Assembly: GCA_963169745.1 (NCBI GenBank)
Contig: CAUJCU010000010.1
Location: 1-64,000 of the forward strand
Reading direction: 5' to 3'
Source of the DNA: Bacteroidota bacterium
GTDB taxonomy: Bacteria; Bacteroidota; Bacteroidia; UBA4408
DNA: 64,000 bases
Positions within the stretch are counted from its first letter, which is position 1, and each line of letters starts with the position of its first letter. A model generated the notes under the pieces. It had not been told where the DNA came from. It searched no databases and was given only the letters and a program-made list of their open reading frames with translations. A program made the translations under genes and the position numbers. Below are positions 1-64,000 of this stretch, piece after piece.

Positions 1-1
1 T

Positions 2-1021
2 GGCGATGCAAAATTTGGTACAAAAAAATATGATGATGCCATTGGTTCCTATAACAAAGCTTTGGCTATGAATTTTGACAATACTACGGCCAACACAAAA
101 ATAAAAACGGCACAAGAAGCCAAGGATGCAGACCTAACTGCGAAGAAGAAATCAGATTTTGAGGCAGCTGTTAAGAAAGGCGATGATGCTTTAAATGCCA
201 AGAAATATGATGCTGCAGTTGGATCATATGTAAGTGCTTTAAACACAAATTATGATAATGCATTGGCCAACTCAAAGATTGAAACAGCCAAACAAGCCAA
301 GCTTGATGAGGAGGCCAGAGTTAAAAATGAATTAGAAGCGAAAGCAAGATTAGAAGCTCTAAAAAAAGCTAAAGAAGAAGCAGATATTAAAGCTAAAAAA
401 GAAGCCGAAGAAAGAGCACGTGAAGAAGCTGAGGCGCGTGCAGCAAGAGAGGCACAGGAAAAAATAATAGCTGAAGTAGAGGCTGCAAAAAGGCTTAAGG
501 AAGAAGCAATTAAAAAAGCAGCTGAAGAAGCTCGCTTAAAAGCCGAAGCTGAGGCCAAAGCAAAAGCAGATGCCGAAGCTGCTAAAAAAGCTAAGGAGGA
601 ACAGCTCGCTCGAATGTTGGCTGAAGCTGAAGCTGCAAAAGCGAAGCAACCAGTAAAGGAGGAGCCAAAAAAGAAAGTTACTACTCAGATTAAAACAGAA
701 ACTCCGAAAAAAACACTTACTGAAGAAGAAAAAGCACAAAAGGAACTTATAGAGGCTGAAAATAAAGCTAAAGAAGAGCTCAATCGGAAAATGACAGAAG
801 CTGAAAGAGAAGTATTTCTTTCTGAGTTAGCAAAGAAATATCCTGAAGGAGTTACTGTTGAAGAACAAGTATATCCAAAAATGAAAATTACCCGTGTGAT
901 AGTTGTGAAAAACAAGAGAGCGCATGAGTATAAAAAAATTATTTTTTCATTCGGGACTTATTACAAACGGGATGGTGTGGATATTTCGAAAACGATATAT
1001 GACAAAGAAACAAGAAACTAA
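2..1021 (+). CDS. Repeat and coiled-coil protein, N-terminus cut off by window edge
   Basis: The reading frame is open from base 2, so the gene starts before the window; the Met at 62 is internal and not a likely start. Two copies of a TPR-like unit (KKYD-A-GSY-AL-N-DN-A) lie 177 bp (59 residues) apart, near bases 23 and 200. They are followed by a long Lys/Glu/Ala-rich segment, almost surely a charged helix or coiled coil, from about base 300 to 800. The C-terminal 60 residues are a compact ordered domain with the pattern YPEGVTVEE, ITRVIVVKN, YYKRDG. Proteins of this layout are common but uncharacterised in Bacteroidota, and an envelope or scaffold role is only a guess. It is convergent with the following minus-strand gene. 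Confidence 0.8.
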   Translation, partial: GDAKFGTKKYDDAIGSYNKALAMNFDNTTANTKIKTAQEAKDADLTAKKKSDFEAAVKKGDDALNAKKYDAAVGSYVSALNTNYDNALANSKIETAKQAKLDEEARVKNELEAKARLEALKKAKEEADIKAKKEAEERAREEAEARAAREAQEKIIAEVEAAKRLKEEAIKKAAEEARLKAEAEAKAKADAEAAKKAKEEQLARMLAEAEAAKAKQPVKEEPKKKVTTQIKTETPKKTLTEEEKAQKELIEAENKAKEELNRKMTEAEREVFLSELAKKYPEGVTVEEQVYPKMKITRVIVVKNKRAHEYKKIIFSFGTYYKRDGVDISKTIYDKETRN

Positions 1022-1035
1022 TTTATAGCAATAAA

Positions 1036-3015
1036 TTAGTTCTGCCGTCCGGTTTTTCGAAGAGCGGATAGTACTATTTTGATATCCTGAAAAACGGTGT
1101 AATCTTTACTGTATAAAAAATTGAGCTTGATGTTGTTCTTTATAGGTGATGAGGAAATTGCATCAGATGGAAACAATACCCCATTCTTAATTTGAGGTAA
1201 AGGATTGAAGGTATTTTCATCTTTTTGTTTGTCTGAATGATAGCCTACCCATGATTTGATGCCAGTTATAACATAAAAAATATTTTTTAAAAAACCTATT
1301 TTCTCCTCTACTTGGAACAATAATATAGGGCTGCAAAAAAGTAAAATTAGCGATGCAGTAATATCAAAGAGTCTTTTATTTCTTCGATTCTCAGGTTTGG
1401 TTATGGAATTAATATCGATAACATATAAATCACCCGAACTTTCGATGCTGTTGCTTCCAACCAAAAATAAACTTTCGGGAGGAGCAATTTTAAAATCAAC
1501 ATCGGTTTGTACTAATCCACTCATTAAATCAATAATTTTTTGTGAACTTATATTTTTTGCACAAAAAATAACTTCATCAATTTTATGAATAAGAATACTT
1601 TCTTCCAATTGACCGAGGTTGCCAACAAAATGAGGACTGTTATTGTTTTCAGCGGTATCGGTGCTAAGAAGTAGAACCTTTGATGTGCCTACTCTTGTTT
1701 TTTCTAATAACTCTGCAACTCTTTTTGATTCTTCATAGCTCCCAACTATTAAAATTCTTTTTAACTGCGATTTCCCTATTTGATACCCACTAAAGTTCAG
1801 AACATGAAGAAGCAATCTTGTCGCAAGCAATATGCCAAAGGCCACAAGCGCTCCTAATAATATTAGTGCTCTTGAAAAGCGTAAATTCTCTGGAATTAAT
1901 GCATAGGCCACCAATATAATAGCAGTGCCTACACCAATTCCTTTAAAAATATTTTTGATTTTTACAGGTTTGTCATACCCCCCAATCAGCCAAACAGAAC
2001 TAAGCCAAGTAAGAATATAAACAGGAATAACAATTTCTAATAACTGGTTGGGATATTGACCACCATGAATATATTTTACGTTTTTCTCCCAATATTCAAC
2101 CAATAAAAACATAGTGCCAAAAATGAGCATCGCTTCAGTTATAGGGAGTAACATTTTTCTTATAAATCGTGTTAGAATAGCTGTTCCGGCACGTAAATAA
2201 ATGGCTATATTAATAAGAAACGAAAATAAGCGGGCATTTTTATGACTAAAATGCTTACGAGCAAAAATGATCATCGCATTATAAAACACAAAAACGTAGT
2301 TAATACTGCTTTTTTTTGTGCTTTCTCCCTTGTAATGAATAATTCGTGTTTCGGGGTAATAGTAGTTCTTATATCCTGCTTTTAGAATACGGTAGCTAAG
2401 ATCAATATCTTCACCATACATAAAAAAATCTTCATCTAACAAACCAGTTTCAAGGAGTACGCTTTTACGCATCAACATGAAAGCTCCTGATAATATTTCT
2501 ATTTCATGAGTTTGGTCTTTGTCTAAATAACCCAAATGATACTTCCCAAATCGTTTGCTTTTTGGGAACAAGGCAGCTATGCCAAAAACCTTATAGAATG
2601 CAACTATAGGCGTAGGAAGACCCCGTTTTGATTCGGGTAAAAAATTTCCTTTCCCATCAATCATTTTTACCCCTAAACCACCTGCTTCCGGGTGATTGTC
2701 CATAAAGGCAACTACTTTTTTAAACGTATCCTCTTCAACAACCGTATCGGGGTTAAGCAATAAGCAATATTCTCCTTGAGCCATTTTAAGGGCTTGATTA
2801 TTGGCATAAGAGAACCCTCTATTTTGTTTATTGGCAATGAGTATATATTCCGAAAATTTACTTTGAACCATGGCTACCGAACCATCTACCGAATTATTGT
2901 CAACAATAATTACTTCACCGTTGGTATGGGCAATAGCTTTTTTAACAGCATTTAAACACTGTTCAAGAAAATAAACTACATTGTAGTTAACTATAATAAC
3001 TGAAATTTTAAGCAC
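1036..3015 (-). CDS. GT2 glycosyltransferase fused to a degenerate polyprenyl glycosylphosphotransferase-like membrane protein
   Basis: Residues 1-245 form a GT-A family 2 glycosyltransferase of the rhamnosyltransferase (COG1216) kind: SVIIVNYN start, VDNNSVDGS, LLLNPD, and the acceptor-side MYGEDIDLSYR. Residues about 260-430 hold several membrane segments, 430-545 a Rossmann-like CoA_binding_3 domain (RILIVGSY), then NKRLFDITASLILLF, the hallmark membrane hairpin of WbaP/PglC-type phosphoglycosyl transferases. The segment that should follow, with the KFRSM and catalytic Asp-Glu motifs, is absent; only the terminal SWVGYHSD and YTVFQDIKIVLSAL portions remain. The start codon is GTG because no in-frame ATG lies in front of the SVIIVNYN strand. 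It begins 40 nt after accC ends, so it may be co-transcribed. The GT2 half should be active on a nucleotide sugar at the inner membrane; the phosphotransferase half looks dead. Confidence 0.85.
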   Translation of the reverse strand: MLKISVIIVNYNVVYFLEQCLNAVKKAIAHTNGEVIIVDNNSVDGSVAMVQSKFSEYILIANKQNRGFSYANNQALKMAQGEYCLLLNPDTVVEEDTFKKVVAFMDNHPEAGGLGVKMIDGKGNFLPESKRGLPTPIVAFYKVFGIAALFPKSKRFGKYHLGYLDKDQTHEIEILSGAFMLMRKSVLLETGLLDEDFFMYGEDIDLSYRILKAGYKNYYYPETRIIHYKGESTKKSSINYVFVFYNAMIIFARKHFSHKNARLFSFLINIAIYLRAGTAILTRFIRKMLLPITEAMLIFGTMFLLVEYWEKNVKYIHGGQYPNQLLEIVIPVYILTWLSSVWLIGGYDKPVKIKNIFKGIGVGTAIILVAYALIPENLRFSRALILLGALVAFGILLATRLLLHVLNFSGYQIGKSQLKRILIVGSYEESKRVAELLEKTRVGTSKVLLLSTDTAENNNSPHFVGNLGQLEESILIHKIDEVIFCAKNISSQKIIDLMSGLVQTDVDFKIAPPESLFLVGSNSIESSGDLYVIDINSITKPENRRNKRLFDITASLILLFCSPILLFQVEEKIGFLKNIFYVITGIKSWVGYHSDKQKDENTFNPLPQIKNGVLFPSDAISSSPIKNNIKLNFLYSKDYTVFQDIKIVLSALRKTGRQN

Positions 3016-3055
3016 TCCTTTGGTAATGATAAACTTAGAAACGTTTTTAGGATAC

Positions 3056-4546
3056 TTAAATTGTCATATATTTTGTTCGTTTCAATTTCCAGTTATTGTT
3101 TTTATGGGGTACTAACTTTTCTTTTAAATTGTGATCTTGATAGGCTATACTTGCACTTAATGCCAATATTTCCAGCTCGTTAGTTGAAAACTCATAAGCT
3201 AATTTTTCGGGTGTGTAATGGTGCTTCACAAAATGAGTATCAAAATTTCCGCTTATAAAAGCTTGGTGTTGCATCACGTAACTACAAAATGGGAGGGTGG
3301 TTTCTACTCCCGAAATCTGATAGTCGGCAATTGCTCTAATCATCCGCAATCGTGCTTCATCACGATCTTTTCCAAAGGTTATCAATTTAGCAATCATGGG
3401 GTCGTAATAAATAGGTATTTGCATCCCCTCTTCAAAGCCATCATCTACTCGAACTCCCAAGCCTTGTGGAGTTTTATAAGTATGCAGGACACCAATGTCG
3501 GGTAAAAAATTATTCTTAGGGTCTTCGGCATATATTCGTACTTCAATACTATGGCCATTTATTTTTAAATCATTTTGCGTAAAGCTTAGTTTTTCGCCAC
3601 GGGCTATTTTAATTTGTTCCTTCACCAAATCAATACCCGTTATTTGTTCAGTAACCGGGTGCTCAACTTGTAAGCGTGTGTTCATTTCCAGGAAATAGAA
3701 ATTCAGGTTTTCATCTAGAAGAAACTCTACCGTTCCGGCTCCTACATAATTACAGGCTTTAGCAACATTAACGGCACAAGCTCCCATAGCATTTCTAATA
3801 GCTGGGGTTAACACACTTGAAGGGGCTTCTTCAATTACTTTCTGATGTCTGCGCTGTACCGAACATTCACGTTCAAATAAATGCACAATATTTCCATGTG
3901 TATCGCCCAACACTTGAATTTCAATATGCCTTGGGCCGGCCACATAACGTTCAATAAATACAGCGCCATTACCAAAGGCCGATGTGGCCTCGCTTACAGC
4001 CAACTTCATTTGTTCTTCAAAATCTTCAATCCGCTCAACAATACGCATTCCTTTTCCACCACCACCTGCCGAAGCTTTTATCAAAATAGGGAAACCTACT
4101 TCAACAGCAGTTTTTTTAGCTTCTTCTATATCATCAATGGCTCCTTCCGTTCCTGGAACCATAGGAATATTATATTCTTTAGCAGCAGCTTTAGCACTTA
4201 ATTTATCACCCATAATTTCCATAGATTGAGGCGAAGGGCCAATAAATGTAATTCCTGCTGCATTTACCATTGATGCAAAAGAAGCATTCTCTGATAAAAA
4301 ACCATAGCCAGGGTGAATTCCATCAACCTGAAGTGATTTGCACACTTCAATAATTTTATTTCCGTCTAAATAGCTTTGTGATGATGCCGGTGGTCCAATA
4401 CAAACCGCTTCATCAGCATATTTTACATGTGGTGAATTTCGGTCAACCTCACTATAAACTGCTACCGTTTTAATTCCCATTTCTTTGCACGTTCTCATAA
4501 CTCTTAGTGCAATTTCACCCCGATTGGCAATCAATATTTTTTTCAT
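3056..4546 (-). CDS. accC: Biotin carboxylase subunit of an acyl-CoA (acetyl- or propionyl-CoA) carboxylase
   Basis: An ATP-grasp biotin carboxylase: it carboxylates biotin on a carrier protein using ATP and bicarbonate. The N-terminal fold begins MKKILIANRGEIALR; the ATP-binding glycine loop GGGGKGMR lies near residue 163; the catalytic stretch FLEMNTRLQVEHPVTE is present near 285. At 496 residues it is about 50 longer than E. coli AccC (about 450) and ends without a biotin-attachment MKM motif, so the biotin carrier must be a separate protein. That longer form is typical of propionyl-CoA carboxylase systems in this phylum, and a methylmalonyl-CoA-type mutase lies at 41.3 kb, which favours propionyl-CoA; acetyl-CoA remains possible. 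No carboxyltransferase gene is adjacent. A 164-nt gap separates it from paaZ upstream. Confidence 0.93.
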   Translation of the reverse strand: MKKILIANRGEIALRVMRTCKEMGIKTVAVYSEVDRNSPHVKYADEAVCIGPPASSQSYLDGNKIIEVCKSLQVDGIHPGYGFLSENASFASMVNAAGITFIGPSPQSMEIMGDKLSAKAAAKEYNIPMVPGTEGAIDDIEEAKKTAVEVGFPILIKASAGGGGKGMRIVERIEDFEEQMKLAVSEATSAFGNGAVFIERYVAGPRHIEIQVLGDTHGNIVHLFERECSVQRRHQKVIEEAPSSVLTPAIRNAMGACAVNVAKACNYVGAGTVEFLLDENLNFYFLEMNTRLQVEHPVTEQITGIDLVKEQIKIARGEKLSFTQNDLKINGHSIEVRIYAEDPKNNFLPDIGVLHTYKTPQGLGVRVDDGFEEGMQIPIYYDPMIAKLITFGKDRDEARLRMIRAIADYQISGVETTLPFCSYVMQHQAFISGNFDTHFVKHHYTPEKLAYEFSTNELEILALSASIAYQDHNLKEKLVPHKNNNWKLKRTKYMTI

Positions 4547-4710
4547 ATTTCTGTTACAATTATATTACTTAGGGCTATTCGTATCTCCGTAATATCACTT
4601 TCAAGGAGTATATGTTTTTTGTTTTAAGGAGCAGAACGCCTTTTGTTTTTTATTTTCCTTACGAGGTTAATGATTATTTTATCTTTATATTTATGAAAAG
4701 GTAATATATA

Positions 4711-6756
4711 TTAACTCTGGTTTCGTTTCTTTACCATGGTTAAGATGGTTGCTATGGCAACGGTTTCTCCTGTTTCATCATAAACATCAACAAGCCATTT
4801 TACAATTCCTTTGGCAATATCTTCTTCGTTCTTTTTTTCCTGATCAATTTTTTCTTTGCATGTAAACCTAACACCAATGGTGGCACCTGGGTACACCGGT
4901 TTTACAAATCGGCAATCATCCAAGCCATAGTTAAGCAAAACAGGCCCTTTTTTGGCATCAACAAACAACCCTGCAGCTTTACTTAAGATATAATACCCAT
5001 GGGCTACTCTACCTGTAAAAATAGTACCTTCAAGAGAAGTGGCATCCATGTGGGCATAAAAATTATCACCACTTACATTGGCAAAATTCAATATATCGGC
5101 TTCGTGAACGGTATGTTTGGCAGTAATTAAGGTTTCTCCAATCTCTAAGTCTTCAAAATAACGTTGAAAAGGATGTAAGTCTTTTTCAATGTATTTACCA
5201 CCGTATTGATATTGTCCTAAAACATGAGTAAGTGTAGTTGGTGAACCTTGTATTGAGGTACGCTGTAAATAATGAAATACGCCACGTTTGCCACCCATTT
5301 CCTCGCCACCTCCAGCACGTCCGGGGCCACCATGTGTAAGCATAGGCATGGGCGATCCATGACCGGTGCTTTCTTTTGCACAATCGGCATTAAGTACTAA
5401 AATGCGGCCATGCATACAGGCTGCCTCTACGACAAACTGACGGGCTAATTTATCATCGGCAGTAACAATGCTACATACTAAAGAACCTTTACCCATTTTT
5501 GCCAGTTCAGTAGCTTCTTCAAGGTGGGTGTAGGGCATAATAGTGCTTACCGGTCCAAAAGCTTCAATATTATGACAATCTTGATTTTTAAATGGATCAT
5601 TATTAAGAAACAAAATAGGCGACATAAAAGCACCTGTTTCTTTTTTTGCTCCGATTATCTCAAAATTATCTAAGCTCCCGAAAACAATTTCTTGGCTTTT
5701 AGCCAATTCTTTAACTTTTTCGGTAACTTCTTGGAGTTGCTCTTTTCCGGCAAGTGCCCCCATACGAACACCTTCAACATTAGGATCGCCAATTTTTGTT
5801 GCTGCAAGGCGTTTCCCTAATGCAATTTGAACATCTTCTACTAAATTATTGGGAACAATTATTCTTCGCACAGCAGTACATTTTTGCCCTGCCTTGGTCG
5901 TTATTTCTCGTTGAACTTCTTTAATGAAAATATCAAATTCGGGCATGTTGGGGGTTACATCACTTCCTAAAACACAACAATTAAGGGAGTCGGCCTCCAT
6001 ATTAAATGGAACTGCCTCTTCAATAAGTCGGGGATGGGCTTTGAGCTTTTTTCCTGTACTGGCTGAGCCGGTAAAAGTAACTACATCTTGACTGGTTACG
6101 TAATCTAAAATACCGTTTGCGCTTCCACAAATGAGTTGTAATGCACCTTCGGGTAATATTTTTGAACTTACAATTTCTTGTACTACAGCTTCTGTTAGAA
6201 AAGAAGTGATTGTGGCTGGCTTAACAATTGCAGGTACTCCGGCCAATAGGTTTACAGCAATTTTTTCTAACATGCCCCATACGGGAAAGTTAAAGGCATT
6301 AATATGAATGGCTACCCCTTGTTTTGGAACGCATATATGATGCCCAATAAAAGATCCTTCTTTGCTTAGTTTAACAACGTCTCCTTCGTAACAAAATGTT
6401 TCGTCCGGAAATTGTCTTCGTAAGCTCGCATAAGAAAATAAATTGCCTATGCCTCCTTCAATATCCACCCAACTGTCACTTCGTGTAGCTCCTGTGGCCC
6501 AACTTATCTTATAAAAAGTTTCTTTTTTTGATTGTAGGTGTATCGCAAGAGCCTTTAGCATTCGGCCTCTTTCTTGAAAGGTCATTTTTCTTAATGAAGT
6601 ACCTCCCGTTTTACGGGCATAATGGAGCATTTGTTCAAAATCAAGACCTTTACTACTGGTAGTGGCTATTTCCTCTCCGGTTATGGCATTATACAATGTT
6701 TGCCCACTTCCCTCACCGATTATCCAGCGGCCTAGTGCATAATTTTTTAGTTGCAT
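4711..6756 (-). CDS. paaZ: PaaZ-type bifunctional aldehyde dehydrogenase / enoyl-CoA hydratase
   Basis: Full length at 681 residues, equal to E. coli PaaZ. Residues 1 to about 520 are an aldehyde dehydrogenase with the general base Glu in FNMEAD near 255 and the nucleophile Cys in AGQKCTAVRR near 295. The C-terminal 150 residues are a MaoC-type hydratase with FANVSGDNFYAHMD and GRVAHGYYI. In the phenylacetate pathway the hydratase opens the oxepin-CoA ring and the dehydrogenase oxidises the resulting semialdehyde-CoA. None of the other paa genes (paaABCDE, paaG, paaK) is in the window, so the substrate is not proven here. It follows the FadL and esterase genes with short gaps (49 nt from the esterase), so one operon is likely. 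Confidence 0.93.
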   Translation of the reverse strand: MQLKNYALGRWIIGEGSGQTLYNAITGEEIATTSSKGLDFEQMLHYARKTGGTSLRKMTFQERGRMLKALAIHLQSKKETFYKISWATGATRSDSWVDIEGGIGNLFSYASLRRQFPDETFCYEGDVVKLSKEGSFIGHHICVPKQGVAIHINAFNFPVWGMLEKIAVNLLAGVPAIVKPATITSFLTEAVVQEIVSSKILPEGALQLICGSANGILDYVTSQDVVTFTGSASTGKKLKAHPRLIEEAVPFNMEADSLNCCVLGSDVTPNMPEFDIFIKEVQREITTKAGQKCTAVRRIIVPNNLVEDVQIALGKRLAATKIGDPNVEGVRMGALAGKEQLQEVTEKVKELAKSQEIVFGSLDNFEIIGAKKETGAFMSPILFLNNDPFKNQDCHNIEAFGPVSTIMPYTHLEEATELAKMGKGSLVCSIVTADDKLARQFVVEAACMHGRILVLNADCAKESTGHGSPMPMLTHGGPGRAGGGEEMGGKRGVFHYLQRTSIQGSPTTLTHVLGQYQYGGKYIEKDLHPFQRYFEDLEIGETLITAKHTVHEADILNFANVSGDNFYAHMDATSLEGTIFTGRVAHGYYILSKAAGLFVDAKKGPVLLNYGLDDCRFVKPVYPGATIGVRFTCKEKIDQEKKNEEDIAKGIVKWLVDVYDETGETVAIATILTMVKKRNQS

Positions 6757-6805
6757 AGTGTAATTTTGACTCTCTTTATAAATTGTGTTTTGAGGTTAAA
6801 AATTT

Positions 6806-8092
6806 TTATTGCTTCATAAAACTTTTGCTAAAGCTTTGCTGTTCACTATTTATTCTTAAGGTATAAAAACCCGGAGCCAGGGTACTGATATCTATAGATT
6901 GATTGCTAACTTGCTTAACTGGAGCGGTATATACTTCTTGCCCCATTAAATTAAAAATTGAAAGTTGTAATGGAGTTGTTGTGATTTGACTTGAATATAG
7001 AGAAAGGGTATGATGGGCCGGATTCGGGAATAAACTCCAATTTGAAGCCTCAAAGCCCTGTTCTACTATTCCTGCACCCTGAGCGTTTACTATACTGCCA
7101 TTGTAATTGCAATTGAGCGCATCGCCACAAACAAAGTGGTGCAAGAAGTTTCTCATTTTTACCAGCGTTGTATCATAATAAAATGCATTTGAAGATGCAG
7201 GAACATGGCCTTGACCTTCATAAATTTCAAAACATGTAGGGATACCCATTGCTATTGCTTGAGCGTTGATAGTAAAACTTCCGTCAACCTGAAGCAAAGG
7301 ATACAACCCTAATAACGTAATTTGAGCTGAGCCATAAGGAACAGTGCCATCATTAGTTCCATGAAAATTGATAAGCGGTTCATCTCCCGGTTTCATCCAT
7401 GCAGTATCTCCTATGGCACCACACATATTTATTATAGCTTTTACATCTGATGAATAGCCTGGGTTGCCACTGTTTCCTTCCAAACCTCCTGTTAAGCCCG
7501 GTTGACCAATAGTATCAATGTAAGAAGGAATTTCAGAAATTTCATCTAAGTAAGCGAGTTGCAAAGCAATAAACCCACCGGCTGATACTCCTGCAAAGAA
7601 AATATTATTGGGGTCAATTTTGAAGGTATTGTTACCCACATCGACATTTTTCCTAAAATAACGTACTGCAGCGCGTCCATCGTGCAAACCACGCATTACA
7701 GCTTCTGTGGCATCTGATGAATCTGGGCCGGGTATGGGCAAGTTGGTCATTCCTAAGCGGTATTCAATTGAGGCAGCAACATAACCCAATTTGGCTAAAT
7801 CTTTACAAAATGAAACAACATCAGCGTCTGTTTTGCTTCCACCAATAAAGCTCCCTCCATGAGCTATAATTACCAAGGGCCTGTTCGTTGCTGTATCGCC
7901 ATTAGGCTCATACACATCAAGCATTAATTGTTGTATTGCTCCGGTTGATTTTGTATTGCTTCCGTAATTAACATTAGAGGTAACAATAGGGTTTCCGGGG
8001 AATACATAATTAAAATATCTTTCACCAGGGCATTGCGCACTGATTTTACCAAAAAATAAGGCGGAAAAGAACAGAATGTAAAATTTTTTCAT
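6806..8092 (-). CDS. Secreted alpha/beta-hydrolase (carboxylesterase-like) with T9SS sorting tail
   Basis: Begins with a signal peptide (MKKFYILFFSALFFGKISAQ). The oxyanion-hole motif HGGSF lies near residue 77 and the nucleophile elbow GVSAGG near 168; a likely catalytic Asp sits in HGTNDGTVPYG and His in GQGHVPAS, as in hormone-sensitive-lipase/carboxylesterase families. The last 75 residues are a type A T9SS sorting domain: NWSLFPNPAHHTLSL, then GFYTLRI, ending in SFMKQ. It should therefore be exported across the outer membrane and anchored or released. It sits between a FadL-like porin (29 nt upstream) and paaZ (49 nt downstream), which suggests extracellular ester cleavage feeding the imported product to catabolism; that link is inference. 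Confidence 0.88.
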   Translation of the reverse strand: MKKFYILFFSALFFGKISAQCPGERYFNYVFPGNPIVTSNVNYGSNTKSTGAIQQLMLDVYEPNGDTATNRPLVIIAHGGSFIGGSKTDADVVSFCKDLAKLGYVAASIEYRLGMTNLPIPGPDSSDATEAVMRGLHDGRAAVRYFRKNVDVGNNTFKIDPNNIFFAGVSAGGFIALQLAYLDEISEIPSYIDTIGQPGLTGGLEGNSGNPGYSSDVKAIINMCGAIGDTAWMKPGDEPLINFHGTNDGTVPYGSAQITLLGLYPLLQVDGSFTINAQAIAMGIPTCFEIYEGQGHVPASSNAFYYDTTLVKMRNFLHHFVCGDALNCNYNGSIVNAQGAGIVEQGFEASNWSLFPNPAHHTLSLYSSQITTTPLQLSIFNLMGQEVYTAPVKQVSNQSIDISTLAPGFYTLRINSEQQSFSKSFMKQ

Positions 8093-8121
8093 GTTGTGTT
8101 TATTTAGAAATGTAAAGTTAA

Positions 8122-9366
8122 TTAAAATTTAATTCCAATATTGATTCCTGGAATAAGTGCCCTGCTTTTATAAATGGCTTCAAACTGAGTTTCGATATTG
8201 GTAGTTGTTCTTTTTTTACCTTCAGTTAGTAATAGAGATGCATCTATATACAAAAAATTCAATAGGGTGGCACTTAAGCCGGTGCTCAATCCAATTTTAT
8301 CACTGTCAGGCGTTTCGGGGGTTACATAATCATTTTTTACGGGTGATTGGTCGTAGTAAACACCACAGCGCAGCTGCAGGGTTTCATTAATTTTATATTG
8401 CAAGCCTAATCGGTAAATAAAACTATTTTTATACAGGCGCGGTGAGGCAATGTCTTTTAGCTTATCACTATTTTGCTTAAAATCAATTATAAGTGAATCG
8501 TAGCTGCTCCAGCTTACATAGTTTATATCTGCTGCCAAAGTAAATTTGTTGCATGCTAGATAGCCTACGCCAAACGTTGTCATAGCAGGTAAGTTAAGAT
8601 GTGTGGTAAAAGCTGTATTTTGAAAGTAAGTAGCAACAGCAGGGGCGCTTACAAAGGAGGCATTCCCTTCTGACACTTTAACTCGAACAGCCGAACGGTA
8701 ATTTAAACCAAAACTAAGTGTTGGCGTGGGTTTGTAATATATCCCGGCATTATACCCTTGGCCACTGGCTTTACCTTTTAGCAGGGCTTCGCCATAATTT
8801 CTTAAACTGTCCTGAACAGGTATGGCTTTTCGTAAGGTAAAATCTCCATTAGCATATATATAGCCTATCCCAATTCCCAGCTTGTCATTAACACGATAGG
8901 AGAGCGTAGGTTGGTAAAAGAAAGTTCTCAGGTTAATTTCACGAATTAAAAACTTACCTTTCCATTGGTCGGGCCACTCTATACGGCTTCCAAAAGGATT
9001 ATACAGCCCAAAACCAAAACTTAAGGGTGACTTTTTTGAAAATTTAAAATGAGCATAAATACTTAAAGGAGTGCCTGTGTGGTGAACGGTTTCTTCACGG
9101 TAAGTACTGTTGGGGTCTAAATATAATGTACGCGGAAAAATGAGTGCAGCGCCCATTGAAATACTGCCCAGTGAATCTACAAAAATTAGAGCTCCGGGGT
9201 TAAAAACAAGTGCTGCATTATCTAAAGCTAAGCCTGTTCCTGTATGACCCATTCCGGTTTGTTTTTGCCCTTGCAAGTTAACCTGAAAACCTCCGGCAAC
9301 TGCATACGTATTCATAAGACAAGAAATGGATACTAAAAGCAATTTAAATGTATTAGCGTATGTCAT
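8122..9366 (-). CDS. FadL/TodX (OmpP1) family outer-membrane transporter
   Basis: A signal peptide ending near AVAGG is followed by the conserved N-terminal region of the family (GFQVNLQGQKQTGMGHTG, then DNAALVFNPGAL), the hatch segment of the FadL barrel. The remainder alternates short beta strands, and the protein ends in GINIGIKF with a terminal Phe, as expected for outer-membrane barrels. Members move long-chain fatty acids or aromatic hydrocarbons across the outer membrane. I use the ATG at 9366; a TTG two codons earlier gives a slightly longer frame without benefit. It is first in a minus-strand run with the esterase and paaZ and is divergent from purB, with about 118 nt between the starts. 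Confidence 0.88.
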   Translation of the reverse strand: MTYANTFKLLLVSISCLMNTYAVAGGFQVNLQGQKQTGMGHTGTGLALDNAALVFNPGALIFVDSLGSISMGAALIFPRTLYLDPNSTYREETVHHTGTPLSIYAHFKFSKKSPLSFGFGLYNPFGSRIEWPDQWKGKFLIREINLRTFFYQPTLSYRVNDKLGIGIGYIYANGDFTLRKAIPVQDSLRNYGEALLKGKASGQGYNAGIYYKPTPTLSFGLNYRSAVRVKVSEGNASFVSAPAVATYFQNTAFTTHLNLPAMTTFGVGYLACNKFTLAADINYVSWSSYDSLIIDFKQNSDKLKDIASPRLYKNSFIYRLGLQYKINETLQLRCGVYYDQSPVKNDYVTPETPDSDKIGLSTGLSATLLNFLYIDASLLLTEGKKRTTTNIETQFEAIYKSRALIPGINIGIKF

Positions 9367-9459
9367 AGTCAATACGGGCTGTATTTTTTTTCAAATAAAA
9401 TAAAAAAATACGAAGTTTAAAAGTATTGCTTTTATATAGAATCTTTGGAGAATAATTGC

Positions 9460-9467
9460 TACTTTCG
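9460..9467 (+). promoter_or_regulatory. Possible -7 promoter element for purB
   Basis: TACTTTCG, a near match to the Bacteroidetes -7 consensus TAnnTTTG, 17 nt before the purB ATG. No TTG lies at the usual 19-21 nt spacing upstream, so support is weak. Confidence 0.35.
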
Positions 9468-9484
9468 CCATTCTTTCTAAAAAC

Positions 9485-10831
9485 ATGGATTTTAAAGCAC
9501 TTCATAGTATTTCGGCAATTGATGGTCGTTATTGGAATAAAACTGAAGAGTTGAGTCAGTATTTTTCAGAATTTGCCCTTATTAAATATCGCGTTTATAT
9601 TGAAGTTGAATATTTTATTGCTTTGTGCGAGCTTCCCCTGCCGCAACTGCAAGAAGTTCCCAAACAAGCTCTAATTCAACTCAGGAAGCTTTGTGAAGAG
9701 TTTAACGAAACATCTGCTTGGGCAATAAAAGAAATTGAGAAAACAACAAACCATGATGTAAAAGCAGTAGAGTATTTTTTACGCGATAAATTTGACGAAA
9801 TAGGACTTGGGCATTATAAAGAATTTATTCATTTTGGACTGACCTCACAGGATATTAATAACACGGCTGTTCCTTTGATGTATAAGAATGCCTTGGAAGA
9901 AAACATCATTCCTTTTATTGAAACTTTAATTTCTGAATTAACTCAACTTTCTGAAACCTGTGCTGATGTTCCGTTACTTGCGCATACACACGGGCAACCC
10001 GCTTCGCCTACCAAATTAGGTAAAGAGTTTATGGTGTTTGTAGAACGTATGCAAAATCAAGTAGAACAACTAAAAAAGGTACCTTTTGGAGCTAAATTTG
10101 GAGGTGCTACCGGAAATTTTAATGCTCATTGTGTTGCCTATCCAGAGCTTGACTGGCCTCAATTCGCCAATCATTTTGTAAACGCTGTTTTAAAATTAAA
10201 AAGACAAACTTATACGACTCAAATTGAGCATTATGACAACCTTGCAGCGTCTTTTGATGCGCTAAAACGTATTAACATAATTTTACTCGATTTGTGCCGT
10301 GATGTATGGATGTATATTGCTATGAACTATTTTAAGCAAAAACTTAAAGAAGGTGAAGTAGGATCATCAGCTATGCCTCATAAAGTGAATCCTATTGATT
10401 TTGAAAATGCTGAAGGAAATTTAGGAATGGCCAATGCCTTATTTGAGTTTTTGTCGTCAAAACTTCCGGTGTCACGTTTGCAGCGTGATTTAACAGATTC
10501 TACCGTAATTAGAAATATTGGAATGCCCATTGCACATAGCTTAATTGCTTATAAGGCTATACAAAATGGTATGCGGAAATTATTGATTAATCGGCAAGCT
10601 ATTGAAAAGGATCTGGAAGAGAATTGGGCCGTAGTTGCTGAAGCCATACAAACCATCTTAAGGCGAGAGTTTTATCCGCATCCCTATAACGCTTTAAAGC
10701 AATTAACTCGCACGCATCAAACCATTTCACGGCAAACCTTACATGATTTTATTGATCATCTTGATTTAAGCGAAAAGGTTAAATCCGAATTGAAGGTCAT
10801 AACGCCACATAACTACACAGGTATTTTTTAA
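9485..10831 (+). CDS. purB: Adenylosuccinate lyase
   Basis: A fumarase/aspartase superfamily lyase acting twice in purine synthesis: SAICAR to AICAR plus fumarate, and adenylosuccinate to AMP plus fumarate. The family signature SSAMPHKVNPIDFE lies near residue 294, with the flexible catalytic serine loop. HFGLTSQDINNTA and AHTHGQPASPTKLG, with the catalytic His, are both present. Length 448 matches the PurB form of E. coli (456) rather than the shorter Bacillus form, and the segment TTNHDVKAVEYFL fits that subgroup. Monocistronic, divergent from the FadL gene. I see no clear terminator before 11.0 kb. Confidence 0.96.
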   Translation: MDFKALHSISAIDGRYWNKTEELSQYFSEFALIKYRVYIEVEYFIALCELPLPQLQEVPKQALIQLRKLCEEFNETSAWAIKEIEKTTNHDVKAVEYFLRDKFDEIGLGHYKEFIHFGLTSQDINNTAVPLMYKNALEENIIPFIETLISELTQLSETCADVPLLAHTHGQPASPTKLGKEFMVFVERMQNQVEQLKKVPFGAKFGGATGNFNAHCVAYPELDWPQFANHFVNAVLKLKRQTYTTQIEHYDNLAASFDALKRINIILLDLCRDVWMYIAMNYFKQKLKEGEVGSSAMPHKVNPIDFENAEGNLGMANALFEFLSSKLPVSRLQRDLTDSTVIRNIGMPIAHSLIAYKAIQNGMRKLLINRQAIEKDLEENWAVVAEAIQTILRREFYPHPYNALKQLTRTHQTISRQTLHDFIDHLDLSEKVKSELKVITPHNYTGIF

Positions 10832-11033
10832 AGCATTAGGATAATTAAGGCTTATTTCATAATGTATTTTATTTATCTTTTGCAGTACAAGCCTGAGCTT
10901 TTTCAGCTGAAACGAATTTCATAAATAGGTTTACCATATTTAGAAAAATAGTATTAAAATATTTAACAGCATTTGCTCAAATTATGCTACAGGCTTTTAT
11001 AGATTGGGCTTTGGCGTGTATTACTTGCCGTAT

Positions 11034-11591
11034 TTATACAAATAATATACCTCTAAAACCTCTTGCCCCATAATATGATTCTGCTCCATTGTGATAGGTA
11101 AATACTCTTCCAAATCGAAAATCACAAAAAATGGCACCACCTAAAATTCTTATTTCGTCAGGTGTCAATACCCAGCTTGAGGTTTTATTATCAAATTTTA
11201 CTTTATTATGATAGGTTTTATACTGCTCTTCTGTAAGAAGTGTTACACCGATTTCTTTTGCAAAGGCAATTGCACTATTTTGGGGCTTATTTGCCTTTCT
11301 ATCTTCTAAGGCTTTGGGGTCATAACAGAAACTTCTTCGTCCTAATGGGCTTTCTTTGGAACAATCTATAAAAATATATTCACCCGATTGTTTATTATAA
11401 TCAACTACATCCGGTTCACCACCGGTAAGTTCCATTTGATTTAATGTCCATAATTTCTCTGGGTTAGTCTCTATTTTTTTTTGCACTAACGCCCAATACA
11501 TACCTTTATGCCTATTCATGTTTCTATGAAAACGATCTTGAAGTGTTTTCAGAAATTCAATTTTAATTTGATTATTTATTTGTTTTTTCAT
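11034..11591 (-). CDS. DUF4256 family protein
   Basis: A 185-residue cytosolic protein that I recognise as DUF4256: an opening helix MKKQINNQIKIEFLKTL followed by LQDRFHRNMNRHKG, then MELTGGEPDVV, YIFIDCSKESPLGRRSFCYD, and a C-terminal GGAIFCDFRFGRVFTYHNGA. No catalytic function is established for the family, and nothing here supplies one. It is flanked by about 200-240 nt of AT-rich sequence on both sides and stands alone next to an orphan lipoprotein, so it may belong to an accessory patch. Complete, with a clear ATG start. Confidence 0.75.
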   Translation of the reverse strand: MKKQINNQIKIEFLKTLQDRFHRNMNRHKGMYWALVQKKIETNPEKLWTLNQMELTGGEPDVVDYNKQSGEYIFIDCSKESPLGRRSFCYDPKALEDRKANKPQNSAIAFAKEIGVTLLTEEQYKTYHNKVKFDNKTSSWVLTPDEIRILGGAIFCDFRFGRVFTYHNGAESYYGARGFRGILFV

Positions 11592-11835
11592 ATTTTATAT
11601 TTCTTGTAATAGATACGTGTTTATTAAGGTTAAGCTGGCTGATAAATTGGTTATGCTATGTTTACTTCTTATACTTATCAATGTAATAATTATTTAAGAA
11701 ACACAGCAAAAACTGACTTGTGGGTTACTATATTCAAATAGTAATTTATTAGAACCGATACTGTTTTAATTCACAATTCAATAATTACATTTTTACTTTT
11801 TTAAGGTTATTCAGTCTTCAAAAAAACAATTTCGT

Positions 11836-12831
11836 TTAGTCATTCATTACACTAAAATTTTCAAACTCTGTAGAAAGTGTTTTTAAGTCCTGCTTCATCA
11901 ATTTTATGTATGATTCAATTTGGTCATACATTGCTGCTCTGTTTTCTAATTGTTCAAAGGTGTATTTACCACCTAAGCCAAAATAAATTTCGTGTGTTTC
12001 TTTACTATTATGCTTTGCCCTTTTATCAACCTGTCCAAATGTTTTCCAATGTTCTATTAATAAATTTCTTAATGATACCTTTCTTACTTCTGAATTTTTA
12101 TAATTTAAATAATACCAAATTGAAGCAGGTAATGTTTTTGATGTTGTAGGGCCAACCCAAATTTCTCCCGGTGTATTTCTTTCGTGAACAAACTCAATCT
12201 TTTTCTTATTGTTTAGCATCAAAATACCTAATGATGCTTCCGTTATTGCTGTTCCAATGGCCACATAACTTCCTAAGTTTTCAACATCACTATTGTTGAG
12301 TACTTCGGTTGCTATTGCTCCCAACGCGCCTACAATAATAGAGCCTATTACTAAATTCTTTTCTCGCTTTTCAACTTCCCCTTTTAAAAAGCTTGCAATT
12401 TGTGTAGTTCTTTCTTCTTCACAATCCAATTCACTCGAAACAGATGAAATTTCTAACGATGCAATGTTTACTTTTTGGTTAATTGCTAATTTAAGTTCAA
12501 TTAGTTTAAGCTTATTTTCTGAAGTAGGGTGTTGGGAATAATTTTTTTTTAAAATATTGAAATTTTCCAACAAATCTAAAACCCCAAATGCATTAGCAAT
12601 GTTTAAAGATCCAAACGAAAAGTTTTGAAACAAATTAGAGTCTATGATTTGTTTTTCTATTGAAATTGGCAAATCTTTAGAAGTGTAACTGTAGTCCTCT
12701 TGATCGTAACAATTGCTTTTTCCTATGTGTCCTATAGATGATGTATTTCTAATTCCTGCACATGACGAAAGTATAACTACTGAAATGAACAAGCAAAAGT
12801 GTGTAAATTTTGATTTAGTATTTGGTATCAT
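11836..12831 (-). CDS. Orphan lipoprotein with a glycine-rich hydrophobic hairpin
   Basis: A lipoprotein signal is clear: MIPNTKSKFTHFCLFISVV followed by the lipobox LSSC with Cys near residue 24. Around residues 160-210 there are two consecutive hydrophobic stretches rich in Gly and Ala (NLVIGSIIVGALGAIATEVL, and GSYVAIGTAITEASLGILML) separated by a short polar turn and closed by NNKKK, like a glycine-zipper hairpin. The rest is helical and charged, with Trp-containing EIWVGPTT and SIWYYLNYKN segments. I do not recognise a family. A membrane-inserting or oligomerising envelope lipoprotein is the most that can be inferred. It reads away from the glycosyltransferase at 13.1 kb. Confidence 0.7.
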   Translation of the reverse strand: MIPNTKSKFTHFCLFISVVILSSCAGIRNTSSIGHIGKSNCYDQEDYSYTSKDLPISIEKQIIDSNLFQNFSFGSLNIANAFGVLDLLENFNILKKNYSQHPTSENKLKLIELKLAINQKVNIASLEISSVSSELDCEEERTTQIASFLKGEVEKREKNLVIGSIIVGALGAIATEVLNNSDVENLGSYVAIGTAITEASLGILMLNNKKKIEFVHERNTPGEIWVGPTTSKTLPASIWYYLNYKNSEVRKVSLRNLLIEHWKTFGQVDKRAKHNSKETHEIYFGLGGKYTFEQLENRAAMYDQIESYIKLMKQDLKTLSTEFENFSVMND

Positions 12832-13137
12832 TTTGATATCCAGTATTGTATAAGGTATTTTATAAAGTTAATATACGTTTTAAAAATCTTCTTAGAACCA
12901 AAGGTAAAAAAAGAGCCTTTATAAAGCTATTCGTTATTTCATTTGTGACTTAAACAATTCATACAATGAGATTTGTAGTTATTTAGAATGTAAAATTTTT
13001 TTGCAAAACTAAAGCCATACGCATATTGCGTTAAAATAAGAACACGAAAAATTTGTTCTGTATAAATTATCATTTTTTGTTTTAATAAAAAAACAGATAA
13101 GTTTTCATAAAATCTGCTTTATTTGCTGATTCATAAT
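12832..13137. other. Divergent intergenic region, 306 bp
   Basis: Very AT-rich spacer between the divergent lipoprotein and glycosyltransferase genes. It contains one short inverted repeat, ACGCA-TAT-TGCGT, around 13018-13030, and several A/T runs. I see no ORF longer than a few codons, no RNA gene and no consensus promoter. Confidence 0.5.
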
Positions 13138-14289
13138 ATGGCCGAGAAAAAACGTATTCTTTTATTTATTGATTGGTATCTCCCCGGATACAAGGCTGGT
13201 GGTCCAATTCAATCGTGCGCTAATTTAGTAGCTCATTTGCAAAGCAGCTACCAGTTCTTTATTGTTACTCGAGACACCGATTATTGTGAAAATATACCTT
13301 ATTCAACAGTGAAATCGGATAGCTGGAATTTAATAAACGAAAATGTACACGTGTATTACTTTAGTAAAGACGGTTTGAATAGAAAAAACATTTTTAAGCT
13401 ATTATCCGAAACACCATTCGATTACGTTTATTTAAACGGAATATTTTCTTTTTATTTTACTATTATTCCTTTACTCTATTTCAGAAAAAAGAAAACCAAA
13501 AACATTGTACTGGCAGCTCGTGGTATGCTCGCACCTGGTGCATTGGAAATAAAAGGACGTAAAAAAAATATTTTCCTTTTCATAGCTCAAGCACTTAAAC
13601 TTTATAAGGGACTTGTTTTTCATGCAACAGGAGCAGATGAGAAAAAAGATATTGAAAGTATTTTTGGAAAAAATACAGCTATTAAAATTGCCGGTAATTT
13701 GCCTAAAATTGCAACTAAAGTGGGCTTTTCAGAAAGATTTAAAACAAAATCGCAGTTACAACTTGTGAATATTGCCCGTATAGCTCCCGAAAAAAACCTA
13801 CTTTATGCTTTAGAAATTTTAAAACAAGTTAAACAAGAAATCGTATTTGATTTTTATGGACCGGTTTACGATTCAACTTATTTTGAATTATGCACTTCTT
13901 TTATTTCTACACTTCCTCCTCATATCCACGCAACCTATAAAGGCGTTATTCCGAATGTGTCTGTTGCTCAAAAACTAAACGATTATCATGCTTTGTTTAT
14001 GCCTACTTTAGGCGAGAATTTTGGTCATATTATTTTAGAGTCCTTACAAGCATCATGTCCGGTAATAATTAGCGATCAAACCCCGTGGCGTAATTTAGAG
14101 CAATCAAAGGCCGGGTGGGATATTGCTTTAAAGGATAAATCAAAGTTTATTGAAACCATAGAAATGCTGGCCGATACCCATCAAGAAACCTATAATTTAT
14201 GGTCAAAAGGGGCTTATACTATGGCCGAGCACTTTACCGAAAACAAAACACTTTTAGAAGATAACTACAATCTTTTTAACGCGCCATAA
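13138..14289 (+). CDS. Glycosyltransferase, GT4-like (GT-B fold)
   Basis: Starts MAEKKRILLFIDWYLPGYKAGGP, the N-terminal Rossmann strand and glycine loop of GT-B enzymes. The C-terminal half holds VNIARIAPEKNLLYALEIL, the linker motif of family 4, and the nucleotide-sugar site PTLGENFGHIILESLQA, corresponding to the E-x7-E motif. It transfers a sugar from a nucleotide donor in surface glycan assembly; donor and acceptor cannot be told. I choose the ATG at 13138; an in-frame TTG 15 nt earlier only adds five residues. It stands alone, not next to other glycan genes. Confidence 0.88.
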   Translation: MAEKKRILLFIDWYLPGYKAGGPIQSCANLVAHLQSSYQFFIVTRDTDYCENIPYSTVKSDSWNLINENVHVYYFSKDGLNRKNIFKLLSETPFDYVYLNGIFSFYFTIIPLLYFRKKKTKNIVLAARGMLAPGALEIKGRKKNIFLFIAQALKLYKGLVFHATGADEKKDIESIFGKNTAIKIAGNLPKIATKVGFSERFKTKSQLQLVNIARIAPEKNLLYALEILKQVKQEIVFDFYGPVYDSTYFELCTSFISTLPPHIHATYKGVIPNVSVAQKLNDYHALFMPTLGENFGHIILESLQASCPVIISDQTPWRNLEQSKAGWDIALKDKSKFIETIEMLADTHQETYNLWSKGAYTMAEHFTENKTLLEDNYNLFNAP

Positions 14290-14522
14290 CGGAATGAGTT
14301 GCAATAGGTTTAAAGTATTAAATAGCAACTAACTACATTTGTTTTCTTGTAAATTAAGTTATTCATTTTGTATTCAATTTTGAATAAGAATTACGAATAG
14401 GTTTTTTATTTTTATTTGCAAATGTTTTTATTATATTAATAAGTAATTACCTGTTTCTACTGTTCCAATAGAACTTGTTTATAAAATGTAAAAAGTTAAA
14501 TTACAGTTTAAATATTTTTTTT

Positions 14523-14530
14523 TAAGTTTG
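14523..14530 (+). promoter_or_regulatory. Candidate -7 element for yqgE, almost touching the start codon
   Basis: TAAGTTTG matches the Bacteroidetes -7 consensus TAnnTTTG, but ends only 4 nt before the ATG at 14535. If used, transcription would start at or next to the start codon, giving a leaderless mRNA. No good -33 TTG is visible at the expected distance. Confidence 0.35.
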
Positions 14531-14534
14531 TTTT

Positions 14535-15101
14535 ATGCCTCTTAACGCAATAAAGCCTCAAAAGGGTCATTTACTTATTTCGGAGCCCACTTTAAACGAC
14601 TCTTATTTTAATCGAGCTGTTGTTTTGATTACCGAGCACAACGCTGATGGAACAGTTGGGTTTATTTTAAATAAACCACTTGAAATATCGTTGAATGAGT
14701 TGCTAAAAGGAGTTGACGATACGGTTAACCCTACTGTTTTTTTTGGCGGCCCAGTTAAAAAGGATAACTTGTTTTTTATACATGATTTTGGTAAAGAAAT
14801 TGAAGGGTCTCTTTTTGTTCATAAGAATTTGTACTGGGGAGGTAATTTTGAAATGGTATATGACAAATTATTAGAAAACAAGGAAAATTATAATCATGTA
14901 CGTTTTTTTGTTGGCTATTCAGGATGGGAACCAAACCAGTTGGAAGAAGAATTGAATCAAAATACCTGGGTTGTCAGTGATAATTTGGATGAACGAATTT
15001 TTGAAATAAAACCAAGTAAACTTTGGAAAGACACACTGCTAAATATGGATTCAGATTTAGCATTATTAGGCTTTTTTCCCGACAATCCACAGCTCAACTA
15101 A
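14535..15101 (+). CDS. yqgE: YqgE/AlgH family protein (DUF179)
   Basis: A 188-residue single-domain protein with the family signature: KGHLLISEPTLNDSYF, VVLITEHNADGTVGFILNKP, FFGGPV, and VRFFVGYSGWEPNQLEEEL. It is widespread and structurally known, but its molecular role is unsettled (AlgH was tied to alginate regulation in Pseudomonas). The start at 14535 places the conserved KPQKGHLL strand eight residues in, as in other members. Convergent with the following methyltransferase, 28 nt away. Confidence 0.92.
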   Translation: MPLNAIKPQKGHLLISEPTLNDSYFNRAVVLITEHNADGTVGFILNKPLEISLNELLKGVDDTVNPTVFFGGPVKKDNLFFIHDFGKEIEGSLFVHKNLYWGGNFEMVYDKLLENKENYNHVRFFVGYSGWEPNQLEEELNQNTWVVSDNLDERIFEIKPSKLWKDTLLNMDSDLALLGFFPDNPQLN

Positions 15102-15129
15102 GTTCTTATAGCCTCCCTAAAACAAACAT

Positions 15130-15897
15130 TTATTCTTTTTCAGAACAAATTATAAAACTGGTAGCTAGTATACTAAATTTGCTGAAGAAGGTGTGTTCTA
15201 TTTTAGCACTAAACCAATTGCTGAATCGGGGCATAAATCGTGTGAAGGGATAATGAAAAAGATTTACATTATAAAAAACGACTTGAATATTTTTGAACCC
15301 ATTTTTTCTAAAAAGCATTTCAGCCTCCTGATAAGACCACATTTTACGATCTGGTTTTGGAGTGTACTTTTTGGTTAATAAGGTAATTAATTTTCTAAAA
15401 GGTGATAACAAATTGACCGCCCAATAATCTATGGAGTTTTTGTGGGGAAAGGATAAGATTAATTTCCCATTTTTTTTTATTAGGGAGGCCGCTTGGCGTA
15501 TCCCTTCATCAGGGTTTTCAAAATATTCGATATAGCCCATACCAATTGCTTGATTAAAAAGTTTTTCAGACTTAAATTCCGATGAGTCACATAATACAAA
15601 CTGCGCTTTTCCTGATGCAACTTCTAATGCAAAACGCTTGTTGCAGGCTTCAATCATTTCAGCAGAAAGGTCAAACCCCGTATATTGAGCCCCCGAATCA
15701 AGTACAACTTTAACCATTATACCGGTTCCGCATCCCATGTCCAAAACCTCTCCCTGTATGGGTTGCATCAGTTTTACGGTCTTTACAAACCGTTGAATAA
15801 ATGGGTAACTTAAAGGATTTTCAGGATTGTATAAGGAAGCCCAGTCTCCACTAATAGCCTGATTCCTAAAATAATTTAATATCGTGTTTTTATCCAT
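15130..15897 (-). CDS. Class I SAM-dependent methyltransferase
   Basis: Motif I of the Rossmann-fold methyltransferases is clear as VLDMGCGTGIMVKVV near residue 52, followed by the acidic loop FDLSAEMIEACNKRF and the post-motif IKKNGKLILSFPHKNS. The C-terminal third is basic and aromatic. The substrate is not evident: ubiquinone/sterol-type, lipid or glycan methyltransferases share this outline. It lies between yqgE (convergent) and the secreted protease (same strand, 67 nt upstream). Confidence 0.85.
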   Translation of the reverse strand: MDKNTILNYFRNQAISGDWASLYNPENPLSYPFIQRFVKTVKLMQPIQGEVLDMGCGTGIMVKVVLDSGAQYTGFDLSAEMIEACNKRFALEVASGKAQFVLCDSSEFKSEKLFNQAIGMGYIEYFENPDEGIRQAASLIKKNGKLILSFPHKNSIDYWAVNLLSPFRKLITLLTKKYTPKPDRKMWSYQEAEMLFRKNGFKNIQVVFYNVNLFHYPFTRFMPRFSNWFSAKIEHTFFSKFSILATSFIICSEKE

Positions 15898-15964
15898 AAA
15901 AATTGGAAAGATAAAGCAGTAAAAAGAGTATATTTACTTTTTAATCTTTCTTTATAAATTAAGC

Positions 15965-18832
15965 TTACTCCCTATAAATACAAAACTTTGCATTTAAAGT
16001 GGTTGATTTTGAAATTAACTTACAGGTATAAATGCCAGAAGGTAAATTATGAGTCTTGAACGAAACAGAGCTGTTTCCCAACAAGGCTGCTTTAGCCTCT
16101 ATACTTTGAATCAGCTTTCCTTCTATGGTATATATTTCTATTTGACCAATTTCGTTGGGATTCAATGTATAATTAAAATTAACAACTTCGTTTGCAGGAT
16201 TAGGGAAAACGGTAAAGTTCGGTAACTGATTCTCATTAACGGTAAAAGAGGTAATTAATGGGAAAGCTGCATCATATCTAATCTGTGCATTTACTGCTCC
16301 TGTCTCAAGTTCCGTAAGATTATCTCCTCCAATAAAAGCAAAAGCCACAATTACAGAATCATTAGGTGCAACAGAAAATGGTCCGGTACTTACAATATTA
16401 ATAACATCATTGCCACTTCCGGTTCCTCCGGCTTGTGGACGCGAAGTTGTCATTGTTTGATACTTTTCTGCTGTACTATATCCATCAGCCAAATTAATTC
16501 CACCACCACCACCGGTAAGGTTGTCGGCTGCATAAAAATTAAATAATCCCGGGCTTAATAGCTTTACACCTCCATAAAGCTGTGTAGAAGTAGTGGCGTA
16601 GCTATAACCTAATTTGAGGGCAGCATTCAGGTCCGATTTGTTTTTATCATAGTTCTGAATATCCCAATCGGTAAAAATACCGGCATATAAGTTATTTAAT
16701 GTATTTGATGAATTGTTCTGAATAGCATACCTAACAATGACGTAATTCATATCTCCGGGAGCATTCCAGGCAAAAGCGCGGTGTTTTACTGTTATATTTA
16801 GTTTAGCTGTTGGTGTGGCACCATTATCGTTAAACACACCCGATAAATCAAAATCTGAAATTACAGAAGGGTTATCAATAGCCACACGTGATTGTGATAC
16901 AAAATCATTATCAGAATTTGATGTTGTTCCTCTAACGGTATTCACTGTTTTGGTGGTAGAAGTTCCTATCATAAGACCACATTCATAAGCTAATGAGGAG
17001 TCACGATAAACAAATCCAAGACCTTGAGTTTCTCCTTCTCCATTATAAAAAGAACGTCCTTTGCTGGTTATAGTTGTTTTTACATCATTAATAGTAACAT
17101 TAATATAATCAACATTCACAATCATTTCAAAGTTTTGAAAATCAGAATAGGTTGAACCATCGGTATAGGTTAGTTTAAACAATACAGTAGCGTTGGGTAA
17201 GGCTGTAGGATCAATAATTATTTTAAATGGATTGTTATTATTGTTGGTTCCTGATAAGGTATTTAAAGCACCTATTGTAAAGGAAGGACTAATAATATTA
17301 ACATAGGTAGGATTTGTTACAGCACTTAAAGTAACTACACAATTAGTGGTGGGAGCAAGGTAGTTTATAAAGTCACCGCTAATACTAATAGTATCTCCAG
17401 TAACAAAAGCATTATCGTTCCCATCAGTATAGTTAATAGGCTCCATTCGTACCGAAGGTAATGTTTGTGTAAGACTATTGGCCATATTAATTCGTCCCTT
17501 TCCTAATCGTCCCTTATAATTATTGTTGGTAATTATTCCATAAATATCATCACAAGTAACCCGCAATTGCTCCCCAATTTGTAGGGCATTAAAACTTGGA
17601 AAATGTGACTTAATGATTCCGGCTGCACCGGCTGCAATCGGAGATGACATAGAAGTTCCGCTCATGGTGGTATAGGTGTTGTCCGATACGGTTGAGTAAA
17701 TATTGTTTCCCGGTGCAGAAACATCTACCGAATAATTGTAGGTTGAAAAACTCGCTTTTGTATCACTAGCATTAGTTGCTGCAACAGATATAACATACTG
17801 AAAAGCGGCTGGATAGGAGGGAGCATCTATGTTATCATTACCGGCAGAAGCCAAAACAAGAGCGTTCTTATTAATAGTTGCATAAGTGATAACATCTTGT
17901 CCCATTTGTGAAAAAAAGCCTCCACCCCAGGAGCAGTTAATAATGTGACATCCGTGATCGGCCGCATAAGTAATGCCTTCATACCCATTGTTAATAGTGG
18001 TGGTGCTGCTTTGATTAGCACACTTTACGGGTAAAAATTTACAATTAAAACCTGAAGAAGCTACCCCTATACTGTTATTGGTAGAAGCTGCGGCACATCC
18101 CGAAACGTGAGAGCCATGAGAACTAGCATCTACATTAGGATTATTGTCGTTTTCGCTAACGTCCCAACCTTGAAAATTATCTATATAGCCATCACCATCA
18201 TCATCAATTCCATTTATGGGGTCAGCATAGTTCTTTTTTAAATTAGCTACTAAGTCCGGATGATCAATGTCTGTTCCTGAGTCAACTATACCTATTACCA
18301 CATTGGTATCACCTGTAGTAACATCCCAAGCATTATATGCCTTTATTTTATTTAGAAATGATTGTTGAGAAGTTTGGGGATCATTTACGGTAAAGTGCAT
18401 TTTATCAATAAATCGTGGTTCAGCATAGTGTATTTTTTTAGTTTCATAAAGCATGTTAATAGCCTCTTCAACAGTAAAGTCGTGGATGTAAACAATTTGA
18501 TAGATTAATGAAATATCGGTATAAGCCTGTCCCTGAGCATTAATTTTTTTTTCAGAAACACTACTGAAAGGAAATAGCTTTTTAATTTCGGTAACACCTA
18601 ACTTGTTAAACTTTTGTTGTAAATCAGCATCATTAATTTTTTGGTTGGTACACAAGCTTCTGTAACTCTCATTAACCCTCAGCACTATGGTTTTTTTCAA
18701 ATAGTCATTGGGGGTGCAGTTTATAGGGAGTTTATATTTATTAAGAGGTAACTGGTTGTTATTTTTAGCCCAAGAGTTTTGTGGACAAATACTAAAGTAT
18801 AAAGCTGTAAGCCATAAGTATGTATATTTCAT
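15965..18832 (-). CDS. Secreted subtilisin-like (S8) serine protease with T9SS sorting tail
   Basis: A 955-residue exported protease. After the signal peptide (ending near SWAKN) comes a propeptide of about 120 residues. The catalytic triad is complete: Asp in GIVDSGTDIDHPDL near 184, His in SSHGSHVSGCAA near 241, Ser in GTSMSSPIAAG near 392, with the oxyanion Asn in ASAGNDN. An Asp-rich GIDDDGDGYIDNFQGWD loop probably binds calcium. The following 450 residues are beta-rich, and the end is a type A T9SS tail (FTVFPNPANEVVNFN, then LPSGIYTCKL). It should be secreted across the outer membrane for extracellular protein breakdown. It lies downstream of the TonB receptor (about 90 nt), but the riboswitch logic there makes shared function unlikely. 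Confidence 0.93.
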   Translation of the reverse strand: MKYTYLWLTALYFSICPQNSWAKNNNQLPLNKYKLPINCTPNDYLKKTIVLRVNESYRSLCTNQKINDADLQQKFNKLGVTEIKKLFPFSSVSEKKINAQGQAYTDISLIYQIVYIHDFTVEEAINMLYETKKIHYAEPRFIDKMHFTVNDPQTSQQSFLNKIKAYNAWDVTTGDTNVVIGIVDSGTDIDHPDLVANLKKNYADPINGIDDDGDGYIDNFQGWDVSENDNNPNVDASSHGSHVSGCAAASTNNSIGVASSGFNCKFLPVKCANQSSTTTINNGYEGITYAADHGCHIINCSWGGGFFSQMGQDVITYATINKNALVLASAGNDNIDAPSYPAAFQYVISVAATNASDTKASFSTYNYSVDVSAPGNNIYSTVSDNTYTTMSGTSMSSPIAAGAAGIIKSHFPSFNALQIGEQLRVTCDDIYGIITNNNYKGRLGKGRINMANSLTQTLPSVRMEPINYTDGNDNAFVTGDTISISGDFINYLAPTTNCVVTLSAVTNPTYVNIISPSFTIGALNTLSGTNNNNNPFKIIIDPTALPNATVLFKLTYTDGSTYSDFQNFEMIVNVDYINVTINDVKTTITSKGRSFYNGEGETQGLGFVYRDSSLAYECGLMIGTSTTKTVNTVRGTTSNSDNDFVSQSRVAIDNPSVISDFDLSGVFNDNGATPTAKLNITVKHRAFAWNAPGDMNYVIVRYAIQNNSSNTLNNLYAGIFTDWDIQNYDKNKSDLNAALKLGYSYATTSTQLYGGVKLLSPGLFNFYAADNLTGGGGGINLADGYSTAEKYQTMTTSRPQAGGTGSGNDVINIVSTGPFSVAPNDSVIVAFAFIGGDNLTELETGAVNAQIRYDAAFPLITSFTVNENQLPNFTVFPNPANEVVNFNYTLNPNEIGQIEIYTIEGKLIQSIEAKAALLGNSSVSFKTHNLPSGIYTCKLISKSTTLNAKFCIYRE

Positions 18833-18924
18833 TTGGTTTATTTTTAATCAAATTAATAACTAAAAAATAGAAAATGAAAATTTTATTTGACCAATCTATT
18901 AAAAACACGGATTAAGTAATTTTC

Positions 18925-21321
18925 TTAGAATAAAATACTGCATTGAGCCATAAAATTTATTCCTGCTTGTGGAAAATAATACTTTTCAGTATGGAGCCTG
19001 CCACTGCTTATATAACTAAAGGTGTAGCCATTAGATTCGTATAAACTATTGAACATATTATTGACCTTGAAGCCTATTGTAAGTGCTTTTATATTAGCGA
19101 TTTTTAAGGTATATGATGCTTTGAAATTTAAGTAACTGTATGGATGTAATGAACGGCTCAAATTTTGAGTATTATCAAGATATTGTCTGCTGATATACTT
19201 CATGTTTAAGGCCAGACTAGCACCTTTAAAAGGTTGGTAATCGGCTCCACCTGAAGCAATGACTGCTGGAGAAAAAGCAATATCGGTGTTAGCATAATGG
19301 TTGTTGATTTGAATGCCTTGGTCATAATCATCTATGTATTCGGTAAAATGAATTATTTTATTTTGGCTAAATGTGGCATTGGCAAACAGATTTAAGTTTT
19401 TTAAAATGAACAATTGCATTTCGCTCTCAACACCGGTACGATAGCTTTTATCTACATTAGTTCGGGTGTAGGCTCCTACATCATTTATTTTACCGGTAAG
19501 TATTAACTGATCTCGATAATATTGCAAATAAACATTCATCTTTATCTTTAAAATTTTACCCAGTTCTTTCTCACCGCCTAATTCCACATTGTGCATTTTT
19601 TCTGGCTGAGGGCGACTGCTTGGGGTGCTTTCAGTAAAATCATCGCGAACCGGCTCACGGTGCGAAAATCCATAAAATGCATAAATTTGAGGCCACCTCA
19701 TTAACCTGCCAGATGGAGCATTAGTCCAACTTCTTGTAAAGCCAAATTTGGGATTGAAAAAATGATATTGAGCTTGCTGTGGACTAGCATTAAACAAATC
19801 ATTAAAACCGGTAAAATGGTAATCAACAAAGCGGTATTGCAAATCGGTAAATAAAGTCCAAAATTCAGGAAAGTGAACATCTAACTTTAGGTATTGATTA
19901 ACATCTGTCTTAATGGCATCATCATTATAATACTTGTCATTAATGAAACTGTTGGAGGCCATTCTACTCCATATAACTTCGCCAAAATGTTTCCCAAGAT
20001 ATTGGTTAGCGCCCCCTCCTAAAATAAATTTAAAATTAGTTTTTTGAGATTTATCAGGCAGTAATGAAAAGGAATAAATGCCACCATAAAAATGATTAGA
20101 CAGCCAACGTCTTCTGATAAGATCTGTTTCTGTTATGGTATCGGTATTGATAATAATATTGTCTAATCCATACTTTGAATATAGTTGATTGCTTTTGTAC
20201 TCTTCATAATAACCTTCGCCACGGGTGTAATGCAAGCCCGAATTAAAAAGCCACCTTTTGCTGTTTTGCGAATAAAATAATTGAAAGTTTTTTTGCAGAT
20301 AATTATCAGTTTGGTTAGGGTAAGTAAATTCATTATAGGTACGATTTGTTTTCAAAGAATCTTGAGGAACCCCGTTCCAGGCCTGAAAGGTTTTTTCTTT
20401 ACCGGTAAAATGATTGAATTTTATAATTCCCTTTTTTCCATACCAGCCACTGCTAATAAAATAACTTTTTAAATTGCTTGAAGCCCTGTCAATGTATCCG
20501 TCAGAGCTTATCGAGGACAAGCGAATATCGGCTGTAAACTTATTATTTAAAAGCCCTGTACCTAGCTTAACAGTGTTGTGTAAGGTATTAAAACTGCCAT
20601 ATCCCGTTTTTATTTCGCCATAAGGTGCCGCATTTAAGGTATTGGTTTGAATATTCAAATTAGCTCCAAAGGCCGCTACTCCGTTAGTTGAAGCCCCAAT
20701 TCCGCGTTGTAGTGTAACGCTTTCTGCAGAGGATAGAAAATCGGGCATGTTTACCCAAAATGAACCATGCGATTCGGCATCATTAAAAGGAATTCCATTT
20801 AAAGTAACGTTTATTCGTGTGCCATCACTTCCTCTTACACTCATATTGGTATAGCCAACACCCGCCCCAGCATCAGAACTCATATTTACCGAAGTAAAAT
20901 TTTGGAGCAAATAAGGTATATCCTGACTGTAATTTTCTTTTTCTATTTGTTCCTTGTTAAGACTTTGAACCGATGTGTAATTAGCCGAGCTTTTAGTCCC
21001 ATATACTACTATTTCATCTTTCATTTTTACTAACGGACTTAGTACTATTTGTATGCTGGTATCTTTACTGATATGAATGGTTTTATGGTAGGTTTCAAAA
21101 CCTATACTCTTTATTTGGACTTTGAAAATTCCTTTGCCGAGTTGCGTAAATTCAAAAGTTCCATTTTGTATTTCGGCATACTTATTTTCCGGAATAAGTT
21201 CTACATAAATACCATTATATACCGGAAAAACACTATCAGCAGATATGACATTTCCTTTAAGACGAATTTGTGCCGAAGCACTAACAGATAAAAAACAGCA
21301 GAATAAAATTAAGGCTCTCAT
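18925..21321 (-). CDS. TonB-dependent outer-membrane receptor, probably for thiamin or its precursors
   Basis: Signal peptide, then a CarboxypepD_reg-like domain (residues about 20-100), then a plug domain (NKEQIEKENYSQDIPYLLQN, GSDGTRINVTLNGIPFNDAE), then a long beta barrel closing with NFMAQCSILF and its terminal Phe. Energised by TonB-ExbB-ExbD, such receptors import ligands too large or scarce for porins. A TPP riboswitch sits in its leader (21371-21450), the same arrangement described for thiamin-responsive TonB receptors in Bacteroides, so thiamin, thiamin phosphates or a moiety is the probable ligand; the barrel sequence itself does not prove it. No thi biosynthetic or PnuT-type inner-membrane gene adjoins it. 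Confidence 0.9.
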   Translation of the reverse strand: MRALILFCCFLSVSASAQIRLKGNVISADSVFPVYNGIYVELIPENKYAEIQNGTFEFTQLGKGIFKVQIKSIGFETYHKTIHISKDTSIQIVLSPLVKMKDEIVVYGTKSSANYTSVQSLNKEQIEKENYSQDIPYLLQNFTSVNMSSDAGAGVGYTNMSVRGSDGTRINVTLNGIPFNDAESHGSFWVNMPDFLSSAESVTLQRGIGASTNGVAAFGANLNIQTNTLNAAPYGEIKTGYGSFNTLHNTVKLGTGLLNNKFTADIRLSSISSDGYIDRASSNLKSYFISSGWYGKKGIIKFNHFTGKEKTFQAWNGVPQDSLKTNRTYNEFTYPNQTDNYLQKNFQLFYSQNSKRWLFNSGLHYTRGEGYYEEYKSNQLYSKYGLDNIIINTDTITETDLIRRRWLSNHFYGGIYSFSLLPDKSQKTNFKFILGGGANQYLGKHFGEVIWSRMASNSFINDKYYNDDAIKTDVNQYLKLDVHFPEFWTLFTDLQYRFVDYHFTGFNDLFNASPQQAQYHFFNPKFGFTRSWTNAPSGRLMRWPQIYAFYGFSHREPVRDDFTESTPSSRPQPEKMHNVELGGEKELGKILKIKMNVYLQYYRDQLILTGKINDVGAYTRTNVDKSYRTGVESEMQLFILKNLNLFANATFSQNKIIHFTEYIDDYDQGIQINNHYANTDIAFSPAVIASGGADYQPFKGASLALNMKYISRQYLDNTQNLSRSLHPYSYLNFKASYTLKIANIKALTIGFKVNNMFNSLYESNGYTFSYISSGRLHTEKYYFPQAGINFMAQCSILF

Positions 21322-21345
21322 AGTAATAAAAATATATGTTATGAG
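21317..21345 (-). promoter_or_regulatory. Candidate start-codon-masking hairpin below the TPP riboswitch
   Basis: CTCATA and TATGAG form a 6-bp inverted repeat (21317-21322 with 21340-21345) that includes the receptor start codon. Just above it, AAAAGC-AAAT-GCTTTT (21355-21370) is a second perfect inverted repeat next to the aptamer. Together they could form a translation-blocking expression platform. No GC-rich stem with a T-tract, i.e. no classic terminator, is seen. Confidence 0.4.
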
Positions 21346-21370
21346 GGCTTATATAAAAGCAAATGCTTTT

Positions 21371-21450
21371 CCGTTTTCCTACGCCAGCATTATCCGGATC
21401 AGGTTCTCGGGTATAATCTCAGCCTTAGCTATTACTAAAGCACCCCATTA
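21371..21450 (-). promoter_or_regulatory. TPP (THI-box) riboswitch
   Basis: Read on the minus strand the conserved core appears in order: GGGGTGC (21446-21440), GGCTGAGA with CTGAGA at 21422-21417, ACCC, then ACCTGATC (21404-21397), CGGATAATGCTGGCGTAGG with GCGTAGG at 21384-21378. These are the THI-box elements that fold around thiamin pyrophosphate. The aptamer lies about 50 nt before the receptor ATG, so high TPP should switch the gene off. A candidate expression platform lies between aptamer and start codon. Confidence 0.95.
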
Positions 21451-21461
21451 AAATTGTGCTG

Positions 21462-21490
21462 CAAATGTAATTTATTTTTATATTTACAAA
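21462..21490 (-). promoter_or_regulatory. Candidate promoter for the riboswitch-TonB receptor transcript
   Basis: On the minus strand TTTG (21490-21487) and TACATTTG (21469-21462) match the Bacteroidetes -33 and -7 elements; the spacer is 17 nt, slightly short of the usual 19-21. Transcription would begin near 21457, just ahead of the riboswitch core. Confidence 0.55.
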
Positions 21491-21505
21491 AAATTTTCTA
21501 TCCTT

Positions 21506-21772
21506 ATGTCTTCCAAATTTTTCATAACAATTTTTATTATTGGAGTAATATGTGCATTATCCTTTCAAGCAAGTTGCCGTAAGTCCGACACCGATATTAT
21601 TGGTTGCGTTTATGGTAAAATTAAAGGCAGTAATTACAAAATAGCTCTGGGATGTATGACAAAGGTTGAATTTGACCGTTATTTGGACAGTCCTTTTCAA
21701 ACATATAATGGACAAGTTATTAATAGAGACCTCACTTTTACAAAAGTTGACGATTGCCTTGAATGTCAGTAA
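21506..21772 (+). CDS. Small exported Cys-containing protein, unknown
   Basis: An 88-residue ORF divergent from the TonB receptor. It has a hydrophobic N-terminal segment (FFITIFIIGVICALSF) followed by QASC, which could be a weak lipobox or simply a signal peptide end. The mature part is short, with paired cysteines (GCVYG, LGCM, DDCLEC) and no family I recognise. The ORF is complete and has an ATG, but coding evidence is modest because it is short. It shares a roughly 185-nt divergent region with the riboswitch transcript. Confidence 0.55.
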   Translation: MSSKFFITIFIIGVICALSFQASCRKSDTDIIGCVYGKIKGSNYKIALGCMTKVEFDRYLDSPFQTYNGQVINRDLTFTKVDDCLECQ

Positions 21773-21813
21773 GGCACTTTTTTGCATAAACGCATAAAAT
21801 TAATTACTTTGTT

Positions 21814-23121
21814 TTGAATAGTGACTTCACTAAAAAAGTATTATTGTTAACTTACTATTGGCCACCAGCCGGTGGGGCAGGGGTGCAGCGTTGGCTTAAG
21901 TTTTGTAAATACTTACCCCAATACGGTGTAAGCCCGAGTGTTATTACTGTAGATGAACAACATGCCTCATACCCGCTAATTGATTTCTCTCTAACTCAAG
22001 ATATTTCATCGGAAATTAAAATTATAAAAACAGCATCATTTGAGCCTTTAAATTTTTATCAAAAAGTATCAGGCCGAAAACAAATTCCGTATGCCGGTTT
22101 TGCAAACGAAAAGCAAAGTAATTGGAAGCATGAAATTTCTCGATTTATTAGAGGAAATTTCTTTATTCCTGATGCGCGAAGAGGCTGGATTTCATACGCA
22201 CTTAAAGCTGCTGTAAAACAGCTTGAAAACCGTGAAATAAAAACACTTATTACAACAAGCCCACCACATTCAACCCAACTTGCCGGATTAAAATTAAAAG
22301 AGAAGTATGACATAAATTGGATAGCCGATTTACGCGATCCTTGGACAGATATATACTATTATTCTAAAATGAATCATACTACTTGGGCTAAGAAATTAGA
22401 TGCACATTATGAAAAAACAGTTTTAGAACAAGCAGATAAAGTTATTGTTGTAAGTGAGTTTATAAAACAAATGTTTGTAAGCAAATCAAACAAAGTAAAT
22501 CCGGATAAGATTCATGTTATTCCCAATGGATACGATGAAGAGGATTTTGAGAATTTAAAAACTCCGGATAACCATACATTTATTATTGCTTATAATGGTA
22601 CTTTAGCTCCCGATTACCCGGTTGAAACTATAGTAGAAGCCCTGAAATTAATTGTTGATGAAGATCCGCATTGTGCTGTAAGAATTCAATTTACAGGCAG
22701 TATAGAGCAGCATAAGAAAGATTATATTACCAACAAAATTCCACATCATTGTCATTTTTTGGATAGTGTTTCTCACCAAAAATCTATTGAACTTTTGTCT
22801 CAAAGTCATGTTTCTCTATTGATTATTCCTGATGTTTCTAACAATGAAGGTATATTAACCGGAAAACTCTTTGAATATCTGGCCATACAAAATCCAATTA
22901 TTGGAATAGGTCCTAAAAGAGGCGAAGCCGCTGCAATAATTCAAAAGTGTATGGCAGGTTATGTTTTTGAAAAAACAGAGATAAACGAATTGGCCAATCG
23001 CTTAAAAATATGGTTAGCAATGTTTAAAAGAAAGGAAACACTAAAGCTAAATTCATTTTTACATCAACAATACAGCCGTAAGAAACTAACGCAAAAGTTA
23101 GTAACCTTAATTTCTGATTAA
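21814..23121 (+). CDS. Glycosyltransferase, GT4-like, with TTG start
   Basis: GT-B enzyme of 435 residues: KKVLLLTYYWPPAGGAGVQRW at the N-terminus is the acceptor-side glycine-rich loop, PDARRGWI and WIADLRDPW follow, and the C-terminal half has FIIAYNGTLAPDYPVETIVEAL and GILTGKLFEYLA, the donor site. The frame is closed upstream by a TAA at 21787 and has no in-frame ATG before residue 150, so translation must begin at TTG 21814 or another non-ATG codon. It is probably cytosolic or membrane-associated and involved in surface polysaccharide. It opens the 21.8-28.7 kb glycan patch, convergent with the next gene. Confidence 0.87.
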   Translation: MNSDFTKKVLLLTYYWPPAGGAGVQRWLKFCKYLPQYGVSPSVITVDEQHASYPLIDFSLTQDISSEIKIIKTASFEPLNFYQKVSGRKQIPYAGFANEKQSNWKHEISRFIRGNFFIPDARRGWISYALKAAVKQLENREIKTLITTSPPHSTQLAGLKLKEKYDINWIADLRDPWTDIYYYSKMNHTTWAKKLDAHYEKTVLEQADKVIVVSEFIKQMFVSKSNKVNPDKIHVIPNGYDEEDFENLKTPDNHTFIIAYNGTLAPDYPVETIVEALKLIVDEDPHCAVRIQFTGSIEQHKKDYITNKIPHHCHFLDSVSHQKSIELLSQSHVSLLIIPDVSNNEGILTGKLFEYLAIQNPIIGIGPKRGEAAAIIQKCMAGYVFEKTEINELANRLKIWLAMFKRKETLKLNSFLHQQYSRKKLTQKLVTLISD

Positions 23122-23133
23122 TGTTCTGGTGCA

Positions 23134-24222
23134 TTAATTTTTTCTTTTACCTTCAAAAGCTATAAAGGGAGCCAAGTATATGCCACGCTTCCCACTATTT
23201 CTTATGAAAAAATTTATGATTGGGGTAATTAGGTTAAAGATTTGTTGAGCATAGGAGGTGTTATAAAATCCGTTTCTTAATTTAAAATCAAAACCATTTT
23301 TTTGAAATAAAGTAGCATAAACATCAGTCTCTACAAGGTGTTCAGCCCAGTTCCCGGTATGAGGGTCACAGGTGTTAAAATCAAGGGAGTCGTTCTTGGG
23401 TAAAGTCTTTGTTTGGGTGTAGTTGCTCACTAAATTTAAAATATCTCTTTTAATTAAACCTCTAGAGCAGAGAGCTAATTGGGCTATTTCAGCATCAGAA
23501 AGTTGTGGAAATGCACCAGCAATAATCTCTTTTCTTATTTGTAAAAAAGGCTTTAAAGCATCTCTTTCTTTTCCCCATTTTGTAGTCATACCACGAAACT
23601 CAACCCTTTTTTGAATACGCTTTGTGTACCAAACCGTAAGTGGGTTTTTAATGTTTGCCGTAGTGGCAAAAAATAAAGTTAACTCTTGTCCGGGAAGCCG
23701 TGTTAATGATTGAAAAAAAAGATTTAAATCATAGATGTGCTCAACTACATTACGCGATACAATAATGTCAAATGTTCTATTTGATTCAGCAGCATATTGT
23801 TGCAAAATTCCGGCATCACCGCATAAATACGCATCTGCTGGTATGTGTACAGCTTCTGCAATTTTTTGAGCATCGTGGCATGAAACATCATAAATATCAT
23901 TGTAAATAACCCTGGCAAATCCTATTTGTTTAGCCAACATAGCCAATACACCGGTTCCGGCACCATAGTCAACAATGGTGATTTCATGAAGTTCTTTCTT
24001 ACTTTTGTGTAGGGCATGCATTAATATAAAGGCACATGCCTGTAAACTATAACGAAGTTTTCGCTGGTAGTCTTTAAAATATTTTTTTGAATAGTCAGAG
24101 ATAGTGAGTTGTTCAGCATCAAGATCGAAAAGCTTCTTTTCCAAGGCTCTACAAGCAACTTCAAAATGTTCTTGAAGTTTATCATTTACGGGGACATGGA
24201 ATGATTTAAAAAGGCTGCTCAT
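23134..24222 (-). CDS. SAM-dependent methyltransferase-like protein of a glycan patch
   Basis: A 362-residue protein with a class I methyltransferase core: motif I IVDYGAGTGVLAMLAKQIG near residue 85, then VIYNDIYDVSCHDA, and DIIVSRNVVEHIYDLNLFF as the motif II/III region. The extra N-terminal 65 residues and about 150 C-terminal residues (with FRGMTTKWGKERDAL and TCDPHTGNWAEHLVETD) are not part of the core and I do not recognise them. The substrate is unknown. It starts one base after the neighbouring glycosyltransferase's stop (24224), so the two are surely co-transcribed, pointing to modification of a surface sugar or lipid. Confidence 0.8.
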   Translation of the reverse strand: MSSLFKSFHVPVNDKLQEHFEVACRALEKKLFDLDAEQLTISDYSKKYFKDYQRKLRYSLQACAFILMHALHKSKKELHEITIVDYGAGTGVLAMLAKQIGFARVIYNDIYDVSCHDAQKIAEAVHIPADAYLCGDAGILQQYAAESNRTFDIIVSRNVVEHIYDLNLFFQSLTRLPGQELTLFFATTANIKNPLTVWYTKRIQKRVEFRGMTTKWGKERDALKPFLQIRKEIIAGAFPQLSDAEIAQLALCSRGLIKRDILNLVSNYTQTKTLPKNDSLDFNTCDPHTGNWAEHLVETDVYATLFQKNGFDFKLRNGFYNTSYAQQIFNLITPIINFFIRNSGKRGIYLAPFIAFEGKRKN

Positions 24223-24223
24223 G

Positions 24224-25279
24224 TTATTTTAGAGAATGAATAATTTGGTATAAAGCTTCACTTCTTTTTTCTATGCTGTAACGTTCCAAAATAGATTGTC
24301 GTGCAAGGGTTCTGATTGTTTCTTTGTTTGGAGCGTTTTCAGCCTGTAAAAGTACATCTTTCAGCATTTTGCTATCTTTATGTTTTAAAATAAAACCATT
24401 GTTTTTAATAATAGATGGTATGGCACCGGCATTAGATCCTATTGGAATACAACCACACAACATAGCCTCAGCTAATGTGTTTCCAAAGCCTTCACTCATA
24501 CTCAATTGTAAATAATAATCGTGTTTGCAATAGATCTCACGAAGTTCATGGTGTGGCACAAAAGGGATAATGGAAACATTATTTGGAACATCTAATTGAA
24601 ACCCCGGTTTACTGCTGCCAATAAGAGTAAACTTATACTGTGGAAAGAGTCTTGCTGCCTCTAATACCATATCAATACCCTTTATTCTTCTTCTACTTTC
24701 GCTTTCTAAATTAGCGGCAATAGATAAAAACGAACAGGCTTTTCTTTCCTCATTTTTAGAATACCATTTTTGTGTTTCAAAACCATTATACACCACTTTA
24801 TAAGGAGTTTTTAAATTTTTTACAAAGTATAAAAAACCTTGCTGGGGGTAATCAAGTTGCTGATAGCTGTAATCACTTTGCACTAAGTATTCAGAAATTG
24901 GAGCAATGTAACTGCAATGACGAAATGAAAAAGCAGTTATGTAAGATAATATAAACTTGTTGAAATTACCATAGTTTACAGATGGGAATGAAACACAGTC
25001 AATACCCCCGGCAACAATAATACAAGGCTTCCTAAAAATTTTTGAAAAGAGTACTGGTATTAAGGTGTGATAGCCGGCAAACATGCAAAAAACCAAATCG
25101 GCATGAACAATATTTTTTAAAAAAAATATTTTTTGCTTAAGCCAAAGCCACAAAATACTATACGAATTGCTAATCTTAAATTCAAAAATTTGAACTTCAT
25201 ATTCCTTATTCAGGATTTGAGTATCAATCGCTGTGAAAGATGTTTTGAGATGACAAATATATAAAGCTCTTTTTTTCAT
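24224..25279 (-). CDS. Glycosyltransferase, GT4-like
   Basis: A GT-B glycosyltransferase of 351 residues. The N-terminal half is variable; the C-terminal donor domain has FLSIAANLESESRRRIKGIDMVLEAA, KFTLIGSSKPG, YYLQLSMSEGFGNTLAEAMLCG with the E-x7-E motif, and GCIPIGSNAGAIPSII. It probably adds one sugar in surface glycan synthesis. Its ATG overlaps the TGA of a 58-codon ORF upstream (ATGA), and its stop is one base before the methyltransferase start, so the three reading frames form a tight minus-strand unit. Confidence 0.87.
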   Translation of the reverse strand: MKKRALYICHLKTSFTAIDTQILNKEYEVQIFEFKISNSYSILWLWLKQKIFFLKNIVHADLVFCMFAGYHTLIPVLFSKIFRKPCIIVAGGIDCVSFPSVNYGNFNKFILSYITAFSFRHCSYIAPISEYLVQSDYSYQQLDYPQQGFLYFVKNLKTPYKVVYNGFETQKWYSKNEERKACSFLSIAANLESESRRRIKGIDMVLEAARLFPQYKFTLIGSSKPGFQLDVPNNVSIIPFVPHHELREIYCKHDYYLQLSMSEGFGNTLAEAMLCGCIPIGSNAGAIPSIIKNNGFILKHKDSKMLKDVLLQAENAPNKETIRTLARQSILERYSIEKRSEALYQIIHSLK

Positions 25280-25452
25280 TTAATCTGCAAATATTGTAAA
25301 CAAGTTTGGCTTTCCCAATCACGAAATGAAATTAATCCTGCTTCATTTTTGAAAGTTACTGTGCATGAGCCGCACAAGTACCGAAATGAAAGCCTGATAA
25401 TTAGCTGTTTATTATTATCTTCGGTTGGTATTTTACAATTATTTCCAATCAT
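25276..25452 (-). CDS. Possible 58-residue Cys-rich small protein overlapping the next gene by ATGA
   Basis: Reading the minus strand from ATG at 25452 gives 58 codons ending in TGA at 25276, which overlaps the start of the glycosyltransferase as ATGA, a common translational-coupling layout. The product starts MIGNNCKIPTEDNNKQ and holds a CGSC motif inside RYLCGSCTVTFKNEAG, with a further Cys near the end (WESQTCLQYLQIK), so a small metal-binding or redox-type fold is conceivable. No family is recognised. The overlap and the filled 217-nt gap support it; its short length means chance cannot be ruled out. Confidence 0.42.
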   Translation of the reverse strand: MIGNNCKIPTEDNNKQLIIRLSFRYLCGSCTVTFKNEAGLISFRDWESQTCLQYLQIK

Positions 25453-25496
25453 AATTTGTAAAAATTACCGAATATTGCAGCAAACTTATATACATA

Positions 25497-26390
25497 ATGC
25501 TTTTTATTTACAAGGAAAAAACCAATAAAATTTTACGTAATGCTTTAAAGCCTTTTGCAAGGTTTATTCCACTAAAATATCGTTTCCCGGTTAATGGAAA
25601 CTTCACTATTGATATCGGAAAAAACATGCATATTAACCTTACATGCAATCCTACCAGCTATTTATCACGTCTTTTATTTTGGGGTGGCGAAAAGGGCTTT
25701 GAATACAAAACAGTACGAATTTATAAGGAACTTGTAAAAGAAGCTCATATTATTTTTGATATCGGTTCTAACATAGGATATTATTCTTTGTTGGGGGCCA
25801 AAATTAACCCACAGGCCAAGGTATATGCATTTGAACCTATGCCGGCTGCGTTCAAATATTTAAAAATAAATATTAAAAACAATAATCTTACCTCTATTTA
25901 TCCCCAAAATGTTGCATTAAGCAATGCCGAGGGTAAGGCCCTTTTTTTTGCTGTAAAAAGCAAGAAATTTATGGATATTGAAGACCATTTGAATGGTGAT
26001 GGAACGATTAATGAAAACAATAATTTAAACAGCAGCCACCAGTTTGAAGTGAGCACCATAACTTTAGACTCCTTTTGCAGGAGCCATAACATTGAAAAAA
26101 TTGATGTGATAAAGATAGATACTGAAGCGAGTGAACATCTGGTTTTTGAAGGTGCTATGAATATGTTGAAGAAGGCACGCCCAGTAATATTTTGTGAAGT
26201 TATTCCTCATCAAATAGAGAATCAATTGAATAATTTATTTGAACCTTTGCAGTATTCTTTTTTTAAGGCCTATCCTGATGGGTTAAAAAAGTTCGATACC
26301 TTAACAGAAAGTTACGATTCCTGCATTGATTATGTACTGGTTCCAAATGAAAAAATACATATTATTTCCAGATTTATTCAAGCTTCTTAA
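25497..26390 (+). CDS. FkbM family methyltransferase
   Basis: The FkbM pattern is complete: IIFDIGSNIGYYSLLGAK (motif I) near residue 85, VYAFEPMPAAFKYLKINI, and the late IDVIKIDTEASEHLVFEGA with KARPVIFCEV. These SAM-dependent enzymes O-methylate sugars or polyketides. In this setting, directly followed by a flippase, a surface sugar methylation role is the best inference. The stop codon shares its last A with the next gene's ATG (TAATG at 26388-26392), so the two are translationally coupled. A second FkbM protein lies at 62.2 kb. Confidence 0.9.
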   Translation: MLFIYKEKTNKILRNALKPFARFIPLKYRFPVNGNFTIDIGKNMHINLTCNPTSYLSRLLFWGGEKGFEYKTVRIYKELVKEAHIIFDIGSNIGYYSLLGAKINPQAKVYAFEPMPAAFKYLKINIKNNNLTSIYPQNVALSNAEGKALFFAVKSKKFMDIEDHLNGDGTINENNNLNSSHQFEVSTITLDSFCRSHNIEKIDVIKIDTEASEHLVFEGAMNMLKKARPVIFCEVIPHQIENQLNNLFEPLQYSFFKAYPDGLKKFDTLTESYDSCIDYVLVPNEKIHIISRFIQAS

Positions 26391-27880
26391 TGGGTGTAAT
26401 TCAAAAGCAAGGTATTGCCAATACTGTTATTAGTTATGCAGGTATAGCCATTGGCTTTTTGAATGTATTGGTTTTACAGCCCTATATGCTTACTCCCGAA
26501 GAAATAGGTTTAACCCGAGTTTTATATTCCATCTCCACTTTAATTGCTTCAATTTTTCCGCTGGGTTTAAATGGAGTTGTAGTAAAATACTTACCCGAGT
26601 ACCGTAATGGGGGAGATAACAAAGGCTTTTTAGGTTTTATTATTGCCATTACAGCTGTCTTTTTTCTTGCTTTCTCGCTTTTGTTTTTGGGCTTTAAAAA
26701 CAATCTTTTTTCCCTTTATTACGAAAAGTCAAAACTATTTTGGGAGTTCAAATACTATGTACTCCCGATGTCTTTTTTCATTGGATTTTCTACCCTTTTA
26801 GGAATGTATTTGAGTGCCTCTTTCCGTAGTACTGTCCCCACTTTTATTAATGATATCGCACTCCGTGTTTTTTCTCTTATCATAACTTCCTTATATTTTT
26901 TAAAAATATTTACGTTACAGACCTTTGTCTTTTTGTTTGTTGCAGGATATGTTGTACAAATGCTGTGGTTGTTAATTCACATCGTGAAACATGATGGATT
27001 CTCGGTTTTTAATTTTTCAGATACGGTGTGGAACAGAAGAAATACACAAAGGTTTTTAGCCTTTGCCCTTTCTGTAAGTTTAATTACCATTGGTAACATG
27101 GCTATTAGAAATATTGATATTTTGATGATTGGAAAGTACTTGTCATTAGAGGAAGTTGCCGTTTATTCTATTGCAATTTTAATTGCTTCATTTATTGAAC
27201 TTCCGGCCGCAGCATTAGGAAAAATAGCTGACGGAAAAATAGCCGATTACTTTAATTCAAGTGATTGGGTGAACCTTAAAAAAGTATATTATGATTCTAC
27301 ACGAATATTAATGTTTGTTGGATGTATCCTTTTTTTATTGATTAACCTGAATATTACCCAACTGCTTTACTTCTTACCTCCTAAATATAGTAGTGGATCA
27401 ATAATTGTAAATATTGTTAGTTTAAGTGCTTTAAGCAATATGTGCACCGGAATTAACAGCTCGATGTTACTTTATACCAACAAGAATAAACAAATTTCAA
27501 TCTTATTGTTGGTATTGCTTTTTTTAATGATCTCGTTGAACTATTTTCTTATCCCGCTTTGGGGGCTTATTGGCGCAGCTATAGCTGTAGTTATAACCTT
27601 TACCATTTTTAATATTACCAAATCTATACTCTTATTTACCTATTTTAAACTAAATCCTTTTAATTCATTTTCTACCTTCGTTTTAGTTTTATCGGCTATT
27701 ATATATTTAATTTTTATGAATATTTATATCGAAAATATTTATTGGAGTATATGCCTAAAGTCAATGGCTATAGTGCTTGTTTTCTTGGTGGTTTTATACA
27801 AACACCGTGAGCTTATTGCAGAAAAGACAATGTTTGTGAAACTCATAAATCAAATTAAAAATACCATACTTAAAGCATAA
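26390..27880 (+). CDS. Polysaccharide flippase, Wzx-like (MATE/MOP superfamily)
   Basis: A 496-residue polytopic protein with about fourteen hydrophobic helices in the MOP-flippase order. It starts GVIQKQGIANTVISYAGIAIGFLNVL, a conserved opening of bacterial polysaccharide flippases, and has LQPYMLTPEEIGLTRVL in the first loop. Members move undecaprenyl-linked oligosaccharide repeat units across the inner membrane. It is coupled to the FkbM gene by a one-base overlap and followed by a methyltransferase 53 nt later, so it likely exports the product of this glycan patch. A matching Wzy polymerase is not visible nearby. Confidence 0.88.
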   Translation: MGVIQKQGIANTVISYAGIAIGFLNVLVLQPYMLTPEEIGLTRVLYSISTLIASIFPLGLNGVVVKYLPEYRNGGDNKGFLGFIIAITAVFFLAFSLLFLGFKNNLFSLYYEKSKLFWEFKYYVLPMSFFIGFSTLLGMYLSASFRSTVPTFINDIALRVFSLIITSLYFLKIFTLQTFVFLFVAGYVVQMLWLLIHIVKHDGFSVFNFSDTVWNRRNTQRFLAFALSVSLITIGNMAIRNIDILMIGKYLSLEEVAVYSIAILIASFIELPAAALGKIADGKIADYFNSSDWVNLKKVYYDSTRILMFVGCILFLLINLNITQLLYFLPPKYSSGSIIVNIVSLSALSNMCTGINSSMLLYTNKNKQISILLLVLLFLMISLNYFLIPLWGLIGAAIAVVITFTIFNITKSILLFTYFKLNPFNSFSTFVLVLSAIIYLIFMNIYIENIYWSICLKSMAIVLVFLVVLYKHRELIAEKTMFVKLINQIKNTILKA

Positions 27881-27933
27881 TTAACCAAACAAGTAATTGA
27901 ATTTTAAGTATTATTGCGAATTAAAAAATAAAA

Positions 27934-28737
27934 TTGACAGCAAATAATTTTAACCCTAATAATTTTTGGGAGCATCGTTTAACCAAAGTTAAAGGGCTCG
28001 AAGGAGTAGGTTACTCAAAACTTGGGCAGCCATTTAATAATTGGGGTTATAAAGTGCGTAAAAAGGCCTTTTTAAATGTAATTCAGGATTTGCATTTTGA
28101 TTTTAAGAATGCCGATGTGTTAGATATTGGCTCCGGAACGGGGTTTTATATAGCCTTGTGGAACGCTCTGAAAGCACAAAAAGTAAGTGGTGTTGATATT
28201 ACTGAGGTTGCAGTAAATAATCTTAAATCTAAATTTCCTGAGAGTGATTTTTTGCAGCTTGATATTGGAGCTGACATAGAAGCATACATACCTCAATTAG
28301 GTAAAAAAGATTTTATTTCGGCTATGGATGTACTTTTCCATATTGTGGACGATAAGCGATTTGAGAAAGCCCTTATGAATATTGCTGCCTTACTTAAAAA
28401 GGGGGGCTATTTTATTTATTCCGATAACTTTTTAAAAGACCAAACAAGGCGAACGCAACATCAGGTTTCACATACCCAAGAGCATTTGTATTACTTGTTT
28501 GAGAAAGCCGGTTTTGAATTGGTGCAGCATAAACCTTTTATGGTGTTAAGCAATTACCCTGTAGATAGTAAGAATAAACTCCTTCATGCTTATTGGTTTG
28601 TTTTAGAAAACACATTAGCCCTAATAAAACCTTTGGGTCACTTATTCGGAGCTTTGTTATATCCTATTGAAGTAGCGTTGTTGAAAGCCATAAAGGACAG
28701 TCCCAGCACAGAAATAGTGTTACTTAGAAAAATTTAA
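27934..28737 (+). CDS. SAM-dependent methyltransferase with TTG start
   Basis: Class I methyltransferase: VLDIGSGTGFYIALW near residue 62, SGVDITEVAVNNLKSKFP, then the core strand and KKGGYFIYSDNFLKD. A Phe/Trp-rich N-terminus (NNFNPNNFWEHRL) precedes the core. Translation starts with TTG at 27934; the stretch before it is A-rich (TAAAAAATAAAA) as in many Bacteroidota leaders, and there is no in-frame ATG ahead of the conserved core. The substrate is unknown, perhaps a sugar, as it closes the FkbM-flippase unit. Convergent with aroA, 6 nt apart. Confidence 0.83.
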   Translation: MTANNFNPNNFWEHRLTKVKGLEGVGYSKLGQPFNNWGYKVRKKAFLNVIQDLHFDFKNADVLDIGSGTGFYIALWNALKAQKVSGVDITEVAVNNLKSKFPESDFLQLDIGADIEAYIPQLGKKDFISAMDVLFHIVDDKRFEKALMNIAALLKKGGYFIYSDNFLKDQTRRTQHQVSHTQEHLYYLFEKAGFELVQHKPFMVLSNYPVDSKNKLLHAYWFVLENTLALIKPLGHLFGALLYPIEVALLKAIKDSPSTEIVLLRKI

Positions 28738-28743
28738 GACATC

Positions 28744-30009
28744 TTATTTTTGCTCTACTCGAAAGCCTGCCTGAGTTAAGTGATCCCAAAATTCAGGATA
28801 AGACTTTGAAACCACATCACCTTTCTCAATTTTTATTTCATCAAAAATCAAAGCGCATAGCGAGGCTGCCATAGCCATTCGGTGGTCCTTATAGGTTTTA
28901 AAAAATACATCCGGTTTTAAACGGGCATTTGTGCATGAAACAAAAAAGCTATCATAATCATAAAGTGTACTTGAGCTTCCAATATTGGCTGTTTCTTGTA
29001 TTAAAGCATGAATTCGATTACTCTCTTTTTCGTGTAAAGTCGAAGCCCCGTTTATCTGTATGTACCGGCTCAAACAACAATTTAAAAAAACAAAAGTTTG
29101 CACCAAATCAGGCTCATTCTTAAAATCATACCCGGCAAGAAATCCCCTGTTTTGCTTTTTTATTAAACGCACACCATCAGAGGCAAAAGAAGAGCTTACC
29201 CCATAAAGTGTGAATAATTGGGCAATAATGCTGTCGCCCTGAATACTGTTTTGTCGTAATCCTTTAAGCGTAATTTCCGGTGCTTTTGAAAGTGCAGCAA
29301 AAGCATACCAATAGGACGCTGCTGTCCAGTCAGATTCAACTTCATAATAGGGAAAGGAATATTGATAAGGCACTGGTTTTATAATAATAATGTTATTTTC
29401 AAATTGCACTTGAGCCCCAAACTCCTGCATTAGCTTTACACTTAATTCAATATACGATTTAGAAATAATTTCACCTTCAAGTTCTATGGTTAAACCATCT
29501 GTAAAATAAGGAGCAATTAACATAAGAGCACTTATAAACTGACTGCTGATATGGGCCTTGAGTTTAACTTGGCCCCCTTTTAATTTTTTTCCATGAATGT
29601 ACAACGGGCCATTCCCTTGTGAAGTAGCCGCTTTAATATCGGCTCCCAAACTTATTAAGGATTCTGCCAAAGGCCAAATGGGGCGCTCCATAAGCCGTTC
29701 ACTACCAACAAGTTCAAATTTACCAGGAACATGGCTGAGAAGTGCCGTTAAAAACCGATAGGAAGTGCCGGCTTCGCCAACATCAATGCGAGTATAAGGG
29801 GCATCTTCGGCTATGCTACCAGTACTTTGTTTAAGCGCATTTAATGCCCTAACTAAATGACGAGTGTCATCACAACTGCTGAGATGCCGAATTTCAAAAC
29901 TTCGCTTCATCATGTATTGTATGAGCAGCAAGCGGTTGCTTATACTCTTTGAAGCAGGTAAGTGAATAATACCTTTAACCGTTTTTTTTTTATTTGATAA
30001 AATAATCAT
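28744..30009 (-). CDS. aroA: 3-phosphoshikimate 1-carboxyvinyltransferase (EPSP synthase)
   Basis: Sixth step of the shikimate pathway: shikimate-3-phosphate plus phosphoenolpyruvate to EPSP. The N-terminal PASKSISNRLLL binds the shikimate phosphate, DVGEAGTSYRFLTALL is the motif near residue 80 lining the PEP site, and YKDHRMAMAASLCAL is the C-terminal EPSP-synthase signature. I start it at the ATG at 30009; a TTG five codons earlier is in frame but unneeded. The conserved LPGSQSKSSQ-type loop of glyphosate-sensitive enzymes is not evident in its usual wording, so the class cannot be judged by eye. Single gene, divergent from the M23 peptidase. Confidence 0.95.
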   Translation of the reverse strand: MIILSNKKKTVKGIIHLPASKSISNRLLLIQYMMKRSFEIRHLSSCDDTRHLVRALNALKQSTGSIAEDAPYTRIDVGEAGTSYRFLTALLSHVPGKFELVGSERLMERPIWPLAESLISLGADIKAATSQGNGPLYIHGKKLKGGQVKLKAHISSQFISALMLIAPYFTDGLTIELEGEIISKSYIELSVKLMQEFGAQVQFENNIIIIKPVPYQYSFPYYEVESDWTAASYWYAFAALSKAPEITLKGLRQNSIQGDSIIAQLFTLYGVSSSFASDGVRLIKKQNRGFLAGYDFKNEPDLVQTFVFLNCCLSRYIQINGASTLHEKESNRIHALIQETANIGSSSTLYDYDSFFVSCTNARLKPDVFFKTYKDHRMAMAASLCALIFDEIKIEKGDVVSKSYPEFWDHLTQAGFRVEQK

Positions 30010-30112
30010 AGCATCAACAAGCAAAGTTTAGCCTTTTTGCTAATTTTATTAAAAATTTCATTGTTGATTAACACAAATTAACTCTATTTAACCAATATTA
30101 GAACCTTGATTT

Positions 30113-30143
30113 TTTGTGCATGAGGCTGAAATTTATAAGTTCG
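30113..30143 (+). promoter_or_regulatory. Bacteroidetes-type promoter for the M23/LysM peptidase
   Basis: TTTG at 30113-30116 and TAAGTTCG at 30136-30143 are separated by exactly 19 nt, matching the -33/-7 pattern with one change (TTCG for TTTG). Start of transcription would be near 30148, giving a leader of about 55 nt. Confidence 0.6.
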
Positions 30144-30203
30144 CAGCACTTAATATTTTTCTATGTAATAAACTGCTTTTAATAAGCGAGATAAATTCAA
30201 TAA

Positions 30204-31151
30204 ATGACTCATAAAAAAAGTACATTTCTAATCCTATTTTTTACTTCGTTAAGTTTAAGCATTGTTGCTGCAACAGATCACAAGCCCGAAGGAAAAGAAT
30301 CCCATAAAACAACCGTTTCTAAAGACACACTCGCTATTAAACCCTATAATCAGGCTGTTTTTGATGTGCCGGTTATTGAAAGCTTTGACGATATTGACAA
30401 TATTGATTATAGTAATACGGAAGATTTAAGCGCTTTTGACCCCACATTTGATTACTATGGTATATGGGATACGATTAGCGTTAACCCTTATAAAATTGAT
30501 TTAACTCAAAAAAACGACACCACAGTATTGACTTTAAATGATCACTACCAGTGTGATTATATGCATCCGTTTGATGGAAAAGTAACCTCTCGTTTTGGCC
30601 CAAGAGGCCGGTCACGTCATCATTATGGTATTGATATTGACTTGGAAACAGGCGACAGTGTTCGTTGCGCTTTTGAAGGAACGGTACGTATCTCACGCAA
30701 AAGTTCTACGTTTGGATATGTAGTTATGGTGCGTCATAAAAATGGATTAGAAACTATTTATGCACACTTATCAAAACTATTAGTAAATATTGGCGATCAT
30801 GTGGAGCCAGGTGACATACTCGGACTAGGAGGAAATTCAGGACGCTCACGCGGGAGTCATTTGCATTTTGAGGTACGCTATAAAGGCATGGCTTTAAATC
30901 CTGAAATGGTCATCAATTTTGAGAAAGGAACCTTGTTGGCTGATGCAATTTCAATTGATAAAAATAGTTTTTCGTATGTGAAAGATTATTCCAAATACAA
31001 AGGTAAGTCACATTACTACAAAGTTAGGAAAGGCGATACTTTAGGAAAAATTGCCCAACGACAAGCAACTACAGTTAACAAGTTGTGCAAATTGAATAAA
31101 ATTTCTAAAACATCAATACTACGACCGGGACAAAGATTACGGCTCATGTAG
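30204..31151 (+). CDS. Periplasmic M23 (LytM) metallopeptidase with LysM domain
   Basis: Signal peptide followed by an Asp-rich linker. The peptidase domain (about residues 118-235) has the two zinc motifs: HHYGIDID (H-x3-D) and SRGSHLHFEVRY (HxH), with GPRGRSRHH and YAHLSKL between. It should cut peptide cross-links in peptidoglycan or activate an amidase. A C-terminal LysM (YYKVRKGDTLGKIAQRQ and RPGQRLRLM) binds the glycan strands. The usual order is LysM first, so the C-terminal LysM is a small variation. Monocistronic with its own promoter; the next gene is convergent. Confidence 0.93.
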   Translation: MTHKKSTFLILFFTSLSLSIVAATDHKPEGKESHKTTVSKDTLAIKPYNQAVFDVPVIESFDDIDNIDYSNTEDLSAFDPTFDYYGIWDTISVNPYKIDLTQKNDTTVLTLNDHYQCDYMHPFDGKVTSRFGPRGRSRHHYGIDIDLETGDSVRCAFEGTVRISRKSSTFGYVVMVRHKNGLETIYAHLSKLLVNIGDHVEPGDILGLGGNSGRSRGSHLHFEVRYKGMALNPEMVINFEKGTLLADAISIDKNSFSYVKDYSKYKGKSHYYKVRKGDTLGKIAQRQATTVNKLCKLNKISKTSILRPGQRLRLM

Positions 31152-31210
31152 TAAAGCAAATACGTATTAGCTCAGCAGGAGATATACTTCAAAAAATTAA
31201 ATATAGTATT

Positions 31211-31930
31211 TTAGAGTAACTCTAAGTACTTTCCTCTTAAAATGGGTATTACTTGTGTTTTATCTAAAGTTAAACAATATTTAATATCTTCTTTTAAACC
31301 CATAGCAGACAGGCGTTCTTTGTGCGATGAGTAATTCAAAAACTTATATGGGTTTTGGTGTGCCTCCTGATAAAGATATTTAGTAGCAAGTGCTCCATCT
31401 AATAATTTATAGCTTTCATTTTTATTGAGCATTTCTGTTGCAGCACCTGCAAATAGGGTGTCTTCTAAATTGAACTTATTTTTCCATCCACTGCACAAAA
31501 GCAACACCGATTTTTGTTGCTTTATAAGCCACTCACACAAGGCAGTAATATTTAAAAAGCAGCCTATAACCACTGCATGAGCTGTTTTTGCAGCTTCAAT
31601 AGCCTGAGTTCCATTAGTAGTTGTTATGACAATGGTTTCTCCTTTAACTTTGTCGTTCATATAGTGAAAAGGAGAGTTCCCAAAATCAAAGCCATCAATA
31701 GCTATCGCATTACGCTCGGCACCAACTAAAAAACCTTTGTCTTTATATGTTTTAGCTTCTTCAACTGTAGCAACTGGAATCATTCTTTTAACACCGTATT
31801 GAAAAGCGGTGCATATAGCTGATGTTGCTCGTAAAACATCAATAACAACTACAATCTGATTTTCTTTTTCATAAACCGGATATAAGTAAGGTGAAAAACA
31901 AACGTCAATGGTTAACTTTGATGCGTCCAA
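31211..31930 (-). CDS. comB: 2-phosphosulfolactate phosphatase family protein (ComB), TTG start
   Basis: A 239-residue protein of the ComB family, marked by VVVIDVLRATSAICTAFQYG near the start, GAERNAIAIDGFDFGNSP, and VITTTNGTQAIEAA. In methanogens the enzyme dephosphorylates 2-phosphosulfolactate to sulfolactate en route to coenzyme M; in bacteria it is linked to sulfolactate metabolism. The frame is closed upstream by a TAG at 31946 and its only plausible initiator is TTG at 31930. It follows gcvT by 11 nt in the same direction, so the two are an operon. Neither ComA nor ComC genes are visible here. Confidence 0.87.
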   Translation of the reverse strand: MDASKLTIDVCFSPYLYPVYEKENQIVVVIDVLRATSAICTAFQYGVKRMIPVATVEEAKTYKDKGFLVGAERNAIAIDGFDFGNSPFHYMNDKVKGETIVITTTNGTQAIEAAKTAHAVVIGCFLNITALCEWLIKQQKSVLLLCSGWKNKFNLEDTLFAGAATEMLNKNESYKLLDGALATKYLYQEAHQNPYKFLNYSSHKERLSAMGLKEDIKYCLTLDKTQVIPILRGKYLELL

Positions 31931-31941
31931 AGTGTTTAGGG

Positions 31942-33030
31942 TTAACTATTTTTGTAAAATGGCAGTTTAACTACTTGGGCCTTTAAAAAGCGATCACGAA
32001 CTTTAATAAAAAGTTCGGTTCCTGATTTTGAGAATGAAGTCGATACATAACCCATGCCAATTCCTTTTTGCAAGCTTGGCGATTGTGTCCCTGATGTAAC
32101 TTTTCCAATGATGTTTCCCGAGGCATCACAAATTTCGTAATCGTGACGTGGAATTCCTTTATCAATCATTTCAAAACCCACAAGTTTTTGAGGAACGCCA
32201 TTTTCTTTTTGTGCCAGCAAGCTTTTATGATTGGTAAACTCTTTTGTGAATTTAGTAATCCAGCCAAACCCGGCCGCAATAGGCGATGTGGTATCATTTA
32301 TATCATTTCCGTATAAACAAAACCCCATTTCCAAACGAAGTGTGTCTCGTGCACCCAAACCAATAGGTTTTATTCCAAACGAAGCTCCCGATTCAAAAAC
32401 AGCATTCCATATAGAAATTGCATGTTCATTTTCAAAATATACTTCAAACCCCCCGGCTCCGGTATAACCTGTAGCCGAAATTAATACATTATCAATACCG
32501 CAAAATTTCCCTTTTTTAAAGGTGTAATATGCCATGTCTTTCAAGTTAATGTCCGTAAGACTTTGCAGAGCTTCGGCAGCTTTAGGCCCTTGAATTGCCA
32601 ATAGCGATGTTTTTTCGCTAATATTGTGCATTTCCACACCCTGGTTATTTTGTAAACTTATCCAATTCCAGTCTTTTTCAATATTAGAGGCATTTACAAC
32701 CAACATATAACTATCGGCTGTTAGTCGATATACCAACAAATCATCAATAATACCACCTTGTTCGTTAGGAAAACAACTGTATTGTATTTTCCCATCGGTA
32801 AGCAACGAGGCATCATTGCTTGTAACACGCTGAATTAAATCAAGAGCTCCCGGACCTTTTATGATAAACTCACCCATGTGCGACACATCAAAAACTCCCA
32901 CGGCTTGGCGCACGGTTTCATGTTCGGCATTTATACCTTGGTATGAAATAGGCATATTGTATCCTGCAAAAGGAGCCATTTTTGCATTTAGCTGGATGTG
33001 AATAGGAGTAAGGGAAGTATTTTTAATCAT
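31942..33030 (-). CDS. gcvT: Aminomethyltransferase, glycine cleavage T protein
   Basis: The tetrahydrofolate-dependent T protein of the glycine cleavage system: it releases ammonia and forms methylene-THF from the aminomethylated H protein. Landmarks are [49 protein letters not shown] and the C-terminal [21 protein letters not shown]. Length 362 is usual. Genes for the P, H and L proteins are not in the window; glyA, which interconverts serine and glycine, lies 6 kb away on the same strand but not in the same unit. First gene of an apparent two-gene operon with comB. Confidence 0.95.
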
Positions 33031-33101
33031 GTTTCAAATAAATTTTTTGAGTGTGCAAGTTGTTATTTTTTTGTGAATTAATCTACATTAGGTATAAAAA
33101 A

Positions 33102-34172
33102 TTAGCTGAAAAGTGAAAGAAAATTTTCACTATTGGAAATTACCGAGTAATGATCCACTATTTTTTTTCGTGTGTTTTTTGAAATCTCTATAAGTAAATC
33201 ATGATTGTTAATTAGTTTTTCGATAGCAGTTTTCCAATCATGAGCATGGGTACATATATAACCATTTATCCCGTCATCCACAATTTGTACATTAACGCCT
33301 ACAGGCGAAACTAAAGCCGGTATTCCTAAAGCCATGTATTGAAGGGCTTTAAAACCACATTTTCCTTGCGCCCAAGGGTCGTCCTTTAAGGGCATTATCC
33401 CAATGCTGAAGTTTAATAAATCACTAATTTCACGATCTTTATTCCACTGAATAAACTTAAACGAGCGTAACTCCAAATCCGGAGGAATATCAGATATCAC
33501 TTGAAGCTCAAAATCATACTTTTGTTCAAGCTCTTTCAAAACGGGTACTAAATCATATAAATATCGGGTTGTACTGTGGCTCCCGGTCCAGCCTATTACA
33601 AATTTTTTTTTATTCGGCTGGCTTATTTGGTTATGATAGTTCTCCGTATCAATGGTGGTAGGATTATATACCACTTGTGTATTGTATTGCTTTGCAAATT
33701 GGCATAAATAGGCGTTTCCACAAGAAACTTTATATGCCCATTTACATATAACCCGACTGTTTGAGTACCATTTCAAAAAGGAGAAAAAACGATTGTTATT
33801 TGAGAAATTAGGCAACCAGATGGCATCATCAAAATCATAAATTATTTTTTTACGCAGTACTTTGGCAATTAAAAATTCAATTAAAGGAGGGCCTAAAGGA
33901 GCTGCTTCACGATGAATAAACACATAATCAAACTTCCTGATTTTTGGCAGCAGAATTAACCGCCCCATATAGCCGCGCATTATTTGCAAAAATTTTAAGA
34001 AAAAATTTCCGGGCTTATAAAGTATTTCCCAAGCTTGTGGACTTAAATACGAGTAAGTTTCAATATAATGCCCCTGCTGCTTAAGTAAGTTCAAATACTG
34101 AACAAACCTAAAACGCTGACTGGGAGCTTCATATAAAGGATAAGGAAACAAAAACAAAACTGATGTTTTCAC
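33102..34172 (-). CDS. Glycosyltransferase, GT4-like, GTG start
   Basis: A GT-B protein of 356 residues. The N-terminal domain starts TSVLFLFPYPLYEAPSQRFRF; the linker and donor region have IGWTGSHSTTRYLYDLVPVL, and the E-x7-E equivalent is replaced by CGFKALQYMALGIPALVSPVG. The initiator is GTG at 34172, with the hydrophobic first strand directly behind it. It is an isolated gene between gcvT and pyrR; the glycan it serves is unknown. Confidence 0.85.
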   Translation of the reverse strand: MKTSVLFLFPYPLYEAPSQRFRFVQYLNLLKQQGHYIETYSYLSPQAWEILYKPGNFFLKFLQIMRGYMGRLILLPKIRKFDYVFIHREAAPLGPPLIEFLIAKVLRKKIIYDFDDAIWLPNFSNNNRFFSFLKWYSNSRVICKWAYKVSCGNAYLCQFAKQYNTQVVYNPTTIDTENYHNQISQPNKKKFVIGWTGSHSTTRYLYDLVPVLKELEQKYDFELQVISDIPPDLELRSFKFIQWNKDREISDLLNFSIGIMPLKDDPWAQGKCGFKALQYMALGIPALVSPVGVNVQIVDDGINGYICTHAHDWKTAIEKLINNHDLLIEISKNTRKKIVDHYSVISNSENFLSLFS

Positions 34173-34377
34173 TGCAATCTTAATTTATCTTCTTTAAAGA
34201 ATGAACATAGGCAAATAAAGGAATTTTTTTTCAGTTAGAGTTTATTGAATTAATTAAGACCTTTCTCAGACTCTAAATACCAGTTATTTTCTATATATAG
34301 AACAAAGACTTGTTGTGCGTTACTCTTTTTAAATTAAAGATTTTTAAACAAGCTTATTACCACAAAACAAAAATTAA

Positions 34378-34385
34378 TACTTTTG
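34378..34385 (+). promoter_or_regulatory. -7 promoter element for pyrR-pyrB
   Basis: TACTTTTG exactly matches TAnnTTTG and lies 18 nt before the pyrR ATG, giving a leader of about 15 nt. The -33 box is poor (CTTA where TTTG is expected). The short leader leaves no room for a PyrR-type attenuator. Confidence 0.5.
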
Positions 34386-34403
34386 CTCTTAATCTATTTG
34401 ATT

Positions 34404-34955
34404 ATGGATAATCATTTGCAGCTGCTAAATTCCGAATCGTTTAATTATACCATAAAACGCTTGTGCTATGAGCTCATTGAAAATTACAACGATTTTGCAA
34501 ACACAATAATTATTGGCGTGCAGCCTCGTGGGGTGCTACTCAGTTCACGCATTTGCAACGAACTAAGCCAAATTACCGGAATTAATACGTTAAAACACGG
34601 TCAATTAGATATTACTTTTTATCGCGATGATTTTAGAAAACGAGAGGTGCCATTAGTCCCTAATCGTACCCACATTGATTTTATTATTGAAGGGAAAAAG
34701 GTAATACTTATTGATGATGTTTTATATACGGGCAGAACTATAAGAGCCGGATTAGACGCTATGCTGGCCTTTGGGAGGCCTGAAAAGGTTGAATTAATGG
34801 TACTAATTGACAGAAGATATAGCCGCGATTTACCCATACAGCCTGATTATATTGGTAAAGTAGTGGACACAATAAATAGTGATAATGTTAAAGTAAAATG
34901 GCATGAAACGGATGGGGTAGATGAAGTGTTAATGATAACTGAAAATAAAAAATAA
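34404..34955 (+). CDS. pyrR: PyrR-like bifunctional uracil phosphoribosyltransferase / pyrimidine regulator
   Basis: A type I phosphoribosyltransferase with the 13-residue PRPP loop VILIDDVLYTGRTIRAGLDA near residue 98 and IIIGVQPRGVLLSSRI early on. It converts uracil and PRPP to UMP; in Bacillus it also binds pyr mRNA. No PyrR-binding RNA element is seen upstream here, so an RNA-regulatory role is not supported. I use ATG 34404; a TTG seven codons earlier overlaps the promoter. It is one base from pyrB, so the two form an operon. Confidence 0.93.
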   Translation: MDNHLQLLNSESFNYTIKRLCYELIENYNDFANTIIIGVQPRGVLLSSRICNELSQITGINTLKHGQLDITFYRDDFRKREVPLVPNRTHIDFIIEGKKVILIDDVLYTGRTIRAGLDAMLAFGRPEKVELMVLIDRRYSRDLPIQPDYIGKVVDTINSDNVKVKWHETDGVDEVLMITENKK

Positions 34956-34956
34956 T

Positions 34957-35886
34957 ATGAGCGCTCTTAGTGTTAAACATTTATTAGGAATTAAAGAAAT
35001 GAACACGCAAGATATAGAGCTTATTTTTAAAACTGCCGATACTTTTAAAGAAGTCATAAATCGCCCCATAAAAAAAACTCCCTCACTGCGTGATATAACT
35101 ATTGCCAATCTGTTTTTCGAAAATTCTACCCGCACAAAACTATCTTTTGAATTAGCCGAAAAAAGACTCTCTGCCGATATTCTAAGTTTTGCGGCATCTT
35201 CATCATCGGTAAGTAAAGGAGAAACCTTAATTGATACGGTAAATAACATTATTGCCATGAAAGTGGATATGGTGGTTATGCGCCACCCTTATGCCGGGGC
35301 AGCTAAATTTTTATCTAAACATATTGATGCTACTATTGTGAACGCAGGTGACGGAGCTCACGAGCACCCAACACAGGCATTGCTCGATACCTTCTCAATT
35401 CGCGAAAAGCTCGGAGATTTAAAAGGATGCAAAGTAGCCATTATAGGAGATATTTTACATAGCCGTGTGGCTTTAAGCAATATTTTTTGCCTTCAAAAAG
35501 TAGGTGCCGAAGTTACGGTTTGCGGCCCCCCAACTTTAATTCCAAAATATATTCATGAATTGGGTGTGAAAGTAGAAACCAATTTGATTAAAACATTAGA
35601 GTGGTGCGATGTGGCTAATATGCTTCGTATCCAGTTAGAGCGTCAGGATATTAAATATTTTCCAAGTATTCGTGAGTATGTAATGCTCTATGGTTTGAAT
35701 AAAGAAATTTTAGATAAACTCCGTAAACAAATTATTATAATGCATCCAGGCCCAATTAATAGAGGAGTTGAAATAACAAGTGATGTGGCCGACAGTAGCC
35801 AGTCGCTAATATTGCAACAAGTAGAAAATGGGGTGGCTATTAGAATGGCGGTATTATACCTGTTAGCAACTCATTTAAAAAACTAA
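34957..35886 (+). CDS. pyrB: Aspartate carbamoyltransferase, catalytic subunit
   Basis: Makes N-carbamoyl-aspartate in pyrimidine synthesis. Carbamoyl-phosphate binding is shown by FFENSTRTKLSFELAEKRL near residue 50, the aspartate side by HPTQALLDTFSI and MHPGPINRGVEI. At 309 residues it is the standard catalytic chain. No regulatory subunit (pyrI) follows; the next gene is a STAS protein with its own promoter, so this enzyme may be a catalytic trimer alone or work with another partner. Co-transcribed with pyrR. Confidence 0.96.
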   Translation: MSALSVKHLLGIKEMNTQDIELIFKTADTFKEVINRPIKKTPSLRDITIANLFFENSTRTKLSFELAEKRLSADILSFAASSSSVSKGETLIDTVNNIIAMKVDMVVMRHPYAGAAKFLSKHIDATIVNAGDGAHEHPTQALLDTFSIREKLGDLKGCKVAIIGDILHSRVALSNIFCLQKVGAEVTVCGPPTLIPKYIHELGVKVETNLIKTLEWCDVANMLRIQLERQDIKYFPSIREYVMLYGLNKEILDKLRKQIIIMHPGPINRGVEITSDVADSSQSLILQQVENGVAIRMAVLYLLATHLKN

Positions 35887-35899
35887 GAAGAATGAAAAG

Positions 35900-35929
35900 T
35901 TGTTTTTGACTAAAGAATTATTATTTTTG
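35900..35929 (+). promoter_or_regulatory. Bacteroidetes-type promoter for the STAS protein
   Basis: TTG at 35900-35902, a 19-nt spacer, and TATTTTTG at 35922-35929 fit the -33/-7 consensus very well. Transcription would begin near 35933, 17 nt before the ATG at 35950. Confidence 0.65.
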
Positions 35930-35949
35930 TAGAATACAAACCCAACAAA

Positions 35950-36303
35950 ATGAACTTTCAGATTACCAAAAATGACAGATTTGCGCTGATAGAAGTAAAG
36001 GTAGATAAGCTCGACAATACTGTTTCCCCGCATTTAAAATCACAATTAGTAGTTCTTAATGCTGATGGTATTAAAAATATTATTATGGATTTGCAGGATA
36101 CAAAGTACTGCGATAGTAGTGGCCTTAGTGCTATTTTGGTAGCTAATCGTTTGTGCCGAAACAGTGGTGGGGCACTTTCCCTTTATAATATTCAGGAACC
36201 TATCAAAAAGTTAATTACAATTTCGCAACTTGACTCTATCTTAAATATTGCCACCAATTTGAAAGAAGCAGAGGAGCTGCTTACATACAATGCACCGGAT
36301 TAA
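35950..36303 (+). CDS. STAS-domain protein (anti-anti-sigma factor-like)
   Basis: A single 117-residue STAS domain. The phosphorylation-site motif CDSSGLSAIL places the candidate serine at residue 56 or 57, preceded by the strand IIMDLQDT. In Firmicutes such proteins release sigma factors from kinase anti-sigma factors. No kinase, phosphatase or sigma gene lies nearby, so its partners are unknown; in Bacteroidota, STAS proteins may serve other signalling. It has its own promoter and is followed by a T9SS protein. Confidence 0.88.
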   Translation: MNFQITKNDRFALIEVKVDKLDNTVSPHLKSQLVVLNADGIKNIIMDLQDTKYCDSSGLSAILVANRLCRNSGGALSLYNIQEPIKKLITISQLDSILNIATNLKEAEELLTYNAPD

Positions 36304-36343
36304 CTTATAATGCTATTTATTCATTACTAATTAAAAAAATACT

Positions 36344-37084
36344 ATGAAAAAACTTTTACTTTCATTTTCCATTATTACTCTATTTTCAATAAACGCTCAA
36401 GCACAGGTTTGTACTCCGGCTGTAGTAAGTAATCCGGGTATTTTTCCAGACAGTGCCACTAATTTTATGCCAGCTTATCAAGGTACACCTTATTCACAGA
36501 TAATAACTGCAAAAGTTCCAGCCGATACTGCAGTTTCTGGTTTCCCAATTCCTATTGATAAAATAAAATTAGTTTCTATTACAGGATTGCCTCAAGGCTT
36601 GACCTATGCTTGTGTACCATCAAATTGTGAATTTCCGGGAGGGCAAACAAATTGTGCTGTTATTTCTGGAACTACTAACGATCCGGTGGGAGAGTATCCT
36701 TTAACCATTAAGGTTGAGCCTTTTTTGGGTACACCTCCAGCCTCTGTGTCTTATGGCGAACAAACACTTACCTATTACAAAATTGTTGTGAATCCAGCAA
36801 ATGCAACGTACAGTCTTAGTCCAAATACTTTTAGTGTAAGTCAAAATTTTCCAAACCCGTCCGACAATCTATGTGATGTATATTATTCACTTACCCATAG
36901 AGCTGACGTTGAAATTAAAATTATTAATGCAATAGGGAAAGAAATTCAACGTATTAAAACATCCGGAAACAGTGGCATTAATAAAATTACCTTAAATACT
37001 GCTGGTATGGCACAAGGAATTTATTTTTACAGTGTTTTTAACGGACAAACCACTATTACGAAAAGATTAAGCGTAACACATTAA
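36344..37084 (+). CDS. Small secreted protein with Ig-like domain and T9SS sorting tail
   Basis: Signal peptide ending in AQAQ, then a Cys-containing region with the putative Ig pattern GTPYSQIITAKV, GLPQGLTYACVPSNCEFPG, VISGTTNDPVGEYPL, and last a T9SS type A tail (SQNFPNPSDNLCDVYYSL to AQGIYFYSVFNGQ and RLSV). No catalytic motif is seen, so a structural or binding role at the surface is likely. 40 nt after the STAS gene. A strong terminator follows its stop. Confidence 0.85.
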   Translation: MKKLLLSFSIITLFSINAQAQVCTPAVVSNPGIFPDSATNFMPAYQGTPYSQIITAKVPADTAVSGFPIPIDKIKLVSITGLPQGLTYACVPSNCEFPGGQTNCAVISGTTNDPVGEYPLTIKVEPFLGTPPASVSYGEQTLTYYKIVVNPANATYSLSPNTFSVSQNFPNPSDNLCDVYYSLTHRADVEIKIINAIGKEIQRIKTSGNSGINKITLNTAGMAQGIYFYSVFNGQTTITKRLSVTH

Positions 37085-37097
37085 TTAGAATGAACAA

Positions 37098-37136
37098 GTC
37101 AAAAAAAAAACCGCTTTAAAGCGGTTTTTTTTTGAC
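37098..37136. terminator. Nearly perfect 39-bp bidirectional terminator
   Basis: CCGCTTTAAAGCGG at 37111-37124 forms a 7-bp palindromic stem, extended by A10 and T9 tracts and closing GTC/GAC. It would stop transcription from either side, here mainly the T9SS gene at 36344 before the Nif3 operon. Confidence 0.9.
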
Positions 37137-37191
37137 TTTAGAGGCTCGCTGCAAACTCTTTTTGAATATTTAAACAGAATAAGCATAACCA

Positions 37192-38292
37192 ATGAGTATA
37201 TTAATAGGCGAAATAACATCTTTTTTAGAAGAAATTGCACCACTAAACCTTCAAGAACATTACGACAACTGCGGATTAATTACAGGCTCTAAATCAACTT
37301 TAGCAACAGGTGTATTAATTAGCTTGGATGTTACTGAAAATATTGTTGACGAAGCCATCTCTAATAAATGTAACCTGGTTATTTCTCATCACCCATTAGT
37401 ATTTAGCGGAATAAAAAAACTGAATGGAAAAAACTGGGTAGAACGTACCTTAATAAAGGCCATTAAAAATGATATTGCAGTGTATGCCTTACATACCAAT
37501 TTTGACAATCTATTGGAGGGTGTAAACGGTATGATGGCACAAAAAATTGATTTGTCAAATATTCAAGTGCTATTGCCTAAAAAAGATATTTTGAAAAAGC
37601 TGGTCTGTTTTGCACCAGCATCAAACGCTTTGGAACTACGAAAGGCACTTTTTGATGCCGGTGCCGGAAATATAGGAAATTATGATAACTGTAGTTTTAA
37701 CACCGAAGGAATAGGTACTTTTAAAGCAAATGAAAACGCTAACCCTTATGTGGGCAAGAAAGGATTAATACATTCTGAGCCCGAAATAAAAATCGAAACT
37801 ATTTTTCCATCCTGGAAAGAACATAATATTATTGCTGCCCTGCTTAAATCGCACCCCTATGAAGAAGTTGCTTATGATATTTTTCCCTTACATAACACCT
37901 GGAATAAAATAGGAGCCGGACTTTTGGGCGAATTAAAAGAACCTTTAGGAGAAAATGAATTTTTAGCTCTAATCAAAGAAAAGTTTAACTGTGACTGTAT
38001 TAGACATACCCAATTTTTAGGACGAAAAATAAAAAAAGTAGCACTGTGTGGCGGTTCAGGTAGTTTTCTGCTCCAAGATGCCATAGCTCATAATGCCGAT
38101 GTTTTTATTACGGCTGATTTTAAATATCATCAATTTTTTGATGCTGATAATCAGATACTTGTGTTGGATGTAGGCCATTACGAAAGTGAACAATTTACGG
38201 TAGAACTGATTTTTCAGAAACTTCAAAAAAAATTTAGTAATTTTGCGCTCTGTTTATCAAAAAATAGTACAAATCCAGTTTATTACTACTAA
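37192..38292 (+). CDS. Nif3-like dinuclear metal centre protein with PII-like insertion (YqfO type)
   Basis: N-terminal half has VLISLDVTENIVDEAI, NLVISHHPLVFSG and YALHTNFDN; the C-terminal half has VALCGGSGSFLL, DVFITADFKYHQFFDA and DVGHYESEQF, together the metal ligands of the Nif3 family. The middle 100 residues (from KLVCFAPASNALEL to HPYEEVAYDIFPL) are the CutA/PII-like insertion found in YqfO-type proteins, which explains the 366-residue length. Proposed links include GTP cyclohydrolase-like chemistry, but no role is settled. It is 3 bases before a zinc-ribbon gene; this pairing is widely conserved. Confidence 0.92.
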   Translation: MSILIGEITSFLEEIAPLNLQEHYDNCGLITGSKSTLATGVLISLDVTENIVDEAISNKCNLVISHHPLVFSGIKKLNGKNWVERTLIKAIKNDIAVYALHTNFDNLLEGVNGMMAQKIDLSNIQVLLPKKDILKKLVCFAPASNALELRKALFDAGAGNIGNYDNCSFNTEGIGTFKANENANPYVGKKGLIHSEPEIKIETIFPSWKEHNIIAALLKSHPYEEVAYDIFPLHNTWNKIGAGLLGELKEPLGENEFLALIKEKFNCDCIRHTQFLGRKIKKVALCGGSGSFLLQDAIAHNADVFITADFKYHQFFDADNQILVLDVGHYESEQFTVELIFQKLQKKFSNFALCLSKNSTNPVYYY

Positions 38293-38295
38293 AAA

Positions 38296-39057
38296 ATGGC
38301 TAAAACCAAATCTACAGTTCTAGAAAAAGACAACACCGTTGAAGAAAAATTAAAAACACTTTTCAGTTTACAGCAAATAGATTCTGCAATTGACAGAATT
38401 CGTATCGTACAGGGCGAATTACCATTAGAGGTAAGTGATTTGGAAGATGAAGTTGCCGGTCTTGAAACCCGTATTGCAAATATTACCAATGAAATAAATT
38501 CTTTGGAAGATTTAATTACCCAAAGAAAAATAGCTATAAAAGATGCCTCAGAATTAATAAAAAAGTACGAAGCGCAACAAGGTAAAGTTAGAAATAACAG
38601 AGAGTACGATTCAATTAGCAAAGAGATTGAATACCAAAATTTAGATATTCAGCTAAGCGATAAAAGAATTAAAGAATACAAAGCTGCAATTGGGGTACAA
38701 AACGATTTACTGGAAAACGCCAAAGCCGTATTTAATGAAAGAAAGAGCGATTTAACGCATAAGAAATCGGAGTTAGAAGAAATAATAACCGAAACTGAAA
38801 AAGAGGAAAAGTCATTAAAAAAGAAATCAGAATCTTCAGAAGCGAATATTGAACAGCGTCTTTTAAATGCATACAAAAAAATCCGTGCCAATTCACGAAA
38901 CGGATTAGCTGTTGTTAATGTAGAGCGCGATGCTTGTGGAGGTTGTTTTAACAAAATACCACCACAAACACAGTTGGATATTCGTACGCACAAAAAAATT
39001 ATTGTTTGTGAGCATTGTGGTCGCATTTTAGTAGATGCCGAAACACTTATGAAATAA
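38296..39057 (+). CDS. Coiled-coil zinc-ribbon protein (COG1579 family)
   Basis: A long helical hairpin of about 190 residues (LFSLQQIDSAIDRIR, LPLEVSDLEDEV, repeated heptads) ends in a C4 zinc ribbon: ACGGCFNKIPPQTQLDIR and VCEHCGRILVD provide four cysteines. Proteins of this layout are thought to bind nucleic acid, and a Chlamydia member (CdsZ) acts as a chaperone. The spacing of 3 nt to Nif3 indicates co-translation. A terminator follows 30 nt later, which also serves glyA from the other side. Confidence 0.9.
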   Translation: MAKTKSTVLEKDNTVEEKLKTLFSLQQIDSAIDRIRIVQGELPLEVSDLEDEVAGLETRIANITNEINSLEDLITQRKIAIKDASELIKKYEAQQGKVRNNREYDSISKEIEYQNLDIQLSDKRIKEYKAAIGVQNDLLENAKAVFNERKSDLTHKKSELEEIITETEKEEKSLKKKSESSEANIEQRLLNAYKKIRANSRNGLAVVNVERDACGGCFNKIPPQTQLDIRTHKKIIVCEHCGRILVDAETLMK

Positions 39058-39077
39058 ATTACTTACAATTTTGTTCT

Positions 39078-39119
39078 AAAAAAAAGGGGAGTGTTGTTAA
39101 ACATTCCCCTTTTTTTTTT
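39078..39119. terminator. Bidirectional terminator between the zinc-ribbon gene and glyA
   Basis: GGGGAGTGTT (39086-39095), loop GTTA, AACATTCCCC (39100-39109), a 10-bp stem with one G-U pair, flanked by A8 on the left and T10 on the right. Serves both convergent genes. Confidence 0.9.
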
Positions 39120-39129
39120 ACTTAAACTC

Positions 39130-40404
39130 TTACCAGGTAAATAAAGGTAATTCTTCCATCATGCTGTTCACTTGTTTTTTTACAGATATTATGGCCGATT
39201 CCTGTGTGCGGTTTATCAAGACTTCATTAATAAGCGACACAATATGTTCCATATCTTTTTCTTTTAATCCACGGGTGGTAAGGGCAGCCGTTCCAACTCT
39301 AATTCCTGATGTTGTAAAAGGCGATTTATCATCAAAAGGAACCATGTTTTTATTTACTGTAATATCGGCTTTTACCAAAATATTCTCAGCCTCTTTTCCG
39401 CTAATACCTTTACTTCGTAAATCAATAAGCATGCAATGATTGCTGGTGCCTCCCGAAACAATATGGTATCCATAATTCATAAAAGCATTAGCCATTGCCG
39501 ATGCGTTTTTTATAACTTGCATACCATAAGTTTTAAAGTTATTGGATAAGGCTTCGCCAAATGCCACGCCCTTTGCTGCAATAATGTGTTCTAAAGGGCC
39601 TCCTTGTGTACCCGGAAAAACAGCTCCATCCAGCACAGCGCTCATCATTTTAAGGTCTCCCTTAGGCGTTTTTTGTCCCATTGGATTTTCAAAATCTTTT
39701 CCCATGAGTATAATACCGCCTCTTGGGCCTCTTAAGGTTTTATGCGTAGTAGAGGTAACTATATGGCAATGAGGTATTGGATTATTCAAAAGTTCTTTAG
39801 CAATAAGGCCAGAAGGATGTGAAATATCGGCCATGAGTAGTGCATTAACACTATCGGCAATTTGTCTAAAGCGGGCAAAATCAATATCTCTCGAGTAAGC
39901 AGAAGCACCACATATAATTAATTTAGGTTTTTCTTTTTGAGCAATTATTTGAATGTGATCATAATTTATTTGTCCGGTTTCACGCTCAACGCCATAGAAT
40001 GTTGGACGATAAAGCTTTCCCGAATAGTTAACCGAAGAGCCATGCGTTAAATGCCCTCCGTGTGAAAGGTCAAAGCCTAAAATAGTATCACCCGGATTTA
40101 ATACACCCAACATAACTGCAGCATTAGCTTGAGCGCCACTGTGAGGCTGAACATTAGCCCATGCCGCACCAAACAGTTCTTTAACACGGTCAATTGTTGT
40201 TTGCTCAATTTGATCAACTACCTCACAACCACCGTAGTATCTTTTACCGGGTAAACCTTCGGCATATTTATTGGTTAATACCGAACCCGCTGCTGCCATT
40301 ACCTGCGAACTTACAAAGTTTTCAGAAGCAATAAGCTCTAATCCGTGAAGTTGTCTGTTCCTTTCTTTCTCAATAAGATCAAAAATTGTGTTATCTGTTG
40401 TCAT
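39130..40404 (-). CDS. glyA: Serine hydroxymethyltransferase
   Basis: PLP enzyme interconverting serine plus THF and glycine plus methylene-THF. The PLP-lysine motif is [15 protein letters not shown] near residue 220; [11 protein letters not shown] and [11 protein letters not shown] are typical at the N-terminus. 424 residues is the usual bacterial length. It begins 12 nt after the rhomboid stop, so the rhomboid and glyA are likely one transcript, ending at the terminator at 39.1 kb. Confidence 0.97.
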
Positions 40405-40416
40405 AAACTATTAAAT

Positions 40417-41133
40417 TTAAAATCGAGAGCCGTTCTTATTCCAATATTTTATCAATATATACCCAAACACCATTCCTCCAAGATGTGCAAAATGCGCCAC
40501 ATTGTCTGATCTGCTGTTTTCTATTCCGGCATAAAGTTCAAATAGGCCATATAAAATTACAAAATATTTAGCCTTTATAGGAATGGCAAAATACAAGTAA
40601 ATAATTTGATTGGGGAACATCATACCAAAGGCCAACAAAATGCCAAAAACAGCTCCTGAAGCACCAACAACTGGTGGTATATGATTGTAAAATTGTTGTG
40701 CAACAGCATCAGCATCTTGAATGTTGTCTAATTGTTGTAATGCTTTAATTTCATGAAGTGCCGGTATTACTGTAGTGTAATATAGTACAATATAGTGTAT
40801 TATGGCCGCTCCCAATCCGGTAACCAAGTAATACACTAAAAAGCGTTTTCCTCCCCAATAGTTCTCAATGCTGGTTCCAAACATCCAAAGGGCAAACATA
40901 TTCGATAAAATATGTAAAAAATTACCATGCATAAACATGTATGTAATTATTTGATAGGGCTTAAAATCATCAGATAGGGGGTAATGCAAACCCAAATACT
41001 GTGTAAGGTCAATACCTAAACGATTGCCAACAACAATCGTTACCAAAAAAAATAACCCATTAATGATAAGTAGGTTTTTTACTACTTCGGGCAAGAAACT
41101 AAAACCACGTGGCCTATAACTGTTATAGCTCAT
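40417..41133 (-). CDS. Rhomboid family intramembrane serine protease
   Basis: About six hydrophobic helices in 238 residues. The catalytic Ser is in PPVVGASGAVFGILLAFG (GxSG), the His in VAHFAHLGGMVFGYI, and HGNFLHILSNMFALWMFG in an earlier helix. Rhomboids cut membrane proteins inside the bilayer; the substrate is unknown. A long loop between helices (about residues 115-140, ALHEIKALQQLDNIQ) is unusual for minimal rhomboids. It sits upstream of glyA; a second rhomboid lies 2.6 kb away. Confidence 0.92.
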   Translation of the reverse strand: MSYNSYRPRGFSFLPEVVKNLLIINGLFFLVTIVVGNRLGIDLTQYLGLHYPLSDDFKPYQIITYMFMHGNFLHILSNMFALWMFGTSIENYWGGKRFLVYYLVTGLGAAIIHYIVLYYTTVIPALHEIKALQQLDNIQDADAVAQQFYNHIPPVVGASGAVFGILLAFGMMFPNQIIYLYFAIPIKAKYFVILYGLFELYAGIENSRSDNVAHFAHLGGMVFGYILIKYWNKNGSRF

Positions 41134-41297
41134 AATAAGTACAAAGGAAAGAAATTTTTAAAGCCTAATAAAATTACAAAATATAAATAATCCTATTTTT
41201 TAGTACTTATTAAAGAAATTCAGATTTGAAGTACAGCGGCTCATTATTTAGATGATGTGACACAAAAAAATTACATTAAAGTAAACCTATATAACGA

Positions 41298-42875
41298 TTA
41301 GGCCTTATATTCTCCATAAACTTTGCGTAAGGTGTCGGCAATTTCACCTAAGGTTATATAGTTTTCACAACAATTTAAAATAATGGGCATAACATTGGTT
41401 CCATTTCTTGCAGTTTCTTCTAATTGATTTAAGAGGTTGTTTACCACTACTTCTTTTCTTTCGGATTTTAATTGTTGCAGCCGGGCTATTTGCTCCGTAC
41501 GAATACTATCATCAACTGTAAATAAGTTGCTTATCGGTTTTTCATTAATCTGATATTTATTTACGCCAACAATAATTTTTTCACTTTGTTGTATTTTGTT
41601 TTGATACTCGTATGAGGAGCGGGCTATTTCATCTTGTAAGTAGCCATGTTCAATAGCAGCCACCGCACCTCCAAGGGTTTCAATTTTTTCAATATATTCC
41701 CATGCACGACTTTCAATTTCATTTGTTAAGGCTTCTACAAAATAAGAACCCGCTAAAGGGTCAACGGTGTCTGTAACACCACTTTCCAAGGCAATTATTT
41801 GTTGTGTTCTTAAAGCAATACGGGCTGCTTCTTCGGTAGGTAAGGCTAAAGCCTCATCATATCCATTGGTGTGTAACGATTGGGTGCCTCCTAAAACAGC
41901 ACTTAAGGCTTGAGTAGTTACCCGAATAATGTTGTTTAGAGGTTGTTGCGCAGTAAGCGTTGAACCCCCTGTTTGTGTATGAAATCGCAACATCATAGCA
42001 CGCTCATCTGTAGCCCCTAGCGATTTTATTATTTTAGCCCACATTCTTCGCGCGGCTCTAAATTTGGCAACTTCTTCGAATAAATTATTATGAGCATTAA
42101 AGAAAAATGATAAACGTTTGGCAAACACATTCAAATCAAGCCCTTTTTCTATAGCGGCTTGTACATAGGCTTTACCGTTGGCTAGTGTAAAAGCAAGCTC
42201 TTGAACAGCATTTGAGCCCGCTTCTCGTATGTGATACCCACTAATAGAAATTGTATTCCATTTGGGAATCTCTTTGCTACAATACTCAAATATGTCTGTA
42301 ATTATTCGCATACTTGGCTTGGGCGGATAAATATAGGTTCCCCGAGCTGCATATTCTTTTAGGATATCGTTCTGTATGGTTCCAGAAATTTTTGTTAAAT
42401 CGGCATTTTGTTTTTTAGCTAAAGCCACATACATAGCCAGTAGGGTAGAGGCTGTTGCATTGATGGTCATGCTGGTGGTAACCTGTTCTAGGTTTATTCC
42501 TTTAAACAGTATTTCCATATCACGAAGCGAGTCAATGGCCACACCGGCTTTACCCACTTCTCCTTCCGAAAAACTGTGATCAGAGTCGTACCCGATTTGA
42601 GTAGGCAGGTCAAAAGCTACCGAAAGACCCGTAGTGCCGTTGTTTAACAAGTAATGATATCTTTCGTTGGAAGCTTCAGCAGTGCTAAATCCGGCATATT
42701 GACGCATAGTCCACAATTTTGAACGATACATATCAGCCTGAACGCCACGTGTAAAAGGAAACTTTCCGGGTTCTTCACTTTCAGTGTGGCTTTGGTAATA
42801 GCAGGTTTTTATTTCAATATCACTGTCGGTTGTGAACTTTTCTTTACGTTGGGTATAATTTAACTTGTTCTCCAT
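41298..42875 (-). CDS. Methylmalonyl-CoA mutase family, catalytic (large) subunit without B12 domain
   Basis: A 525-residue (beta/alpha)8 barrel that interconverts acyl-CoA isomers by radical chemistry with adenosylcobalamin. Three residues known to matter in methylmalonyl-CoA mutase are kept: Tyr60 (RQYAGFS), Arg178 (AARGTYIYP) and His215 ([10 protein letters not shown]); isobutyryl-CoA mutases have Phe and Gln in place of the first two, so the substrate should be methylmalonyl-CoA or a close relative. The chain stops at VYGEYKA, where the cobalamin domain (DxHxxG) would begin, so a separate B12 subunit is needed and is not in the window. The gene is 4 nt after a small membrane protein gene. 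Confidence 0.93.
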
Positions 42876-42879
42876 TGGG

Positions 42880-43401
42880 TTAAAAAGTTTGTTTGGCTTC
42901 TAATTTTAGTTGTTCTAATGCCACATCAGTGGGTAATTTTTCTAGTGAGGTAACCATATCTACAATTAGGTTTATTAACTCTGTGCCGCTGGCATCAGGT
43001 GGCAACTTAGCTGCTGCAATATTAATAGCCCTAATGGTTCCTTCTTTTGACGATTTAATAGTATTCCAAGTATGTTGGGTAATATAAATTTGTTGTGAAA
43101 GGTTATGATCAAATTCTGTTCGTATGGTTTTAGTAAGCTCTGTTTGCAGTAAACGAGCACTCATACCGCTTTTATGAATACGGCTAACCAAACTCATTAA
43201 GGATATACGCTCTAGAAATATGGTCATTCTTTCATAAGCCTGCAAACGTAAAGGGGTAATTGTTTTTCGATTTTGCATTCGTAAATCCATAAGCCTGTTT
43301 TTATGCTCCCTATCTAGAAATTTTTTAATGATTAGGTAAGCTGTTAAAAAAGTAACAACTGAAGGCAAAACATATTTTAAAATATCTAATACTTCTTCCA
43401 T
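42880..43401 (-). CDS. Small membrane-anchored protein co-transcribed with the mutase
   Basis: A 173-residue protein with one N-terminal membrane helix ([22 protein letters not shown]), then a basic turn and helices rich in Leu and Arg ([57 protein letters not shown]). The rest should be cytosolic. No family with a known role is recognised. Its stop is 4 nt before the mutase ATG, so one mRNA encodes both; a link to mutase location, assembly or B12 handling is a hypothesis only. Confidence 0.75.
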
Positions 43402-43738
43402 CTATTTTTGTTTTAATCAGGCAAATATCTGCAAAATATTGGACTGCTGAACGCCTCCCATAGTTTTTTTAATTCTTTTTTAGTATATAAAAAATAAAAG
43501 TTAAGTGGAAACGCCTCCTTTATGATTCCAATACATGATACTTGTCCCGTAAATGGGAAATTAATTTTAATTATTAGGTCAAGGTTTTAAATACAAACAA
43601 AGTTGAAACACAAAGAATAGTAATACTTTTAGGTAGTTTATTAAGGATATTGTATTCAAAAAACACTGTCACTTTAGCATAATTCTTAATGTGGTATGAA
43701 TTTAGTTATAGGCATTTATGTGAAACCTATGAAAATAC
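43402..43738. other. Divergent intergenic region, 337 bp
   Basis: AT-rich spacer between the small membrane protein and the second rhomboid. It contains two copies of AACGCCTCC-type sequence exactly 60 bp apart (43451-43458 and 43511-43518) and a 17-codon ORF (43689-43742) whose stop overlaps the rhomboid ATG. No RNA gene, consensus promoter or longer ORF is seen. Confidence 0.5.
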
Positions 43739-44506
43739 ATGACTGATGCATCAAAAAATATAGAAACCACCCAGAAAACAAGAATTTTTCATACTTTTTT
43801 CTTCCCTGTCACGTTTGTTATTTTGTTGTGGTTGGTTAAAATAAGCGAAATTGTGTTTCATTATCCGCTTTATAATTTTGGGGTGTATCCACGACAATTA
43901 AAAGGAGTGATTGGCATTTTAACAGCCCCTCTTATTCATGCTGATTTTGGCCATTTATTTTCTAATACAGTACCATTGTTAGTTTTAGGTTCTGGTTTAT
44001 TTTATTACTACCGCTCCTTTGCTTATCGTGTATTTTTTATTATATTATTGGCTACGGGCTTTTGGGTATGGGTGTCGGCAAGGCCTTCATATCATATTGG
44101 GGCTAGTGGTGTTGTATATGGTCTGGCAGCTTTTATGTTTGCAAGTGGTTTGGTTAAGAAGAATATGAGTTTAGCTGCATTTTCATTGGTTGTTGTTTTC
44201 TTGTACGGAAATTTAGTGTGGGGAGTACTTCCTGTACTTCCTCAAATGTCGTGGGAGAGTCATTTATTTGGAGCTGTGGCTGGTGTGCTCGTAGCTTTTT
44301 ACTACCGCAAACAGGGGCCATCAGATACTACTTATCAATGGCAACTGGAAGATGATAATGAGGTTACAGAAGAAACATTGATTTATGAAGAAGTATTAAT
44401 GAAAAATAATCCAACCCAGAACCAATCGGAAGTGGAAAATGAATCTGAAAATAAAAAAGAGACACTAATAATTAACTACACCGTAAAACCGAATAATCGG
44501 AATTAA
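43739..44506 (+). CDS. Second rhomboid family intramembrane serine protease
   Basis: Six hydrophobic helices with the active-site Ser in HIGASGVVYGLAAFMFA and His in SWESHLFGAVAGVLVAFYY; ADFGHLFSNTVPLLVLG gives the family's oxyanion-side motif. The last 70 residues are a hydrophilic acidic tail (TEETLIYEEVLMKNN, then NESENKKE), which is not part of the protease. It is not closely similar to the rhomboid at 40.4 kb by eye. Convergent with the sodium symporter, 10 nt apart. Confidence 0.92.
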   Translation: MTDASKNIETTQKTRIFHTFFFPVTFVILLWLVKISEIVFHYPLYNFGVYPRQLKGVIGILTAPLIHADFGHLFSNTVPLLVLGSGLFYYYRSFAYRVFFIILLATGFWVWVSARPSYHIGASGVVYGLAAFMFASGLVKKNMSLAAFSLVVVFLYGNLVWGVLPVLPQMSWESHLFGAVAGVLVAFYYRKQGPSDTTYQWQLEDDNEVTEETLIYEEVLMKNNPTQNQSEVENESENKKETLIINYTVKPNNRN

Positions 44507-44516
44507 AATTGAAGTA

Positions 44517-45992
44517 CTATTGATACTTTTTACTTTGTTTACGAATAAGGTACAGCCCAATAAAAGTTATGATGCCGTTAATTAGCAATAGTTCATATCC
44601 GAACTTATATCCATGAAACCATAGTGTAGCATTTTCATTTAATATATAACATAAGCATGGTGCTATTATACTAATAAGCCATACGTATTTATCTTTTATC
44701 TGAATTTTTGTAAAAATTCCAAAGAAAAATAAACCCAATAAGGGGCCGTAAGTGTAAGAGGCCACCATTAATATTGTATCTATTATAGCCTTGTTGTTAA
44801 GGGCTTTAAAACCCAAAATAACCAGTAGCAACAATATGGCAAAGGCAAAGTGTATGAGCATTCTGATATTTGTTTTCTTTGCCTCGCTATGTTGTGATTG
44901 CTCTATATTTAAAAAATCCAAATAAAAAGAGGTAGTAAGTGTTGTTAGTACAGAATCTGCACTGCTAAATGTGGCCGCTGTAAGCCCAATTATAAACACA
45001 ATTCCTGCTCCACTTCCTAAATATTGTAATGCTAGCATCGGAAACAGCTTATCGGTATCATTCTGTCCGGCCTCGTTAAGGGGAATAGCAATACCTTTTT
45101 GTTGTGCATAAATGTATAGTAAAGCCCCTAATGAGAGAAAAAACACATTGACCAGCACCACAACAAAGCTAAATGATTCCATGTTTTTTTGAGCATCATT
45201 TAAGCTTTTACAGGAAAGATTTTTTTGCATCATGTTTTGATCCAACCCGGTCATAGCAATAGTGATAAAAGCCCCACCTAGAAATTGTTTTACGAAATTA
45301 CTTTTATGCATCCAATTAAAATCAAAAACTTGTGAATAGGGACTCTCTTTTACAGATACAGCCATTTCCCAAAGGCTAAAGTTTAGTTCTTTTGAGATGA
45401 ACCAGATTGAGAAAATAACCCCCAATAACAAAAAGCCACTTTGCAAGGTATCTGTCCACACAAGTGTTTTAATGCCTCCACGATAGGTGTATAGCAACAT
45501 TAATCCAATTATTATGGCTACTGATAAGGCAAATGGTACTCCGAAAGCATCGAACACAAATAGCTGTATTACCATAGCTGCCAAATAAAGTCTTCCGGCT
45601 GCTCCAAGCAAACGAGAGAGAATAAAGAAAAAAGCTCCGGTTTTTTGCGAAACAACGCCAAAGCGTTCGAGCAAATATGAGTAAATAGAAATTAAATTCA
45701 TCTTATAATAAACCGGAAGTAAAACCCGAGACACCACAAAGTAGCCGGCAAAATAGCCTAAAACTAATTGCAAGTAATAAAAGTTGTTTTGTCCTACTTG
45801 CCCGGGTACCGAAATAAATGTTACTCCTGAAAGAGAGTCACCAATCATTCCAAAGGCTACGGCAATCCATGGCGAAACATGGTCACCCGTAAAATAACTT
45901 TTGTTTGTGGCTTTTTTTGAGGTGTACCAAGCTATTAATAATAATAAACCAAAATATACTCCTATACAACTTACGATAAACCAAGGCGACAT
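44517..45992 (-). CDS. Sodium:solute symporter family (SSSF) transporter
   Basis: A 491-residue protein of about 13 helices in the inverted-repeat LeuT-like fold. Family landmarks include HVSPWIAVAFGMIGDSLSGVTFISVPG near the start, LYTYRGGIKTLVWTDTLQS in the middle, and TAATFSSADSVLTTLTTSFYLD, the sodium-site helix. The substrate (sugar, proline, pantothenate, carboxylate or other) cannot be read from sequence. Stands alone; the rod-shape operon upstream starts 136 nt away on the same strand. Confidence 0.92.
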   Translation of the reverse strand: MSPWFIVSCIGVYFGLLLLIAWYTSKKATNKSYFTGDHVSPWIAVAFGMIGDSLSGVTFISVPGQVGQNNFYYLQLVLGYFAGYFVVSRVLLPVYYKMNLISIYSYLLERFGVVSQKTGAFFFILSRLLGAAGRLYLAAMVIQLFVFDAFGVPFALSVAIIIGLMLLYTYRGGIKTLVWTDTLQSGFLLLGVIFSIWFISKELNFSLWEMAVSVKESPYSQVFDFNWMHKSNFVKQFLGGAFITIAMTGLDQNMMQKNLSCKSLNDAQKNMESFSFVVVLVNVFFLSLGALLYIYAQQKGIAIPLNEAGQNDTDKLFPMLALQYLGSGAGIVFIIGLTAATFSSADSVLTTLTTSFYLDFLNIEQSQHSEAKKTNIRMLIHFAFAILLLLVILGFKALNNKAIIDTILMVASYTYGPLLGLFFFGIFTKIQIKDKYVWLISIIAPCLCYILNENATLWFHGYKFGYELLLINGIITFIGLYLIRKQSKKYQ

Positions 45993-46128
45993 GACACAGG
46001 ATTTTTGAATACAATTTTAAAACTATATTCTTCATAATTTTATATCCTAATCTGAACTTATTAACCACTCCTATTTTAAAACATACTTCTGCTATTTTGA
46101 ATGAGCTGTGGGGCTCTTTTAAAAATGG

Positions 46129-47391
46129 CTAACGTAATATTTCTAAACGGTAAGCATCAAGTTTTATTAATATAAAGAGCAAAATAGTAAAACTCCATAG
46201 AGATGATCCTCCATAACTGAAAAATGGGAGCGGAATACCGATAACAGGAGCTAAACCTATGGTCATTCCTACATTTACGGATAGGTGAAAAAATAATATT
46301 GAGGCTACTCCGTAGGCATAAATCCTACTGAATGAAGAGCGTTGTCTTTCGGCAATAAACAAAATACGAAGGAGTAAGATTAAAAAGAGGATAATTACAA
46401 CTGCTGTTCCGGCAAACCCCCACTCTTCACCTACGGTGCAAAAAATAAAATCGGTGCTTTGTTCAGGAACAAAGTCGTACTTTGTTTGTGTTCCATTCAA
46501 GAATCCTTTTCCGGTTAAACCTCCAGAGCCAATTGCAATTAAACTTTGATTTACATTGTAACCGGCTTTTTTAATATCAGATTCTTTACCTAAAAAAACA
46601 TCAATACGCTTTTTTTGATGTGACTGTAAGTGATTATAAGCATAATCAACACTGTAAATAATAGCTGAGCTTAAAACAAAAAGCGAAAAAAGTAAAATGA
46701 AATTTTGACTTGTTTTGCGCATAAACAAAAATAGTATAGCAGAAATAATAGCCAAGGCTATAATTAAGATAGTTTTATTAATAAGGAGGGCTAAAATAAA
46801 TAATACTATGGCCACAACACCCAATAATAGGAAGTTTCCTGAAAGTCCCTCTCGGTATAAAACTAATATAAAAGCAAAAAATACCAAAGCCACTCCGGTT
46901 TCATTTTCTAATAAAATTAAACCAATAGGAAGGGCAATGATAATTGAAGAAATAATTTTTGTTTTAACCTCAGTCATTTTAATATTTAACTGAGAGAGGT
47001 ATTTAGCCAATACCATGGCCGTGGCAAACTTGGCAAACTCGGCAGGTTGTATTCCAAATTCACCAAATCGAAACCATGATTTACTTCCTGAAACCTCGGT
47101 TCCAAAAAACAAAACGGCTATTAATGAAAGTAGAACTAATATCCATAAAGGCCATGATACAGCCGCATAAAAATTGCCATCAATAACTAATATTATTAAA
47201 GCTAAAAGCAATGAAGTACCTATCCAAATCATTTGTTTGCCGTATTTCTGAGTCAAATCTGTAATTAAGTAGTGATCCTCATTAAATACGGAAGCATAAA
47301 TATTAATCCAGCCCATAGTAACCAGCAATAAATAGATGATAACCATGAGCCAATCTATATTTTTAAATATACCTTGTTGTGATTTTCTCAT
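46129..47391 (-). CDS. rodA: Rod-shape peptidoglycan polymerase RodA
   Basis: SEDS-family glycosyltransferase, about ten membrane helices, that polymerises lipid II in the elongasome. Typical features are WFRFGEFGIQPAEFAKFATAMVLAKYL, GSGGLTGKGFLNGTQTKYDFVPEQ and the closing FFSYGGSSLWSFTILLFILI. It works with PBP2, whose gene ends 2 nt before this ATG, so the pair is co-translated; final gene of the mreB-mreC-mreD-pbp2-rodA unit. Confidence 0.96.
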   Translation of the reverse strand: MRKSQQGIFKNIDWLMVIIYLLLVTMGWINIYASVFNEDHYLITDLTQKYGKQMIWIGTSLLLALIILVIDGNFYAAVSWPLWILVLLSLIAVLFFGTEVSGSKSWFRFGEFGIQPAEFAKFATAMVLAKYLSQLNIKMTEVKTKIISSIIIALPIGLILLENETGVALVFFAFILVLYREGLSGNFLLLGVVAIVLFILALLINKTILIIALAIISAILFLFMRKTSQNFILLFSLFVLSSAIIYSVDYAYNHLQSHQKKRIDVFLGKESDIKKAGYNVNQSLIAIGSGGLTGKGFLNGTQTKYDFVPEQSTDFIFCTVGEEWGFAGTAVVIILFLILLLRILFIAERQRSSFSRIYAYGVASILFFHLSVNVGMTIGLAPVIGIPLPFFSYGGSSLWSFTILLFILIKLDAYRLEILR

Positions 47392-47393
47392 GT

Positions 47394-49235
47394 TTACTCG
47401 GTCTCTTTTGCTTTTTTCTTTTCTGTTGACAACACAATACCTTCTAACATGCGTTTCTCCATATCGGGTTTTGAAATGCTATCGCGTAAATACTTTTCAA
47501 TCATTAATCCACCTATTGGTACCGCCCATGTGGCCCCCCATCCTCCATTTTCAACAAGAACAGCTACTGCAATTTTGGGGTTTTCGCGCGGTGCAAAGGC
47601 TATAAAAACAGAGTGGTCTTTTCCGTGCGGGTTTTGTGCAGTTCCTGTTTTTCCGCAAACTACAATATCTTTTAATCGTGCTGCTGTTGAGGTTCCATGG
47701 TCAACAGCACCTTGCATACCATCTATAATAGGTTCAAAATACTCGGGTGCAATTTTGGTATAGTGGCGTATTTTATATTCGGGGCGAGGCTCTTTTTTGG
47801 GGCCTATTCCTTTCACAATGTGTGGTGTGTAATAAAAACCTTTATTGGCAATACTGCATATAATATTGGCCATTTGAAGCGGAGTAACCCCTAACTCACC
47901 CTGCCCAATGGATAAGGAAACAATGGTAGATGATTTCCATCCATTCTTGCCAAAATATTTGTCGTAATAAGCCTGTGTTGGCACGTTTCCTGGAAGTTCT
48001 TGAGGCAAATCGGTGTGTATTTTTTTTCCTATCCCAAAACTCAAAACATAGTTACGCCAAGCGTTATAACCCTCTACAACATTAGCATATTTCTTTCGAT
48101 TATCAATAATGCTGCGAAAGACATAACAAAAGTATGAATTACAAGATGTAGAAACTGCTCCGGGTAAATCCATTGGACTGGGATGTGGATGACATTTGGG
48201 TTTACCACCCATAACCGGATAGCCTCGTGCACATGGATAACGCGTTTCTCGAAAAGTAACTTGCTCTTGCTCACCTATAAGCCCATTAATTAACTTAAAC
48301 GTAGAGCCGGGTGGGTAGTATGCCATTAAAGCACGGTTAAACAAAGGCAGCGATTTGTCTAAAAAAAGCTTACCGTAATTTTTTGTTCTTTCTCGTCCAA
48401 CCAATAAATTGGGGTTATATGAAGGCCCCGAAATACTAGCTAGTATTTCTCCATTAGATGGGTCGATAGCTACAATAGCACCTGTTTTATTTTGAAGCAA
48501 TTGCTCCCCATATTTCTGCAATTTGGCGCTTAGTGAAGAAACTAAGTTTTGACCAGAAACAGCTAAGGTATCATAAATGCCATCTTTAAACCGACCTTTA
48601 GGGCGATTAAATACATCTACCATCTGAATTTTCAACCCTTTTTTTCCTCTGAGTTCTTCTTCGTACGACTTTTCAATACCACTGATACCAATATAATCTC
48701 CCAACTTATAATAAGAATTAGCGGCAATAATTTTATCGTTTACCTCACCAACATAACCTAGTGTGTGAGCTGCAATTTCTTGCGGATACTTACGCAAAGT
48801 TCTGGTTTGAACAAAAAATCCTTTAAACTTGTACAGTTTTTCTTGTAGGGCAGCATAGGTTTCTTTAGATAATTGTTTTTCAAATGCTGATTCTTTATAG
48901 CTTGAATAGGCTTTAGCTTGTTTCATCTTTTTAATGAACTGCTCTTTTTTTATCCCTATGGTTTTGCAGAAATCAAGCGTATCAATAACTTTAACTTGGC
49001 GTGGAGTAACCATTAAATCATAAGCCACTTCATTATATACCAATAAAGTACCATAACGATCGTAAACTAAGCCGCGAGCAGGGTATTCGGTCATATAACG
49101 CAATACATTATTGTTGGCCGAAAGTTTATAACTGTCGTCCATAACCTGAATAAAGAATAGACGTAACAGGTATATAGCACATACAGCAACAAATATGCCG
49201 CCAATAACCAATTTCCTACCCGATAGTGTGTTCAT
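47394..49235 (-). CDS. mrdA: Penicillin-binding protein 2, elongation transpeptidase
   Basis: A class B PBP: one N-terminal membrane helix (VIGGIFVAVCAIYLLRLFFI), a pedestal region (RGLVYDRYGTLLVYN), and a transpeptidase domain with SxxK in PPGSTFKLI near residue 307, SxN in STSCNSYF near 360 and KTG in CGKTGTAQNP near 527. It cross-links peptidoglycan for cell elongation and is a beta-lactam target. It is 84 nt after mreD and 2 nt before rodA. Length 613 is normal. Confidence 0.96.
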   Translation of the reverse strand: MNTLSGRKLVIGGIFVAVCAIYLLRLFFIQVMDDSYKLSANNNVLRYMTEYPARGLVYDRYGTLLVYNEVAYDLMVTPRQVKVIDTLDFCKTIGIKKEQFIKKMKQAKAYSSYKESAFEKQLSKETYAALQEKLYKFKGFFVQTRTLRKYPQEIAAHTLGYVGEVNDKIIAANSYYKLGDYIGISGIEKSYEEELRGKKGLKIQMVDVFNRPKGRFKDGIYDTLAVSGQNLVSSLSAKLQKYGEQLLQNKTGAIVAIDPSNGEILASISGPSYNPNLLVGRERTKNYGKLFLDKSLPLFNRALMAYYPPGSTFKLINGLIGEQEQVTFRETRYPCARGYPVMGGKPKCHPHPSPMDLPGAVSTSCNSYFCYVFRSIIDNRKKYANVVEGYNAWRNYVLSFGIGKKIHTDLPQELPGNVPTQAYYDKYFGKNGWKSSTIVSLSIGQGELGVTPLQMANIICSIANKGFYYTPHIVKGIGPKKEPRPEYKIRHYTKIAPEYFEPIIDGMQGAVDHGTSTAARLKDIVVCGKTGTAQNPHGKDHSVFIAFAPRENPKIAVAVLVENGGWGATWAVPIGGLMIEKYLRDSISKPDMEKRMLEGIVLSTEKKKAKETE

Positions 49236-49319
49236 AATAAAAAACTATACAAAAGTAAAGTGACCGAGATACGAAATACGCTTTAATGCAAAAGAATTAT
49301 GCACATAATTATTGACTTT

Positions 49320-49844
49320 TTAAGCACGTTTGGAATCTTTAGGCTTATAAATCAACATTTGGCTTATAAAAATAAGAATCATGGTAAAAATTAAACTAAA
49401 CAACATACGTGTTAAAGTAAACAAAAACTCATGAAAACTGAAGGCTTCAATAAAAAAGTAGGTAAAATGATGAATGAATACCAAAATAAATGAATAGGAA
49501 AAATACCACGATGCCCCTAAATAGTGTAAAGTTGGTTCGGTGCTGTCAGCATAACCATCTCGTGGAGAGAACAATTTTAGAATAAAAGAACGGGAGTAAC
49601 CCATTAAAACACAGGCGGCAGCATGCATTCCGGCAGTATTTTGAAACATATCAACCAACAAGCCGGCAAGTAATGAAATGAGCATAACCAACCAAACCGG
49701 TGTGGCAAAAGGGAGCATAAGGATTATAAATACATAGAGATATGGGTTTACATAGCCACTGAACTGAATATTATTCAGCAAAAGAACCTGCAAGGCAATC
49801 AGAAATACAAATCTCAGAATATGTTTAAATATAATACTAATCAT
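49320..49844 (-). CDS. mreD: Rod shape-determining protein MreD
   Basis: A small polytopic protein of 174 residues with five or six hydrophobic helices, which fits MreD in size and place. The start ATG lies inside the end of mreC (8-nt overlap), showing translational coupling. MreD links MreC and the RodA-PBP2 pair to the MreB filament. Sequence identity is weak in this family, so the call rests mainly on position and topology. Confidence 0.88.
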   Translation of the reverse strand: MISIIFKHILRFVFLIALQVLLLNNIQFSGYVNPYLYVFIILMLPFATPVWLVMLISLLAGLLVDMFQNTAGMHAAACVLMGYSRSFILKLFSPRDGYADSTEPTLHYLGASWYFSYSFILVFIHHFTYFFIEAFSFHEFLFTLTRMLFSLIFTMILIFISQMLIYKPKDSKRA

Positions 49845-50667
49845 GTTGTGAACGTTCTTCTAATATCTTTTTTTCGGGCCGAAGTATGTCGTTTACAAGG
49901 TAAACATGGGTAATGTTTTTTAAATTGCAGGAGTATTTTACCTTGATTGTAAAAAAGTCTCCTCGTTCGCTTTTGGTAAAACTTGCTACCGTTCCAATCA
50001 TAATATTACTAGGGAAAATATCAGAAAAATTACTAGTAACTATTGTGTCTCCTCGTAACAACTCAATATGAGTCCCAACATCTTGCATTAATCCATAACG
50101 GTAATCGCCACCTTCCCAAATTAAAGAACCTAATTCGTCAAATCGCTTTATTTTGGCACTAATCTTTGCATCTTTATTTAAGATACTAAGCACCGTACAA
50201 AAATTAGCTGACACATCTTTGGTATAACCCACAATACCATTTGATGTAATAACTGCCATATCGCTTTTAATGCCTTGCAAATAACCACGATTTAAGGTAA
50301 GGTAATTGTTTCTCCGATTTATGGATGAGTTTACTACATCAGCAGGAATATACGTGTATTGTTGCTTTAGAAAGGTGTCTTTAACAAGCGTTTGGGTAGT
50401 AATGTACTTTGCATAAGAACCTAAGGACTGAGAGCGTAAAAGTGCATTCTCTTCACTCAGTAATTGATTGGCTTCTTTTAAGGCGAAATATTCTTTAATT
50501 GAATTAACAGTAGTAAAAACATTGCCGGCAAAGGTGTTTGAAGAGTTAATCCAACGAGCCTTTTGAAAGGAATTGTTGTTGAAAATTAAATAGAAACAAA
50601 AAACCTCTAAGAGTATAAAAAGTACCCAATTAGAATACTTCCAAAATAGCCTAAAAAGGTTGCGCAT
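49837..50667 (-). CDS. mreC: Rod shape-determining protein MreC
   Basis: A 276-residue bitopic protein: cytosolic start, one membrane helix (VLFILLEVFCFYLIF), a coiled coil (EANQLLSEENALLRSQS) and two beta-barrel domains in the periplasm, with YLTLNRGYLQGIKSDMAVIT and GIVGYTKDVSANF. It scaffolds the elongasome. It begins 28 nt after mreB and overlaps mreD by 8 nt. Confidence 0.95.
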   Translation of the reverse strand: MRNLFRLFWKYSNWVLFILLEVFCFYLIFNNNSFQKARWINSSNTFAGNVFTTVNSIKEYFALKEANQLLSEENALLRSQSLGSYAKYITTQTLVKDTFLKQQYTYIPADVVNSSINRRNNYLTLNRGYLQGIKSDMAVITSNGIVGYTKDVSANFCTVLSILNKDAKISAKIKRFDELGSLIWEGGDYRYGLMQDVGTHIELLRGDTIVTSNFSDIFPSNIMIGTVASFTKSERGDFFTIKVKYSCNLKNITHVYLVNDILRPEKKILEERSQHD

Positions 50668-50694
50668 TCAACTACTAACTAAAAAGTTTAGATT

Positions 50695-51717
50695 CTATTT
50701 GATAAGAAATTGAAACTTACCAATATTTTTTAAAGCAATTCCGGTGCCTCTGGCCACAGATCGTAAAGGGTCATCAGCAATATGCACAGGAAGTTTTGTT
50801 TTCAATGATATTCTTTTGTCCAGCCCGCGTAACAACGAGCCTCCGCCTGCCAAATAAATTCCGGTACGGTAAATATCTGCTGAAAGTTCAGGTGGGGTCA
50901 TCTCCAAGGCATTTAAGATAGCTTCTTCAATTTTTGAAATAGATTTATCAAGTGCATGAGCAATTTCTACGTAACTTACTTGAATCTCTTTAGGAATACC
51001 GGTCATTAGGTCACGTCCGTGAACAGCATAGTCAGGGGGTGGGTTTTCAAGATCTACAGAAGCAGCTCCAACTTCAATTTTTACACGCTCAGCCGAACGT
51101 TCTCCAATTAAAATATTATGTTGTCTTCTCATGTAATCTTCAATATTGGCTGTAAAATCGTCACCAGCTACACGGATAGATTTATCGCAAACGATACCTC
51201 CCAATGCAATAACAGCAATTTCACTGGTTCCTCCGCCAATATCAATTATCATATTGCCCATAGGCTCTTCAACATCAATACCAATACCTATTGCTGCTGC
51301 CATAGGTTCGTGAATTAAGTACACTTCTTTTCCTCCTGCGTGTTCTGCACTGTCTCTTACAGCTCGTTTCTCTACTTCGGTAATACCCGATGGAATACAT
51401 ATAACCATTCGTAAGGAGGGTTGAAATAGACGTCTTCCGGGATTTATCATTTTTATCATCCCTTTTATCATCTGTTCGGCAGCCTCAAAATCAGCAATAA
51501 CACCATCTTTTAGAGGTCTTATTGTTTTTATGTTTTCGTGTGTTTTACCATGCATCATCATGGCTTGCTTCCCTACGGCTATTATTTTACTGGTAGTTCT
51601 GTCAATAGCTACAATAGAAGGTTCATCAACAACTACTTTGTCGTTATGTATGATTAAGGTGTTTGCCGTACCTAAGTCAATAGCTATTTCTTGTGTTAAA
51701 AGGTCGAAAAAACCCAT
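50695..51717 (-). CDS. mreB: Rod shape-determining protein MreB
   Basis: An actin-like ATPase of 340 residues that forms filaments under the inner membrane and guides cell-wall growth. Landmarks: EIAIDLGTANTLI at the start (phosphate 1), IDIGGGTSEIAVIALGGIV (phosphate 2), YRTGIYLAGGGSLLRGLD (adenosine). First gene of the mreB-mreC-mreD-pbp2-rodA unit, with a consensus -7 box about 40 nt upstream. Confidence 0.97.
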   Translation of the reverse strand: MGFFDLLTQEIAIDLGTANTLIIHNDKVVVDEPSIVAIDRTTSKIIAVGKQAMMMHGKTHENIKTIRPLKDGVIADFEAAEQMIKGMIKMINPGRRLFQPSLRMVICIPSGITEVEKRAVRDSAEHAGGKEVYLIHEPMAAAIGIGIDVEEPMGNMIIDIGGGTSEIAVIALGGIVCDKSIRVAGDDFTANIEDYMRRQHNILIGERSAERVKIEVGAASVDLENPPPDYAVHGRDLMTGIPKEIQVSYVEIAHALDKSISKIEEAILNALEMTPPELSADIYRTGIYLAGGGSLLRGLDKRISLKTKLPVHIADDPLRSVARGTGIALKNIGKFQFLIK

Positions 51718-51754
51718 ATTTTATATATTTTATATAATGCTATTTGTAATTGCA

Positions 51755-51762
51755 CAAAAATA
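51755..51762 (-). promoter_or_regulatory. -7 promoter element for the mreB operon
   Basis: TATTTTTG on the minus strand, an exact TAnnTTTG match, about 40 nt before the mreB ATG. I find no TTG at the correct -33 distance. Confidence 0.5.
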
Positions 51763-51972
51763 GAATTATTATTTGTTGATAAGTATAAGATACAAAATTA
51801 AAGAAATATTATTTTTAACAAGAAATTGACAATTCAACACCACGTCCTAAAATATTCAGCAATCACACTGTTTTTTTCAATCTTAAAGATTAAGCGCAAA
51901 TTGTTTGATTATTCTTATTCATATCACATAAAGATTTATATAAAAAAAGAGTATTCAAGCCCCTTATTAGGC

Positions 51973-54105
<2,133 letters not shown>

Positions 54106-54124
54106 GGATTTCTTTCAATTTAAA

Positions 54125-56098
54125 TTATTTCTTTTGAGCCTCTGATTGTGAAACATTACGCAATATTTTAAGCTGCTCCTTCATCAATTTAACTTCAGCA
54201 CCAAGAGATTCTAGTTTCTTTTTCGTATCTTTTAAAATACTTTCAGCTCCCTTAGAGTTAACAAAGAACCCTAAATTATTGTTCAGCAGAGCAGCCTCAT
54301 GTTCTTTTTTTCTTATTTTTTCCTGTAACTGATACAGTTCTTCATTTACTTTATTCTTAGCATCAGGTCTAGAGGTCATCAAGTTAATTTTATTTTGAAA
54401 ATTTTGTTTGTTACGTTCAAAATTTCCCACCCGCATAGCATCAAAGTGCTTATCTATAGCTTTTCTATAGGCATTATTTACTTGGTCTTTTTGTTTAATA
54501 GGAATATGACCTATATCTAACCATTCGTTTTGAAAGCTTTTTAATTTTTCAAAATTAATTTGATGATCTTCACTTGGCTGATACGCTTCAATTTGGGCAA
54601 TAAGGTCCAACTTAGCCTGTAAATTTTCGGCCTGCATGGCATCCTGATCTGCAAAATTTGCTTTCTTCCGCTCAAAATAATGATCACAAGCTGATCTGAA
54701 ACGTTGCCAAATTTTATCGGATTGTCGGTGATTTACGGGGCCTGTTTCTTTCCACTGCTTCTGCAAAGAAATTATTAAATCAGTTGTTTTTTTCCATTCT
54801 GTGCTCTCCTTAACTTCTTCAGCTTTCATGCATAAATCATTTTTAATTCGGTAGTTTTCTTGATGAACTTTCCGTAACGATTCAAAATGATGTTCTTTAG
54901 CCTTAAAGAAACGATTGCGTAATTCTTTAAAACGATTCCACAGTTCTTCATTATCTTTTTTGGAGGCAAATCCCAATTGCTTCCATTGAGTTAAAATGCC
55001 CTCTAAATGCTCTGTTGCTTTTTGCCATGCAGAACTCGACTCGGGTAATTTTTCAACCGCTTGTTCCAGTTCTTGAATAAGTGCTAATTTGCCATTTTTG
55101 TTCTTTTCCTGATGTTCGTTTTGGTTTTGCAAATATTCTTTTAGGCGGGCAAAAATCTGATCTCCTGCTTTTTTAAAGCGCTCCCATATTACTTCGTTCA
55201 TCTCTTTCGATACCAACCCAGCCTCTTTCCATTCATCTTGGAGTTGCTTTATTCCATCTAATGCAGTTCGCAGCGATGGTTCCAAAATTAATTTTTCAGC
55301 TTTCTCACAGAGCTCTTTTTTTACTTCAAGATTTTTTTTGTAGTTTAATTCTCTAAGCTCTTTGTCAATCTTAATATATTCATAAACTTTATCACAGGCA
55401 AAGCGATACGCATCTGCAAGAACTTTATTTTCTCCAGCAGGTGCCATTCCGGTATTTCGCCATAGCTCTTGCTGTTCATGCAATTGGTCAAAAATAGCCT
55501 TAATACTTAAACTCCCTTTTGTTGCTGATTCTGCAAGTTCTTTTAGATGTTCAATGATTTTGCGTTTAACTTGTACATTTTGCGCAAGTTCAGCATCTTT
55601 TTTCTTTTTTAATTCCTGGCGTGCTTGGTCAAAACTACTAAAAAGGCCCATAAAAATGGGGTGCGACTCATCACGAATAAAGTTGAACTCTTCTTTGAGG
55701 CCACCATCTGTAATATAATCTTGATATGCTTTCTCTTCTTCCTCTTTCAGCATATCATTATATACTTTTCGTAAGGCTCTTATTTCTTGCCATGAGGCAA
55801 TAACATCATCAGTTTGTGCCAAACCCTTGAGCTTTTCAAGCAGTTCTGATTTTGAAAAATGAGCAAAAGCTTCAAAAGAAATTGCATTTTCCTTTTCCTC
55901 ATCCAATTGCTCTTCTACTTCGCTTAGCACATGAGCAAATGCTCCCTCCTCCATTGGGGTTTCATGAGCAGCTGGGTCAGATGCTATTGGTGCTTGTTCT
56001 GATTGAACTTGCTCTAAATGGTTTGTGGATACGTTACGCACTGTATCAGGTGTAGTACTGGTTGTTTCAAAATCTTTATTTTGATTCTCGTTTTCCAT
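54125..56098 (-). CDS. DUF349 repeat protein
   Basis: A 657-residue cytosolic, mostly helical protein. The first 90 residues are acidic and disordered-looking; then about five or six DUF349 units follow, each with the pattern W-x-x-x-G and LWNRFKELRNRFFKAKEHHF or a variant, and it ends in a Lys-rich coiled coil (KDTKKKLESLGAEVKLMKEQ). DUF349 proteins are widespread in Bacteroidota and their molecular role is not established. It has a strong promoter and its own terminator, so it appears to be a well-expressed single gene, divergent from the beta-propeller protein. Confidence 0.9.
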   Translation of the reverse strand: MENENQNKDFETTSTTPDTVRNVSTNHLEQVQSEQAPIASDPAAHETPMEEGAFAHVLSEVEEQLDEEKENAISFEAFAHFSKSELLEKLKGLAQTDDVIASWQEIRALRKVYNDMLKEEEEKAYQDYITDGGLKEEFNFIRDESHPIFMGLFSSFDQARQELKKKKDAELAQNVQVKRKIIEHLKELAESATKGSLSIKAIFDQLHEQQELWRNTGMAPAGENKVLADAYRFACDKVYEYIKIDKELRELNYKKNLEVKKELCEKAEKLILEPSLRTALDGIKQLQDEWKEAGLVSKEMNEVIWERFKKAGDQIFARLKEYLQNQNEHQEKNKNGKLALIQELEQAVEKLPESSSAWQKATEHLEGILTQWKQLGFASKKDNEELWNRFKELRNRFFKAKEHHFESLRKVHQENYRIKNDLCMKAEEVKESTEWKKTTDLIISLQKQWKETGPVNHRQSDKIWQRFRSACDHYFERKKANFADQDAMQAENLQAKLDLIAQIEAYQPSEDHQINFEKLKSFQNEWLDIGHIPIKQKDQVNNAYRKAIDKHFDAMRVGNFERNKQNFQNKINLMTSRPDAKNKVNEELYQLQEKIRKKEHEAALLNNNLGFFVNSKGAESILKDTKKKLESLGAEVKLMKEQLKILRNVSQSEAQKK

Positions 56099-56145
56099 TT
56101 CTCAAAAAATATATCGTTCTACTCTTTAGCTTTTTTAAAGGATTG

Positions 56146-56177
56146 CAAATATAGTTTAGTTATCGATTGTAAACAAA
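56146..56177 (-). promoter_or_regulatory. Bacteroidetes-type promoter for the DUF349 gene
   Basis: TTTG (56177-56174), a 20-nt spacer, and TATATTTG (56153-56146) match the -33/-7 consensus completely, with a leader of about 43 nt. Confidence 0.7.
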
Positions 56178-56225
56178 ATTAAAAAATTGATTAAACTTGA
56201 CGAAATTTATTTTAACATCACATCT

Positions 56226-57308
56226 ATGAAAAATTCTTTTGTCTTTCTCGGAATGTTCGCTTTTTTGTTGTCATTTCAAACTATGGCACAGTCCTACAGT
56301 GGTGCTGAGAGTGTTGAATTCGATTATGCCAATAACCGTTATTTAATATCAAATAATTCATCAAAACAAATTTTAGCACGAGCAGCAGACGGGACATTGA
56401 GTATTTTTGCCACCCTGCCTAGTGCCCCCTATGGGATTGAAATTGTAGGTGATACGCTGTATTGTTGTACAGGAGGTAATTTAAGAGGCTTAAACTTAAA
56501 TACCGGTGTTGAAATATTTAATCATTCTGTTGAGAGTGGTGCTTTTTTAAATGGAATAACACACGATCCTTCAGGGAATATTTATATAACTGGTTTTAGC
56601 AGTAAAAAAGTATATCGGTTTAATACACTTACCCGACAATCTAACATATATGTAAACAATACGGCTACTACCCCCAATGGGATTGTTTTTGATGCTTATG
56701 ATGGGCAAAATTCACGATTGCTCATGGCAGGGTGGGGATCACCAGCCACTATTAAAGCTATTTCAATGGCCGATTCGAGTGTTTCATTATTGCTGAATAC
56801 CCCTTTTTCAAATATTGATGGTATTGCAAAAGGGAAAGATGGATATTTTTACATAGCAGTTTGGAGCAACAACAGCATTCAGCGTTATGACAGTACTTTT
56901 TCAACGCAGCCTACCTCAATGGTAAGCAGTGGACTGACGAGCCCAGCCGATATTTTTTACAATTCCTTAACCGATACCCTTGCTGTTCCATGTGGCTCAT
57001 TTGTTAATTTTTATTTTTTTGGAACGATCACACAAGCTGAGGAATTATCACTTCAAAACACCATTTCTGTTTTCCCTAACCCGGCACAACACTTTATTCA
57101 ATTGCGAAGCACTAAAGCCTTGGGGCCAACTCAGGCAATGCTTATTGAAACGGCAAGCGGCAAAGTTGTTTACACTGCTGAACTAAATATATCAGAAATT
57201 GAAACACATTTACAATTAGACAGGCAAAACGTGGCACCGGGTTTATATACTTTTATCATTAAAAATGCAGAAGGATTAATAAGCAGAGATAAGATTGTCC
57301 TTTTTTAA
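56226..57308 (+). CDS. Secreted beta-propeller protein (SMP-30/NHL-like) with T9SS sorting tail
   Basis: Signal peptide MKNSFVFLGMFAFLLSFQTM ending at AQ; I start at ATG 56226 because it leads the signal peptide directly, not at the TTG 39 nt before. The body repeats short beta-propeller blades such as GVEIFNHSVESGAFLNGITH, PSGNIYITGFSSKKVYRFN, and NIDGIAKGKDGYFYIAVWSN, like SMP-30/gluconolactonase or NHL proteins. The tail is T9SS type A (TISVFPNPAQHFIQL, then VAPGLYTFII). It should be exported to the surface; no enzyme activity can be assigned. Followed by a transporter 18 nt later. Confidence 0.87.
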   Translation: MKNSFVFLGMFAFLLSFQTMAQSYSGAESVEFDYANNRYLISNNSSKQILARAADGTLSIFATLPSAPYGIEIVGDTLYCCTGGNLRGLNLNTGVEIFNHSVESGAFLNGITHDPSGNIYITGFSSKKVYRFNTLTRQSNIYVNNTATTPNGIVFDAYDGQNSRLLMAGWGSPATIKAISMADSSVSLLLNTPFSNIDGIAKGKDGYFYIAVWSNNSIQRYDSTFSTQPTSMVSSGLTSPADIFYNSLTDTLAVPCGSFVNFYFFGTITQAEELSLQNTISVFPNPAQHFIQLRSTKALGPTQAMLIETASGKVVYTAELNISEIETHLQLDRQNVAPGLYTFIIKNAEGLISRDKIVLF

Positions 57309-57326
57309 TTTCATAGAATTGTACTT

Positions 57327-58676
57327 ATGTCAAAACCATTTTACTGGCTTATTATTGCTTTAGTTCTACTCCTTTCAGCTATTACGAGTATGTATTTTGC
57401 TGACCCCTCTTCTTATTTTTCAATTATAACCCGCTGGTTATCTGTGCTTTTATTTATTGTTTATGGGTTTAAGAATCAGAGTCTAACAGCTTGGATTTTT
57501 ATTAGTATGGTGATAGGGGCATTTGTTGGTATTGATTTTCCGGAAGTGGCAGAGAACTCAAAAGTTTTAAGCAGTATTTTTTTGAAGCTCATAAAAACAG
57601 TTATTGCCCCATTATTGTTTGGCACATTGGTGGTGGGCATAGCGGGGCATGCTAATTTGAAGCAGATAGGCCGTATGGGAATAAAATCACTTATTTATTT
57701 TGAGATTGTTACAACAATTGCCTTATTTATAGGCTTAGCAGCCATAAACATTAGTGGAGCAGGACGAGGCATTACATTGCCTTCTAGTATAGAAAAAATG
57801 GATAATGTAGTTCAGAAACAAACTGCCGAAGATATAATCTTGCATATTTTTCCTGAAAACATTGCAAAATCTATTGCTGAGGGGCAAATTTTACAAATTG
57901 TAATTTTCAGTATTTTGTTTGGTATTGCTTTAGCAATGGTTAATGAAGCTAAAAGAGTTCCTATACTTGATTTTGCCGAGAGTTTATCGGAAGTTATGTT
58001 TAAATTTACCAATATAATTATGTATTTTGCTCCTGTTGGTGTAGGCGCTGCTGTAGCATATACCATAGCGCACATGGGTCTTGATGTAATGGCTAACTTG
58101 ATAAAGTTGTTATTAACCCTTTATGCTGCACTTATTGCTTTCATTTTGTTGGTTTTAGTCCCTGTGGGGCTTATTATTAAACTACCATTTAAAGCATTCT
58201 TAAATGCCATAGCCGAACCTGTTTCAATTGCTTTTGCAACCACCAGTTCAGAATCTGCATTACCCAAAGCTATGGAAGCTATGGAAAAAATAGGAGTACC
58301 ACGAAAAATTGTATCTTTTGTAATGCCCACAGGCTATTCTTTTAACTTAGACGGGACAACTTTATACCTGGCATTGGCATCGGTTTTTGTAGCTCAAGCT
58401 GCAGGAATTGAAATGTCATGGGGGGCACAACTTATTATGGTTTTTACTCTAATGTTAACAAGCAAAGGCGTAGCGGGAGTTCCACGTGCATCTCTTGTTA
58501 TTTTGCTAGGCACAGCAGCTTCATTTAACTTACCGGCCGAACCTATTTTTGTTATTCTAGCTATTGATAGTCTTATGGATATGGCCAGAACTTCAGTAAA
58601 TGTGATTGGTAACTGTTTGGCAACTGTTGTAATTGCTAAGTGGGAAAAAGAATTTAACCCACCCGTTACTGACTGA
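57327..58676 (+). CDS. Dicarboxylate/amino acid:cation symporter (DAACS, GltP/DctA family)
   Basis: A sodium- or proton-coupled carrier of glutamate, aspartate or C4-dicarboxylates. The glutamate-transporter fold is shown by SESALPKAMEAMEKIGVP (HP1), MPTGYSFNLDGTTLYLALA (TM7), VPRASLVILLGTAASFNLP (HP2 region) and DMARTSVNVIGNCLATVVIA (TM8, where the Arg and Asn line the site). 449 residues and about eight helices plus hairpins are normal. Close to the beta-propeller gene (18 nt), so possibly co-transcribed. Confidence 0.94.
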   Translation: MSKPFYWLIIALVLLLSAITSMYFADPSSYFSIITRWLSVLLFIVYGFKNQSLTAWIFISMVIGAFVGIDFPEVAENSKVLSSIFLKLIKTVIAPLLFGTLVVGIAGHANLKQIGRMGIKSLIYFEIVTTIALFIGLAAINISGAGRGITLPSSIEKMDNVVQKQTAEDIILHIFPENIAKSIAEGQILQIVIFSILFGIALAMVNEAKRVPILDFAESLSEVMFKFTNIIMYFAPVGVGAAVAYTIAHMGLDVMANLIKLLLTLYAALIAFILLVLVPVGLIIKLPFKAFLNAIAEPVSIAFATTSSESALPKAMEAMEKIGVPRKIVSFVMPTGYSFNLDGTTLYLALASVFVAQAAGIEMSWGAQLIMVFTLMLTSKGVAGVPRASLVILLGTAASFNLPAEPIFVILAIDSLMDMARTSVNVIGNCLATVVIAKWEKEFNPPVTD

Positions 58677-58765
58677 TAGACAAAAGTTTTACATAGCTTC
58701 GTGTAGTATGTATTGCAAATTTGCTTAATTTAATGTTTAATTTTGATGTTAAAACCGATTATAAT

Positions 58766-61700
58766 ATGAAATACAGATTTTTTCTTGTATTTATATGTTG
58801 GACACTCTGTTATTCATTCAGCCAGGCTCAGCCTTTATCTCCTATTACTCCAAAAAATGGGTTGGTGTTTAATAACGACTCTATCTTTTTACGTTGGAAT
58901 AAATTACCCAATGCCTTATATTATGAACTTAAAGTAACTCCTGACAGTACTTTTCAAAACAACATCACTACAATCAATACGGGTTTACAAACATCATATT
59001 GGTTAACTGCTTTGCAAAGCAATACAACATACTACTGGCGTGTAAGTGCTTATAACGGAATAAATACAACCACGGGGCTTATGCGTAGATTTACTAATTT
59101 TAAACCTACAGACATCTTAGGTTGTTCGGTTTGGTTGCGAGCCGATACAGGCTTAGTATTAAATGGAAATAAAGTGCAAACATGGCAAGATGCCAGTTCC
59201 AGTAACCAAAACTTTGTTCAAGTAACCAATACCGCACAGCCCACTCTACAGCAAAATGCTATTGCAGGTAAACCGGCTTTAGCTTTTGACGGAGACGATA
59301 TGTTCCTGATTAACAATTTTCCGTATGGGGCAAATGAAAATACTAGTTTTGTAATTGGTAAAAAATCAAGCTCGACAGCTCCTGTGGGACATTTTATGGG
59401 TGGAAATAATTACGACTTTGATATGCAAACGACCCAATGTGTAGCACAACAATCTGAATTGGTAGGGCAATATGATATTGTTAAATGGTCACTACTAAGT
59501 TTTAAAAGAAAAAGCACAAACTCGCAAGTTTTTGTAAATGGAATTTTGTCTCTGCCGGTAAACTCTCATACACTTTACCCATTAAATCCAGGCATTTTAT
59601 CAATAGGAATACGCAACCCTGCCCTAAACCTGCCTCGCCCTTTAAATGGAAGTATTGCTGAAATTATTATGTATCGATCACCATTATCAGCAATAGATTA
59701 TATGAAGCCACAAAACTATTTAATGGATAAGTTCACAACAGCTTTAAATATAGGTGCTGACACAATTATTAATAATAATTTTTGTCCTATTACACTTGCT
59801 TCTAATGATGTATATGCCAATTATTTGTGGTCAACGGGTGATACTACACCTACTATTACTGTTTCAAAATCAGGAATATATTCCTTACAGGTACAAGATA
59901 TGTTTGGTCGCTTGCAATCAGATACAGTTTGGGTTACCTATCCTTCATTCTTTCAGTTAAACAATACCGAATTGTGCCTAGGAAATCAATTAACTTGGAA
60001 CCCCAATTTAACAGGAACATATTTTTATGAATGGCAAGACGGAAGTACCCTTCCCAGTTATACTATTTCTCAGGCAGGCAGTTTTTATGTAAAAGTAACG
60101 GACATGAATGGTTGTGTTTTTATATCAGATACAGCTCATGTTTATATTGACTATTTTTCGCAAGAGGCTAACCTTGGGAATGATACTGCTTTATGTTCGG
60201 GAAATACCATTCAACTTCAGCAAGGAGCCAATACAGCTCAAAATTACTTATGGTCCAATGGGTCAACAAATGATAGCTTAGTTGTTACAAATGGAGGAGT
60301 CTTTTGGCTAGAAGTGAGCAACATAAACAACTGTATTGCACGTGATACCATATTTATTGCGCTTAATGGAGTAGCTCCAAATGCAAATTTTACGAGCACT
60401 GGATTTTGTTTTGGAAATGAAACGCATTTTACAAATTTATCAAGCGCTGCATCTGGCGATAACATAACAGCCTACGTTTGGAGTTTTGGTGATGCAGATT
60501 CCTCTTTTGTTCTTAACCCTTTGCATGAGTATAACAGCCCCGGAAATTACCTTGTAACTTTAAAGGTATTTGCACAAAGTGGTTGTGTAGGCTTAATACA
60601 AAAAAACATTAAAATTTTTCCACACCCTGATTTGGATTTTAGCATAAAAAATAATTGTGAAAGTAATGCCACCCAGTTTAATCTTAATGCCAATCTTTTT
60701 GGTGGTGCTATTGATGCTGTAAATTGGAATTTTGGAAACATATCAAGTCCAAATAACACTGCAATTGGCGATACCGTTTATCATGAGTATATGCAAGTCG
60801 GAATTTACCCTATTCAATTAATTACGCATACCATTGAGGGCTGTATTGACACTTTAGTCAAACCAATACAAATTAAACCTTCACCTTTGGCTCAGTTTGA
60901 ATTTGAAAAACTTTGTTCAAACGATTCAATTAAGTTTAAAGATATTAGTTATATCCCTTACCCTCAACAAAACATATTAAGGCAATGGGTTTTTAATGAT
61001 AGCATTATGAGTTCAGATTTTGAACCCAAAATGTTTTATAACTCATCCGGTACTTATCCGGTTCAGTTAGTCGTAATGGCTTCCAATGGTTGTCGCGATA
61101 CTTTGAACGAAAATGTTTTTGTATCCAATCAGCCCATTGCTGGATTTAAAACAGATAATTTATGTTATGGCAACCAGTCGCTGCTCATTGATACTTCAAT
61201 TTGCCAGGGATGTAGCATTAATGCCTATAGCTGGAGTATTAATGGATTTTCTTTAAATAACACTGATACGCTTTTTTACATCTTCCCGGATACAGGAATT
61301 TATACAGTAGGCCTTAGGGTACAAAATACAAACCTTTGCCAAAACTATATTGAAAAACAGGTTTATGTTTTTCCTAAGCCTAAATCTTATTTTAAAATCA
61401 GCCCTGAATTTGGAAGTCCACCATTTCAGCCTCAGCTAATAAATTTATCGGAACCCTCCATGTTGAGTTATTTATGGAGTTTACCTGATCATATTCAAAG
61501 CGACTTGTTTCAGCCTTTTGTTTCCATTAATGATACGGGCTCATACAGCATAAGCCTGATTGTTTCAGATACGAATTATTGTACAGATACAGCTTCAGTA
61601 TTTTTTCGAGTTGTTCCAGAAAAGATTGATATCACACTATTAACGCTTGATATTAATAAGCAAAACAGCAGGATCGAAACTGAAATTACCTTCATTAACA

Positions 61701-62203
61701 AGAGCTCGGGTGTTATTAATAATTTTGATATAAGTATAACATCCAACGGAATTAATAATAATATAATTGAACAATGGACTGGAGTAGCTCAACCCGGTAG
61801 TGTTTATCGGTATAAATTAAAGAGTATTATTACCAATGACCAAATTTACCACCCTAGTGATTATTTATGTGTTAAAATTTCAAATCTTAATTTGGGTAAT
61901 GACTCTAATCCGGAAGATAATGAGCTTTGCCAATTAGTAAACAATACAAATTTTCTAATAGCTAATATTTTCCCTAATCCGGTAACACATATTCTGTATC
62001 AAACACTTGTTGTGCCTGATAAAGATAATGCCGTTATGCGTATTTATGATAGCAAAGGCAGCCTTGTCGAAAGCAAAATATACCTTATTGAAAAGGGGGT
62101 AAACCGAGTTATATTTGATTCAGCAACCATTGAGCCGGGAATTTATCAATTATGTTGGGAATATAAGGGTGCTATTTCTCGAAAATCTTTTGTAAAACAA
62201 TAA
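58766..62203 (+). CDS. Giant multidomain adhesin-like protein: FN3-like, LamG-like, Ig/PKD repeats, T9SS tail
   Basis: A 1145-residue exported protein, started at ATG 58766 since the signal peptide MKYRFFLVFICWTLCYSFSQ begins there. Residues about 25-110 are fibronectin-III-like (TPKNGLVFNNDSIFLRWNKL, YYWRVSAYNG), 115-330 a LamG/concanavalin-like domain (GCSVWLRADTGLVLNGNKVQ, INAQ-like tail GSIAEIIMYRSPL). Then Ig-like CNA-type repeats (LGNDTALCSGNTIQL, YLWSNGSTNDSLVV) and several PKD domains (AYVWSFGDADSSFVLNPLHE, GNYLVTLKVFAQSGC). The end is a T9SS type A tail (IANIFPNPVTHILYQ). Such proteins are usually surface adhesins or large matrix components; no active site is seen. Confidence 0.9.
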   Translation: MKYRFFLVFICWTLCYSFSQAQPLSPITPKNGLVFNNDSIFLRWNKLPNALYYELKVTPDSTFQNNITTINTGLQTSYWLTALQSNTTYYWRVSAYNGINTTTGLMRRFTNFKPTDILGCSVWLRADTGLVLNGNKVQTWQDASSSNQNFVQVTNTAQPTLQQNAIAGKPALAFDGDDMFLINNFPYGANENTSFVIGKKSSSTAPVGHFMGGNNYDFDMQTTQCVAQQSELVGQYDIVKWSLLSFKRKSTNSQVFVNGILSLPVNSHTLYPLNPGILSIGIRNPALNLPRPLNGSIAEIIMYRSPLSAIDYMKPQNYLMDKFTTALNIGADTIINNNFCPITLASNDVYANYLWSTGDTTPTITVSKSGIYSLQVQDMFGRLQSDTVWVTYPSFFQLNNTELCLGNQLTWNPNLTGTYFYEWQDGSTLPSYTISQAGSFYVKVTDMNGCVFISDTAHVYIDYFSQEANLGNDTALCSGNTIQLQQGANTAQNYLWSNGSTNDSLVVTNGGVFWLEVSNINNCIARDTIFIALNGVAPNANFTSTGFCFGNETHFTNLSSAASGDNITAYVWSFGDADSSFVLNPLHEYNSPGNYLVTLKVFAQSGCVGLIQKNIKIFPHPDLDFSIKNNCESNATQFNLNANLFGGAIDAVNWNFGNISSPNNTAIGDTVYHEYMQVGIYPIQLITHTIEGCIDTLVKPIQIKPSPLAQFEFEKLCSNDSIKFKDISYIPYPQQNILRQWVFNDSIMSSDFEPKMFYNSSGTYPVQLVVMASNGCRDTLNENVFVSNQPIAGFKTDNLCYGNQSLLIDTSICQGCSINAYSWSINGFSLNNTDTLFYIFPDTGIYTVGLRVQNTNLCQNYIEKQVYVFPKPKSYFKISPEFGSPPFQPQLINLSEPSMLSYLWSLPDHIQSDLFQPFVSINDTGSYSISLIVSDTNYCTDTASVFFRVVPEKIDITLLTLDINKQNSRIETEITFINKSSGVINNFDISITSNGINNNIIEQWTGVAQPGSVYRYKLKSIITNDQIYHPSDYLCVKISNLNLGNDSNPEDNELCQLVNNTNFLIANIFPNPVTHILYQTLVVPDKDNAVMRIYDSKGSLVESKIYLIEKGVNRVIFDSATIEPGIYQLCWEYKGAISRKSFVKQ

Positions 62204-62224
62204 GGCTATTTTTATACTTAATAA

Positions 62225-62962
62225 ATGCTGAGTAACCTAAAACAAAAAATAGCTAAAAAAATGGCTTCCATACTGCCACAGGCTATTTATGAACAGTATA
62301 AAAAGTATTATGATTCGGCTAACCAATACGCACAGGTTTATTACTCTCAAGAAGGTGAAGAAATTATTTTAAGGCGCTACTTTAACTATAAAAACACAGG
62401 CTTTTTTGTAGATGTAGGAGCCTGCCACCCAATTCGATTTTCAAATACATACAAGTTGTATCAATTAGGCTGGAGAGGAATTAATATAGATGCCACCCCT
62501 AAAGCCATGAAAAACTTTTTAAAGTACCGTCCATTTGACATTAACGTAGAAGCAGCAGTATCAGACAAAATAGAAAACCTCACATATTATTGTTTTAATG
62601 AATCGGCACTCAACACTTTTGATACAGCTAAAGCCGAAGAAATAATACAATCAGGTCATTATACGCTGAATTCAAAAGAAAATATTCAAACACAAACATT
62701 GGTTTCACTGCTTGATCGTTTCTTACCCCCTAATCAAGCCATTGATTTTTTTAGTATAGATGTTGAAGGTTTTGATTATAAAGTGCTACAAAGCAATAAC
62801 TGGGACAAATACCGGCCACAGCTTATAATCGTTGAAACAGATTTACCACTCATTCAGGATGTGCTAAAATCTCCAATAGCTTCTTTCCTTAATGAGCATC
62901 ACTATTTTTTGTTTGCAAAAACAGGAAAAAGCGCTTTTTTCTGCAGCAATAATCAAGGCTAA
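62225..62962 (+). CDS. FkbM family methyltransferase
   Basis: A 245-residue FkbM enzyme: YSQEGEEIILRRYF, FFVDVGACHPIRFSNTYKLY (motif I), GWRGINIDATPKAMKNF, and FFSIDVEGFDYKVLQSNNWD near the end. SAM-dependent O-methylation of a sugar is the usual role. It begins 21 nt after the giant protein and is 100 nt from the ABC permease, so it probably belongs with the following export cluster. Confidence 0.9.
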   Translation: MLSNLKQKIAKKMASILPQAIYEQYKKYYDSANQYAQVYYSQEGEEIILRRYFNYKNTGFFVDVGACHPIRFSNTYKLYQLGWRGINIDATPKAMKNFLKYRPFDINVEAAVSDKIENLTYYCFNESALNTFDTAKAEEIIQSGHYTLNSKENIQTQTLVSLLDRFLPPNQAIDFFSIDVEGFDYKVLQSNNWDKYRPQLIIVETDLPLIQDVLKSPIASFLNEHHYFLFAKTGKSAFFCSNNQG

Positions 62963-63062
62963 GTTCTTTCGTTTACTACCTTGTTGTAGCTGTAGATTTT
63001 GTGAAACGTAGTTTTTTTTGTTTCTTGTTGCTTTTAAATGTGAAATTTACTCATAAACTAAA

Positions 63063-63914
63063 GTGGAATCAAAACAAACTTGGACGGAGGTAATAAAGCC
63101 TAATAAAAGAGTTTTCGATTTGCAATTAAAAGAACTTTTTCGCTATAGCGATTTAATCCTATTGTTTGTCAGGAGAGATTTTGTATCAACATATAAACAA
63201 ACTATTCTAGGCCCAATTTGGTTTTTTCTTCAGCCTTTATTTACTACGGCCATTTTTATTGTTATTTTTACATATATTGCTAAGCTCTCAACAGATGCTA
63301 TTCCTCCGGCTTTATTTTACTTATCAGGTATAACCATTTGGACTTTTTTTTCAGAATGCTTGCTAAAAACTTCCAATACTTTTACCATGAATGCAGGTAT
63401 ATTTGGAAAAGTTTATTTTCCCCGACTTGTTACACCAATTTCAATTATCTTCTCTAACTCTATTAAGTTAATTTTACAACTTCTATTGCTGTTGCTTGTT
63501 TTTGTTTACTTTATTGCAAAGCAGGAAGTAAGTTTTTATTTAAGTTTTAATTTATTGCTAATTCCCTATGTTTTGGCTATGGTTGCTTTATTATCATTGG
63601 GTTTAGGGATTATTATTTCGTCACTAACCACAAAATACAGAGATTTAGCTTTTATAATTCAATTTGGCATACAATTGTTGATGTATGCTACTCCGGTAAT
63701 CTATCCTTTAAACATCACCGAAGGAAGATTAAAGCTACTTTTATCATTAAACCCACTAACAGCTTACATAGAAACATTTAGGTTTTCTTTATTCCAAAAA
63801 GCAACCTTTGATTCAAGTATGTTGGTTCACAGCAGTGTTTTTACCTTAGTGGTTCTTTTTCTTGGCATTATTATTTTCAATAAAATTGAAAAGTCATTTA
63901 TGGATACCGTGTAG
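63063..63914 (+). CDS. ABC-2 type polysaccharide exporter permease (Wzm-like), GTG start
   Basis: A 283-residue permease with about six helices: DLILLFVRRDFVSTYKQTIL near the start, GPIWFFLQPLFTTAIFIVIF, and the typical end helix LSLNPLTAYIETFRFSLF. With a Wzt ATPase it exports O-antigen or teichoic-type polymers on a lipid carrier. The initiator is GTG at 63063, four residues before a Trp. It is followed 9 nt after its stop by the ATPase gene. Confidence 0.9.
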   Translation: MESKQTWTEVIKPNKRVFDLQLKELFRYSDLILLFVRRDFVSTYKQTILGPIWFFLQPLFTTAIFIVIFTYIAKLSTDAIPPALFYLSGITIWTFFSECLLKTSNTFTMNAGIFGKVYFPRLVTPISIIFSNSIKLILQLLLLLLVFVYFIAKQEVSFYLSFNLLLIPYVLAMVALLSLGLGIIISSLTTKYRDLAFIIQFGIQLLMYATPVIYPLNITEGRLKLLLSLNPLTAYIETFRFSLFQKATFDSSMLVHSSVFTLVVLFLGIIIFNKIEKSFMDTV

Positions 63915-63922
63915 AAAATGAT

Positions 63923-64000
63923 ATGGATATTTTAGCAATTAAGGTCGAGCATTTATATAAACAATATCGCTTAGGTGTTGTAAGTACCGGAACACTGGTA
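63923..64000 (+). CDS. ABC transporter ATPase of polysaccharide export (Wzt-like), 3' end beyond window
   Basis: Starts ATG at 63923 with MDILAIKVEHLYKQYRLG, the usual N-terminal strand of polysaccharide-export ATPases (xxVExLxKxYRLG), followed by VVSTGTLV. The Walker motifs lie beyond the window. Eight bases separate it from the permease stop, so the two form an operon. Confidence 0.8.
   Translation, partial: MDILAIKVEHLYKQYRLGVVSTGTLV

Follow-up and report, generated by a model that had tools for sequence, protein, structure and literature searches.

A TPP riboswitch upstream of a putative outer-membrane thiamin receptor gene in a Bacteroidota genome, with a possible start-codon-masking switch

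The stretch of DNA analysed here, referred to as the window, comprises 64,000 nucleotides of contig CAUJCU010000010.1 (assembly GCA_963169745.1, Bacteroidota bacterium, lineage UBA4408). On its minus strand a promoter, a TPP riboswitch aptamer, a short leader with a conserved start-codon hairpin and the gene of a TonB-dependent outer-membrane receptor follow one another. The receptor (18925..21321, 798 aa) carries a plug domain of family PF07715 (E 3.4e-11, 44 bits against a cut-off of 23.9), and its best match in the PDB is a chain of a TonB-linked receptor. The product of the gene after the receptor (15965-18832) belongs to the subtilisin family (S8) and carries a type IX secretion sorting tail; the start codon of this gene is covered by an 8-bp stem.

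The aptamer (21358..21457, minus strand) matches the covariance model RF00059 over its full length (1-105), with a core extending from GGGG (21446) to GUAGG (21378). Its score of 56.3 bits (E 2.4e-08) lies above the gathering score of 54.3, so the complete THI-box of the preliminary description is confirmed by the Infernal search that this description had asked for. The core boxes are intact, and TPP binding is predicted; a leader of 36 nt separates the aptamer end from the receptor ATG (21321). Helix P1 is poor in the genus of the window, with two to three non-standard pairs in the Rfam alignment. The absence of P1 in the whole group was considered and rejected, since over the phylum the 5' strand pairs more strongly with the first bases of its own platform than with swapped ones (z -4.0 and -4.2). 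The heptamer AAACGGA (21370..21376, minus strand), directly 3' of the aptamer core, is invariant in an alignment of four congeners and is accounted for by neither P1 nor the start-codon hairpin.

Upstream of the aptamer lies a promoter of the Bacteroidota -33/-7 type (21462..21490, minus strand), read from the sequence as TTTG (21490-21487), a spacer of 17 nt and TACATTTG (21469-21462); the transcription start is predicted. The -7 match reported earlier just upstream of the aptamer is therefore real, and the promoter is kept in three congeners. A -7 box of the form TAnnTTYG, sought 2-22 nt before GGGG, is present in 117 of the 149 TPP leaders from Bacteroidota, where 4.6 would be expected, and for this reason the match in the window is not regarded as a chance one. 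The box stands 11-12 nt before GGGG in 71 of the 149 leaders, the gap in the window being 15 nt. Judging by this position, the transcripts of Bacteroidota TPP leaders seem to begin almost at the aptamer.

Orthologues of the receptor were collected by scanning genome contigs with an alignment of the family receptors. The scan yielded 80 loci, among them some from Pedobacter, Sphingobacterium, Spirosoma, Siphonobacter, Pontibacter and Balneolia, and these were searched with a covariance model derived from 27 aptamers of Bacteroidota. In 79 of them a TPP aptamer is located just upstream of the receptor and on its strand; the remaining locus (L144) is cut by a contig end and has only 63 bases upstream. 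Linkage to the riboswitch suggests that the protein is a thiamin receptor of the OMthi type, with thiamin transport as a putative function, and the earlier designation as a thiamin-type TonB receptor is upheld by this linkage together with the plug domain. TPP matches were found in 138 of 149 sampled genomes of the class. The arrangement of receptor and riboswitch is common to relatives, and the locus is a new example of known control rather than a new system.

Some relatives (L119, L110, L114, L117, L139, L174 and L008) possess extended aptamers, in which GGGG and GUAGG are 99-182 nt apart versus about 67 nt in most. An additional hairpin is predicted in them between the 3' strand of P2 (ACCC) and CACCUGAU, often accompanied by a long P3, and they score below or near the Rfam cut-off, so that they can be missed or split. 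In several Pedobacter-type relatives (L110, L116, L119, L122, L139 and L166) the receptor start is apparently UUG or GUG instead of AUG, as MKK...-like signal peptides occur only in that frame position; this would place a weak start codon behind the riboswitch.

The genome (2.99 Mb in 24 contigs, 99.96% complete) contains exactly one TPP riboswitch, the one 5' of the receptor. Exactly one per genome was likewise found in 8/8 genomes of the family, all of which encode the receptor. ThiC was found in none of these eight genomes, and neither ThiE nor a recognisable thiamin pyrophosphokinase gave a match above the cut-off in them, while ThiL was above it in all eight. With ThiC and ThiE missing, uptake of B1 is probably needed, and established knowledge of the pathway suggests that members of the family are thiamin auxotrophs that salvage B1 and regulate its entry at the receptor. 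A PnuC-family transporter gene adjoins a gene of a NadR-type kinase (AAA_28) elsewhere in the same genome (L049:965-2055; contig C17, approximately 276861-277951). Homologues of one or both are located upstream of the TPP-receptor unit in 14 of the 80 relatives, and in L124 about 30 nt separate the end of the kinase gene from the aptamer. Since the family has ThiL and no recognisable thiamin pyrophosphokinase, the NadR-type kinase may be a candidate for a non-orthologous thiamin kinase.

The start-codon hairpin is formed by CCTCATA (21340..21346, minus strand), a segment common to the candidate anti-aptamer pairing discussed below, and by TATGAGAG (21315..21322, minus strand), which holds the ATG (21321-21319). 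It includes a 6-bp inverted repeat, CTCATA (21345-21340) and TATGAG (21322-21317). The leader drifts among the four species of the genus, while AAG.CCTCAT and ATGAGAG are invariant in the alignment; all seven pairs of the hairpin are kept in the four sequenced congeners, one of them, next to the AUG, by a compensatory change from A-U to U-A. Such conservation is equalled by 131 of 500 shuffles, because pairs that never vary carry no information, and with four sequences it is modest evidence. Start-codon stems of at least 6 bp also occur at 5 of the 45 genes in the window, so that a hairpin of this kind in one genome proves little.

A further inverted repeat, AAAAGC (21370-21365) and GCTTTT (21360-21355), is visible in the sequence and in the predicted fold (21355..21370, minus strand). 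It does border the aptamer, as the preliminary description stated, but the part in switching assigned to it there is not supported: the repeat is not conserved in congeners, it was rejected as a switch element, and the hairpin is probably outside the switch. No terminator-like site is present in 21200-21600, and terminator-like hairpins are rare over the phylum (5 of 118 leaders). Together with a start region that can be masked, this agrees with the original suggestion of control at translation instead of termination. Among known RNA families, none besides TPP was found near the platform in eight loci.

On balance, we favour with moderate confidence a TPP-sensing OFF riboswitch that acts on translation of the receptor for thiamin in the outer membrane. 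In the absence of TPP, AUGGGG (21443..21448, minus strand), the 5' strand of P2 in the aptamer, would not be held in that helix and would capture CCUCAU, leaving the AUG free. With TPP, GGGG would be locked in P2 and CCUCAUA would pair with UAUGAGAG, so that the start codon would be masked and less receptor made. One leader segment could serve both pairings in this species, owing to the likeness of the start region (AUGAGAG) to the aptamer strand (AUGGGG). The role of AUGGGG as a partner of CCUCAU comes from comparison over the phylum, where both masking of the start region and anti-aptamer pairing are seen as statistical signals; the exchange of the two alternatives in the leader of the window, and the direction of control, are what we infer from them.

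The comparison included 149 leaders, 113 of the receptor type and 36 of thiS or other genes. Each leader was paired with its own start region (-12 to +15) or its own aptamer 5' strand and with those of other leaders, row and column means being removed. A redundancy-reduced set of 70 leaders, with platform plus coding identity below 0.75, was used with 5000 permutations; the identity limit was set at 0.70-0.75 because shuffled platforms already align at a mean of 0.62, and very strict filters leave 7-17 leaders and little power. The start codons of relatives were picked by a simple signal-peptide score and some may be wrong. In this set, masking of the start was significant for receptors (z -5.3, 0/5000 permutations) and for thiS and other leaders (z -3.2, 7/5000), and anti-aptamer pairing for both groups (z -4.7 and z -7.0, respectively, 0/5000 in each). 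Reversed-sequence controls gave z -1.4 (receptors) and z -2.3 (thiS and others, the least clean) for start masking, and z +1.6 and z -1.2, respectively, for anti-aptamer pairing. Neither downstream coding positions nor untranscribed upstream DNA gave a pairing signal in a larger non-redundant set of 118 leaders; pairing of the platform with the aptamer 3' end (GUAGGG), tried on the same set, gave none either and was rejected. CCCCU, which is able to pair with AGGGG, was counted in 26 of the 70 platforms, shuffles giving 5.6. In 31 of 80 receptor leaders CCC[CT] is placed in the loop of a hairpin versus 5.8% of shuffles, this set being without redundancy reduction.

These results support start-codon masking and anti-aptamer pairing as a common mode of Bacteroidota TPP leaders. 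The earlier claim of a masked start codon gains from them as well, the repeat over the ATG being present in the window and kept in 4/4 congeners. Among thiS leaders, 23 of 30 have an anti-aptamer site that shares positions with the start-masking site, more than the 17.5 expected (sd 2.3); in L048, for example, CAUUCCUAAA can pair with the aptamer segment UUUAGGGGUG or with UUUAGGAAUG at the start. In receptor leaders the two sites coincide in 32 of 86, which is not above the expectation of 36.5, so any coupling in receptors would have to run through a rearrangement. A consensus fold of Sphingobacteria-type platforms from a MAFFT alignment contained no pairs, and its arms looked misaligned.

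Folding of the window leader with ViennaRNA gave an accessibility of the start region of 0.40 both with and without the enforced aptamer, and the start-codon hairpin forms with a pairing probability of about 0.73 in either case. The competition between aptamer and ATG hairpin anticipated in the preliminary description is thus absent at equilibrium, the very outcome that this description had named as refuting it, and one that refutes a simple thermodynamic switch; a single equilibrium fold was rejected as proof of switching, the two states being no different. Forcing the pairing of AUGGGG with CCUCAU raises the energy by 3.1 to 4.0 kcal/mol relative to the free ensemble, and the corresponding pairings in congeners, where the platform pairing with GGGG shrinks to 4-5 bp, cost 4 to 11 kcal/mol. 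Two congeners (G001 and G002) fold like the window leader. In the third, G003, GGGG pairs with the platform (0.57) when the aptamer is free, and pairing between start region and platform rises from 0.32 to 0.73 with the enforced aptamer, while overall accessibility is 0.22 in both states. In a set of 104 leaders, enforcing the aptamer reduced the accessibility of the start slightly more than it did with shuffled platforms (changes of -0.033 versus -0.010, p 0.03). The comparative data point to a C-rich segment of the leader with alternative partners, the aptamer 5' GGGG on one side and the start region, or a site next to it, on the other; the signal is clear over the phylum and weak in the window leader. 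Switching in the latter is therefore deduced from comparison.

That the hairpin folds in both states, and that similar stems lie over other start codons of the window, would also be expected if the TPP element were functional and the ATG hairpin constitutive, setting a low basal translation, with TPP acting through Rho-dependent or kinetic control of transcription or through mRNA stability. We regard this as unlikely though worth weighing, given that the hairpin is conserved in the genus, that pairing of the start region is leader-specific over the phylum and that an intrinsic terminator is lacking. A decayed aptamer that leaves the receptor without TPP control might be read from the score barely above the cut-off and the poor P1; it is very improbable in view of the intact core boxes, the single element kept in 8/8 family genomes and its position 5' of the receptor across the phylum.

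The lack of competition at equilibrium would matter little if the translational switch were co-transcriptional, with the aptamer folding first and TPP determining if the leader arm is still unpaired by the time the AUG is made. The promoter right before the aptamer, by which the aptamer strand is made first, and the anti-aptamer pairing over the phylum both agree with such a kinetic course, which we nevertheless rate as improbable. Returning to the OFF switch at translation, its pairings may belong to a distinct platform shared by Bacteroidota TPP riboswitches, and this broader proposal is made tentatively. Transcription would start almost at the aptamer, a C-rich element would pair with the aptamer 5' P1/P2 strand without TPP, and TPP would redirect the leader onto the start codon, replacing the Shine-Dalgarno sequestration of other phyla. 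This design may be new, as no description of it was found in the literature searched, the full text of bioRxiv 867226 lying outside it; the title of that 2019 preprint (cited in PMC7366714) gives transcription or translation as the level at which Bacteroides TPP riboswitches act.

That TPP riboswitches precede the genes of thiamin TonB receptors is already known from Bacteroides (PMC5613172), and the way in which TPP riboswitches work in Bacteroidetes was described as uncertain in the same study of 2017. As in OMthi (BT2390) of Bacteroides thetaiotaomicron, the TPP aptamer lies directly 5' of a TonB-dependent receptor linked to thiamin uptake (PMC5613172). Unlike at the BT2390 locus, the receptor here is accompanied by neither pnuT nor tnr3, and the genome is without ThiC and ThiE. 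The OMthi mRNA of B. thetaiotaomicron was reported not to respond to thiamin (PMC5613172), which fits translational control. From the gene content, members of the family are probably thiamin auxotrophs, and the single TPP riboswitch of each would control the capture of B1. Classical translational TPP riboswitches use a sequestor and an antisequestor (reviewed in PMC2258182), and the switch proposed here resembles them in that the ligand removes the antisequestor and the sequestor closes the initiation region. Two points set it apart from them. The proposed sequestor lies over the start codon, Shine-Dalgarno sequences being absent from this phylum, where mRNA structure near the start codon tunes initiation (PMC6847099), and the part of the antisequestor would be played by the 5' P1/P2 strand of the aptamer itself. 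For this phylum, the comparison thus yields a model with named base pairs that is testable by mutation.
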